From a virus: a stretch of 42,773 nt of DNA. The position numbers and the translations under genes are program-made. The notes under the pieces are model-generated. The model did not search any database and was not told the DNA's origin. It worked only from the letters and a program-made list of their open reading frames with translations. Shown in pieces: positions 1 through 42,773 of this stretch; position 1 is the first letter of the stretch, and every line of letters begins with the position of its first letter. Location: positions 1-42,773 of IMG/VR virus record IMGVR_UViG_3300008262_000112; one strand, given 5' to 3'.

Positions 1-1
1 T

Positions 2-394
2 CTACAAGATTATACAGATCATTTTTATGAAATGTTGGATTTCTGTATTAAACAGTATATGGATCGATATAGGATTCTCCAGGGGCTTGACGGGTATGCT
101 GTCTTCGATATGAAATTTCAAAAGACTCGTCCCGGAGAGGGCTTTCATGCATTTCATTATGAAAATGCTAGACGACAAGTTGTTACTAGGAAACTAGTTG
201 GAATGTTGTATCTTAATGATATTGAAGAAGGCGGAGAAACAGAATTTTTATATTATCCAAAAAGGATTAAAGCTCAGCAAGGTAAATTAATTATTTGGCC
301 TTGCGAGTTTACACATGCTCATAGAGGTAACACTCCTTTAAAAGAAACCAAATATGCTGTTACTACCTGGGTAGAGGCGTTAAACCAAAGTTAA
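2..394 (+). CDS. 2-oxoglutarate/Fe(II)-dependent oxygenase (prolyl 4-hydroxylase-like), 5' end cut off
   Basis: The frame is open from base 2, so the Met at 32 is probably internal and the gene continues to the left of the window. Numbering from that Met, the visible part has the double-stranded beta-helix iron site: His42-x-Glu44 in GFHAFHYEN, distal His97 in FTHAHRGN, and Lys107 ten residues later. The His-x10-Lys spacing is that of prolyl 4-hydroxylases, where the Lys binds the 2-oxoglutarate carboxylate. The proximal pair is H-x-E rather than the usual H-x-D. The family hydroxylates protein side chains or small molecules; the substrate here is unknown. It is the only plus-strand gene at this end and converges with the next gene, overlapping its tail by 15 bases. 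The family call is fairly sure, the substrate is not. Confidence 0.8.
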   Translation, partial: LQDYTDHFYEMLDFCIKQYMDRYRILQGLDGYAVFDMKFQKTRPGEGFHAFHYENARRQVVTRKLVGMLYLNDIEEGGETEFLYYPKRIKAQQGKLIIWPCEFTHAHRGNTPLKETKYAVTTWVEALNQS

Positions 395-952
395 TTTAGA
401 TTCTGGACGAGTCTTAAACATAATACTCATTCGTATAGTATCACAATATGCACTTACTGGTCTAACTCCATGCCAGCAATTGCCGGGAATTAACAAACAA
501 GAATTAAATTTAGGCAAATAGGATCCAACTATTTGCCTTTTTTCACGATCCCATATTATAGTTTCCCCGGCATAATCAACAGTCCACGTTTTATTAACAT
601 AGACAATTAAAGTTTTAGCACCTGGTAATGTATCATCAGTATGTAGTCTTTGATCTATACCGGCGGTAATGGCGTTTGCATAACATCTAACAAGCCTATC
701 ATCTTCTTGAAAATATTTTTCTTTAACATTATTCCATACAGTTTTAACAACGCCTGTTAATTCATGTTCACAGTCAAAATTTTGATCTTTGCTGTTTGTT
801 TTTCCGCCAAAAATTATAGTCCAGTGAGGAATACTTCGAGCAGTAAGATCGTTTAATGATTTATGCCCCCATGTCCAAGAAGAATTTAATAAAAATGTTT
901 CTAGTTCAGCAGAAGTTTCTTCGCTATCAATATTTTCGTAGTATTCGATCAT
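380..952 (-). CDS. 2-oxoglutarate/Fe(II)-dependent oxygenase
   Basis: A 190-aa protein with the complete iron and 2-oxoglutarate site: His104-Thr-Asp106 in QRLHTDD, His161 in NCWHGVRP, and Arg174 in the terminal strand DTIRMSIMF. The size fits a minimal jelly-roll dioxygenase. Its sequence differs from both neighbouring oxygenases, so it is not a recent duplicate. The ATG overlaps the stop of the upstream oxygenase gene by four bases (ATGA), which suggests translational coupling. The substrate is unknown. Because it lies at the end of the fibre block, modification of a virion protein is possible, but small-molecule or nucleic-acid substrates are equally open. Confidence 0.8.
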   Translation of the reverse strand: MIEYYENIDSEETSAELETFLLNSSWTWGHKSLNDLTARSIPHWTIIFGGKTNSKDQNFDCEHELTGVVKTVWNNVKEKYFQEDDRLVRCYANAITAGIDQRLHTDDTLPGAKTLIVYVNKTWTVDYAGETIIWDREKRQIVGSYLPKFNSCLLIPGNCWHGVRPVSAYCDTIRMSIMFKTRPESKLTLV

Positions 953-1449
953 GTAGATGTTTTAGGATTATTAAAAAACCAGAAAGCCTGTGTTTGCCAG
1001 GTGTTAGTAAATGGAGTTCTCCAATGTAACAATTCTGTTCCTTTATATAGTAGAACATCGCCTTGGTCTAAAGATAATTTGATTATTTGTTGTTCTTTAT
1101 TACTGTATAAGAACAACGGCCAAACGTCGCCTGAATAATAGTCAAGAGTTACTGAAAAATTATATTTGCAGTTGCTCTTGTCTTTATGTGGCAATAGTAT
1201 TTCGTCTTTGAAATAAATTCTACTGTAATTGAATTGATATTCAACCGGAGCAACTAAAATAGATTCTAATTTTTCTTGTAGACGTTGAGTGTATTTGTCT
1301 TGTAGTGCGTCAGAAAAAGCTGGGCTTTTTAAACATTGGTTGTCGTACTTATAATTATTATTTTTAAATTCCGACCATAATGTCTCTGACATTTCTTTAC
1401 ATTCTTCTTTAGTAAAGACCTGATTTAAAACAACATATTCCCATGTCAT
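949..1449 (-). CDS. 2-oxoglutarate/Fe(II)-dependent oxygenase
   Basis: A 166-aa protein with the iron facial triad His88-Lys-Asp90 (LLPHKDKS) and His142 (LLHWRTPF). These are separated by typical jelly-roll strands, including LDQGDVLLYKGTELLHW, the common G-D-x-L-x-Y/F-x-G strand before the distal His. No obvious Arg or Lys follows at the usual spacing, so the 2-oxoglutarate carboxylate ligand is unclear. It lies nine bases downstream of the Ig-like adhesin gene and overlaps the next oxygenase by ATGA. It may therefore be expressed with the last genes of the fibre block. The family call is good; the substrate is unknown. Confidence 0.75.
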   Translation of the reverse strand: MTWEYVVLNQVFTKEECKEMSETLWSEFKNNNYKYDNQCLKSPAFSDALQDKYTQRLQEKLESILVAPVEYQFNYSRIYFKDEILLPHKDKSNCKYNFSVTLDYYSGDVWPLFLYSNKEQQIIKLSLDQGDVLLYKGTELLHWRTPFTNTWQTQAFWFFNNPKTST

Positions 1450-1458
1450 ATAAATTAA

Positions 1459-2787
1459 TTATAGACCAAGTGCTTCTCTAAAATGTTGAGTCATCTGCCC
1501 TACTATGGTTTGAGCTTGTCCTGCGTTAACAATTGTGCCGCTGGGACTACTACACAGCACTCTAGCAATTATACAATTAAAGCTAGTTGTTTGATAAGTG
1601 TGATTATCATTATCTGGACTTCCAGGAGCATCTTGATTGTTAACTGCATTAATAGAAGATCCTAACGTAGAATGTCCTATAGTTACATACAGATAATTTA
1701 CACTAGGGTCGCCAGCATTGTAACTTAAATTCCCAATCCAAGAGTGTACTATACAGCCATTAACCGTTTGCACATTATAAACCTGCTGATTAGTTCGACT
1801 TCCGCCGCCGTCTGCACCAAGATTTCCGTTACTGTTCCACCCATAAGTTCTGTTTGCGCGGCCCGACGTTGCAAGTGCAAATAATGGGTAAGTGTAACCA
1901 CCTGCGCCCCAGCGTAGATTTCCTCCAGTAGAGTTGCCATTATTAAAATCTAAGCAACCGCCTGCAACCTGACTGCCGTTTTCTAGTAAAGAAATGCAGT
2001 GTCCGCCGTCATACATGTCACCACCACCGTCGCTGATCTGACTCGGAGAAGCATCTAATGACCAAGAATAGAAATTGCTGTTTCGATAGTTGGTTTGACG
2101 TGCAACCATGTAATTTCTTAAGTTTTGGAATGTTGTAGTGTTTATTAAATCAATAGGTGCAGTGACAGCTTGCGCAAAACTTTGATCTACTGTTGCAGTT
2201 GCTGAGCCACTGGTCACTGTTGCACGAATAGTCCAGTTATAAGTAGTGGCGCCGCCGCTGATTGTACCAGTGTGTGAACCATTGCTGGCAACTGATGTGC
2301 CTGACGGGACGCTACCTGATACTACTGTATACGCAATTGATCCTGAACTAGCCGATGCAACATATGTTCGAGTAGTAAATGTATTACCAACGAGCTGCGA
2401 CGGAAATGTCTGACTAGCAGGGGAACTCCATGAGATGGTAACAGCATTGATTGTTATAGATAGAGCAGCATCGGCGGTTAACCCTGCATTATTAGTTGCC
2501 CTAAGTGTAAAATTACTTGTAGTATTTGACGATACCGCACTAAATCCAGAAATAATTCCGCTTGTTCCGTTTAAACTTGCCCCAGCTGGCAATGATCCAG
2601 TAACTAAGCTATATGAAACACTTGTTGCTCCGGGGCCAGCACTAGCACTAACTGTAATAGTATTGCCTGCTGCTCGTTGCGCATCGGTTAATGTTCCTAA
2701 ACTACCAGATGATATCCACGACGGTGGTGCTGCGCCGCCGCCTCGACCAAATCCTTGCGAACCACTTATTGAACCAATGAAAGGCAT
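1459..2787 (-). CDS. Virion adhesin with putative Ig-like (He_PIG-type) domains
   Basis: A 442-aa protein. The N-terminus (1-24) is Gly-rich and resembles the tails of other phage Ig-like fibre proteins. Residues about 25-113 form one He_PIG/cadherin-like domain, with the typical YSLVTGSLPAGASLNGTSG core and a closing FTLRATNNAG strand. Residues about 117-205 form a second, with VVSGSVPSGTSV and YNWTIRATVTSG. The remaining 235 residues are a different domain rich in Gly, Asn and Ser with several Cys (GGHC, GGCL, NGC, FNC, VLC), probably the receptor-binding or knob part. A ribosome-binding site AGGAGT precedes the ATG. As the last structural gene of the fibre block it is likely a distal tail or surface adhesin; the exact virion position is unknown. 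Confidence 0.7.
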   Translation of the reverse strand: MPFIGSISGSQGFGRGGGAAPPSWISSGSLGTLTDAQRAAGNTITVSASAGPGATSVSYSLVTGSLPAGASLNGTSGIISGFSAVSSNTTSNFTLRATNNAGLTADAALSITINAVTISWSSPASQTFPSQLVGNTFTTRTYVASASSGSIAYTVVSGSVPSGTSVASNGSHTGTISGGATTYNWTIRATVTSGSATATVDQSFAQAVTAPIDLINTTTFQNLRNYMVARQTNYRNSNFYSWSLDASPSQISDGGGDMYDGGHCISLLENGSQVAGGCLDFNNGNSTGGNLRWGAGGYTYPLFALATSGRANRTYGWNSNGNLGADGGGSRTNQQVYNVQTVNGCIVHSWIGNLSYNAGDPSVNYLYVTIGHSTLGSSINAVNNQDAPGSPDNDNHTYQTTSFNCIIARVLCSSPSGTIVNAGQAQTIVGQMTQHFREALGL

Positions 2788-2806
2788 ATGTTACTCCTAT
2801 CCTATA

Positions 2807-3418
2807 TTATGCATAGCTTGTATAGTTGCCTACAACAAACCAAGTGCTTGAAATTCTTAACAATGTAAAAGTAGCAATGTCAATTTTGTTAACTCCGGGT
2901 GTTGGGACAGTGTTGTTTGCCCAGCGTATTGTTTGACCAACTCCTGCAATTTGCACTGCGCTAGGATAACGACCTGTTCCACCTTGATTAATAACTAACA
3001 CCATAGCAATTGCTCTGTTGTCAGTAGTGGGCACGTTGGTAAAGTTTGCTGTCCAGTTTGCTGCAGGAGTAGTGTGATAGAAAATTCCTCCACCACTGAA
3101 ATCGTGCGCAACTGTACCAGTTGCGTTGGTTAGTGTTTGTGTAATTTCAGAAATTTCATTAAATGTTGCTAGACCGTTTGCACTGATAGTATTAAAAGTT
3201 GCACTATCGCTACCACCGTTGTTGGTAATAGTACCAACAGTAACAGTACCAGTTGTAGTAAGATTTTTAGACCCTAAACTAACAATACCTGTGCCGTCAG
3301 GTGCTAGCACTAAATTTGCATTAGTTTCAGATGTACTAATAGTAGTGTTAACAATGTTTAATGTTGCAGGAACTGAAACGTTGCTGGTTGTTATACCGTT
3401 GGTAATTCTTCTTCCCAT
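2807..3418 (-). CDS. Small tail-fibre-like structural protein
   Basis: A 203-aa protein, low in charge and rich in Thr, Asn, Val and Gly. Residues about 34-44 (NANLVLAPDGTG) carry the same NANLxLxxNGTG repeat that recurs in the 1166-, 1262- and 352-aa proteins of this block. This ties it to the same family of beta-structured fibre or collar proteins. The C-terminal 100 residues (HDFSGGGIFYHTT, ISSTWFVVGNYTSYA) look like a compact beta domain seen at the ends of phage fibre proteins. It has an AAGGA ribosome-binding site and is 14 bases from the preceding gene. The precise role is not known. Confidence 0.65.
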   Translation of the reverse strand: MGRRITNGITTSNVSVPATLNIVNTTISTSETNANLVLAPDGTGIVSLGSKNLTTTGTVTVGTITNNGGSDSATFNTISANGLATFNEISEITQTLTNATGTVAHDFSGGGIFYHTTPAANWTANFTNVPTTDNRAIAMVLVINQGGTGRYPSAVQIAGVGQTIRWANNTVPTPGVNKIDIATFTLLRISSTWFVVGNYTSYA

Positions 3419-3432
3419 TTTATTTCCTTAAA

Positions 3433-3762
3433 TTAAGCAATTGATGTTTCAATGCCCATAACAACTGCACTAAGTACGTTGCTTGCACTTGATTTTACTA
3501 TAAGGTATTTTCCAGTGTCCATAACAATACCTGTTCTTTCAAGAACACCTTTTGCTGTAATATTAGCATCGTACTCTATGTATTCACCGTTAGTAGGTGT
3601 AGTTGCTGAGGTACTAACTGCTATACGAACTTGTATAGTACTAGCACCTCTATTACACAAGCTAATTGATGCTACTGTAAATGTACTTGCTGCTACTGGG
3701 CCATAGACATTAGTGTCACCTGTAGTTGTTAAGTCCGTTGCTCCTAATCTTCCTGTTGCCAT
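3433..3762 (-). CDS. Small beta-rich virion protein, one of three ~110-aa relatives
   Basis: A 109-aa protein that aligns by eye with the proteins at 17361-17690 and 25629-25961. All three have a hydrophobic strand with a CN or equivalent near residue 36, a middle turn, a strand ending in L/I-I-V/L before a Gly/Asp turn, and a C-terminal strand of alternating Val/Ala before the last Glu or Asp. This pattern suits a small beta-sandwich fitting or attachment protein. It lies 12 bases downstream of the 2543-aa giant with a GGAG ribosome-binding site. No enzymatic motif is visible. The function is inferred only from position and resemblance. Confidence 0.6.
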   Translation of the reverse strand: MATGRLGATDLTTTGDTNVYGPVAASTFTVASISLCNRGASTIQVRIAVSTSATTPTNGEYIEYDANITAKGVLERTGIVMDTGKYLIVKSSASNVLSAVVMGIETSIA

Positions 3763-3774
3763 ATAAAACTCCGT

Positions 3775-6700
3775 TTATGTTAAGAAATAACTCAGGGCTG
3801 TTGGTAAGCCTCTTACCCCGCCTTGGAAATTAAATGTTGCTTTCATTAAAATTGTGCCACCGGTTGTTGTTGTAATCTGAGATCCAGATATTTGAATAAA
3901 CCCGGCTGTAACACTATTTACGTTCAATGCAGCACCACCACCACCAATTTGTGATGTGATATATGCTTTAATTGCTCTCTGCGTCGGTACGATGTTATCT
4001 GAGTTAGCTGTAAAGAAAGGATCTGTTGAGAATTCTGAAATCGTTGCCGAACTTCCGCCTAAACTTACAGCACCTAATGTAATTTCTTGCAACCCTGAAA
4101 TATTAAATGCATCTGCGTTTAATGTTGCAATACCAGTTGACTGTTCAATAGTAAACAAGTCTCCGACCCTAAAGTTACCGTCTTGGTCAGTACTTGTAAA
4201 GAACACTCGGCCGCCATTGCTTTCAACAGTTTCATTATCTTGTACTGGTTCTTGTGTAGGTGTGTTTGGATAATTTGTTTCAGATAAATTTCCAGTTCCG
4301 ATATCTAAGAAATCGTGTCCAGTTAATCGTACTTGACTATATCTAATTCTTGTTGAAACACTGACTGCATCGTTAGGTGAATCAAAAAGTGACACATCGG
4401 GACTAACTTGGAAAAATGCTGAATAACTACCATCGTACAGTCCAGCTAACGAAACAATGTTAACTAGTTTAAATGTTTGATTTGGTAAATGTCCAAATAC
4501 TACATTAGATCCGGAAACTGGTTCTGATGTTAATCTCTTAACAGCAATAAATTGTCCGCTTTGGAAATTACTAGCATAACCGTCACCTGTATCTAGTTCG
4601 ACACTAGCTGATAAGTATCCGACTCCTCTATTAGTAAAACTTGGATTTGCAAGGGCACCGTTACCGATTCTAACGCTAGTCGGTGCTTCGTAGATGTTAT
4701 TCGGATCAGTAATAGTAATAGTTGGCGCAACTGTGTATCCAGATCCTGGTTCTAATAGTCTAATAGCAAAGATCTTGTTATTTGATACGTATGCTCGAGC
4801 TCTAGTTGTAGCACCTACTAATATAGAACTTGCTACTGTTCCTGCTGTACTTCTTTGTACTGCTACCCAAATGCCACTTTGGTTAGGATTGCCGTGGGCA
4901 ACACCACTAAAGCCGTTGGCTGCTGTACTAGTTGTTCTCGAAGTCCAGTTTATACCATCTTCAGAACTTGCAGCTTGTGTTGACTGGCTTACTGCTAAAA
5001 ACACGCCTTGACCGTAGGCAATTCTTGTCCATTGTGCAGTAGCCGGTAGTGTGCTTGCAGTCCACGTTATACCGTTTAAACTATAAGCAGCAGCAGTGCC
5101 GCTAGTGTTCGATACTGCAACAAATCTATTGTTACCCCATGATATTGACTGCCAGTTAGAACTAGCTAGTCCGGTTGCTGCAATCCAGTTTACACCACCG
5201 TTTGTAGAGTATGCAGATGTAGTTCCGCCACTAGCCACTGCAACAAATTTCCCACCACCGTAGGCAATGCCTGTCCATGCTGCGCTTGTCAAAGCTGCAC
5301 CGGTCCCACCTGCGGTCCATGTTATACCACCATTGGTACTGTATGCGTTAACTGAGCTGCCTGTGGCAATTGCCACCCAACGACCGTTTCCATAGGCAAT
5401 TGCGGTGTAAGAACCAGCTGGTAGTGCTCCACCAGCAGCCCATGTTACACCACCGTCTACAGAATATGTTGTGCCGGTAGTTCCGCCACTGGCAATTGCC
5501 ACTAGATGATTAGCAATAGGTGCTGCTGTTCCTGTTGTTGCACCGCCTGTGCCGGTAGCAATAAATCTTGTGCCTACTATATTAGCACTGGCACCAATAC
5601 TAGTCCAAAGAGTATTACCTAATGTTAGTATTTGATAGGCTCGACCTGTTACAAAAGACCCAGCAGTTTCTGTCGCAGTAAGGGCACCCTCTGCCATAGC
5701 AATCCATGTGGTATTTGCTGCCAGTACTCCGGTTCTAGCTGTCCACGTTGTTCCGTTAGCTGAAGTATCAACTGTGTTTGTTCCAGTAGCAAGAGCTACA
5801 AAGTTTCCGCCTGCAGCATATCCGCTGAATTCAAAAGCCTGTATAGCACCAGTAATACTGTTAACTGATGTAATAGTAATAGTAATATCGTTAGTAGTAC
5901 TTGCACCGCCTAAATTTGTTCCTGCTAGAGTAATTGTGTCTAATCTAGCATATCCAGTACCAGCATTTATAATATCAACAAATGAATATTTTGTGTTTTT
6001 TCTAGTTACATTAAAACTAGCACTCAAGCCGCTACCTGATGTAGTTCCAGTAACTGAAGTATAAAGTTTAGTAATTGGTGCATACTTAGTATCAACCCAC
6101 GTTAATGTAGATGCGGTTGTTCTAGCATTAGTGCTGTAACTTGGCGATGTGAATGAAATTCTAGGTTCAATTATATATGTAGTAGAAGCATCAGGTGATA
6201 CAATAGTTGTACCTGATACCACATGATCCCACCCAGCAGCACCAGTAGTCTCTCTAGTAACTGTTGCAATTTTTGTACCAGCATTGTATGTAGCAATGAT
6301 ACCAAATTGTCCTGCACCACTACCACCTGTTAGATAAACTTTCATACCAACGTATGCTGCACTAATTTCACTATCAGTAGCCGCAATGGTAATTTGTGTA
6401 GCAGTTCCGCCTTGGGCTGTGTTAGCGTTTGAAATATAGTCAATACCGCCATAATTGCCGTCAGCTTCCGGAGCATCAGTACTATCATCAATGTTATCTA
6501 ATAATCTAACTTGAAAGACTGCGCCGTCTCGGAATTCATCTTGTTCGGTTGCTGCATTTATACCTGCACCACTAATAGCCCATGTGGCAGCAGTATAATC
6601 AGTTCCTGCATTGTTAAATTCAAATTGATAAACAGTATCAACAGAATTTGTAAGTACTGATCCTACTTCTGCTCGGAATTGCTTATTATCAACTACTGCA

Positions 6701-9700
6701 GTATTTGGAGTTTCTGTAGAATCGAATCCTTCAGCTACCGATCCAAAGTCTCCGTAAGAATTATTACCATTAGTACCACGAATACGTCCGCCATTCTCAG
6801 CTAGGTATCCAATATGAGAATAGTATGAGAATACTGAAACAAGTTCAGCTCTAGCATTATTAGTAATCCATGCTCCAATACCGTCTGATATAACCTGTGT
6901 AAAGTCATTAGATGTAATAGATTTATTGCCGCCATTGTGTAAACTACCGTCTACTTTCTGGCCGATTGCAGCGGTACCAAATGTTGTTACGTTTTGTACG
7001 TACGGGCTACGACTAGTAATCCAAGTACTAAAGTCAGCAGGGCCCCATCCTGGATCTAAACTTGCATATGCACCTGCACTAACCCTTGAAGTTCCGTAAG
7101 CATTAGGTGCTAGTAGATCTCCGCTTAAATCAGCTAATGTTTGATTTCTTAGACCTGTACCATTTCTTAGATAATACATGTCTTCTTCTAAGCTACCGGC
7201 GACTGCATTAGAATAATAACGAGCTGCTAATAATGATTTGTAGTTCCCTGGATACTTAAGATCATATTTGATAGCGTCAATATACGCATTAACATCTCTT
7301 TCACACGCTGCAGTATCATAGAACAAACTTACAGTCATTGACCCTGAAGGAACAGTTGCTAGATTTATTGGTGTTGTTCCGTTAGCCGCAGCTGCAATTT
7401 TAAAAGTAGTAGGGCTTACTACATTTTGCACATAGTATTGTATACCAGCGTCAACATTACCAAATACTGCACCGCTAAATGAAATAATTGTATTTCTTTG
7501 CAACCAGCTAGTGTCACTAATAGTTAATATATTAGACCCTGAGGTAGTAGCTGTTACTGTGCCAGTGTACGTAGAGGCAATGTATGCAGAAATTTCATTT
7601 ACCATGTAATCTCTGTTACGTTCTAATTGTAAGACTGCATAGTAGATATTAGCGAATCCATCAACACACGACGAACCTTCGTTAGTTGCACCAAAGAGAA
7701 TGTCGTCCAGCGTGGTCATTAGCGTTTCAATACGTGCTTGCGCGGTTGCATCGCCGCCAACATTTGATTTAGCCAGTGTTTTTACATAGCTAAATGCTGC
7801 ACGAGTGGCTGCTTTCTGATTTAAACTGAATACATCACTAGCTGAACTTCTTAAATAGGCATAAGCTGCTTTAATTGTTTGAAAGTTGCTGTTAAACATG
7901 AAGTCGTAGCCGACTGCATCAAGAATAATTCTTGCATCACGCTGACACTTGGCACTGTTGTAGCTTAATGTTGGATAGTTAGCGGTAATGAAACTAGTCA
8001 TACTAGTTACAATTGTACCTACTGCTGCACTAAGTGTAGTATAAGCAGTAATCAATGCTGTAGTTGTTGTTACGCTATCTGTTGCAATTGGCCTATCTTC
8101 AGTGTCAACAATGAATGATAATCCAGAACCGTTAGTTAAACTTCCTACGAGTGTTCCACCAAAACTAGTTGACACTTGGAAGGCAGTGCCAGTTAATCCT
8201 GAAGCCAGTACATAATAACGAATATCTGCTGTTAGTCCAAAAGCAGTTACTCTAGGAACAATAAGATCACCTGCGGCCAGGCCGTGGGCCCCTGTAGTGT
8301 TAAGTGTATTAGTTGATGTAATACTTGTTACAGTTAAGTTTGGTCTAAATGTTGTGGCGCCGCCAGTTAATATAGCAGTAATAATATCTATATTAGCACC
8401 AATAAATGAACTAGCAGAAGATCCTGTTGTTAATGCACTATCTGTGAATTGAACAGCATCGTTAGTTGCAGATCTAGTAACTGTTGTGTTAATAATAATC
8501 TGCTGCATTACAGTTTTTAATCTATTATAAGATGCAATAGTTGCAGTTAACTCAGTAGAGTCAATCATTAATGTGCTGCCAACACCGTCAAAGTAGGCTA
8601 GGCCTGCATTTAATGTCTGTGTGCTACCGCCATAGGTTAGATCATATACCATTGCATCTACAACGTATCCAACATCTCGCTTGCAGATTGTCTTAGAATA
8701 TTTTATACCAGGATATGTTGCTGTAATAAACGCAATAATTTCTGCTTGCATGAATTCTTTATTTTCTTTTAATAAAGTTCTTGCATCACCGTAACCAATT
8801 AGATATGAAGAATTATACCCTGTAGGATTTGGATAGTTAAACAGTACCGTTGTTCCAAGATTGTAGTCAATCTTGTGCTGCATTGTTCTTACTAATTGTT
8901 GTACACTAGTTGCCTGTTGAGCTGTAGCAAGTGGCCAGCCGTTATATTGGATAGAAGTATTTCCAGGACTTTCAGTTACGTTTGTTCCTAGAACAATCTG
9001 TCCAGCAACTGTTTCTAAACGTCCTAAAGAGCCTATACTATATTTTGTATCGTATCTACTAACAAGACTACCTGCTGGGCCGGCATTAGTTGAACGTAGT
9101 TCGTCTCCCATGACACATGTTTCGGCTGGAACAATAATAGGCAACACTTCACGATATCTACCTGTTCTAACTTGAATTAAATTGTTAGGAGCATATCTAG
9201 CAGGAATATTGTCTGCATTTTGATCAGCTAAGGCATCTGTAATAATAGTAACTAATTCTGTAATAGCAGTCATTGCTCCCGCTTCGGCAGTATAATTTGT
9301 ATCAATATACTGAGGAACTACTGCTGTAGAATTATCTCCATTTAATACTTGATAATTAACTGCAGGAGCTTCGTTGTTTAACACTGACTCTATAACTGTA
9401 AGCATATAGTTATATGCTGCAATATCTTCATCTGCTTCTGCTGCTAGATTTACATATACACCAGGATTGTCTTCAGTAATTGCATTAACATAGGCTAAGG
9501 CTGCGCCTCGACTTTTAACATTGCCGCCATGTCCAATGTCATATAATAATGCATCAATTACTAATCCAACATCTCGTTCACAACGATCTTGAGCGTACAC
9601 AAAACTTGTTGTAAAAGGTGCTGTATTTGTAGTTACCTGACGATCAATCCATTCAGTAACTTCACGTTGTATAAATGGTGTGTTTAGTTCAAGTAGACGT

Positions 9701-11406
9701 TTAGCATTAGGATTACGAGGTCCTCGTTCAACTTGTTCACAAGCATAACGAATTGTTTTCCAAGGCTTATCTAAAGTTTTTCCATATATAGGGGCAGGGA
9801 TGTCTTCCCCAGTTGGGCTCACATAATAAGCGTGATCGGCGGTGCCCCATGATACCCACTCAGGAATACTGTCAGCACTTACACGTAGAATTTGCCCTTC
9901 TTGTCCAATAGGTAATCGAGTAGGTCCTGCACCTCCAAAATATACCATGTCGCCTAGAGTAGTAAGTACAGAAGTTTCACTACCAACATTAAACAAATTC
10001 CAATAGATATTAGTAATATCTAAATCTGGTCGACTGTTTGCTTGGCCTCCGCCAGTTGCTCCCACTGTGGAAACATCATCACCTTCTGATCTGTGTGCTA
10101 ATACGCAGATATAAACGTTTGAGCCATATCTTACTGTGTCGCCTATAACGTATTCGGCATCGTCGCTCCATAGGTCTCTCCAGTTAACGCCTGCGGTTAA
10201 CTGTGACCAATAGGCTGCATTAGGAGGTTTTGCTGCAGCAGTAACAGACATAGTGCCTGCGGCAGTAGTCGGAGTAAAAATTGCTCCGGCTGGAGTGTTA
10301 CTGATAGTAAAATTAAATCCGTCAATAACTTGTCTTACATAGTATGTACCGTTGGTAAACACATTACCAAAAGTAGTACCTGTAAATTTAACAGCCATGT
10401 TAGCAACCATGCCTGTAGTACTGGCTACTGTAATATATTTTGTACTAACATCGGTTGCTGATGCAGTTGTTGTTATAGCTGGAGCATCTGTAGTGGCTAG
10501 ATATGTATAACCATTAAGTTTTACAACTTCGCCTATTTTGTATGAGGTAGAAATTGACCAGTCAGATTGATACTTTAACCCTTCTGAGAATAAATCCCAG
10601 TTAGCTGTACCTACTAGAGGATTTGAATTTGTATGCTGCGTCTTAGCTACATATTGATTTCCGCCATAACGAACAACGTCACCTGGCTGGTAAGCAGCTC
10701 CGCTACTCCATGTGTTTTCAAATTCTAAACCTTCTACAAACTGTGACCAGTTTGCAGTGTCGCCTGCAAATGTTGCGCCAGCACTATGTTGTGTTGTACA
10801 AATCCAAAGGCCGCCGCCATACTTCACTACATCGTTTAACTTATAACGTGTAAGAGTAATCCATGTATCTTTATATTCTATACCAGAATTGAATACGTCC
10901 CAGTTAGCTATATTATTTTCAAGACCTAATGCAACAGTAGCGGCACTAGTATGACCTAAGTTACAAACATATGTATAACCGCCGTACTTAACTAGATCAT
11001 TTAATTTGTATCGTGTAGAAACAGTCCAGTCGCCTTTCCAGTCAAATCCTTCGGCAAATATGTCCCACTTGCTGGAATCATTCTCTAATCCCGAGGATGC
11101 TGTTGAAGCACTAGTGTGTCCTAAATTACATAAGTAGACATTTCCACCGTATTTGACCGTATCACCAATTCGATATGCAGTAGAGATAGTCCACGACCCC
11201 CGCCATGCTTGGCCGTCAGTCATTAAATTCCACTTTGATGGAACAAAGTTTAAATCTGTATTGAAGTCAGCAGCAGATATATGACCAACTACACAAATAT
11301 AGGTTTTACCACCATATCGTATAACATCATCTTTTAGGTATGTGATGCCTGTCGACCAGTCATCTTTCCATACAAATTTAATTCTACCTAGTTTAAACTC
11401 TGCCAT
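3775..11406 (-). CDS. Giant multidomain tail-fibre/receptor-binding protein (2543 aa)
   Basis: The domain order is visible directly. Residues about 12-475 hold seven W...Y..GD.V.YGG..Y.C...H.S modules like chitin-binding (CBM5/12) modules; the sixth is split by an insert. From about 525 a right-handed beta-helix/DUF1565-like core begins (YYVSPTGED, PWKTIRYA, GRYREVLPIIVP). It is interrupted by four C-x-RD...D..YD helical modules (near 612, 912, 1157 and 1372). A highly conserved segment follows around 1480-1560 (TSRSPYVQN, NKSITSNDFTQVISDG). Residues about 1865-2185 form an Asp-box propeller. Near 2409 is TDQDGNFRVGD, shared with all the giants. It is a virion surface protein in the host-recognition apparatus, paralogous to the 1836-aa protein. 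Ribosome-binding site GAGGTG. Exact placement (fibre, baseplate wedge or collar) is unknown. Confidence 0.75.
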   Translation of the reverse strand: MAEFKLGRIKFVWKDDWSTGITYLKDDVIRYGGKTYICVVGHISAADFNTDLNFVPSKWNLMTDGQAWRGSWTISTAYRIGDTVKYGGNVYLCNLGHTSASTASSGLENDSSKWDIFAEGFDWKGDWTVSTRYKLNDLVKYGGYTYVCNLGHTSAATVALGLENNIANWDVFNSGIEYKDTWITLTRYKLNDVVKYGGGLWICTTQHSAGATFAGDTANWSQFVEGLEFENTWSSGAAYQPGDVVRYGGNQYVAKTQHTNSNPLVGTANWDLFSEGLKYQSDWSISTSYKIGEVVKLNGYTYLATTDAPAITTTASATDVSTKYITVASTTGMVANMAVKFTGTTFGNVFTNGTYYVRQVIDGFNFTISNTPAGAIFTPTTAAGTMSVTAAAKPPNAAYWSQLTAGVNWRDLWSDDAEYVIGDTVRYGSNVYICVLAHRSEGDDVSTVGATGGGQANSRPDLDITNIYWNLFNVGSETSVLTTLGDMVYFGGAGPTRLPIGQEGQILRVSADSIPEWVSWGTADHAYYVSPTGEDIPAPIYGKTLDKPWKTIRYACEQVERGPRNPNAKRLLELNTPFIQREVTEWIDRQVTTNTAPFTTSFVYAQDRCERDVGLVIDALLYDIGHGGNVKSRGAALAYVNAITEDNPGVYVNLAAEADEDIAAYNYMLTVIESVLNNEAPAVNYQVLNGDNSTAVVPQYIDTNYTAEAGAMTAITELVTIITDALADQNADNIPARYAPNNLIQVRTGRYREVLPIIVPAETCVMGDELRSTNAGPAGSLVSRYDTKYSIGSLGRLETVAGQIVLGTNVTESPGNTSIQYNGWPLATAQQATSVQQLVRTMQHKIDYNLGTTVLFNYPNPTGYNSSYLIGYGDARTLLKENKEFMQAEIIAFITATYPGIKYSKTICKRDVGYVVDAMVYDLTYGGSTQTLNAGLAYFDGVGSTLMIDSTELTATIASYNRLKTVMQQIIINTTVTRSATNDAVQFTDSALTTGSSASSFIGANIDIITAILTGGATTFRPNLTVTSITSTNTLNTTGAHGLAAGDLIVPRVTAFGLTADIRYYVLASGLTGTAFQVSTSFGGTLVGSLTNGSGLSFIVDTEDRPIATDSVTTTTALITAYTTLSAAVGTIVTSMTSFITANYPTLSYNSAKCQRDARIILDAVGYDFMFNSNFQTIKAAYAYLRSSASDVFSLNQKAATRAAFSYVKTLAKSNVGGDATAQARIETLMTTLDDILFGATNEGSSCVDGFANIYYAVLQLERNRDYMVNEISAYIASTYTGTVTATTSGSNILTISDTSWLQRNTIISFSGAVFGNVDAGIQYYVQNVVSPTTFKIAAAANGTTPINLATVPSGSMTVSLFYDTAACERDVNAYIDAIKYDLKYPGNYKSLLAARYYSNAVAGSLEEDMYYLRNGTGLRNQTLADLSGDLLAPNAYGTSRVSAGAYASLDPGWGPADFSTWITSRSPYVQNVTTFGTAAIGQKVDGSLHNGGNKSITSNDFTQVISDGIGAWITNNARAELVSVFSYYSHIGYLAENGGRIRGTNGNNSYGDFGSVAEGFDSTETPNTAVVDNKQFRAEVGSVLTNSVDTVYQFEFNNAGTDYTAATWAISGAGINAATEQDEFRDGAVFQVRLLDNIDDSTDAPEADGNYGGIDYISNANTAQGGTATQITIAATDSEISAAYVGMKVYLTGGSGAGQFGIIATYNAGTKIATVTRETTGAAGWDHVVSGTTIVSPDASTTYIIEPRISFTSPSYSTNARTTASTLTWVDTKYAPITKLYTSVTGTTSGSGLSASFNVTRKNTKYSFVDIINAGTGYARLDTITLAGTNLGGASTTNDITITITSVNSITGAIQAFEFSGYAAGGNFVALATGTNTVDTSANGTTWTARTGVLAANTTWIAMAEGALTATETAGSFVTGRAYQILTLGNTLWTSIGASANIVGTRFIATGTGGATTGTAAPIANHLVAIASGGTTGTTYSVDGGVTWAAGGALPAGSYTAIAYGNGRWVAIATGSSVNAYSTNGGITWTAGGTGAALTSAAWTGIAYGGGKFVAVASGGTTSAYSTNGGVNWIAATGLASSNWQSISWGNNRFVAVSNTSGTAAAYSLNGITWTASTLPATAQWTRIAYGQGVFLAVSQSTQAASSEDGINWTSRTTSTAANGFSGVAHGNPNQSGIWVAVQRSTAGTVASSILVGATTRARAYVSNNKIFAIRLLEPGSGYTVAPTITITDPNNIYEAPTSVRIGNGALANPSFTNRGVGYLSASVELDTGDGYASNFQSGQFIAVKRLTSEPVSGSNVVFGHLPNQTFKLVNIVSLAGLYDGSYSAFFQVSPDVSLFDSPNDAVSVSTRIRYSQVRLTGHDFLDIGTGNLSETNYPNTPTQEPVQDNETVESNGGRVFFTSTDQDGNFRVGDLFTIEQSTGIATLNADAFNISGLQEITLGAVSLGGSSATISEFSTDPFFTANSDNIVPTQRAIKAYITSQIGGGGAALNVNSVTAGFIQISGSQITTTTGGTILMKATFNFQGGVRGLPTALSYFLT
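4852..5814 (-). repeat. Asp-box (BNR-like) beta-propeller repeats in the 2543-aa protein
   Basis: Seven units of the form W..IAYG.GRFVAVA....AYS.NGG.TW can be read (coordinates approximate), for example YSVDGGVTW, YSTNGGITW and SEDGINW. The S-x-D/N-x-G-x-x-W core is the Asp-box of sialidase-type and Vps10-type propellers. Between the first and second units lies a foreign-looking domain (SFVTGRAYQILTLGNT...GTRFIATGTG), a repeat type common in phage structural proteins. No sialidase catalytic residues are apparent, so binding is more likely than hydrolysis. Confidence 0.65.
7147..9585 (-). repeat. Fourfold C-x-RD helical module in the 2543-aa protein
   Basis: Four diverged copies of a module with the signature C-(E/K/Q)-R-D-(V/A)...(I/V/L)-D-A...YD...G-N-x-x-S/T...A-x-x-Y occur near residues 612, 912, 1157 and 1372: CERDVGLVIDALLYD, CKRDVGYVVDAMVYD, CQRDARIILDAVGYD and CERDVNAYIDAIKYD. 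The 1836-aa paralogue has one copy only, lacking the Cys (VDIKRYIDAWITD). The copies sit as predicted helical insertions in the beta-helix region and account for much of the length difference between the two proteins. Confidence 0.65.
9982..11373 (-). repeat. Seven chitin-binding-like (CBM5/12) modules, N-terminus of the 2543-aa protein
   Basis: Each unit is about 50-70 residues: W + S/T.. Y..GD.V.YGG..Y.C...H.S ... W + hydrophobic-x-x-G, for example SWTISTAYRIGDTVKYGG. The aromatic pattern is that of carbohydrate-binding module families 5/12, which bind chitin and other beta-glycans. Coordinates are approximate. The sixth unit is interrupted after YTYLATTDA by an insert with a ...GTYYVRQV... 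core, and that insert type recurs twice further on in the protein. Confidence 0.65.
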
Positions 11407-11434
11407 TATTCACCTCAATTTTATGGAGCTCTTG

Positions 11435-11442
11435 TATTTAGC
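11435..11442 (-). promoter_or_regulatory. Putative T4-type late promoter (GCTAAATA)
   Basis: Reading the minus strand, GCTAAATAC lies 28 bases upstream of the 2543-aa gene, followed by a GAGGTG ribosome-binding site. T4 late promoters have a single -10 box, TATAAATA. The variant CTAAATA recurs at equivalent positions before two other giant fibre genes (21507 and 25042), which argues against chance. Confidence 0.5.
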
Positions 11443-11445
11443 AAC

Positions 11446-14400
11446 TCAAACATTATCTTTAAACGAACGATAAAATAGAGAAGATGCTACCATCATTCCG
11501 TTAACACCTATGCCAGCCCCAGCAAAATTTGCCATAACAGGAATATCAATAGTTAGTTGAGCAGAATTGTCAATTAAATTAGGTCCTACCCTAACTGTAC
11601 CGGCAATAAAGCTAGATGTTAATAGATCAGAACCACCAATATTTAATCTAGTAGCCAAATATGATTTTATAGCACGTTGTGTTGGTACAATGTTGTTAGA
11701 ATCTGCAATGAATAACGCATCAGTTGAAAATTCTCTAACAACTGCTCCTGATCCGCCTAATCGCACACCGCCTAACGCCAATTCTGTTAGTCCGTTTAGT
11801 TCAAAGAAGTCAGCACTGATAGTAACAATACCAGTTGCTTGTTCTACTGCAAATAATTCACCAGTTCTAAAATTACCACTTTGATCGGTACTTGTGTAGA
11901 AAACTCTACCTCCGTTTAATTCTTGAACTTCATTTTCTGGTGCTGATGTATAATTACCTGTAGAATATAATGTTGGATAATTTGTTTCTTCAAAATTTCC
12001 AGTTCCTATATCTAAGAAATCGTGTCCTGTAATTCGAACTTGACTGTATTTTTCGCGTATTTCGACTTCTGTATTTTCTAAAAACTCATCGTCATATGTT
12101 ATTAACGGACTTACTTGGAATGTAGATCGTAATGTTTCGTTTTCAGGAGTTACTTCTATACCTGTTACAACCACGGTATAAACATTGTCTGAGCCGCCAA
12201 ATCTAAACTGAGCTCCAGGTCCGGGAATTCTCTCAAGACCACTTAATGTAACAAAACGACCTCTTGGAATAATATCAGCAAATCCGTCCCCAATTACAGA
12301 TATAACTGTTGTACTAGTTCTATAAGCATTGCCTCTATTTAAGAAAGTTGGTTGCGCTAATACTCCGTCTGCTATTCTTGGATTCACATATGCATTAGAA
12401 GTATTGTTAGGATCTGTAAAAGTAACAGTAGGTGCCGATGTATAACCAGACCCTGGTTCCCATAATTTAATTTGAGCTATGTTTCCGCTTTCAACTACTG
12501 CTCTTCCTAGAGTTCTAGCACCAGTAAATATTCTGTTTATGTCACTGCTTGATGTTGTAGGAGCTGCAATCCACATAGGTTGATTATTTGATACTGTAGA
12601 GTCTCCTAGTGTTACATCAGGATTTCCAAATCCAATAACACCCCATCGATGTGATTCTGTTAAAGTTCTGCTAGTCCAAACAATACCGTCGTATGATGTA
12701 GCTGCAAATGTTGTCGGTCCGGCAGTTGATGTTTCACATACAGCAAAGAACACACCTTGACCGTATCTTATTTGTTTCCAGTACATTTCTGTTGCGCTAG
12801 GTTGAGGCATCCCTGCAGAAGTAGTATACCATTGTAGGCCGTCAAAACTGTATGATACGTCGCCCGATGTAGAAACTGTAACAAATCTTCCGTTACCGTA
12901 GACAATACTAGACCAATCTTCTGGAGAAGAATCTTGCACCTCTAACACAGACGAAGTCCATGTCCATAAAGTTGTAGTTGCATTATAAGACCCAACCGCT
13001 ACAGCATTACTACTGTTAGCAATTGCTACAAATTTACCTTTACCGTAGGCAACATCTTTCCACTCGTTCAATGTCGAGTCACCTATAGTAGGCAATGTAG
13101 TTGTTAACCAATTCGTACCATCGAGTGTATATGCAGCGTCAAGGGTACTACTTGATACTGCAAGGAATACTCCAGTTGTATTGTCTGTAGCTAAACCGTA
13201 TACTACACTGTTCCAAGTTGCCGTTGAGGGTAATGTTGTTGTAGTCCATGAAATTCCATTAGTAGAAAGCACAGCATTTGAACTATTATATTGTACTGCT
13301 ACAAATTTATAATTCCCGTATGCAATAGATGACCAGTTACCATTAAACGGTAATGGAGAGGATAACCAATTAGATCCGTTTGAAGAATATGCGCTAGAGC
13401 TTCCGTTGTTAGGAGTCATAACAAATCTTCCGCTGGATGCAGTGCCCTCATATTCAAAAGTTAAGATTGAATTAGTGCTGTCATCTGAAATTGATTTTAC
13501 TGTAATAGTAATATCGTGTTCTATAGTTAATCCGCCGACGTTTGCTCCGTTAATAGTAATAATTTGTTCATCTTCGTAGCCAGCTCCGCCATTTAATAAA
13601 GTTACAATATATGATCTTCCGGATTTAGTAACATTCCAAGTAGCAGTAAGTGGTGCAACATCAATCGTTGTACCTAACCCAACTGTTCCGCCAACTCCGG
13701 TATACACTTCTAAAGTTTCTCCGTAGACTACTGCTGCCCATGACGCAGTAGTTGGTGAAGATACTAGTTCAGCAGTAAAAGAAGGAGCACTAAATGTTAC
13801 TCTTGGTTCAAAGAGATATCTAGTACCAGTTGTTAGTAAATCTTTAATAGGAGTTCCTGGAATAACATGATCCCATCCTGGCTGATTGTCACTTTCTCTA
13901 TATACTGTAACTAATTTTAAACCTTCATCATATGCTTGAACATATCCGTATTGGCCAGTTCCTTCACCACTAGTTAATATAACTCTAGTACCTAACAATG
14001 TTTGTTCGGTATTTTGATCGTTTGTAGCTAAAGTAATTGTTAATCTGTCCCCGTACTGAGCATTGTTACCTGCAAGTATGTAATCGCCGGCACCTTCCAT
14101 GCCTGAAGGATTTCCAGGTGCATTTCTTACCTGCGCTTCAAATACTGCATTATCTCTATATTCTTCTTGTATTAAACTGGCGCCAGTTCCTGATCCAATA
14201 ATTGTATATACTGCATTAGAATAGTTTTGTCCTGCATTTGAAAATTCTACTACTAAAATTTCATCATTAATTTCTCCGGCAAATGCATTTGCAATTTGCG
14301 CTTCTTCGGTACGGTTATTTACATATCCGTATGCAGGTGTCTCTGTAGGATCGTTTGCATCTGCAATAGTACCGTAAGTTCCGTAAGAACTATTACCATT

Positions 14401-16956
14401 AGTTGCACGAATAATTCCACCGTCTTCTGCAAACATACCAATGTGTGCATAATAAGTAAACACGGACACAAGTTCTGCTCGGCCGCCATTTAGTACATGG
14501 GCGCCAATTCCGTCTGATATAACTTGTGTAAAATCGTTTGATGTAATAGATTTATTACCACCGTTGTGCAAATTACCGTCGACTTTTTGGCCCGTAGCAG
14601 CAGTACCGAACGTTGTTACGTTTTGTATGTATGAAGATCTTGATGTTATCCAACAATCTTCGTGAGCTGGGCCCCATCCTGGATCAAGAGAAACAAACGA
14701 GCCGCCGTTAGGCCTTTGATACAATTCAAATTGGAGTTGTGGAGACAACTCTCCTGTTAACCCAGATAATGTTACATTGCGTATACCCGAACTGTCGCGT
14801 ACATAAAACATATCTTCTGATGCAGACCCAATAATATCATTTGCATACCATCTTGCTTCTAAAAGAGAGTTATAATTTCCAGTATATGTAATATCTGTTA
14901 TCCAAGCATCTATATATCTTTTAATATCTACCCTACGACGAGCTTCATCGTATTGATAAGACGGAACTAACTCGTTAATAAATGCTACTCCTTCTGCTGC
15001 TAAAAAATCTTTGTTAGATTCAAGAATTTCTTTTGCATTAGAATAAGTTGTAGAATCAGTGGGGGTCATTGTACCTGTTAATGAAGGCGGAACTCCAACG
15101 CCGAGTATTCTGCTGTTGATATAAGTTTTCATATCAACTATGATATTTTTAATTTCTGTTGCTACTGGTATTGTGCTGTAATCTAAAGGACTTGCTGGTA
15201 TATATTGCGTTTCTAAATTTGTTACACTTTTTGTAATTTGTATACCGGTGAGTATGCTTTGAATTATATCATAAAATCTATCAAGAATAACAATAATAGC
15301 AGGTCTATCATCAAATCTTTCTACGCTAGGATCATTAGGTTTAATTGTTGTAGAACGTAATTCAGCACCATCGATAGCAGTATTTTTTGGAACAATTATT
15401 GGTAAAACTTCTTTATAGATACCTGGCCAAATTTTAATAGTTGTAGTTCCGAGATACCCGTCATTGGCCTTCCTAGCGGCAAAATGAACTGTTTTCCAAG
15501 GTTTAAAATAATTTACACCTCTATTCACATCAGTGTCATCGTCTATACCATCTGTGCGTACATGGAATATTCTAGTTAAAGTTCCCCATGTGCTATAATC
15601 TGCTACACTATTAGTTTCTACTTTTAAAACATCATCTTCTATACCAATAGCAATTCTTGTTGCGCCAACTGTACTGCCGTCGTTAGCTACGGTTCTTGAC
15701 AGTCCGTATATTAATAAATCTCCCGGATACTGTGTGCCTATATCACCACCGGCAATTAACATGTTCCAGTAATTGTAGCCCGAACCGTTATCTCCAGGAT
15801 ATGAATTGTCTACTGACAAATGACTAACATTACAAATATAAGTGCTACCAATATGATAAACTATATCGTTTATTTCATATTCTGTTGCTGTTACCCAATT
15901 ACCTTTCCATTCTTGTCCAGGTGCTAGTAATTCCCAATTTGACAGATCTAAATAATCTAAGCTACTTCCGTCTGCTACTGTATTAACTAATGCTACATAA
16001 AGTTGGCCGCCTCGACGGACTAGATCGCCTGCTTTGTAATTTTCAGTGCTGTTCCAGGTTCCTGCAAGCGTTGTAGCTTTTGTAATTAATGTCCAGTTAG
16101 GATTGCCTACACTATATGTTTCAGATTCTCCAGGCTCGCTGTTTATGTTGTTTGCGCTGCTTACATAAACATAACCGCCGTGTCTAACAACATCTCCAAT
16201 AGCATAATATGCAGTATTGCTCCAATTATTATAAAAATTAAGTCCTCTTAACTCTGTAATAAAATTGTTATTATCAACATTTCCGGCAACACTAGACGAA
16301 GTATGTTCTTCTGTACAGCGTAGTAAACTGCCTCCGTACTTTACTAGATCATTGACTCTATATCTAGTGTTTATTGTGTATGTCCCAACAAATTTTATGT
16401 TGTCGTAAACAATTTCCCATGTTTCAGCAGTGCTGTCATTAGTGCTGTCACCATCACCTATAACTATACCTTGTGCTGTAGTACCAGCAACATGCTCACG
16501 AATACATCTATAAACAATACCGTTGTACGCTACAACGTCTCCTACTTTATAAACAGAAGCAGAAGTCCACGTAGTGCGCCAATTGTTGCCTTCAATAAAA
16601 ATATCCCACTCTGTAATATTGGTTTCAAAATATAAAGATGAGGTATGCCCTACTGAGCATAGATATAAGTTTCCGCCAGCAATAACTATTTCGCCAGGGC
16701 CATAAATCGTTGAGCTAGCCCATACACCTCTAAATTTGTAGCCATCTGTTACTCTTACCCACGCAGCAGATACTTCAGTGTTTAACGGATCTGCGAGATA
16801 TGTTTGATCTGTATTAAAATTACCAGAAGTGTGTGGGCGTATGCAAGCCCAGCTTGACCCTGCATAAAAAACTATGTCATCTTCTATGTACGCAGTGGTT
16901 GTAGTCCAGTAACCTTTCCAACGATATCTAATTCGTGGTATATTAAATTCAGCCAT
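11446..16956 (-). CDS. Giant multidomain tail-fibre/receptor-binding protein (1836 aa)
   Basis: A paralogue of the 2543-aa protein with the same order of parts. Seven CBM5/12-like modules occupy residues about 10-405 (AYIEDDIVFYAG, VYKVGDVVAYNG, YRVNDLVKYGG). A beta-helix core follows (HVRTDGIDD, FKPWKTVHFA, GIYKEVLPIIVP) with one helical module (VDIKRYIDAWITD). Then come the conserved TSRSSYIQN and NKSITSNDFTQVISDGIGA segment, a seven-unit Asp-box propeller at about 1179-1462, TDQSGNFRTGE near 1692, and a C-terminal REFSTDALFIADSNNIVPTQRA tail motif also present in the larger paralogue. It lacks the extra helical copies and inserts of its partner. It probably forms part of the same host-contact structure. 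The ribosome-binding site is weak (CTGGAA), with a late promoter just upstream. Confidence 0.75.
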   Translation of the reverse strand: MAEFNIPRIRYRWKGYWTTTTAYIEDDIVFYAGSSWACIRPHTSGNFNTDQTYLADPLNTEVSAAWVRVTDGYKFRGVWASSTIYGPGEIVIAGGNLYLCSVGHTSSLYFETNITEWDIFIEGNNWRTTWTSASVYKVGDVVAYNGIVYRCIREHVAGTTAQGIVIGDGDSTNDSTAETWEIVYDNIKFVGTYTINTRYRVNDLVKYGGSLLRCTEEHTSSSVAGNVDNNNFITELRGLNFYNNWSNTAYYAIGDVVRHGGYVYVSSANNINSEPGESETYSVGNPNWTLITKATTLAGTWNSTENYKAGDLVRRGGQLYVALVNTVADGSSLDYLDLSNWELLAPGQEWKGNWVTATEYEINDIVYHIGSTYICNVSHLSVDNSYPGDNGSGYNYWNMLIAGGDIGTQYPGDLLIYGLSRTVANDGSTVGATRIAIGIEDDVLKVETNSVADYSTWGTLTRIFHVRTDGIDDDTDVNRGVNYFKPWKTVHFAARKANDGYLGTTTIKIWPGIYKEVLPIIVPKNTAIDGAELRSTTIKPNDPSVERFDDRPAIIVILDRFYDIIQSILTGIQITKSVTNLETQYIPASPLDYSTIPVATEIKNIIVDMKTYINSRILGVGVPPSLTGTMTPTDSTTYSNAKEILESNKDFLAAEGVAFINELVPSYQYDEARRRVDIKRYIDAWITDITYTGNYNSLLEARWYANDIIGSASEDMFYVRDSSGIRNVTLSGLTGELSPQLQFELYQRPNGGSFVSLDPGWGPAHEDCWITSRSSYIQNVTTFGTAATGQKVDGNLHNGGNKSITSNDFTQVISDGIGAHVLNGGRAELVSVFTYYAHIGMFAEDGGIIRATNGNSSYGTYGTIADANDPTETPAYGYVNNRTEEAQIANAFAGEINDEILVVEFSNAGQNYSNAVYTIIGSGTGASLIQEEYRDNAVFEAQVRNAPGNPSGMEGAGDYILAGNNAQYGDRLTITLATNDQNTEQTLLGTRVILTSGEGTGQYGYVQAYDEGLKLVTVYRESDNQPGWDHVIPGTPIKDLLTTGTRYLFEPRVTFSAPSFTAELVSSPTTASWAAVVYGETLEVYTGVGGTVGLGTTIDVAPLTATWNVTKSGRSYIVTLLNGGAGYEDEQIITINGANVGGLTIEHDITITVKSISDDSTNSILTFEYEGTASSGRFVMTPNNGSSSAYSSNGSNWLSSPLPFNGNWSSIAYGNYKFVAVQYNSSNAVLSTNGISWTTTTLPSTATWNSVVYGLATDNTTGVFLAVSSSTLDAAYTLDGTNWLTTTLPTIGDSTLNEWKDVAYGKGKFVAIANSSNAVAVGSYNATTTLWTWTSSVLEVQDSSPEDWSSIVYGNGRFVTVSTSGDVSYSFDGLQWYTTSAGMPQPSATEMYWKQIRYGQGVFFAVCETSTAGPTTFAATSYDGIVWTSRTLTESHRWGVIGFGNPDVTLGDSTVSNNQPMWIAAPTTSSSDINRIFTGARTLGRAVVESGNIAQIKLWEPGSGYTSAPTVTFTDPNNTSNAYVNPRIADGVLAQPTFLNRGNAYRTSTTVISVIGDGFADIIPRGRFVTLSGLERIPGPGAQFRFGGSDNVYTVVVTGIEVTPENETLRSTFQVSPLITYDDEFLENTEVEIREKYSQVRITGHDFLDIGTGNFEETNYPTLYSTGNYTSAPENEVQELNGGRVFYTSTDQSGNFRTGELFAVEQATGIVTISADFFELNGLTELALGGVRLGGSGAVVREFSTDALFIADSNNIVPTQRAIKSYLATRLNIGGSDLLTSSFIAGTVRVGPNLIDNSAQLTIDIPVMANFAGAGIGVNGMMVASSLFYRSFKDNV
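12571..13422 (-). repeat. Asp-box (BNR-like) beta-propeller repeats in the 1836-aa protein
   Basis: Six clear units of the type W..I.YG.G.FVAV.....YS.DG..W, plus a partial closing strand (MWIAAPTTSS), suggest one seven-blade ring. Examples are SSNGSNW, STNGISW, TLDGTNW, SFDGLQW and SYDGIVW. Unlike the paralogue, no foreign domain interrupts the first two blades. Coordinates are approximate. Confidence 0.6.
15742..16929 (-). repeat. Seven chitin-binding-like (CBM5/12) modules, N-terminus of the 1836-aa protein
   Basis: Seven successive units of the W...Y..GD.V..GG..Y.C...H pattern (for example TYTINTRYRVNDLVKYGG), each ending in W followed by a hydrophobic stretch and Gly. The number matches the paralogue, but none of the units is split by an insert. 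Several Cys of the Y-x-C position are replaced in units five and six (YVYVSSAN, QLYVALVN). Confidence 0.6.
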
Positions 16957-16983
16957 TATTATGTTCCAGATGTCTTGATACTA

Positions 16984-16991
16984 TATTTATA
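16984..16991 (-). promoter_or_regulatory. Putative T4-type late promoter (TATAAATA)
   Basis: An exact match to the T4 late -10 box on the minus strand, 28 bases before the 1836-aa gene and overlapping the last codons of the upstream 120-aa gene. The position and perfect consensus make this one of the best promoter candidates in the fibre block. Confidence 0.6.
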
Positions 16992-17349
16992 TACCGCTAG
17001 GATATGTATATTTTTGTCCGATCCTAACTATCAGTTGTCCTTCGTCGTTGATATAATAAAATAATGATCTATTATCCCATCTATATTGTTCGTAATTTAA
17101 CCCTTTCCAAACAATACTATGATTATCGTCACGACCTTCTGTAAAATCATATCCGTGTTCAAAATCTGGAAATGTTTCTCCTGAATCTATGGGTAGATTT
17201 ATTTCTAAGGAATCTGTCGGACTTAAAGTGTTTAATTTGCCCATGTATAAATCGCCATCTTCCGTCCTACGCAGTCCGTAAAAGTATTGCGGAGTTCCTC
17301 CGAGTACAGTATCATCTGATGATGTAAAAAAGTAGTTATTTCCTGCCAT
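16987..17349 (-). CDS. Small virion structural protein (120 aa), unrecognised
   Basis: Rich in Asp, Gly, Tyr and Phe. The recognisable text is a Y/F-rich N-terminus (NNYFFTSSDDTVLGG), a middle NLPIDSGETFPDFEHGYDF stretch, and a C-terminal WDNRSLFYYINDEGQLIVRIGQKY that reads as paired beta strands. A strong AAGGAGC ribosome-binding site precedes the ATG. It lies 11 bases after the 109-aa gene, and the two form the small-protein pair between the two giant pairs. Position suggests a fibre connector or cap. No family was recognised. Confidence 0.55.
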   Translation of the reverse strand: MAGNNYFFTSSDDTVLGGTPQYFYGLRRTEDGDLYMGKLNTLSPTDSLEINLPIDSGETFPDFEHGYDFTEGRDDNHSIVWKGLNYEQYRWDNRSLFYYINDEGQLIVRIGQKYTYPSGI

Positions 17350-17360
17350 AATTTTGCTCC

Positions 17361-17690
17361 TTATATAATTTCAGCGTAACTGATTACTGCATCTACGCTG
17401 TTGTCAGTATCTGATATAATACGCAATCCGCATTGTTCTGCTAGGATTAATTTTTCTCCATTAGTTATCATCTTAAGACTATTATATGGAGCTATTGATA
17501 TATTGTTAGCATAATAACCGGTAGTACTTGAAGAGTCAGTTATAAAAATACTAATAGTTACAATCTCATCTGTAGTGTTTGCAAGATTACAACCAATAAT
17601 GGTAAATCTATTATTATCAACAGTTTGTAATACGTCTACTGCTGCTGATCCGATATTTTTAACTACTTTAGTTCTAAAAAACGTTGCCAT
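17361..17690 (-). CDS. Small beta-rich virion protein, one of three ~110-aa relatives
   Basis: A 109-aa protein of the same type as those at 3433 and 25629. It has an early hydrophobic strand with IIGCNLAN, a middle turn (SSSTTGYY), the EKLILAEQCGLRI strand and a closing VDAVISYAEII. No strong ribosome-binding site is seen before its ATG, only nine bases after the 1262-aa gene, so it may depend on coupling. The copies are well diverged. A small beta-sandwich attachment or decoration protein is the best guess. Confidence 0.6.
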   Translation of the reverse strand: MATFFRTKVVKNIGSAAVDVLQTVDNNRFTIIGCNLANTTDEIVTISIFITDSSSTTGYYANNISIAPYNSLKMITNGEKLILAEQCGLRIISDTDNSVDAVISYAEII

Positions 17691-17699
17691 ATTATTTTA

Positions 17700-20600
17700 T
17701 CATCCAAAAATTAGAGCCATTGTGGCTGCAATGTCATTTGCTGTTGCTGAACTAATACCCGAAGCTGCTCCTGCAACAGAACTCCAGTTTGAACCATCCC
17801 ATGCTTCAACAAGTCCTAAATCTGTATTAAATCTAATCATACCAATTTGTGCTGATCCAGGTCTTGAGCTGTTGCCTCCTGAAGGAATAACTACAGCATT
17901 AGTACCAACAATATAGTAATAACCGTTACCGGTTGATCTAAATTCTGTTACTGCATTAGCGTTAGAATTTGTTATAGTATTGGCAGTAATTCTAAATCCA
18001 TCTATAACTACTGCGCCAGTGCCGTTTGGTCTCAATTCTAAGTCAGTATTAGTAGTTGTAGTTCTAATAACGTTTCCGTTAATTTCTAAATTATCAACTA
18101 CAATCTTATTAGGAGCAAATTGATTACTGTCAAGTGTAGCTGCTAATTGATTATTAGCATAAAAGTACAATGTGTTATCATTTGCGCCCGGTGTTGATTC
18201 AGGAATAATATATGTATCTCTATCTACATCGCTGATGCCGCCGAGTTGTAACCAGTAAGAACCATTGTAACCTTCATACCTATTTGCAGTAGAGTTAAAT
18301 CTAATCATACCGCTAGCAGGTACTGCCGGTCTATCACCGTCTGTTCCTGCAGGTAATTGCAGTGATTGAGTACCATTAATTTTTACAATACCAGTTCCAC
18401 TAGGAGTAAGTTCAATGTCTTGCCCTGCTACCGTTCCAGAAATAGTACTGCTACTAATACTTAAACTTTCAAATGCAATTGCTCCACTGCCGTTGGCACG
18501 TAGTTCTAAATTACTATTAGACAATGTTGTTTGTATTACATTACCTTGTACTACAATATCACCAGTTCCAAATGAACTAGCAATTACAGGTGCATTAACT
18601 ATTAAATTAGTTACAGTTAATGTGCCGTTAACAATGGTGTTGCTTAAGGTTGTTGTACCAGAAGTTACTGTTAAATTTTGATCTATAGTTACATTATTAG
18701 ATGGTATACTTACAATACCAGTTCCATTAGCACTTAGTTCAAGATTAGCGTTTGAAGATACTGTTTGAATATAGTTGTCATTGATTTCAATATCATTAAC
18801 AGTTATGTTGGAGGTGTATACGTTCCTCCATCTTAGATTATTTGATCCGATGTCAAAGTTTCCAGTTATACTTGGTATTAAGTTGTTAGTAATACTACCA
18901 ACTAGATTAATAGTATCAGAACTGTTATCGCCAATTTGTATATTGCCGCCTAAGATAATATTTCCAGTAACTCCCAAATTACCTGTAATATCAGTGTCTT
19001 TGAGTAACTGTATTTTTCCCGTGCCATTTGGATTAATGTTAATGTCGGCATTTGTTACATTTGACGAAATTACATTAGATTTAAAATCAAGAGAGTCAAT
19101 ACGTACAGCACCTGTGCCGTTGGCACGTAGTTCTAAATTACTATTAGATACTGTAGTGGTAATTACATTTCCACTAATTGATATATCATCAACTATTGCT
19201 TGAGAAAGATATATATTTTGCCACTGATTAGTTATTGAGCCTAAATTATAAGTTGTAGTTGCGTTAGGAACAATGTTACTGTTAACCTGTGAAATAAAAG
19301 TGATAGTGTCACTATTACTATTACCAATTATTGTAGTTCCGTTAAAATTAACATCTTGTACTACGTTTAGTGTGCCAGTAATTGTAACATTAGATGTTGA
19401 TGTTATTTCACTGTTAGCTGCAGTTAATGTTACACCGCCAGTAGTACTTTCTATAGTATTGCCACTAATTCTAATATTACCAGTTTCAACTTTTGTAGGA
19501 TCTATTATAGTTGTGTTTACGCCGTCTGTAAATGTAACTCCAGCTGGGCTAGTAATAGTAAGACTATTAGGATTAAAAGTAATTGTTCCGTCGTTTTGAT
19601 TTACGTAAAAATATTCACCTACTCTATAATCGCCTTTGTGGTCAACACTGGTGTAATAGAGTCTAGCACTAGTTGTCTGTACTATTTCATTGACCTGTAT
19701 TACCGATGTTGGATCGTTATCTGAGAATCTTCCTGCACCTACATATCCAAAATTGTGACTTACAAAGTACCCAATAACTCCGTATCCATCACCTACAGCA
19801 CCGTAGTTACCGTATACACTAGCTGATGCAATACTGCGAAGTTCAACTCCAAAATCTGAATAATCAACATTAGCTAAGTAACTGGCGGTTTGTCCGCCTG
19901 GACTAAATGTAATTATCTGTTGGTTATCGGTATCCGGTGGAGCAAGTGATGTTTCCCATCCTGTAACTTTCCCGTCTAGAACAATATAGGTATAAGGAGA
20001 ATCATAAGTAACACTTTCAATTGTTCCAGTTGTAACTGTTGCAGGATTTACACTGACATTTTCTATACTAATTGTATCGCCTGGGCTGAGTGTTGCTGCA
20101 CTGATACCATAGACTTTTAATCTTGTTTTTGGATCTCCACCGTTAGACCCAGCAAACCCAGTTGAACCACTTGTTAGATAAAAACTTCTATCTGCAAAAT
20201 AGGTAAAGCTGTTGAGCCACTCTATTCGTACTCCGTTAGTAGCAGTAATAGCATCAACCCCTGGACATATAAATGTCACAGAGTGGAACAGCATACTAGC
20301 TTCTTTACTTGCTGGATTAACTATACTACCATCAATGTATGCGCCTTTACCTGCATCTCCTGCTAGAAACCCGCGAGGATCATCAACAGGATTTGTCAGC
20401 AATCTAACAGTGCTACCGGCTGTAATAACTGAAATATTTCGAATATAAGGACTGCGACTAGTTATAGTCATATTAGGCGCAAAACGGAATGCATATCCTG
20501 TATTTGTCCCTACATCATATTCGTAGCCAGTTATTGTTAAATCTTCTACAGTAGTTTCACCGTTTAGATGAAATATATCAGCAGTAATATCACTGTCTGG

Positions 20601-21488
20601 CTGAATAGTAACTGATCGAATGCCTGCACCCTTAACCGTTACCCCAACAGGTACTACTAATGGTAAAGTTTCGCTGTATGTTCCTGGATAGATATAAACA
20701 GTATCACCTGCAGTGGCTAGCTCAAGTGCGCGGCCAATCGAACTTAACGGATTTTGTTGATGTTTACCTACATTACTATCTGAACCATTTACTGCAACAT
20801 AGTAGATATTGCCTTGTTCAAGGCCTATGTCAATTCCGGCAACTGAAATTTGTCCAGTACTAACTATAGGGGCATATAGATTGTTAGCCCAAACATCTGC
20901 CCATCGATTACTGCTATTGCCTAAAGAATAAGTATTATCTTGATCTGGAATTAAATCACTTGCTATGTCAGCATTAAATACAATGTTATCAGTGTTAGTA
21001 TCACCTAGTTGTAGATTACCGTCAGCAGTAATAGTACCTGTTGCGTGTAGATCTCCAAATATTTCTACATTAGAATTTAAATTAATTGTACCTGTACCGT
21101 TAGCAGTTAGTTCTAAATCTGCATTAGAGTTAACTGTAGCAATTCTATTGCCTTCAATTTGTATATCGTCTATTTGTAATCTATTTTGATATAGAATTTG
21201 ACCGCCGCCGACAAGATTAAAATTTAAAACTCCAGTATTACTATAAATTTGATCGCCTGTAATTACAATGTTGCCTAGCGTAGCAGAATTAGTAGCTTCT
21301 AAATTATTAGACCGTGTTGTTCCGTCAACTGTTAGTTCGTGATTAGGACTAGTAGTCTTAATACCGATCCGTCTGTTAGTGACATCTAGATAAATTAAGT
21401 CATTATCAAATACTAGATCGACACCATCTCGTTCTAGATTCCCGCTGGCGTTGCCCAGCATTTGTCCCGTTATTTTACCTACTGCCAT
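17700..21488 (-). CDS. Large tail-fibre/virion protein with beta-helix core (1262 aa)
   Basis: The N-terminal quarter contains NADLELTANGTG and the LIPDQDNTYSLGNSSNRW motif of phage fibre proteins. Residues about 231-350 are a pectate-lyase-like/DUF1565 beta-helix (VNGSDSNVGKH, GDTVYIYPGTYSETLPLVVP, TSRSPYIRN), followed by NGVRIEW and a DPKTRLKVYG insert absent from the 1166-aa paralogue. TSVDHKGDYRVGE lies near 616. The C-terminal half repeats NxLExxANGTG and TxNLGSxxNxWxNxY units and has two GMIRFN...W closing modules. The final residues ALIFG match GLVFG at the end of the paralogue. It is most likely a long trimeric fibre or collar component. Only a weak ribosome-binding site (GGTAG) is seen. 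Confidence 0.7.
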   Translation of the reverse strand: MAVGKITGQMLGNASGNLERDGVDLVFDNDLIYLDVTNRRIGIKTTSPNHELTVDGTTRSNNLEATNSATLGNIVITGDQIYSNTGVLNFNLVGGGQILYQNRLQIDDIQIEGNRIATVNSNADLELTANGTGTINLNSNVEIFGDLHATGTITADGNLQLGDTNTDNIVFNADIASDLIPDQDNTYSLGNSSNRWADVWANNLYAPIVSTGQISVAGIDIGLEQGNIYYVAVNGSDSNVGKHQQNPLSSIGRALELATAGDTVYIYPGTYSETLPLVVPVGVTVKGAGIRSVTIQPDSDITADIFHLNGETTVEDLTITGYEYDVGTNTGYAFRFAPNMTITSRSPYIRNISVITAGSTVRLLTNPVDDPRGFLAGDAGKGAYIDGSIVNPASKEASMLFHSVTFICPGVDAITATNGVRIEWLNSFTYFADRSFYLTSGSTGFAGSNGGDPKTRLKVYGISAATLSPGDTISIENVSVNPATVTTGTIESVTYDSPYTYIVLDGKVTGWETSLAPPDTDNQQIITFSPGGQTASYLANVDYSDFGVELRSIASASVYGNYGAVGDGYGVIGYFVSHNFGYVGAGRFSDNDPTSVIQVNEIVQTTSARLYYTSVDHKGDYRVGEYFYVNQNDGTITFNPNSLTITSPAGVTFTDGVNTTIIDPTKVETGNIRISGNTIESTTGGVTLTAANSEITSTSNVTITGTLNVVQDVNFNGTTIIGNSNSDTITFISQVNSNIVPNATTTYNLGSITNQWQNIYLSQAIVDDISISGNVITTTVSNSNLELRANGTGAVRIDSLDFKSNVISSNVTNADININPNGTGKIQLLKDTDITGNLGVTGNIILGGNIQIGDNSSDTINLVGSITNNLIPSITGNFDIGSNNLRWRNVYTSNITVNDIEINDNYIQTVSSNANLELSANGTGIVSIPSNNVTIDQNLTVTSGTTTLSNTIVNGTLTVTNLIVNAPVIASSFGTGDIVVQGNVIQTTLSNSNLELRANGSGAIAFESLSISSSTISGTVAGQDIELTPSGTGIVKINGTQSLQLPAGTDGDRPAVPASGMIRFNSTANRYEGYNGSYWLQLGGISDVDRDTYIIPESTPGANDNTLYFYANNQLAATLDSNQFAPNKIVVDNLEINGNVIRTTTTNTDLELRPNGTGAVVIDGFRITANTITNSNANAVTEFRSTGNGYYYIVGTNAVVIPSGGNSSRPGSAQIGMIRFNTDLGLVEAWDGSNWSSVAGAASGISSATANDIAATMALIFG

Positions 21489-21506
21489 AAATTTCTACCG
21501 TTTTTA

Positions 21507-21514
21507 TATTTAGT
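21507..21514 (-). promoter_or_regulatory. Putative T4-type late promoter (ACTAAATA)
   Basis: Minus-strand ACTAAATATA lies 18 bases before the 1262-aa gene, in the only gap between the two beta-helix giants. It matches the CTAAATA variant seen before two other giant genes. The leader would be only about 12 bases long. Confidence 0.45.
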
Positions 21515-21523
21515 TGTTTTGGA

Positions 21524-24500
21524 TTATCCAAAGACTAGGCCGTATAAATCGCTTATTAGTTCCATGTCTTCGGCACTAATACCAGCAGCTAGTATTCCTC
21601 CAGCAGCAATCCATGCAGTACCGTCGTAAACTTCTTGTGTAGATGTAGTAGTATTATATCGTATTGCCCCTATAGGAGCAGTTACTGGTTGTTGTCCAGT
21701 TAATCCGTGGGGAATACGTATAGCTCCGGTTCCTACAAATTTTACGTAGCCGGTGCTTGTAGAAACAATTTGAGTCACTGCATCAGTTGTAGTATTTGTT
21801 ATGATATTGTCTGTTATGTTAATACTATTTTTAATATTAACTACTCCAGTGCCACTTCTTTCTAATTCTAAATTTGCATTGGAGTTTATAGTACTAATAA
21901 CATTATTATTAATATCTATTTCATCTACAATTATTCTGTTAAATGTTGCTGCTTGTGCAGTAATTGTTGCAGACAATATGTTGTTTGTATACATTCTAAT
22001 TGTATTGTCGTTAGCCCCAGGTGTAAGTTCAGAACTTATACCAGTGTTACTGTCAGTGTCAAATAAATTATATAACGAAATGTTTCCGCCTGTAATTTTT
22101 CCTTCAAACGTAGAGCTTGTATTGTTGTATCTAATTTCACCGTTGGTAGTTAATGTCCTATTAGTATTATTACCTATAGGAAGTTGAAGTGCTTTTGTGC
22201 TTTGTATAACTACATTTCGACTGCTGGCAGGATTAAAAATAATGGATCTATTAGCTTCTGTTCCAGAAGTTAAACTGTTTGAAATAGTTGATCCGGTTAT
22301 CTGTAATACATTGTCAAACATCACATTTCCAGTGCCGTTTGCACGTAGCTCTAAATTACTATTAGATAAAGTAGTTGTGATATAGTTATCAGCAAATATA
22401 ATATCGCCGTAGGCAAATCCAGTTGCAGTTAAGTTGTTAGTAATTGTTAATAGGTCGTTTGTAGTTAAATTTCCAGTTACTACGGTATTTTTTAAATTTG
22501 TTGTGCTGTTAACTGTTAAATTTTGAACTACAGACAAACTATCATTAATATTAATAACACCAGTACCGTTAGCTCTTAACTCAAGATTTGAATTAGATGT
22601 TATAGTTCTAATGTAATTGTCGTTAATTTCTATGTCGTCTGTTACTAGATTTGACGTAAAAAGATTACGCCACGTTTTAATTGCACTTCCAATATCGTAA
22701 ATGCCAGTAGTGTTAGGAATTAAATCACTGCCAATTTTGCCCACAGGATCAATACTATCTATTACGACATCCCCTAGTTGTATATTTCCGCCCACAGTTA
22801 TATTACCTGTAACTGATAAATTTCCTGTAATATCAGTATCTTTAAGTAGTTGTATTTTTCCAGTACCGTTTGGATTTATGTTGATATCAGCATTTGTTGC
22901 AGTCGACAAAATAGTATTTGAATTAATATCTAGTGCGTCAATTTTAATTACGCCCGTACCAATGGCTCCGAACTCTAAGTTAGAATTACTTTGAGTAGTT
23001 GATATAAAGTTAGTGTTAATCAAAATATCATCAAACGTTGCCTGAGTTGTGTATAAAGTTGTCCAACGATTAGCAGTTATTCCTAGGTCAAGATTATTTG
23101 CGTTAGGAATAATATCAGAATTTACTCTAGAGTTAAAATAGATAGTGTCAGATGAACTATTACCAATAGTTACATTTTTATCCAATGTAACTAATTGTTC
23201 CACAGTTAGTGATTGATTAACAGTTAGATTTGATGTTACGTCTAAATCAGTGTTAGCTGCAGTTAGTATCATTCCATCAGTATTACTTTGAATTGTGTTT
23301 CCACTTACAGTAATATTACCAGTAGTAACTTCAAAAGCGTCAATATAAGTTGAAGTAACTCCGTCAGTAACTGTTATGTTTGTGCTGGAGATTGCTACAG
23401 AATTAAGAATAATTTTACCAGTAGATTGCTCAATTGTTACAAGGTCTCCAATTCTATAATTTCCAGACTGGTCAACGGTTTGATAATGTACCACTCCACT
23501 ATTAAGTTCTACAACTTCGTTAACTTGTATAGCCGATGACGGATCGTTTTCGCTATTGCCATCTAGTCCAATGTATGCAAAATTATGACTGATTAGATAC
23601 ATTAATGTATCTGCACCATCAGCTACTGCTCCGTAGGTGCCATAAATATTTGCTGAGCCAATAGACCTAATTTCTGCTCCGTATCTTAGTGTACTGCCGT
23701 CTTGTGTTACTCGGCCGGTACCTCGTATTGCATATAACCCTCGTTCAGCAAAGTATGTAAAACAATTTAACCATTCTATTCTGACGCCATTGGTCATTGT
23801 TATAGCAGCAACACCCGGAGTAATAAACGTACAACTATGAAACAGCATACTTGCTTCATTAGTTCCGGCTAAGGCTAGTGATCCGTCAACTTTAGCACCT
23901 TTACCTGCATCGCCTGCGGCAAAGCCTCGTGGGTCAGTTCCACTAGTAATTGAGCCTGTAGTTATTACTGTTATGTTTCTAACATAAGGACTGCGACTTG
24001 TTACAATAAATCCTGGAGCAAAACTAAATGCATATCCTGTATCGTTAATACTATCATAGAAAAAATCTGCAACAGTTAAATCTTCAACGGTTGTTTCTCC
24101 ATTGAGCAAAAATACATTTTCACCGCCGCTAGAAGTATCAGGTTTAATTGTTACTGATCTAATTCCTATGCCTTTTACAGTGACTCCTACCGGCACAGTA
24201 AGAGGTAATAGTTCATAATAAGTTCCGGGATATATTAAAACAGTATCTCCGGACGTGGCTACTGACAGAGCTTTTTCAACAGTGTCAAAGGGACCGTTAG
24301 GATGATCTCCAACATTACCAGAACTGCCGTTAGTAGCTACATACCATGTATTGCCATGACGAAGACCTAAGTCTATGTTACCTATTAATGCGCCACCTGC
24401 TGTAAGAGTGCTACCATTTATTAGTTCTGTATATAAATTATTCCATCGTCTATTGATATTACCTAAGTCATACGTAGATGGTTGATCAGGATTGATATTT

Positions 24501-25024
24501 GAATTTATATCTGCACTTAAAGAAACTGAATCTAAATCATTATTTCCAAATACAATATTTCCATCAAAAGTTACATTGCCAGTTACATGAACAGATCCAT
24601 TAACTTCAGTATTAGTTAATAATTTTATTTCTCCAGCACCTGCAGGAGTTAGATCAATATCTTCGTTTGATCGTAGAGATCTAATGCCGTTGGCATCTAT
24701 AGATATACCATCTGTTGTTATGCCGCCTGCTGTAATAGTTGCGCCTGGACCAGTTGCTGAGATTGATATTTCACTAGCATCGTTAGTAATTGTGTTTAAG
24801 GCAAAACTAAAATTTGATATCGTGCCAGTGTCAACCAACACATCAGTTGAGCTTAGTGTACCGTTAACCAGTAATGGTCTAAAAGGCGTATCAGTGTTAA
24901 TACCAATACGACCACTATTTACATCAAGATATATTAAGTCTGTATCAAACGCTAGATCTACGCCATTGCGAAGTAGATTGTTTTCAAGCATTTGACCATT
25001 AATTTTACCAACTGTACTAGGCAT
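21524..25024 (-). CDS. Large tail-fibre/virion protein with beta-helix core (1166 aa)
   Basis: A paralogue of the 1262-aa protein. Beta-helix at about 225-350 (ATNGSSGNVGDH, GDTVLIYPGTYYELLPLTVP, TSRSPYVRN), then NGVRIEWLNCF, GAVADG, and QTVDQSGNYRIGD near 516. Three Y/LDLG...RW..LYT units and repeated SNSNLELRANGTG units form the C-terminal half. One stretch (NADININPNGTGKIQLLKDT) is identical to the paralogue. The protein ends in a GEIRYNNTSS / GAIRYNTTTS pair and GLVFG. It is expected in the virion as an extended beta-structured fibre. A GGAG ribosome-binding site lies just before the ATG. Confidence 0.7.
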   Translation of the reverse strand: MPSTVGKINGQMLENNLLRNGVDLAFDTDLIYLDVNSGRIGINTDTPFRPLLVNGTLSSTDVLVDTGTISNFSFALNTITNDASEISISATGPGATITAGGITTDGISIDANGIRSLRSNEDIDLTPAGAGEIKLLTNTEVNGSVHVTGNVTFDGNIVFGNNDLDSVSLSADINSNINPDQPSTYDLGNINRRWNNLYTELINGSTLTAGGALIGNIDLGLRHGNTWYVATNGSSGNVGDHPNGPFDTVEKALSVATSGDTVLIYPGTYYELLPLTVPVGVTVKGIGIRSVTIKPDTSSGGENVFLLNGETTVEDLTVADFFYDSINDTGYAFSFAPGFIVTSRSPYVRNITVITTGSITSGTDPRGFAAGDAGKGAKVDGSLALAGTNEASMLFHSCTFITPGVAAITMTNGVRIEWLNCFTYFAERGLYAIRGTGRVTQDGSTLRYGAEIRSIGSANIYGTYGAVADGADTLMYLISHNFAYIGLDGNSENDPSSAIQVNEVVELNSGVVHYQTVDQSGNYRIGDLVTIEQSTGKIILNSVAISSTNITVTDGVTSTYIDAFEVTTGNITVSGNTIQSNTDGMILTAANTDLDVTSNLTVNQSLTVEQLVTLDKNVTIGNSSSDTIYFNSRVNSDIIPNANNLDLGITANRWTTLYTTQATFDDILINTNFISTTQSNSNLEFGAIGTGVIKIDALDINSNTILSTATNADININPNGTGKIQLLKDTDITGNLSVTGNITVGGNIQLGDVVIDSIDPVGKIGSDLIPNTTGIYDIGSAIKTWRNLFTSNLVTDDIEINDNYIRTITSNSNLELRANGTGVININDSLSVVQNLTVNSTTNLKNTVVTGNLTTNDLLTITNNLTATGFAYGDIIFADNYITTTLSNSNLELRANGTGNVMFDNVLQITGSTISNSLTSGTEANRSIIFNPASSRNVVIQSTKALQLPIGNNTNRTLTTNGEIRYNNTSSTFEGKITGGNISLYNLFDTDSNTGISSELTPGANDNTIRMYTNNILSATITAQAATFNRIIVDEIDINNNVISTINSNANLELERSGTGVVNIKNSINITDNIITNTTTDAVTQIVSTSTGYVKFVGTGAIRIPHGLTGQQPVTAPIGAIRYNTTTSTQEVYDGTAWIAAGGILAAGISAEDMELISDLYGLVFG

Positions 25025-25041
25025 TTATCGCTCCAATACAA

Positions 25042-25049
25042 TATTTAGC
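25042..25049 (-). promoter_or_regulatory. Putative T4-type late promoter (GCTAAATA)
   Basis: Minus-strand CGCTAAATATTG lies 17 bases upstream of the 1166-aa gene, with a TTGGAGCG ribosome-binding site between it and the start codon. It has the same spacing class as the elements before the 1262- and 2543-aa genes. Confidence 0.5.
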
Positions 25050-25056
25050 GGTTAAA

Positions 25057-25629
25057 TTATTGATCGTATCCGTGGAACACGTAAATTTTTTGAGTATTAG
25101 GAGGAGGAGTACCAAATTTGATATAGGTACCATCGGCATAAGGTGCGTTAGGTCCAGCTAAACTACCTGCGGAACTTTGTTCAACTGTAAAATTAATTGT
25201 ACCAACTTGCGGGACCTGCCCTACATAGACAACTAAATTTTTAGCCATCTGTCCTGCGTCCCATGTCATGTCTGACTGAGTAGTTGCATAATAGGTAAAT
25301 GGATCAGGTGTTAATGAAAACACTGTTTCTACAGCATCACCAGTGCCGGCATCTTGAAGTAAAATTTTACTAGGTTCTTTAAATCTAAAACTGCGCCATG
25401 CACCAGCTTGATAGCCTTCAAATTCTTCAGTGTCTGTATTGTAACGAATCATTCCGTTAACATATGACGGAAGTGTAGAATCGTCAGGACTTTGATCTTC
25501 ATTGCTACCGCGAGGTAGTGTAAGACTATATGGCAAGTTAATAACCACTTCACCGCTTTGATCAATGTATAGATCACGGTTTCCAGTTACTGTCTTATTA
25601 TTGAGAGTAGTTCTTTTAAGATATCTCAT
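25057..25629 (-). CDS. Small tail-fibre-like structural protein (190 aa)
   Basis: The middle carries NGMIRYNTDTEEFEGYQAGAW, the G-(M/E/A)-IR-(Y/F)-NT...E...(Y/W)-x-G..W module common in phage fibre proteins and repeated in the two beta-helix giants. The C-terminal 90 residues (FSLTPDPFTYY, LVVYVGQVPQVG, KIYVFHGYDQ) form a separate beta domain. The start overlaps the upstream stop by one base (TAATG), a termination-reinitiation arrangement that couples it to the 110-aa gene. It is likely a structural protein of the same appendage. Confidence 0.65.
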   Translation of the reverse strand: MRYLKRTTLNNKTVTGNRDLYIDQSGEVVINLPYSLTLPRGSNEDQSPDDSTLPSYVNGMIRYNTDTEEFEGYQAGAWRSFRFKEPSKILLQDAGTGDAVETVFSLTPDPFTYYATTQSDMTWDAGQMAKNLVVYVGQVPQVGTINFTVEQSSAGSLAGPNAPYADGTYIKFGTPPPNTQKIYVFHGYDQ

Positions 25630-25961
25630 TATACGTCAATTGATGAAACTGTTGCTACTAGATTAGCAGGAGCAGCCGAACTTGCAACAACTCTGTCACC
25701 ATTATCTAAAATTATTTTTTCTGTGTCAAATGTTACCGTTTCACCTGCAGGTACAGCTAGTTGACTAACAATTAAATTTGTTGTAGTAATACCGTCACCT
25801 TGTTTAACAAAGTGTAAGTCTAAGTAAGTTAATCCAGTTGTTGGGCTTACGGGATTATAGGTAACTGTATTGCATACCCAAATGCAGGTTACAGCCGTAT
25901 TGCCATTACTGACATATAAGTCAGTGTTTCCTGTTCCTATTGCTGTACTCTGAATTGCCAT
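25629..25961 (-). CDS. Small beta-rich virion protein, one of three ~110-aa relatives
   Basis: A 110-aa protein of the same type as the 109-aa proteins at 17361 and 3433: CIWVCNTVT near residue 30, then LTYLDLHFV, AVPAGETVTFDTEKIILDNGDRVV and a final LVATVSSIDV. The AGETVTFD...IILDNGDR pattern resembles small phage head-tail or fibre attachment proteins. Its stop overlaps the next start. No enzyme motif is visible. Confidence 0.6.
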   Translation of the reverse strand: MAIQSTAIGTGNTDLYVSNGNTAVTCIWVCNTVTYNPVSPTTGLTYLDLHFVKQGDGITTTNLIVSQLAVPAGETVTFDTEKIILDNGDRVVASSAAPANLVATVSSIDV

Positions 25962-25970
25962 TTTTTGTCC

Positions 25971-27029
25971 TTAAAATATAAAACTAAACACTAGTGCTCT
26001 TCTTCTGCTTACAAGTTCGTCTTGTAACACTTTGAGAGATGAGCCATCTGTGTCAACTTTTGTATTTACAAAATATAAACCTGTATCACCGCCACCTGTG
26101 GTTGATTTTGTGTAGACACTTGCTGTGCCTACTTCTACATTAATATCAATTGGTTGATCTCTTAAAATTAAATAACCATCTAATTCTATTAGCCCTGATG
26201 CTGATCTTAATACTAGATCTGCATTTGTATTTCTTGTTGTAATAATGTTTTGATGTATGTTAATATCGTCTACATCAAAACCTGAATTATTAAATTGTCC
26301 TCGTTCAGTGCCGTCAACTGTAAACACAATTCTACTAGGAGCATGCCCTGCTGAACTATCAAATGTTTCTACAGATGTATCAAGTTCTGCAATAGCAGTA
26401 CCAGACCTAAATGCATATAGTTTTGCATCAACATAGTCTTCCAATGCCTGTGCATTTACTAGACCATCTTCATCAGCAATCAATGCAATGACCCCAGGAT
26501 CATATATTGGTCTAGGATTTCCGATTGCATCCCATGCTGCGTAATCTAATATTCGTCTTTCATATTGATTAGTACCCGTCACTGTAACATAACCTGTACC
26601 ACTGTTAATTAAATAAAGATTTTGGCCTTCTGTATTAATGCTTGGTGTTTGAATTCCAACTAGTCCACTACTTGAATTTACAAAAGTAAAAGTACCTTGT
26701 GTAGAAATACCTGACGCATTTAAATGATTTACTTGTTCATCAAATAAAATAAATGTATCAGGCAGTGATCCCCTATCAATTGCAATACCTGCCTGATACC
26801 CTAACGCTGCATTAACGCCTGCACTTGCTTCACCACTGTTAATTGTAATAATATTATCTTTAACAGTCATTGTCTCAGACTCAACAGTTGTTGTATTACC
26901 AGCAACTAATAAGTCACCGGTGATAACAACTGTTCCAGCCTGAGAGCCAGTGTTTAATGTAATAGTGCCGCCGCTTTGGACGTTTACCCTATAGTCGCCG
27001 GCACTGACGTTAACTACTTTTATAGTCAT
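25971..27029 (-). CDS. Virion structural protein, fibre-like (352 aa)
   Basis: The N-terminal 90 residues are a beta-repeat segment (TVVITGDLLVAGNTTT, MTVKDNIITINSGE) typical of phage fibre and appendage proteins. The middle (RRILDYAAWDAIGNP, ALEDYVDAKLYAF) is partly helical. Residues about 255-290 (DDINIHQNIITTRNTNADL) carry the same repeat as the large beta-helix proteins. The C-terminus ends in a basic-hydrophobic tail, SRRRALVFSFIF. It starts one base after the stop of the 131-aa gene, so the two are coupled. It is likely a structural or adaptor protein of the appendage. Confidence 0.65.
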   Translation of the reverse strand: MTIKVVNVSAGDYRVNVQSGGTITLNTGSQAGTVVITGDLLVAGNTTTVESETMTVKDNIITINSGEASAGVNAALGYQAGIAIDRGSLPDTFILFDEQVNHLNASGISTQGTFTFVNSSSGLVGIQTPSINTEGQNLYLINSGTGYVTVTGTNQYERRILDYAAWDAIGNPRPIYDPGVIALIADEDGLVNAQALEDYVDAKLYAFRSGTAIAELDTSVETFDSSAGHAPSRIVFTVDGTERGQFNNSGFDVDDINIHQNIITTRNTNADLVLRSASGLIELDGYLILRDQPIDINVEVGTASVYTKSTTGGGDTGLYFVNTKVDTDGSSLKVLQDELVSRRRALVFSFIF

Positions 27030-27030
27030 A

Positions 27031-27426
27031 TTAGATTGCTGTTAAACGAATTAATGTTTCTGTAGAGTCATCTTGTAAAGTCCACTTATAGCGATTACCG
27101 CTATAGTCAATAGCAATGCGACTTCTTAAATCTCTAATAAGAACTGTTGAAACTCCGCCACCTGATGGTGTTAGTATACCTACTAAAGCTGCATCACCGT
27201 TAGTTGCTGGAAGAATTGCATTTTTCAAATATACAGTACCTGTAGCAGTTGTGCCGTCGTCAGTGCTTACTTTATAACGGTTACTACCTGTTTGCTTAGT
27301 AATGTAACCTTCGTAAACTGTGCCGCCTAGTTTAAATCTAATAGGCAAGTTGTTGCCTGTAAATAAACCAGTACCTGTACCAGTACCTGTTGTACCAAAC
27401 CATCTTTTATTAATTGGACGTCCCAT
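27031..27426 (-). CDS. Small virion structural protein (131 aa), first gene of the fibre block
   Basis: It begins with a basic N-terminus (MGRPINKRWFG), then a Gly-Thr repeat (TGTGTGTG) and a beta-rich body (RFKLGGTVYEGYITKQTG, NRYKVSTDDGT, RSRIAIDYSGNRYKWTLQDD). A strong AAGGAGA ribosome-binding site lies behind a U-tract hairpin. As the promoter-proximal gene right after the capsid gene, a highly expressed structural protein is likely. No family was recognised. Confidence 0.6.
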   Translation of the reverse strand: MGRPINKRWFGTTGTGTGTGLFTGNNLPIRFKLGGTVYEGYITKQTGSNRYKVSTDDGTTATGTVYLKNAILPATNGDAALVGILTPSGGGVSTVLIRDLRSRIAIDYSGNRYKWTLQDDSTETLIRLTAI

Positions 27427-27443
27427 TTTGTTTTCTCCTTAAG

Positions 27444-27464
27444 AAAAACGGTGTTCTAGACCGT
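27444..27464 (-). promoter_or_regulatory. U-tract hairpin just before the ribosome-binding site of the 131-aa gene
   Basis: On the minus strand, ACGGT-CTAGAAC-ACCGT is followed directly by TTTTTC and then the TTAAGGAG ribosome-binding site. It has the form of a weak intrinsic terminator lying downstream of a promoter, as in an attenuator. The stem is only five base pairs, so it may be fortuitous. Confidence 0.3.
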
Positions 27465-27513
27465 ACGCGGTTGGATTTCCGCATAAAACTTACCCCGTGT
27501 AAGTCATACAAAC

Positions 27514-27521
27514 TATTTATC
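27514..27521 (-). promoter_or_regulatory. Putative T4-type late promoter (GATAAATA)
   Basis: Minus-strand GATAAATAG lies just downstream of the gene 23 terminator and about 87 bases before the 131-aa gene. It matches the T4 late box at seven of eight positions. It is the natural start for fibre-block transcripts. Confidence 0.5.
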
Positions 27522-27531
27522 AGATCAAGAG

Positions 27532-27553
27532 AAAGGACTCCGAAGAGTCCTTT
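27532..27553 (-). terminator. Hairpin terminator after gene 23 with a UUCG loop
   Basis: On the minus strand, AAAGGACTC-TTCG-GAGTCCTTT is a perfect nine-base-pair stem closed by the extra-stable C(UUCG)G tetraloop, then CTCTTG. UUCG-capped stems are a known form of T4 intergenic terminator. It lies 28 bases after the gene 23 stop, separating capsid from fibre transcription. Confidence 0.75.
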
Positions 27554-27581
27554 GTAATTAACGTACCTTACGGTATGTTGA

Positions 27582-28751
27582 TTAACTGAATACTGCGTTA
27601 GCAATAGTTACAGTACCTAGATAGTCAGCTGCATTACCTAGAGAAGAAGCAGTGTTGCTTAACTCTACATAACCATAACGTGTCATGAATGATACGACTG
27701 GTTCGAATGTTGCTGGATCTAGAACAACACCACTGCTCATCAATGGAATGTATGGGCAATAGAATGCTGCTGCATCGCTCTCGTTAGCACCTTTGTAACC
27801 AACTAGAACTGTGTCGTTGCCTGCATATGTGTTAACATAAATCTTCATAGCATTGTTCAATGTACCAACAAACTTGGTGTTTGTAGGTGCTTCGAATGTA
27901 CCTTCTGTTGTACGAGCAAATGCGCTTGTAGTAGCAGATTGTAGGATTGTCAATGCTGTTGGGCTTACAACTGCCCAGTTACCTGCGCCACGACGTGTAC
28001 GCTGGGCGATTGTGTTAGCAACACGGTTGATCATAACTGCTAAAGCAGCATGCTCATCACCAACGAAAGTAGCAGTACCAGAAACAGCAGCTTGATCGTA
28101 GGCTTGTAAGTTTTGCGTACCAGCTAGTGTTGTTAAAGATGCAATGATCTCTTGATCAATCTCAGCTGTGATCTCTTGTGCAAGAGCAGCCATGATTTCT
28201 GCTTCGATGTCAATACCTTGTTGGGCTTGTGCATCTTGTGCAGATTCGAATGTCCAGCGAGCTGACAATTTACGTGTCTTAGCTTCAACTGTTTGTTTCA
28301 AGATCTGGATGCTTAGTCTGTTACCAGCAACACCTTCTAGACCGGCTGTGGCAGCTGCCTTACCAGTTGAAGTATTACCAGAATATGCTTCAGCAATCTT
28401 GAATGGGCTTAACGCCTCTTCACCAGCTGTGGCACCAGAAGCTCCACTACCTGCTGTGTCGCTATAGCGAACACGTAGAGTATGGATTTGACCGACTGGA
28501 CCAGTCATTGGTTGTACACCAACCAACTCGTTAGCGATAACGGTTGGCATTACACGTCTGATGACGGGTAGAATAACTCTGTTTAGAGTTGCGACGTTTC
28601 CGGCAGAAGTAGCACCACCTGTTGCACTTTCAGCTAGATACTTACGAGTATTTTCTAGCGTAGTTGCCATTACAGATTTCTTTGTGCCTTGAAGGCCTTC
28701 TAAAAGAGCTTCTTTAGTCTCTGCCCAACGGCCTGTTAGTAGTTCTGACAT
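27582..28751 (-). CDS. gp23: Major capsid protein gp23
   Basis: The HK97-fold shell protein of T4-like heads. The segment RVMPTVIANELVGVQPMTGPVGQIHTLRVRYSD (residues about 65-97) is the T4 gp23 signature region. WTFESAQDAQA, the EIDQEIIASL helix and the FYCPYIPLMSSGVVLDPATFEPVVSFMTRYG block near the C-terminus also match. At 389 aa it is much shorter than T4 gp23 (521 aa). A Leu39-Ala-Glu41 site before SATGG fits the (L/I)-x-E rule of the gp21 maturation protease, which would leave a mature protein of about 348 aa. A strong AGGAGA ribosome-binding site is present. The gene is last in the head operon and is followed by a terminator. Confidence 0.95.
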   Translation of the reverse strand: MSELLTGRWAETKEALLEGLQGTKKSVMATTLENTRKYLAESATGGATSAGNVATLNRVILPVIRRVMPTVIANELVGVQPMTGPVGQIHTLRVRYSDTAGSGASGATAGEEALSPFKIAEAYSGNTSTGKAAATAGLEGVAGNRLSIQILKQTVEAKTRKLSARWTFESAQDAQAQQGIDIEAEIMAALAQEITAEIDQEIIASLTTLAGTQNLQAYDQAAVSGTATFVGDEHAALAVMINRVANTIAQRTRRGAGNWAVVSPTALTILQSATTSAFARTTEGTFEAPTNTKFVGTLNNAMKIYVNTYAGNDTVLVGYKGANESDAAAFYCPYIPLMSSGVVLDPATFEPVVSFMTRYGYVELSNTASSLGNAADYLGTVTIANAVFS

Positions 28752-28765
28752 TTATTTTCTCCTAA

Positions 28766-29863
28766 TTAATGTTTAATTCCAGCTAGACGACGCATATCAA
28801 AAATATTACTGTCGTGATTGCTGCTACTGACGCTGTGGGGTTCTTTGTTGCCTGTTACTTCTTTTGCCTCGACTAATGCCTGTTTTTTCTTTTGTGGAGC
28901 TTCGCCAGCAATTACGGCTGGTAGGTACTTGTCAAAACTACTACGTAGCTTTGTTGTGTGTACACTTTCAAGCAACTCACTCATAATAGCTTTTTGGCCG
29001 TTAGCCAAAGGTCCTACTAATTCGTTCATAATTGCTTGACGTTGCTTGCTCTCCATTAGAGCTTTTATTTCTGCTTCTTTGCTTTCTGAGATTAAACGAG
29101 CTTCTGCTACAGCGTTTTTAGCTTGGGCTAGTTCTAATTCTTTCAGGTCTATGACTTTGAGCAATTTGGCTGATTCTGATTTCTCACTAAGATAACTGTT
29201 TTGATATTCGCTAGCATATGCTTCGAACAACTTACGACCAAAGTCGTTTCTACGAGCTGCTTCAATGTCTTCTTTAAGCTGACCAATCTCTTTGGTAAGA
29301 GTCTTTTCAACTGTATTCTCGACTAGTGTAGCTGCACGTTTGACAAATTGTTCTTTCATGCTTGCCAAAGCCTGACGGCCTTCTCGAACTAGTTTTACCT
29401 TAGTTTCTGCAAGATCTTTCTTGTCTGTATGGAATTCTGCAATTTCATGAGCTAGGGCTTCTACTACGAACTTCTCAAGTGTGTGAAACTTAGAAGCCAT
29501 TTGTACTTGATCTTCGTGTAATTCTTTAACTTCAGCAGCTAGTTGTCGTGTAACAAATTCCTTCATTACGCTGGCAGTTTTTTTACCTTCTACCACAACT
29601 CTAGCTTTTGCTTCTGCTAGTTGATTACGATCTTCTACAAATTGAGCAATTTCCTCTTTTAATTGATCGCTTAACATGCGATCAATTGCTTCAACCATGA
29701 CTTGTTTGTCATGCTCGTAGCGTTGAGCAAATTCTTCACGTAACTGTTGAGTAACTTGTGTACGAGCCTCGGTTAAACGAGTCTCCCAAGCTGCCTCAAT
29801 ATCAGCCTTAATCTCTTCAGAAATCACGTTATTTTCAAACAGATTCTTTAATGCGTCCAACAT
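28766..29863 (-). CDS. gp22: Prohead core scaffolding protein gp22
   Basis: A 365-aa protein, almost entirely charged helix and coiled coil (repeated EFVTRQLAAEVKELHEDQ and QFVKRAATLVENTVEK type units), in the T4 position between genes 21 and 23. Scaffold proteins of this family fill the prohead and are degraded by gp21. A candidate (I/L)-x-E cleavage site, Ile-Ser-Glu in NNVISEEIK, lies near the N-terminus. The C-terminus is basic (RRLAGIKH), as expected for contact with the shell. Ribosome-binding site GAGGAG. Length and position fit the family well. Confidence 0.9.
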   Translation of the reverse strand: MLDALKNLFENNVISEEIKADIEAAWETRLTEARTQVTQQLREEFAQRYEHDKQVMVEAIDRMLSDQLKEEIAQFVEDRNQLAEAKARVVVEGKKTASVMKEFVTRQLAAEVKELHEDQVQMASKFHTLEKFVVEALAHEIAEFHTDKKDLAETKVKLVREGRQALASMKEQFVKRAATLVENTVEKTLTKEIGQLKEDIEAARRNDFGRKLFEAYASEYQNSYLSEKSESAKLLKVIDLKELELAQAKNAVAEARLISESKEAEIKALMESKQRQAIMNELVGPLANGQKAIMSELLESVHTTKLRSSFDKYLPAVIAGEAPQKKKQALVEAKEVTGNKEPHSVSSSNHDSNIFDMRRLAGIKH

Positions 29864-29878
29864 GTGATTCTCCTCTTG

Positions 29879-30511
29879 TTATCGGAGCTTGCTTATTATG
29901 CCTAATAAGCTCTCTTTGAGATATTTTTGTGCTTTCGGGTCACCTTTAACCTCTTGCGCTATGCGTAAGGCACTATAACCACCACGACTGTTCATCAGGT
30001 GTTCATAGATTGGTGTAGGATATGCTCCTGGGGCACTGGGTTGAGCTACCACATCTACTGTGATAATCTCAAAATCGGATACTTCACCGGAACCGTTATC
30101 GCTAACGTTCCCGGATCCGCGACTTGATACTCCTAACTTCACTCCACTTTCTAACATAGTTTTCACTAGTTGTCCCATAGGTGTTGGTAGGATTTTTAAT
30201 TTTCCATAACCGTCACTGCCTTCCATCCACATTTTTGTTACCATGTGGCAGACGCGGTCAAGGTTAATTCTTAGATCGTCCGGATGATCAACTTCGCCTA
30301 AAACTGAATATCCACCTTCGATTTGATCGTTCAGGGTTTTGACAGCCCTGGCGATTTCTTTCGCAGGATAAACACGCTGATTCTGATTCCGCTTGTCACC
30401 TTGGATGAAAATACCTGTCATATACAAGTTCTTTCCATCCTGACCGTCGGATTCAACGACCACTCTCGCTTGGTCGAAACTCAGGTTCTCACGAAGATAA
30501 TTCATCGTCAT
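29879..30511 (-). CDS. gp21: Prohead maturation protease gp21
   Basis: A 210-aa serine protease of the T4 gp21 family (herpesvirus-assemblin-like fold), which cleaves prohead proteins at (L/I)-x-E sites. Visible motifs are GEVDHPDDLRI with the likely catalytic His76, and KLGVSSRGSGN with the nucleophile at Ser129 or Ser130. A following DFEIITVDVVAQPSAPGA strand and loop probably supplies the acid. The listed ATG lies four bases after the upstream stop; a second ATG two codons in (MNYLREN) is an equally possible start. It sits in the T4 order, directly before gp22. Confidence 0.92.
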   Translation of the reverse strand: MTMNYLRENLSFDQARVVVESDGQDGKNLYMTGIFIQGDKRNQNQRVYPAKEIARAVKTLNDQIEGGYSVLGEVDHPDDLRINLDRVCHMVTKMWMEGSDGYGKLKILPTPMGQLVKTMLESGVKLGVSSRGSGNVSDNGSGEVSDFEIITVDVVAQPSAPGAYPTPIYEHLMNSRGGYSALRIAQEVKGDPKAQKYLKESLLGIISKLR

Positions 30512-30515
30512 CTAC

Positions 30516-31391
30516 TTACTTTGCTCTTTTAGGAGCGCCATTTAACGGGCTATCAGCACTTCTGTCGCCATTGTCGCCAGTTGCTTTTTTCTCAGCGCCG
30601 TGTCCAGGTTCTTTCTTTTTAAACGCTGTCTTACCTGCGTTACCGCCTGGGACATTAACGTTACCAAAGTTTTCTTCTTTAGTTGATGGATTTAACAAAC
30701 CGCCTTTTGTGCCGCCTGTTGTGCTTTCTCCACCTTTTACGATATTAGCAGTTGTACCGCCCATATTGTTTGATTTTGCCATTACTGACTTGGTGTTTGC
30801 ACCGTTGTCGCCATGTTTTGGATTGCCAACTTTTTCTACGTATTCACGCATGAAAGCATCTTCTGGCATTTTATCCATGTCGTCATCACCCATGTCCATG
30901 TCGCCCATGTCGTCACCGCCCATGTCGCCCATGTCATCGCCGCCCATGTCATCACCCATTAGTGCTTCAAATTCGGCTTTTAATTCGTCAAGTGCGTCTT
31001 CTAGGTCAACTACACGATCTTCTAGATCTTCTTCGCCGCCCATGTCTTCTTCGTCGCCTTCGTCGCCAGCTTCGAGGTCGTCAATCATGTCGTCACCGGC
31101 GTCGCCACCGATATCACCATTTTCGTCGCCCATTTCATCATCGGCTTCGGCAAAGCCAAAACTTTCTTCCATTTCCTCGTCGGTGCCTTCGTCGAGTTCT
31201 TTGTCATCTTCTTCTTCGTCGTCTTCGTCTTTTGTTTTTTCTTCTAAGTCTTGGAAGTCTTCAGCTAAGATGTTTTCGTAGATTTCGCGAGATTTTTCAA
31301 CTACTAGTTGATGGAAAAGCTCTTTGGCTTTGTCACTTTCATCATTAATAAGATGCTCGAGCATCTGCTCGAATTTATTTCGATCAGTCAT
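30516..31391 (-). CDS. Very acidic prohead-core-like protein (T4 gene 67/68 position)
   Basis: A 291-aa protein. The N-terminal 45 residues (FEQMLEHLINDESDKAKELFHQ and following) form a helix seen in small prohead core proteins of marine T4-like phages. The middle (about 50-180) is extremely acidic, with runs of Asp and Glu and a Met-Gly-Asp repeat (GDDMGGDDMGDMGGDDMGDM). The last 80 residues are basic and low in complexity. It lies between the portal region and gp21, where T4 has core genes 67 and 68, so a role in the prohead core is likely. A strong AGGAGA ribosome-binding site and its own late promoter point to high expression. Confidence 0.65.
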   Translation of the reverse strand: MTDRNKFEQMLEHLINDESDKAKELFHQLVVEKSREIYENILAEDFQDLEEKTKDEDDEEEDDKELDEGTDEEMEESFGFAEADDEMGDENGDIGGDAGDDMIDDLEAGDEGDEEDMGGEEDLEDRVVDLEDALDELKAEFEALMGDDMGGDDMGDMGGDDMGDMDMGDDDMDKMPEDAFMREYVEKVGNPKHGDNGANTKSVMAKSNNMGGTTANIVKGGESTTGGTKGGLLNPSTKEENFGNVNVPGGNAGKTAFKKKEPGHGAEKKATGDNGDRSADSPLNGAPKRAK

Positions 31392-31425
31392 TTGTTTTCT
31401 CCTATAGGTTGCAAGGCTGTCAATA

Positions 31426-31433
31426 TATTTACA
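31426..31433 (-). promoter_or_regulatory. Putative T4-type late promoter (TGTAAATA)
   Basis: Minus-strand TGTAAATATATTG lies 35 bases upstream of the acidic core gene, matching the T4 late box at seven of eight positions. It would give a short leader ending in a strong ribosome-binding site, and would let genes 21-23 be transcribed apart from gene 20. Confidence 0.5.
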
Positions 31434-31458
31434 CTTAATTGTAATAATAGGGGCGAAA

Positions 31459-31486
31459 TGGCCTAATTTTAACGTATTTTAGGCCA
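31459..31486 (-). terminator. Possible terminator hairpin overlapping the stop of the 195-aa gene
   Basis: Minus-strand TGGCCTAA ... TTAGGCCA is a perfect eight-base-pair stem with a 12-base loop containing the stop codon, followed by TTTCG. The U-tract is short, so termination may be partial. It lies just upstream of the late promoter for the acidic core gene, which fits a boundary between transcripts. Confidence 0.4.
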
Positions 31487-32056
31487 CGATGGTAATAATT
31501 TAGTTAGATGTTGATAACTTATATGTCTGAAGTTAGGATAATCCCATTCAGGATCAAAATAATTTTCTTCTAAAACTACTCGGTAGTATTTAATATTTCT
31601 ATTATTTTTTATAACTTGATCTGTTTGTCTGCGCCAGTTACCAAAATAAGTAGCAGGATCTGTAGACTTTTTATAGTTAGGGGTATCGGCATAGACATTG
31701 TTTACTAGTCCTTGTTGACCAACATAATCAAAACCTAAAATAAAAATTTCGTTAGGCCCTGCTTTGCTAGCCATGTCCAATGCTGTTGGGCCTGAACTCC
31801 ATCCTAGACTAGGTTGAAAATATTTAAATCCCTGAAAGGGTTTATATTTAGAGTTAGGGTTAGTCCACACTTCATGTGTCTTTTGCCATCCTGTTTTTTC
31901 AATTTCAACTATCATTTTTGGATCTACGGCCACTAGATAATCTGGTTCAAACTCTCTATATAGAGCATTACAACCGTATATTTTTCCAAATGGATGAAGT
32001 TGACTTGGGTGTATATTGAGGCGACTGTTGCCGTTTCCTAGTACAAAACTACGCAT
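31469..32056 (-). CDS. Conserved phage protein, Rossmann-like (DUF115/Maf-like resemblance)
   Basis: A 195-aa protein. It begins FVLGNGNSRLNI, a nucleotide-binding-like strand-loop, followed by IYGCNALYREFEPDYLVAVD and a later NEIFILGFDYVG strand. This layout resembles DUF115/Maf-type proteins, some of which relate to glycan or sialic-acid transfer. That link is by eye and uncertain. T4 has no counterpart between genes 20 and 21, so this is an accessory gene inside the head operon. Ribosome-binding site AAGGA. Virion or enzyme, the role is unknown. Confidence 0.5.
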   Translation of the reverse strand: MRSFVLGNGNSRLNIHPSQLHPFGKIYGCNALYREFEPDYLVAVDPKMIVEIEKTGWQKTHEVWTNPNSKYKPFQGFKYFQPSLGWSSGPTALDMASKAGPNEIFILGFDYVGQQGLVNNVYADTPNYKKSTDPATYFGNWRRQTDQVIKNNRNIKYYRVVLEENYFDPEWDYPNFRHISYQHLTKLLPSWPKIR

Positions 32057-32078
32057 AAATTATCCTTTGCTGAATAAT

Positions 32079-32318
32079 TTATGCCGCAGGGGCCGCTGGT
32101 GCCTTGTACATTGATTGCACAAATTCTAAATCTTTTTCTTGTTCTAGAATGTGCTGTTCGCTAGCTTTACGTAGCTCATTAATTTGACGTAAAGTTAATC
32201 TTGTCTTGCGAGTGTCGTCTCTTTTTAGGCTTGTACTATCGCGAGATGGGTCATATCTCATGTCAGTTGCCATGGACTTCATATCTTTATCAGCGTAAAA
32301 TAACTCTCTCAAAATCAT
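32079..32318 (-). CDS. Small conserved head-module protein (T4 gene 67 position)
   Basis: A 79-aa charged helical protein, with RYDPSRDSTSLKRDDTRKTR and LTLRQINELRKASEQHILEQ, then an Ala-Pro tail (APAAPAA). It lies nine bases downstream of the portal gene, the place of prohead core gene 67 in T4. Small proteins with this D-T-R-K-T-R-L-T-L text are common after gene 20 in T4-like marine phages. A role in prohead assembly is inferred from position only. Confidence 0.6.
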   Translation of the reverse strand: MILRELFYADKDMKSMATDMRYDPSRDSTSLKRDDTRKTRLTLRQINELRKASEQHILEQEKDLEFVQSMYKAPAAPAA

Positions 32319-32326
32319 AATAATAT

Positions 32327-34045
32327 TTATGCTGCGGCAGGAGTTGTTGCAGCAGCCGGTGCTGGAGCAACAGGAGTAGCACCTAGTTCAGCACCGCCTA
32401 CTTCTGGAGGAGCTTCGTCGTCAGCTAGTGCGCCCATATCTGCTTCAATACCAGCTTGACTAATGCCTGCGCCTCGCATTTCTCCGCTAGCATCTGTAGG
32501 TATAGTGTCAGCTTTGCCATTTTCTTCTGACCACATGCGTTCGTTTTCTGCAATTTCTTCATCAGTAAGTCCAAGATATCGTTTAAGTGCAAAACGCTTT
32601 GACATGTATGGCTGTTGAACAATTTGAGCAAACGTACTAATTCTTGCGCCATCTACTTCACTTTGTCTATAACTTGCAAAGTTTAATGGAGGTTGTAGTT
32701 GTACTTCAAATAAGCTAGAATCAATATTCACACCACGATCGTGCAAATACATTTTAAATTCTTGATCAAACGCATCTTGTAACAAACTCTGTAGACGTTC
32801 ACAGTATTTGTTAAAACGCAGTTCTTGAATATATGCTGTGCCAACTCGCCCGTCGTTATACTGCGCTTGGCTGTCATCTGCACCTGTAGGCAGATAGCTT
32901 GAAGGAATTCTTAAACCGCGGAATAATTTGTTTGTAAAGTATTTTAAGTCGTCAATCTCACCAAGATTCGTCCCTCCAGGTAGAGTTTCGACTTTACTTC
33001 CTCGTCCCTCAGCAGTTTGTGGGAAGAAGTAATCTTCATTGATAGATAACGGATTGTAAGCTGAATCAATAACGTTAGTACCACCGCCGGTGCTACTTGG
33101 AATTCTTCTTTGATGTATTTCATTTTTAACACGCTCAACAAAACTCATAGCCAAGTGACTTGGCATGTTACCTACGTCAACATAGAACACACGTCGTTCT
33201 GGCGCACGTTGTACACGATAGATAATAATAGCATCTTCGAGCAGTTCTTTTTGTTTATAAACTTTAAAAATGCTTTCTAACAAACTGTTACCAAACGGGT
33301 AGTTGTTGTCAAGACCTTCTGATAAACTTAGATGAATAACATGTTTGGCATCAATTGCAACTTCGTTCATGTTGTTTTGAAAACGTGTACCAGGACTCAT
33401 AGGGTAAGCACTAGATTGTCCTTGTGCGGCAGCACCACCTGCTACATAGGCAGTACCGCGATTGTTTGTATTTGTTTGATTAGGATTAATTGTAGTGACA
33501 ACTAGATCTTGAAAATTAGGATTTAGATCACGAATAATATATTGTTCAGGTTTCTTACCGTCGCTTTCGTTGACAATAATTTTTGTAATCTTACCTGGAT
33601 CAACGTGGAACCATTTTTTAGTTTCAGGATCACGTACAAAGAATCCATCACCATATTTGAATATGTTACGTACAATACGGAAGATTCTAGTATTAAAACT
33701 CTGTAGCTTTGACCATTGTTGGAGATATTCTCTTAGAATTGCAATTTCACTACTGGTAGCTTTGCTTTTAAAAAACAAATGAAAGGGTGTACGATTTTCT
33801 TCGTTAGGCTGGCTGCAAAATTCCGCAAGTATGTCTAAGGCAGCATTGACTTCACTGTCCATATCCATTGTATCATATTGCAAATAACGTTGAACACGAT
33901 TAGGTGCACCAGTATACACATCGGGCAAGTAACTTGAATAATTTGCTCTAGCGGGTCCAGGGCGTGAAGAGCCGTTGCCTATTGGGCTATATGTGCCAGG
34001 TTGACTATCAACAGATACTGGCGTAAAATACTTTTTCCAACTCAT
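32327..34045 (-). CDS. gp20: Portal vertex protein gp20
   Basis: A 572-aa protein of the T4 portal family, which forms the dodecameric ring through which DNA enters and leaves the head. Recognisable segments are the YDTMDMDSEVNAALDILAEF helix, RNIFKYGDGFFVRDP, the DAIIIYRVQRAPERRVFYVD core, GRGSKVETLPGGTNLGEIDD and FRGLRIPSSYLP. The last 50 residues are an Ala-Pro-rich tail. Length is close to T4 gp20 (524 aa). It starts three bases after the stop of the upstream 843-aa gene, so the two are co-transcribed. Confidence 0.95.
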   Translation of the reverse strand: MSWKKYFTPVSVDSQPGTYSPIGNGSSRPGPARANYSSYLPDVYTGAPNRVQRYLQYDTMDMDSEVNAALDILAEFCSQPNEENRTPFHLFFKSKATSSEIAILREYLQQWSKLQSFNTRIFRIVRNIFKYGDGFFVRDPETKKWFHVDPGKITKIIVNESDGKKPEQYIIRDLNPNFQDLVVTTINPNQTNTNNRGTAYVAGGAAAQGQSSAYPMSPGTRFQNNMNEVAIDAKHVIHLSLSEGLDNNYPFGNSLLESIFKVYKQKELLEDAIIIYRVQRAPERRVFYVDVGNMPSHLAMSFVERVKNEIHQRRIPSSTGGGTNVIDSAYNPLSINEDYFFPQTAEGRGSKVETLPGGTNLGEIDDLKYFTNKLFRGLRIPSSYLPTGADDSQAQYNDGRVGTAYIQELRFNKYCERLQSLLQDAFDQEFKMYLHDRGVNIDSSLFEVQLQPPLNFASYRQSEVDGARISTFAQIVQQPYMSKRFALKRYLGLTDEEIAENERMWSEENGKADTIPTDASGEMRGAGISQAGIEADMGALADDEAPPEVGGAELGATPVAPAPAAATTPAAA

Positions 34046-34048
34046 CGA

Positions 34049-36580
34049 TTATGCCTTGAATAAATTAGGGTTGTTGCTTTTTGTAGCTTTAGCAACATCT
34101 TTATGCCCCGTTTCAGTAACAGTAATTAACTGTGCCATCTTAGTATTTAACTGATTTAGACTGGTCAACATGTCTGACATGGATGCTTCTTTGCCGCCGG
34201 CTGCAGCAGGGGCTTTGTCACTGCCTGTTTTCTTTTCTTTTGCGCTAGTATCAGTGCCCATTTCAGCTTTAGCTCGTGCTTCTCGATCTTTGGCTTGTTC
34301 TTCTGCAGTTTTTTCCGATGGCTTTGCAGGAATAGTGGCAGCAGCAGCTTTAGTTTGGCCCATTATAGGCATTCCGTTAGGGCCAAATGATATATTTCCA
34401 ATATCTATGCCGCCTGCAGTTGGGCTAGTAGCCGAAACCATATCTGCCATAGCTCCTTGTTTTGCAACAGCTTCGTCTACTCCTGCAAATTCTCCCATAT
34501 CTGACATTGCTTGCTGTTTGGCTATAGCACCATCAAGATCTCCAAACTCATCTAATGGTATAGCATCTAAAATATCTGCGCTAACTCGATCCATTATGTC
34601 TCCGGTCTCATCCCACCCGTCTGCATACTTGGATATTGATTCAAGTTGTTTATTAGTTAATCTTTCTATTTGGCCGTCTAGCTGTTCAGCTTCATCAAAT
34701 ATCTCATCCCACTCTAAACTGTTTCTTGCCTGTCCGTCATTCATTAGATCTTCAAGTTCTTGACGTCGTTTGCTTGCAAAATCAAGAGCAGCAGAAGTTT
34801 GATCTTCTCCACCTCCACCTCCACTGACAGAAGTATTAATATCTTGTGATATCTTGCTAAGATCAAAACTCATTGCCGGAGCAGCACTTTGTTTAGGCAG
34901 TACATCTGTTAGCCCGCTGAATGCTTTTTCAGCACCCATGTCCATCATACCTTTTGCCATGTTCATTTGTTGTTCTGGGTTTAGAACAACTTCGCCAGGT
35001 TTAGTAATTTCTAAAATAGAACCTACTGCTTCACTAGTTAGACCATCGCCGTAAGTGCCGCCTGATCTTGGTAATACTTTATTAATTCCTTCACCTGCTT
35101 CTTTGCCCATCTTTCCAGCAGTCTGTAACATTCCTTTAGGTCTGTCAGTAGTTCTGCCTTTTTCCATTTCGCTTTCCATGTACTGTGGCAGACTTTGTCC
35201 AGCTTTAGTTGCGCTTGCAGGCAGTGCTTCAGATTTTGAACCTAATAGTCTATCAGCAAATCTACCCAGTGCGGGACTAACATCTCGATTTAACGGTAAC
35301 ACCAACTTGTTCATTATTGCACTTTCGGCATCTCCTACTCGCGCTCCTAGATTAACAACCGCTTTAGTTGCGCCACTAACTGCTTTGCCGTCTGCGTCTT
35401 TGCCTTCTTGAGATTTTTTAATTTCTTCATTTTGTATTCTTTGAGCTTCTCTTCGACCTTCGTCAGTATCCAAATTGAGTTTGTTAGCGGCAGCAATTGC
35501 TTCTAGTCCCCTAACTTGTTGAATTTGTGCACCAGCTGCGTCGTTTAATGCTTTTGTTGCGGCGCCGCCTGCATCCCCCAGTGTCATTTGTTGCAATTTA
35601 GCAGTATTGTTCATGTCAGCGGCTGCTGCTCTTCGGCCTTCGGCCGCTGCAGCATTTGCCTGCATTTCTCTTTGATCTGCAGATAGCTTTGCATCTGCAG
35701 ATACTTGTGCTTGTTTCCTTGTAGCTGCTGCTTGTTCTTGATTGAGCGAAGCCTGTATAGCAGCTTCTTTACTCATGATCTGTCCTGTGGCAAATATTTC
35801 TTTAAACATCTGCCCTTGTCCACGAAGTTGTGCGTCTGCGTACTGTTTCCTAGCGTTATCTTCAAGCTTCTTAGCATCTTCAGCACTCATGCCCTGCGTT
35901 TTCAAACGAATCGCAGCTTCAAATTGCATGTCAGCCTGAGCTTTCTTCATGTTAGCCATTTGTTCTTCACGGCTCTTACCCGTGAGTTTGGCCATTTCGT
36001 CCATTTCAGTTGCTAGTTTAGTGGCACTTTCAATTGTAGCTTTTTCTCTAGCTTGTGCATCTTTAAATGATCCACGCTGTATACTACCTTGCATCAATAA
36101 TATTTCATTGAGCTCTTTGTTAGTGTAGCCCATTTGACGTAATTGATCAGTTTGCGTACCGTACTCGTCAAACATCCTTTTGCTCATCTTAGCAAAATCT
36201 TCAGCACCTCGAGTAACTGTGCCGCCAAATCCTAACATGTTTTCGGCATTCTTACCTATAATGCCAGCAAACTCTTGCAGAGGCATTCTCGCACCAAAGG
36301 CTGCAGCAGTCATTCCTACAACATCATTACTGAATCCTGCACCAACTTTGCTGAGTTCTCTCCAGGTATCTAAACCTTTTTCAATGCCCGGGGCAACTTT
36401 ATTATAGGCCTCTTTAACTGCATCAGCAGCTTTGCCTGCGCCGCCTAACGCAGTATTGAATATGTTAAATTCACCAGCTCCGGGTAATTTTACAGATGGT
36501 CCTGTAGGAGAAGAACCCCCTTTGGCAGAATTTTTGTTTAATCGTTTCAGCTCTTCTAGAATTTCGTCTTCGCGTGCCAT
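34049..36580 (-). CDS. Large coiled-coil structural protein, putative tail tape measure
   Basis: An 843-aa protein, mostly helical and Ala-rich, with long charged coiled coil from about 150 to 400 (QAREKATIESATKLATEMDE, AAAEGRRAAAADMNN). A C-terminal third contains PGEVVLNPEQQMNMAKGMMD, a segment type often found in tape-measure proteins, and the final 80 residues are low in complexity. No membrane segment is clear. The neighbouring divergent gp26-type gene and its frameshift partner are what would normally accompany a tape-measure gene. In T4 the tape measure gp29 (590 aa) is elsewhere, so the identity is inferred. An internal head or tail protein is the alternative. Confidence 0.5.
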   Translation of the reverse strand: MAREDEILEELKRLNKNSAKGGSSPTGPSVKLPGAGEFNIFNTALGGAGKAADAVKEAYNKVAPGIEKGLDTWRELSKVGAGFSNDVVGMTAAAFGARMPLQEFAGIIGKNAENMLGFGGTVTRGAEDFAKMSKRMFDEYGTQTDQLRQMGYTNKELNEILLMQGSIQRGSFKDAQAREKATIESATKLATEMDEMAKLTGKSREEQMANMKKAQADMQFEAAIRLKTQGMSAEDAKKLEDNARKQYADAQLRGQGQMFKEIFATGQIMSKEAAIQASLNQEQAAATRKQAQVSADAKLSADQREMQANAAAAEGRRAAAADMNNTAKLQQMTLGDAGGAATKALNDAAGAQIQQVRGLEAIAAANKLNLDTDEGRREAQRIQNEEIKKSQEGKDADGKAVSGATKAVVNLGARVGDAESAIMNKLVLPLNRDVSPALGRFADRLLGSKSEALPASATKAGQSLPQYMESEMEKGRTTDRPKGMLQTAGKMGKEAGEGINKVLPRSGGTYGDGLTSEAVGSILEITKPGEVVLNPEQQMNMAKGMMDMGAEKAFSGLTDVLPKQSAAPAMSFDLSKISQDINTSVSGGGGGEDQTSAALDFASKRRQELEDLMNDGQARNSLEWDEIFDEAEQLDGQIERLTNKQLESISKYADGWDETGDIMDRVSADILDAIPLDEFGDLDGAIAKQQAMSDMGEFAGVDEAVAKQGAMADMVSATSPTAGGIDIGNISFGPNGMPIMGQTKAAAATIPAKPSEKTAEEQAKDREARAKAEMGTDTSAKEKKTGSDKAPAAAGGKEASMSDMLTSLNQLNTKMAQLITVTETGHKDVAKATKSNNPNLFKA

Positions 36581-36605
36581 TATATTTCCTGGTGAAATGT
36601 GCGTA

Positions 36606-36613
36606 TATAAATA
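36606..36613 (+). promoter_or_regulatory. T4-type late promoter for gp26 (TATAAATA)
   Basis: An exact TATAAATAC match to the T4 late -10 consensus on the plus strand, 27 bases before the gp26 start codon. It is paired with the opposite-strand element at 36623-36630. Confidence 0.65.
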
Positions 36614-36622
36614 CGGATAATA

Positions 36623-36630
36623 TATTTATC
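36623..36630 (-). promoter_or_regulatory. T4-type late promoter for the tape-measure/head operon (GATAAATA)
   Basis: Minus-strand GATAAATATATT lies 42 bases before the 843-aa gene, matching seven of eight consensus positions. The two -10 boxes are nine bases apart and point past each other, so each promoter lies within the initial footprint of the other. Confidence 0.55.
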
Positions 36631-36640
36631 GGATCAAAAT

Positions 36641-37465
36641 ATGAACCCAGCAAACCCTTTACAAAAGTTTTTTAGACAACCAAAAATCTATGTAACGTTG
36701 CCTAGCAAAGGATTGTTCTACGAGCCGGGAGCATTTATAGGTGACTACAATAACGTTCCTGTATTTGCTATGACTGGCATGGATGAAATTGTTTATAAGA
36801 CTCCCGATGCTCTATACAGCGGAGAAGCCACTGCTAAAGTAATTGAAAGTTGCTGTCCGTTTGTGAAAAATGCAAAGGTAATGCCTAGCATTGACATTGA
36901 TGCGCTTATTATTGCCATAAGAATTGCAACATTTGGAGATAAACTATCAGTTTCTCAAAAATGTACAGCTTGTGAAACTGAAAATGACTACGACATTGAC
37001 CTAAAAGGCATGCTAGATTATTTTAATAACTTAAAATTTATTAATACTGTAGTCATCAACGATTCATTAACTATTAAAATTCGTCCCTTGCAGTACGACG
37101 AAATGAGTTATTTTAGTATAGAAAATTTTAAATTACAAAAAACTCTGTATCAAACAGTTGAAATGGCTGACGCAGAAAAACAAAAACAACTTGATCAAAT
37201 TTATAAAGATCTTAGCGAACTACAACTACAATTATTTTTAACTGCTGTTGAACAAGTTCAAACACCCGATGGTAATGTAGATGACAAAGCCTTTATTGAA
37301 GACTGGTTACGTAATACTGATAGAGATTCTTATAACAGTATTAAACTTAAACTAGAACAAAACAAAGAAACATGGAGCATGCCTAAGCAGCAGATAAAAT
37401 GTGCTGCCTGCGGTCATGAAGATCATGTTAACGTCACCCTGGATCAATCAAATTTTTTCGTATAA
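36641..37465 (+). CDS. gp26: gp26-like baseplate/tail-assembly protein
   Basis: A 274-aa protein of the T4 gp26 baseplate family (Pfam T4_baseplate type). Signature segments are YVTLPSKGLFYEPG near the N-terminus, TGMDEIVYKTPDALYSGEA, and SCCPFVKNAKVMPSIDIDAL. Two CxxC pairs, KCTACETEND at about 106 and KCAACGHEDH at about 257, probably bind zinc. Classically it is a baseplate hub assembly protein; a chaperone role for the tape measure is an open alternative. It has only a weak ribosome-binding site (CGGAT). Its 3' end contains a slippery run that leads into a -1-frame extension. Confidence 0.85.
   Translation: MNPANPLQKFFRQPKIYVTLPSKGLFYEPGAFIGDYNNVPVFAMTGMDEIVYKTPDALYSGEATAKVIESCCPFVKNAKVMPSIDIDALIIAIRIATFGDKLSVSQKCTACETENDYDIDLKGMLDYFNNLKFINTVVINDSLTIKIRPLQYDEMSYFSIENFKLQKTLYQTVEMADAEKQKQLDQIYKDLSELQLQLFLTAVEQVQTPDGNVDDKAFIEDWLRNTDRDSYNSIKLKLEQNKETWSMPKQQIKCAACGHEDHVNVTLDQSNFFV
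37450..37459 (+). promoter_or_regulatory. Candidate -1 ribosomal frameshift site (A-AAT-TTT-TTC)
   Basis: In the gp26 frame the bases read A AAT TTT TTC GTA TAA. Two overlapping X-XXY-YYZ heptamers are present, A-AAU-UUU and U-UUU-UUC, two codons before the gp26 stop. A small stem (TCTCA/TGAGA, 37478-37492) lies 18 bases downstream. A shift into the -1 frame continues for 78 codons. Confidence 0.6.
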
Positions 37466-37692
37466 AGTTACTTCGTCTCTCAAACTCTGAGATTGAAGCC
37501 TATATTAACAGTCTTGAAAATGATGCTAAAGGCATCAAAGATGAAATTTTTAGACTAAGTTGGTATATGCGAGGCGGAGTAACTAGCCAAGAATTGTTTC
37601 ACATTTACTCTTATGAAGATAGAGTGTTAATTAATGACATTGTCAAAGACAACATTGAAGCTACTAAAAAGTCTGGCTTAAATTTAATTTAA
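37456..37692 (+). CDS. -1-frame extension of gp26, likely tail-assembly chaperone partner
   Basis: The frame is open from 37432, after an in-frame TAA, to the TAA at 37690-37692. It has no ATG, GTG or TTG before the conserved-looking part. The product reads on as LLRLSNSEIEAYINSLENDA, then EIFRLSWYMRGGVTSQELF, ending ATKKSGLNLI. A W-Y-M-R-G-G core with a following helix is typical of small second ORFs near phage tail genes. The first ATG lies inside that core, so normal initiation would lose it. Translation is most simply explained by -1 frameshifting from gp26, giving a fusion of about 350 aa. It overlaps the convergent 383-aa gene by nine bases. Confidence 0.65.
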   Translation, partial: FRIKLLRLSNSEIEAYINSLENDAKGIKDEIFRLSWYMRGGVTSQELFHIYSYEDRVLINDIVKDNIEATKKSGLNLI

Positions 37693-38835
37693 CACTTCCG
37701 GCGGATAAGAAGCGCCAGGCTTCTTGGGAATAGCTGCTAGTGGATTAGGTTTACCGGCCTGTTTGGCTCTCCACAGTTCATTTTTAATCTTTGGACTTAG
37801 TAACACATCTCTACTAGTAGTTAAGTAACCGTCGTAGTCAGTTACTAGCACATCATTTACATAGACTTTTTTAGCATCACGTGCTGAATCTTGAGCTGCC
37901 GCTGCATCTTTTTCTGCTTGAGTTGGTGTTAGTTTAGATTTAACAGCGTCAGGCACTTTAATATTTAATCCTGTTTCTTTACTAACCCATGCAGCAGCTT
38001 GATCACCAAGTTCGACAAGTTTATCTATGGCAAACGCAGTGGCGGATCCTAACTCTTTTGTTACATATCTACCTAAAGTAATTAATATACCATTGCTCCA
38101 ATAGCGTAAGAATTCTATACCTTGGGGACTAGATATCCATGCTGTTAATGCTAGCCTAACACTGGTGGCCATAGTTGAATTGCTGCCACTTAGTTTAGTA
38201 ATTACCCATCCTAGACCTTTTAAAGGATAACCAATAACTGGTCCTATTCCCGGTATTATTTTTATTGCAGATCCTAACACACTGACAAACTTACCTGCAA
38301 TACCCACAACTGCTAGCATTTGAGCAGTTGCATATCCTAATAGTTCTTCACGAGTTTCTAAAGCCTTTGCTCTAGCTTCTTCTACAGATTCCATGCTTGC
38401 AAACATATTATCAGATGAAAGCTCTTTTCCTTTTTCTTTAGCTGCCTTAAATTCTTCAAAATCTTCTTCTACAGCAGCAATTTGAGTTAGGTAATTATAA
38501 ACAATTACACCTACACCTAGTGATTGAAGTACTGTGCTTGCACTTGCTATACCTTCTTTGGCTTTGGCGGCTGCAGTAGCACTTGCGGCAGCTCTCTTAG
38601 CAATCATGTCAATACGTTCTTGACCTTTTAATCCTTTAAGGTCATACTTGCTTTGACCAAATATATTTTTTTCCTGCCTAGCTTTTCTAGCAGCTTGTGC
38701 TGCTTTTAGATCTTTACTTCGTTTATATCCTCTATATGCCTTTTGTACAGCATTAGCACCTTTTGTTACTCCGGGAATAACTCCAAGGATTTCGTCAACT
38801 TGCTGTTCTTCAGATATAATCTCGTATATTTTCAT
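37684..38835 (-). CDS. Putative internal head protein with capsid-targeting-like N-terminus (383 aa)
   Basis: It begins MKIYEIISEEQQVDE, resembling the N-terminal capsid-targeting peptide of T4 internal proteins. Ile7-Ser-Glu9 fits the gp21 (L/I)-x-E cleavage rule. A Lys/Arg-rich stretch follows (about 33-60), then a hydrophobic segment at about 97-122 and a long Gly/Ile-rich one at about 166-214 (IIPGIGPVIGYPLKGLGW), interrupted by an acidic helix. The last 110 residues are hydrophilic. Such a layout suits a protein packaged in the head and injected with DNA, possibly acting at the host membrane. That is inference. No family was recognised, and no ribosome-binding site is clear. Confidence 0.55.
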   Translation of the reverse strand: MKIYEIISEEQQVDEILGVIPGVTKGANAVQKAYRGYKRSKDLKAAQAARKARQEKNIFGQSKYDLKGLKGQERIDMIAKRAAASATAAAKAKEGIASASTVLQSLGVGVIVYNYLTQIAAVEEDFEEFKAAKEKGKELSSDNMFASMESVEEARAKALETREELLGYATAQMLAVVGIAGKFVSVLGSAIKIIPGIGPVIGYPLKGLGWVITKLSGSNSTMATSVRLALTAWISSPQGIEFLRYWSNGILITLGRYVTKELGSATAFAIDKLVELGDQAAAWVSKETGLNIKVPDAVKSKLTPTQAEKDAAAAQDSARDAKKVYVNDVLVTDYDGYLTTSRDVLLSPKIKNELWRAKQAGKPNPLAAIPKKPGASYPPEVLN

Positions 38836-38842
38836 AGTATTG

Positions 38843-38850
38843 TATTTATT
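38843..38850 (-). promoter_or_regulatory. Late-promoter-like box (AATAAATA) before the 383-aa gene
   Basis: Minus-strand AATAAATAC, seven of eight to the T4 late box, lies only seven bases before the ATG. Use of it would give an almost leaderless message. No other promoter for this gene is evident, but the short distance makes it doubtful. Confidence 0.3.
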
Positions 38851-38853
38851 AAT

Positions 38854-38870
38854 GATGTACTGCGTACATC
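38854..38870. repeat. Perfect short inverted repeat (GATGTAC-TGC-GTACATC)
   Basis: A seven-base-pair stem with a three-base loop, four bases upstream of the late-promoter-like box for the 383-aa gene. There is no adjacent T-run, so a protein-binding or RNA-stability role is as likely as termination. Confidence 0.4.
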
Positions 38871-38960
38871 TGTTCTTCGCTTTGCAGCTCGAACTATTGT
38901 TTTTTATTTAATTATGATTAATGCAAAGCATTTAAATATTATCTAGATTGTTCAGTCACA

Positions 38961-38980
38961 CTTTGCCCTTGCGGGCAAAG
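38961..38980 (-). terminator. Hairpin with GCAA tetraloop, possible end of the gp47-gp46 unit
   Basis: On the minus strand, CTTTGCCC-GCAA-GGGCAAAG is a perfect eight-base-pair stem with a GNRA-type loop. No T-run follows on either strand, so it is not a classic terminator. It may be a processing or stability element at the 3' end of the recombination operon. Confidence 0.35.
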
Positions 38981-39045
38981 AAATAAAATTCAACATTATC
39001 TGAGTTGCACATTTATCACTTAGCGTTACAGCATTACAGAGGCGG

Positions 39046-39276
39046 TCATCCGGTACCTCGAGCTGTGTCTTTATATGACGGCGGCCTACTAACATACGCT
39101 AACATGCTAGGAAACGTGGGGCTTATTTCCCCTCTTTTTGCCTTTGATTTTCCTTTAAACAACCAAACCGCGGCAGCTTTGCGATCCTCGTCCTGTAAAG
39201 GATAGTGGTTGAGTACTCTTAACGGCGAGAGATTTCTGTCCCTGCGATCCGAGATCCAGGTATAGAGCGCACGAAA
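39046..39276 (-). pseudogene. Start-less 76-codon open frame, possible gene remnant
   Basis: The frame runs between two stops and reads like a basic protein (HYPLQDEDRKAAAVWLFKGK and SPTFPSMLAYVSRPPSY). It has no ATG until codon 58 and no ribosome-binding site, and the only TTG is at codon 39. It lies 17 bases past the GIY-YIG gene stop in a different frame. It could be the tail of a gene broken by insertion, or chance in GC-rich DNA. Confidence 0.3.
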
Positions 39277-39292
39277 TTAGCCTGCGCCAGCG

Positions 39293-39733
39293 TTAACCGT
39301 TTAATTGTTTGCCTTTGATATGACTTCCGTGTACACGAACAGCAATATGTCCGTTGTAATAGTTGTCACTTTCGAGAACTTTGCGAGTGAATTGTTCTCT
39401 TGCCTCTATGTATGAGCATTCAGCCTTTGATGTGCAGTAGTAAAGTATTTCTCTTTTGAAATTTTCTGTGCCTAGAGTTTCTACGTCTTTTGTTAAGTGG
39501 TCGCTGGAGCCATAGTATTCACGCCAGTCTGAATCAATTTTAGATCGAATCTTCTTTTTCTTCTTCGTGCCGTTTTTGAGTTTTATTGTTTTGTAAGTTG
39601 TTTTAGAGAATTTTGCTAATTTCTTGCCTATATACATGCGACCAGTGATGTTATTAGTGATACAATAGACGAATCCGATACATTCTTCAGGAAGAGTTTC
39701 GACTATTGCGTTTTGATAATACCATGACATCAA
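39293..39733 (-). CDS. GIY-YIG nuclease-domain protein
   Basis: A 146-aa protein. The catalytic domain starts at about residue 19, with GFVYCITNNITGRMYIGKK supplying the GIY-like (FVY) and YIG motifs. It is followed by a Lys-rich loop, SDWREYYGSS, and the EAREQF helix containing the likely catalytic Glu. This family of compact GIY-YIG proteins is widespread in T4-like marine phages. It may act as a free-standing (Seg-type) homing nuclease or in DNA metabolism. No DNA-binding C-terminal repeats are present. Its ATG abuts the stop of the small upstream gene, so it belongs to the gp47-gp46 unit. It borders the odd GC-rich region. Confidence 0.75.
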   Translation of the reverse strand: MMSWYYQNAIVETLPEECIGFVYCITNNITGRMYIGKKLAKFSKTTYKTIKLKNGTKKKKKIRSKIDSDWREYYGSSDHLTKDVETLGTENFKREILYYCTSKAECSYIEAREQFTRKVLESDNYYNGHIAVRVHGSHIKGKQLNG

Positions 39734-39997
39734 CTAGTTAGTGTCTGTGCCTTTATCTGCCTGTTGTTTTTGAGCAAGCTGTTCTGCTCTATATTTTGGT
39801 GATTTAATTCTAGGTTTAAGTTTGCGAGTTTCTAATATATCCACTCTAAGTGCGCTGGCAATTCGTCTAATATCTGATAAATGTGCGCGAGTTCGCATAC
39901 CACTGGCATGCGACTCAGTAGTTGCCCAATTTTGATAGTCCTCAAAGTAAGCTCTGAATTCTTTCATTAAACGATCGTGCAACTCTTCGTAATTCAT
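39734..39997 (-). CDS. Small basic helical protein, histone-H1/Hc1-like type
   Basis: An 87-aa, mostly helical protein. The text MRTRAHLSDIRRIASALRVD preceded by an acidic helix (LMKEFRAYFEDYQNW) resembles the short Hc1-like proteins of T4-like cyanophages (x-x-R-x-R-K-x-x-x-x-I-K pattern). The Lys/Arg-rich middle (TRKLKPRIKSPKYRAEQ) could bind DNA. Its ATG overlaps the stop of gp46 by four bases, so it is made with the recombination nuclease. The family link is by eye only. Confidence 0.55.
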   Translation of the reverse strand: MNYEELHDRLMKEFRAYFEDYQNWATTESHASGMRTRAHLSDIRRIASALRVDILETRKLKPRIKSPKYRAEQLAQKQQADKGTDTN

Positions 39998-41784
39998 TCT
40001 TCTATTTCTAAATCATTTGCATAGCTAGTAAAGCCGTTTTCTTTAACGACCTTAAGAACATTATTCACACGACCTATTAATTCATCTTTGTGACTGATCA
40101 AATAGATATTCTTATTACGCTCACGTGCCATTTTCTTTAGTACTGCCAGCGCATTTTCAACACCATTAGCATCTAAGCCGTTATCAATAAGCTCGTCAAT
40201 GAATAACAAGTTAATGTTTTGATATAAACTTTCCCACACATCACGGAAACTCCAGCTTAACCCAAGTATTAAACGATTACGTTCACCACGTGACAAGTTA
40301 TCAAAATCTAGATCCTGTCCCAACTGTGTGATTTCAACGTTTAAGTCGTTTAAGAAACTTACTTGATGCGGCAACCCCATCTTATCGAGATAGTAGGTTA
40401 ATCTATTGTTCAAGTAGGCAAGGTTTTGATCTATAATCTTCTTACGAATAAACGAATCTTTATTTGTCAGTAACTTTAACAAGAACTCTTGATGATCCTT
40501 TAGCAAAGTTAATGCGTTAATGTTATCCCATGATATTTCTTGAATAGCGGTATGACGTAATTCATCAATCTGTTCTTGATAAGGATCTTTTTCTTGTTGT
40601 CTATTACCTAATGCAGTTTCTAAACTAGCAAGATTATTCTGATGCTTGAGTGCTTCTTCTAAGGTATCATAGTAAGTTTGAGGCCTACCATTGATATCTC
40701 CAATAGTTTCTAACTCTTGCATAACACTAGCATAGCTGTCGCTAACGCCTTGCAGATAAATCATAGCATCTGCTAGATTCTTTTCTGCATTAGCAGTCAT
40801 TTCTTCATGCTTATGACTGTGCAATCCTTGTTCACATGCAGGACACGTTTTGTTTTTTAACTGTTCCGATTCTTTAGTGTATTTGGTTACAGCCTTATCT
40901 GCTTGTATCACGGCAGTTTCAAGTGTTGATTTTTCTTTGTTAAGACTTTTAATCTTAGCACTTAGTTCATCATAACTTTTAAGTTTAGCATGTTGCTCTA
41001 ATTCACGATCAATGTCTACACTTTGTAGTTCAGTGATACTTTGTGCAATTTTTGCACAGTCTGTTTTTTGTTGAGAATACCAAGCTGACTGTCTAGTTTC
41101 TAAACCAGTAATACTTAACTGTATTTTTTCGTTAGATTTTTTAGCAGCCTCAATATCAGCATTTTCTTGATAGATTGAATCTTTAGATATCCGTATCTGT
41201 TCTTTTAACAGATCAGCTTTCTCACTGAGTAAGGTAATACCTAGTAACTGTTCAATAATTTCTCTCTGCTCATTGGCTTTTAAACTAAGAAACGGCTCTG
41301 TATAAGTGTTAAGAGCAACTATATGCCTAAACATATCGTGACTCATTTCTAATAATTCACTAATATCTTTCTGCGTTTCTCGCATGTCACCTTGACTATC
41401 ATCAGTTTCTTCTGTGACTACTTCTGTGACTAACTCTTCGTCATTAACATAAAATTTCATCACAGTAGGCTTACGTCCCCGCTCAATTTTATATTTGTTG
41501 TTGTCTTTCTCAAAAGTAAGCGTAACCAACATGTTTTTATTATTAATTTTGTTGATTAAGTTATCTTTCTTGATATTAGTCAGTGCAGTACCGTATAACG
41601 CAAAGCTAAGAGCATTTACAATGGTAGTTTTACCCGTGCCGTTACGACTTCCACTATCATCTCCACCGTGATCTAAGTTTTCACCGAGCACCAAAGTTAA
41701 ATGTTCACGAGTAAAATTTACAGCTTGGGTTTGATTACCCACGCTCATAAAGTTTTTCACGGTTAATTCTTTTAATTTTATCAT
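39994..41784 (-). CDS. gp46: Recombination endonuclease subunit gp46 (Rad50/SbcC-like)
   Basis: A 596-aa SMC-type ATPase that pairs with gp47 to resect DNA ends in T4-style recombination and replication. Walker A GSRNGTGKTT is at about 45-54, followed by two coiled-coil arms with a CPAC zinc hook near 313-316. The ABC signature LSRGERNRL is near 496, Walker B LLFIDELID near 525, and the H-loop LISHKDEL follows. Length is near T4 gp46 (560 aa). The ATG overlaps the gp47 stop by four bases. All the key ATPase residues are present. Confidence 0.95.
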   Translation of the reverse strand: MIKLKELTVKNFMSVGNQTQAVNFTREHLTLVLGENLDHGGDDSGSRNGTGKTTIVNALSFALYGTALTNIKKDNLINKINNKNMLVTLTFEKDNNKYKIERGRKPTVMKFYVNDEELVTEVVTEETDDSQGDMRETQKDISELLEMSHDMFRHIVALNTYTEPFLSLKANEQREIIEQLLGITLLSEKADLLKEQIRISKDSIYQENADIEAAKKSNEKIQLSITGLETRQSAWYSQQKTDCAKIAQSITELQSVDIDRELEQHAKLKSYDELSAKIKSLNKEKSTLETAVIQADKAVTKYTKESEQLKNKTCPACEQGLHSHKHEEMTANAEKNLADAMIYLQGVSDSYASVMQELETIGDINGRPQTYYDTLEEALKHQNNLASLETALGNRQQEKDPYQEQIDELRHTAIQEISWDNINALTLLKDHQEFLLKLLTNKDSFIRKKIIDQNLAYLNNRLTYYLDKMGLPHQVSFLNDLNVEITQLGQDLDFDNLSRGERNRLILGLSWSFRDVWESLYQNINLLFIDELIDNGLDANGVENALAVLKKMARERNKNIYLISHKDELIGRVNNVLKVVKENGFTSYANDLEIEE

Positions 41785-42773
41785 AGGCTATTATAAATGC
41801 TCAGTAACACTTTGGTATCAAATGTATCGGATTGAATGCTTACAAGTTGATTTGATACAATTTGATCAACACTCTCAAACTTTTGAATGTCAATGTCAGT
41901 GTTAATTTCTACTTCTTTCTTTTCAGGGATCAGCGTCATTTCTCTAATTGAATAGTCTTGCATAAACTTTTCTTTGATAAAACTAGCTTCTTCATAACTA
42001 ATATCAATATCTAAACTTACACGCAGATGTTGTTTAGGCAATATAATTGAATCTGCTTCATCGATTAGTTTGCTAAGTTTAATGGTGCGGAATGTAGGTT
42101 GATCCGGCCATGAGTAATATTCAGGTTGCTTATCCCATTCTAAAATCATCATACCACGATCATCGTCCCAGGTATCTGCATAGTTGTGGGGAAAAGCATT
42201 ACCAATGTAAATCATATTGCCTTTTTGTTGGCGTTTATGAAAGTGCCCGCTAAACCCTAACTCATAACCTTTAAAACTATCTAATGCAATTTCTCCATGG
42301 TCAGGCATCTGCACCATTGCATTCATAAAGAAGCTAGGCAATTCAAAGTGACCAAAGATATACTTTCCACCTTTCTTGCCTATTGACTTCCATTCGTCTC
42401 CGACAAGCCAAGGACATAGAGTAACGTTACCAATAGTAGTGGGCTCATGCACCACAGTGACTCCAGGAATGTACTTTCCGAATTCAACTGAGTGGATGTC
42501 CCGCTTATCTTTGTAGTAAAGATCATGATTGCCAGGAAAGAAATAAAACTTATCGAACGCCTGTCCTAGTTTTTCAAGGGCTCTAAGACTATAATCCATT
42601 GTAGTAATATTAAGGCTATTACGGTTATGGTGCCAATCGCCCATAAAGATTCCGACATCACATCCTTCCTCTTTAGCTTTTGCAATATACCAATCTACAA
42701 AGTCCTCGCAATCTTGATTGTGCGTTGAACTATTAGATTTTAATCCAAAGTGTATATCCGTGAAGCAGGCTAC
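41781..42773 (-). CDS. gp47: Recombination endonuclease subunit gp47 (Mre11/SbcD-like), 5' end cut off
   Basis: The frame is open to the right edge. The Met at 42644 is internal, because 43 upstream codons add the first metal motif FTDIHFG (DxH). Further motifs are GIFMGDWHHNRN (GDxxH), FFPGNHDLYY (GNHD), FGHFELPS and LGFSGHFHKRQ (GHxH). These form the two-manganese centre of the Mre11 phosphoesterase fold. The protein acts with gp46 as the end-processing nuclease. The visible part is 330 codons against 339 aa for T4 gp47, so only a few residues are missing. It leads the operon. Confidence 0.93.
   Translation of the reverse strand, partial: VACFTDIHFGLKSNSSTHNQDCEDFVDWYIAKAKEEGCDVGIFMGDWHHNRNSLNITTMDYSLRALEKLGQAFDKFYFFPGNHDLYYKDKRDIHSVEFGKYIPGVTVVHEPTTIGNVTLCPWLVGDEWKSIGKKGGKYIFGHFELPSFFMNAMVQMPDHGEIALDSFKGYELGFSGHFHKRQQKGNMIYIGNAFPHNYADTWDDDRGMMILEWDKQPEYYSWPDQPTFRTIKLSKLIDEADSIILPKQHLRVSLDIDISYEEASFIKEKFMQDYSIREMTLIPEKKEVEINTDIDIQKFESVDQIVSNQLVSIQSDTFDTKVLLSIYNSL

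Follow-up and report, generated by a model that had tools for sequence, protein, structure and literature searches.

Does the gp26-like gene in this window (the whole 42,773-base stretch of DNA that was analysed) end at its own stop codon, or do some ribosomes pass into the −1 frame that lies open behind it and make a second, longer protein? The first-pass annotation proposed the latter, a programmed −1 frameshift joining gp26 to an extension without a start codon, and the comparison described here supports this as the best reading, on the strength of a conserved slip site and of selected coding in the −1 frame. Judged from sequence comparison, the gp26 locus very probably encodes both a TAC-N and a TAC-NC protein, the latter made by −1 ribosomal frameshifting, as in lambda G and GT. 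The features concerned are the following.

36641-37465, plus strand: gp26 (TAC-N-like) gene, 0 frame, 274 aa, with PF12322 and phrog_150 matches
37453-37459, plus strand: slippery heptamer T-TTT-TTC, two Phe codons of gp26, in phase in every one of the 37 distinct sequences
37450-37456, plus strand: heptamer A-AAT-TTT, overlapping T-TTT-TTC, present and unconserved
37459-37692, plus strand: −1 frame extension (putative C-terminal part of TAC-NC), 77 codons, the first CGT (Arg), stop TAA at 37690-37692
34049-36580, minus strand: 843-aa gene, tape-measure-like by synteny and the RaK2 annotation, divergent neighbour of gp26

The gp26 gene and its neighbourhood

The gp26 protein passes the family cut-off for the T4-like gp26/TAC-N family, by matching (i) PF12322 in the Pfam profile search (E=4.8e-18; 66.1 bits against a cut-off of 24.5) and (ii) phrog_150, a baseplate hub family, in the PHROG profile search (E=4e-19). 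Using AlphaFold2, we modelled gp26 and the extension as two separate parts. The gp26 model (pLDDT 87.8) found its best BFVD matches among T4-like baseplate hub assembly proteins (E 2.3e-21, TM 0.88), which are partly close homologues. A PDB fold search with the same model gave nothing better than E 0.5, and the tail-chaperone fold is therefore unconfirmed for gp26, since no solved structure resembles the model. The model also matched, in BFVD, uncharacterised proteins of 450-550 aa from other jumbo phages (Ralstonia RSF1 and RP12, and Erwinia Special G), which are perhaps unrecognised tail chaperones. The source phage of the window is T4-related and probably has a large genome.

The divergent 843-aa neighbour has no Pfam or PHROG profile match of its own. 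Its homologues adjoin gp26 in most IMG/VR relatives, and the RaK2 gene at the same position is annotated as similar to tape measure protein; this synteny and the annotation of its RaK2 counterpart point to a tape-measure-like protein. On the plus strand gp26 stands alone, divergent from the tape-measure-like gene across 36580-36641 and convergent with a 383-aa ORF (37684-38835, minus strand), whose 3′ end the −1 extension overlaps by 9 bp (37684-37692). The −10 element of a T4-type late promoter is matched by TATAAATA, which occurs only twice in the window versus 6.2 occurrences expected by chance.

36606-36613, plus strand: TATAAATA match, 28 bp upstream of the gp26 start (36641)
16984-16991, minus strand: second TATAAATA match, 28 bp upstream of a 1836-aa ORF (11446-16956, minus strand)

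An open −1 frame beyond gp26

At its 3′ end gp26 reads CAA TCA AAT TTT TTC GTA TAA, with the stop at 37463-37465, and includes six T's at 37453-37458 followed by C at 37459. The −1 frame is open from stop to stop between 37432 and 37692, which gives the 86 codons that the first-pass annotation had counted. Also as described there, no ATG, GTG, or TTG precedes the protein-like core SWYMRGG; the first ATG in this frame is the Met within that core (residue 37), 104 nt beyond the gp26 stop. A slip on T-TTT-TTC would yield gp26 through ...LDQSNFF followed by RIKLLRLSNSEIEAYINSLENDAKGIKDEIFRLSWYMRGGVTSQELFHIYSYEDRVLINDIVKDNIEATKKSGLNLI, a predicted product of 350 aa in agreement with the earlier estimate of about 350. 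A +1 shift, which we considered and rejected, would enter a frame that varies in relatives and in the window has just 30 open codons.

Conservation of the slip site

Relatives were gathered with gp26 from IMG/VR (48 loci, identity down to 35%) and from GenBank phages (59 records, nearly all from large T4-related phages), which after removal of duplicates left 36 distinct relatives and, with the window, 37 sequences covering the junction. T-TTT-TTC is kept in the same phase, with an open −1 frame behind it, in all 36 relatives, Atu_ph07, Phosso, RaK2, 121Q, and PAC2 among them. The −1 overlap and slippery run that the first-pass annotation had suggested seeking in relatives are thus retained throughout.

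The same annotation had named two overlapping slippery heptamers before the gp26 stop. Both exist, but only T-TTT-TTC is conserved. The codon preceding it is AAT, AGT, ACT, TCT, GCT, CAT, or CGT across relatives, and because this codon varies, we rejected A-AAT-TTT as the shift site and regard it as incidental. The residue before the two Phe codons is accordingly Asn, Ser, Thr, Ala, His, or Arg in the 37 sequences, always encoded by a T-ending codon. The second Phe codon is always TTC, which makes up 19% of Phe codons in the same genes. Moreover, the slip site ranks first among the 178 three-codon windows of the gp26 alignment in synonymous conservation, with 99% identical codons against a mean of 51%, so that codon conservation here exceeds what the amino acids require. 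T-TTT-TTC has no other in-phase copy in gp26 in any of the 26 cluster representatives. From the codon usage of the same genes, and with lineages assumed to be independent, the chance of finding NNT-TTT-TTC in every lineage has a log10 P of about −9.5 for 9 lineages below 50% identity and of −22.9 for 22 lineages below 80% identity.

The extension as a selected protein segment

Behind the slip, the −1 frame runs for 71-77 codons with recognisable similarity in all 37 sequences. Most resolved pairs of extension sequences have a dN/dS of 0.03-0.15, similar to that of gp26, and purifying selection, as measured by these sequence comparisons, acts on the extension. In a protein alignment of 25 sequences (A2), no substitution affects the Arg that immediately follows the slip or the W, M, R, and N of the core; RaK2, 121Q, and PAC2, which lie outside this alignment, depart from the SWYMRGG motif. 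The 0-frame tail of gp26 beyond the slip amounts to 1 to 6 codons depending on the lineage, and the −1 protein begins exactly at the slip.

The AlphaFold2 model of the extension is all-helical (pLDDT 87.4). Searches with the extension alone gave no significant Pfam or PHROG profile match, and a BFVD fold search with its model gave nothing better than E 0.9. Against the C-terminus of T4 gp51 and the T4-type extension it matches weakly (hhalign probability 39%, pairwise P 3e-4, 33 columns), with a common pattern S..EL..M...ER. From this pattern and from its position, homology of the window's extension to the T4-type extension appears likely, though not proven.

RNA structure around the slip site

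Folding z-scores for positions along the gene were derived by comparison with dinucleotide-shuffled sequences, and their mean was taken across 27 representatives. This mean dips to −2.07 in a 72-nt segment that opens 5 nt beyond the slip, versus about −0.3 elsewhere, and 12 of the 27 representatives fall below −2 there. In the clade L021-L031 of our survey, a 12-bp stem starts 6 nt after the slip, with 98.8% of cells paired and four pairs changed on both sides; its covariation score is equalled by none of 500 shuffles, and the stem is lost once its partner arm is slid along. Other clades have different 3′ arms and a 5′ arm at similar spacing.

37471-37498, plus strand: candidate stimulatory hairpin (CUUCG..CUCUC / GAGAU.UGAAG), weak here, with a spacer of 11 nt

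Folding downstream of the slip in the window itself gives a z of −2.62 over 102 nt and of −1.56 over the 72-nt segment. Because the local hairpin is weak and its spacer is 11 nt, the stimulator in the window is uncertain. Upstream of the window's slip, a search for a Shine-Dalgarno-like stimulator found only GGA at 9 nt, which is no better than noise across relatives. An SD-like GGAGG does precede the T run by 10 nt in Cr30 and in the cyanophages P-SSM2 and S-PM2; the two cyanophages also have stems of 13-14 bp downstream of the slip, with perfect or nearly perfect pairing.

Alternatives to a ribosomal frameshift

The extension might instead be an independent small protein with a canonical or rare start codon of its own, used through re-initiation or translational coupling at the gp26 stop, and the T run would then be incidental. 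Several relatives have starts that would serve: an ATG overlaps the gp26 stop in the L004 group, in L035 (at extension codon 7), in Atu_ph07, and in Phosso; 121Q has an ATG 2 nt after the stop; several other relatives have a TTG at extension codon 5; and the 121Q and Phosso records annotate separate ORFs for the extension. However, 13 of the 26 lineages (90% identity clusters), the window included, have no ATG, GTG, or TTG in the first 25 extension codons, and the PAC2 extension has no start codon at all. The loss of start codons anticipated by the first-pass annotation therefore holds for half of the lineages, a few others having an ATG near the gp26 stop. The codon aligned to that ATG varies (ATA, ATG, CTA, or TTA), and the conserved −1 residues begin at the slip, upstream of any such start. 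Furthermore, the slip site and downstream stems are conserved even where an ATG is present: the slip site is retained in the 4 of 26 lineages with an ATG within the first five extension codons, as well as in L035, so that homologues combining a normal ATG with a missing slippery site were not encountered. We favour fusion over independent initiation because half of the lineages lack early starts, because the −1 protein starts at the slip, and because the ATG-bearing lineages keep the slip site; independent initiation is, on balance, improbable.

RNA polymerase, rather than the ribosome, might change the frame by transcriptional realignment on the run of T's. The run of six T's is there, and some T4-like phages have seven. 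Six T's are nevertheless short for efficient polymerase slippage, and the jumbo group invariably has six T's followed by C, in the exact X-XXY-YYZ phase. The downstream stem, moreover, lies at a spacing suited to the ribosome and is not needed by a polymerase mechanism, which makes this explanation more improbable still.

The least credible alternative, that the −1 frame is a one-base sequencing error or the decayed remnant of an ATG-started gene, could appeal to the window being a single metagenomic record, but it is refuted by the 36 distinct relatives that share the arrangement, five of them isolate genomes, and is also opposed by the purifying selection on the extension.

Comparison with T4-like phages and other known systems

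T4 has two PF12322 genes, 26 and 51. One such gene each was found in the complete genomes of Atu_ph07, Phosso, RaK2, 121Q, and PAC2, and likewise in those of P-SSM2, S-PM2, HTVC008M, phiM12, Cr30, KVP40, phiW14, and pf16. A second full-length PF12322 gene, as in the T4 arrangement of 26 plus 51, is absent from the first five of these, which are the complete relatives of the window; the window's own record comprises 42,773 bases. Along the 282 positions of phrog_150, T4 gp51 matches 3-281 and gp26 proteins match about 2-235. The C-terminal part of this family lies directly downstream of gp26 in the −1 frame in P-SSM2, S-PM2, HTVC008M, Cr30, phiM12, and pf16, and is preceded in these six by T-TTT-TTC or a run of seven T's. 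KVP40 and Delftia phage phiW-14 have T-TTT-TTC at the end of gp26 and a −1 continuation resembling the gp51 C-terminus; from these sites, even a member of the Straboviridae seems to have retained the frameshift. No T run of this kind is present in T4 gene 26, which is followed directly by gene 25.

The window's locus thus shares with the T4-like gp26 (TAC-N) and gp51 (TAC-NC) proteins the families PF12322 and phrog_150 and, by prediction, the short and long forms, and shares with the cyanophages, KVP40, HTVC008M, Cr30, phiM12, pf16, and phiW14 the −1 arrangement with a polyT slip. It differs from T4 in having one gene plus a probable shift in place of two genes, and its extension has the SWYMRGG core, unlike the T4-type extension, and matches the gp51 C-terminus weakly. 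Lambda gpG/gpGT, encoded beside the tape measure gene, resembles the proposed system in that one gene gives a short form and a rarer −1 long form by X-XXY-YYZ logic; it differs in slip sequence and in protein size, and in the window gp26 diverges from its tape-measure-like neighbour. The tail assembly chaperone locus of Pseudomonas phage Adele, which belongs to another phage family (Vandenendeviridae), is also similar, with a conserved polyT slip (GTTTTT) at the 3′ end of TAC-N and an open −1 frame of more than 200 bp that is annotated elsewhere as a separate hypothetical gene (PMC12846349). The heptamer with a downstream stem recalls −1 signals of the dnaX type, to which the cyanophage relatives add the SD-like element that the window's group lacks.

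Chaperone frameshifting is said, in a published abstract, to be conserved in several T4-like groups, T4 itself reportedly using genes 26 and 51. A 2016 review described the G-T frameshift as widely conserved among long-tailed phages "except T4" (Atkins et al. 2016, PMC5009743). The assignment of tail assembly chaperone genes in T4-like phages is credited to Vladimirov, Gautam & Davidson (2022, Virology 566:9-15). The PRFect paper cites the study for some T4-like phages that have both a short gene and a fused long gene (PMC10885494), and another paper cites it for polyT slip sites in the TAC-N genes of T4-like phages (PMC12846349). As cited there, that study makes the first-pass statement that no such description was known for a T4-type gp26 out of date. 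The idea of a T4-like chaperone frameshift is therefore already known, and the window's locus adds to it with good support; our literature search returned no report of a frameshifted gp26 in phages of the RaK2/Atu_ph07 type.

A model for gp26 expression and function

Comparison with relatives shows, at the level of the genomes, a conserved shift site, a selected −1 coding sequence starting at the shift, and a downstream structure in relatives; the occurrence of the shift, its efficiency, and the chaperone role of gp26 are inferred. In the proposed mechanism, gp26 would be the short tail assembly chaperone (TAC-N), and most ribosomes would stop at 37463 to give its 274-aa form. A minority would slip one base back on U-UUU-UUC, where both Phe tRNAs could re-pair in the −1 frame, with help from an RNA stem located a few nucleotides further on, and would then complete a long form (TAC-NC) of 350 aa with an additional helical domain of 77 residues. 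If lambda gpG/gpGT is a guide, the tape-measure protein would be coated by numerous short copies and a small number of long ones, and the long form may recruit tail-tube subunits through its extension, linking the tape-measure protein to the tube. The chaperone pair that the first-pass annotation had envisaged for gp26 and its fusion, serving the tape-measure-like neighbour, remains the best-supported reading, in which the chaperone activity and the tape-measure partner are the inferred parts.

Implications for large T4-related phages

On these results, a broad range of large T4-related phages would join those with a frameshifted tail chaperone. The gene catalogues of RaK2, 121Q, PAC2, and Phosso omit the extension or list it as a separate hypothetical protein: it is unannotated in the RaK2 and PAC2 records. 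The Atu_ph07 record lists a truncated version of it (470178-470300), a hypothetical protein that begins at an internal ATG. Because the same T-TTT-TTC is found in cyanophages, KVP40, and phiW14, its distribution suggests that frameshifting is the older state and that the separate 26 and 51 genes of T4 are derived. The conserved slip site makes the ratio of short to long forms testable in cultured phages.

It is conceivable, though we consider it unlikely, that the extension is in evolutionary transition, with Atu_ph07, Phosso, 121Q, the L004 group, and L035 having gained an ATG at the gp26 stop and making the C-terminal domain in both fused and free form. If so, the clade would display stages that lie between a single frameshifted gene and the separately encoded chaperones of T4.
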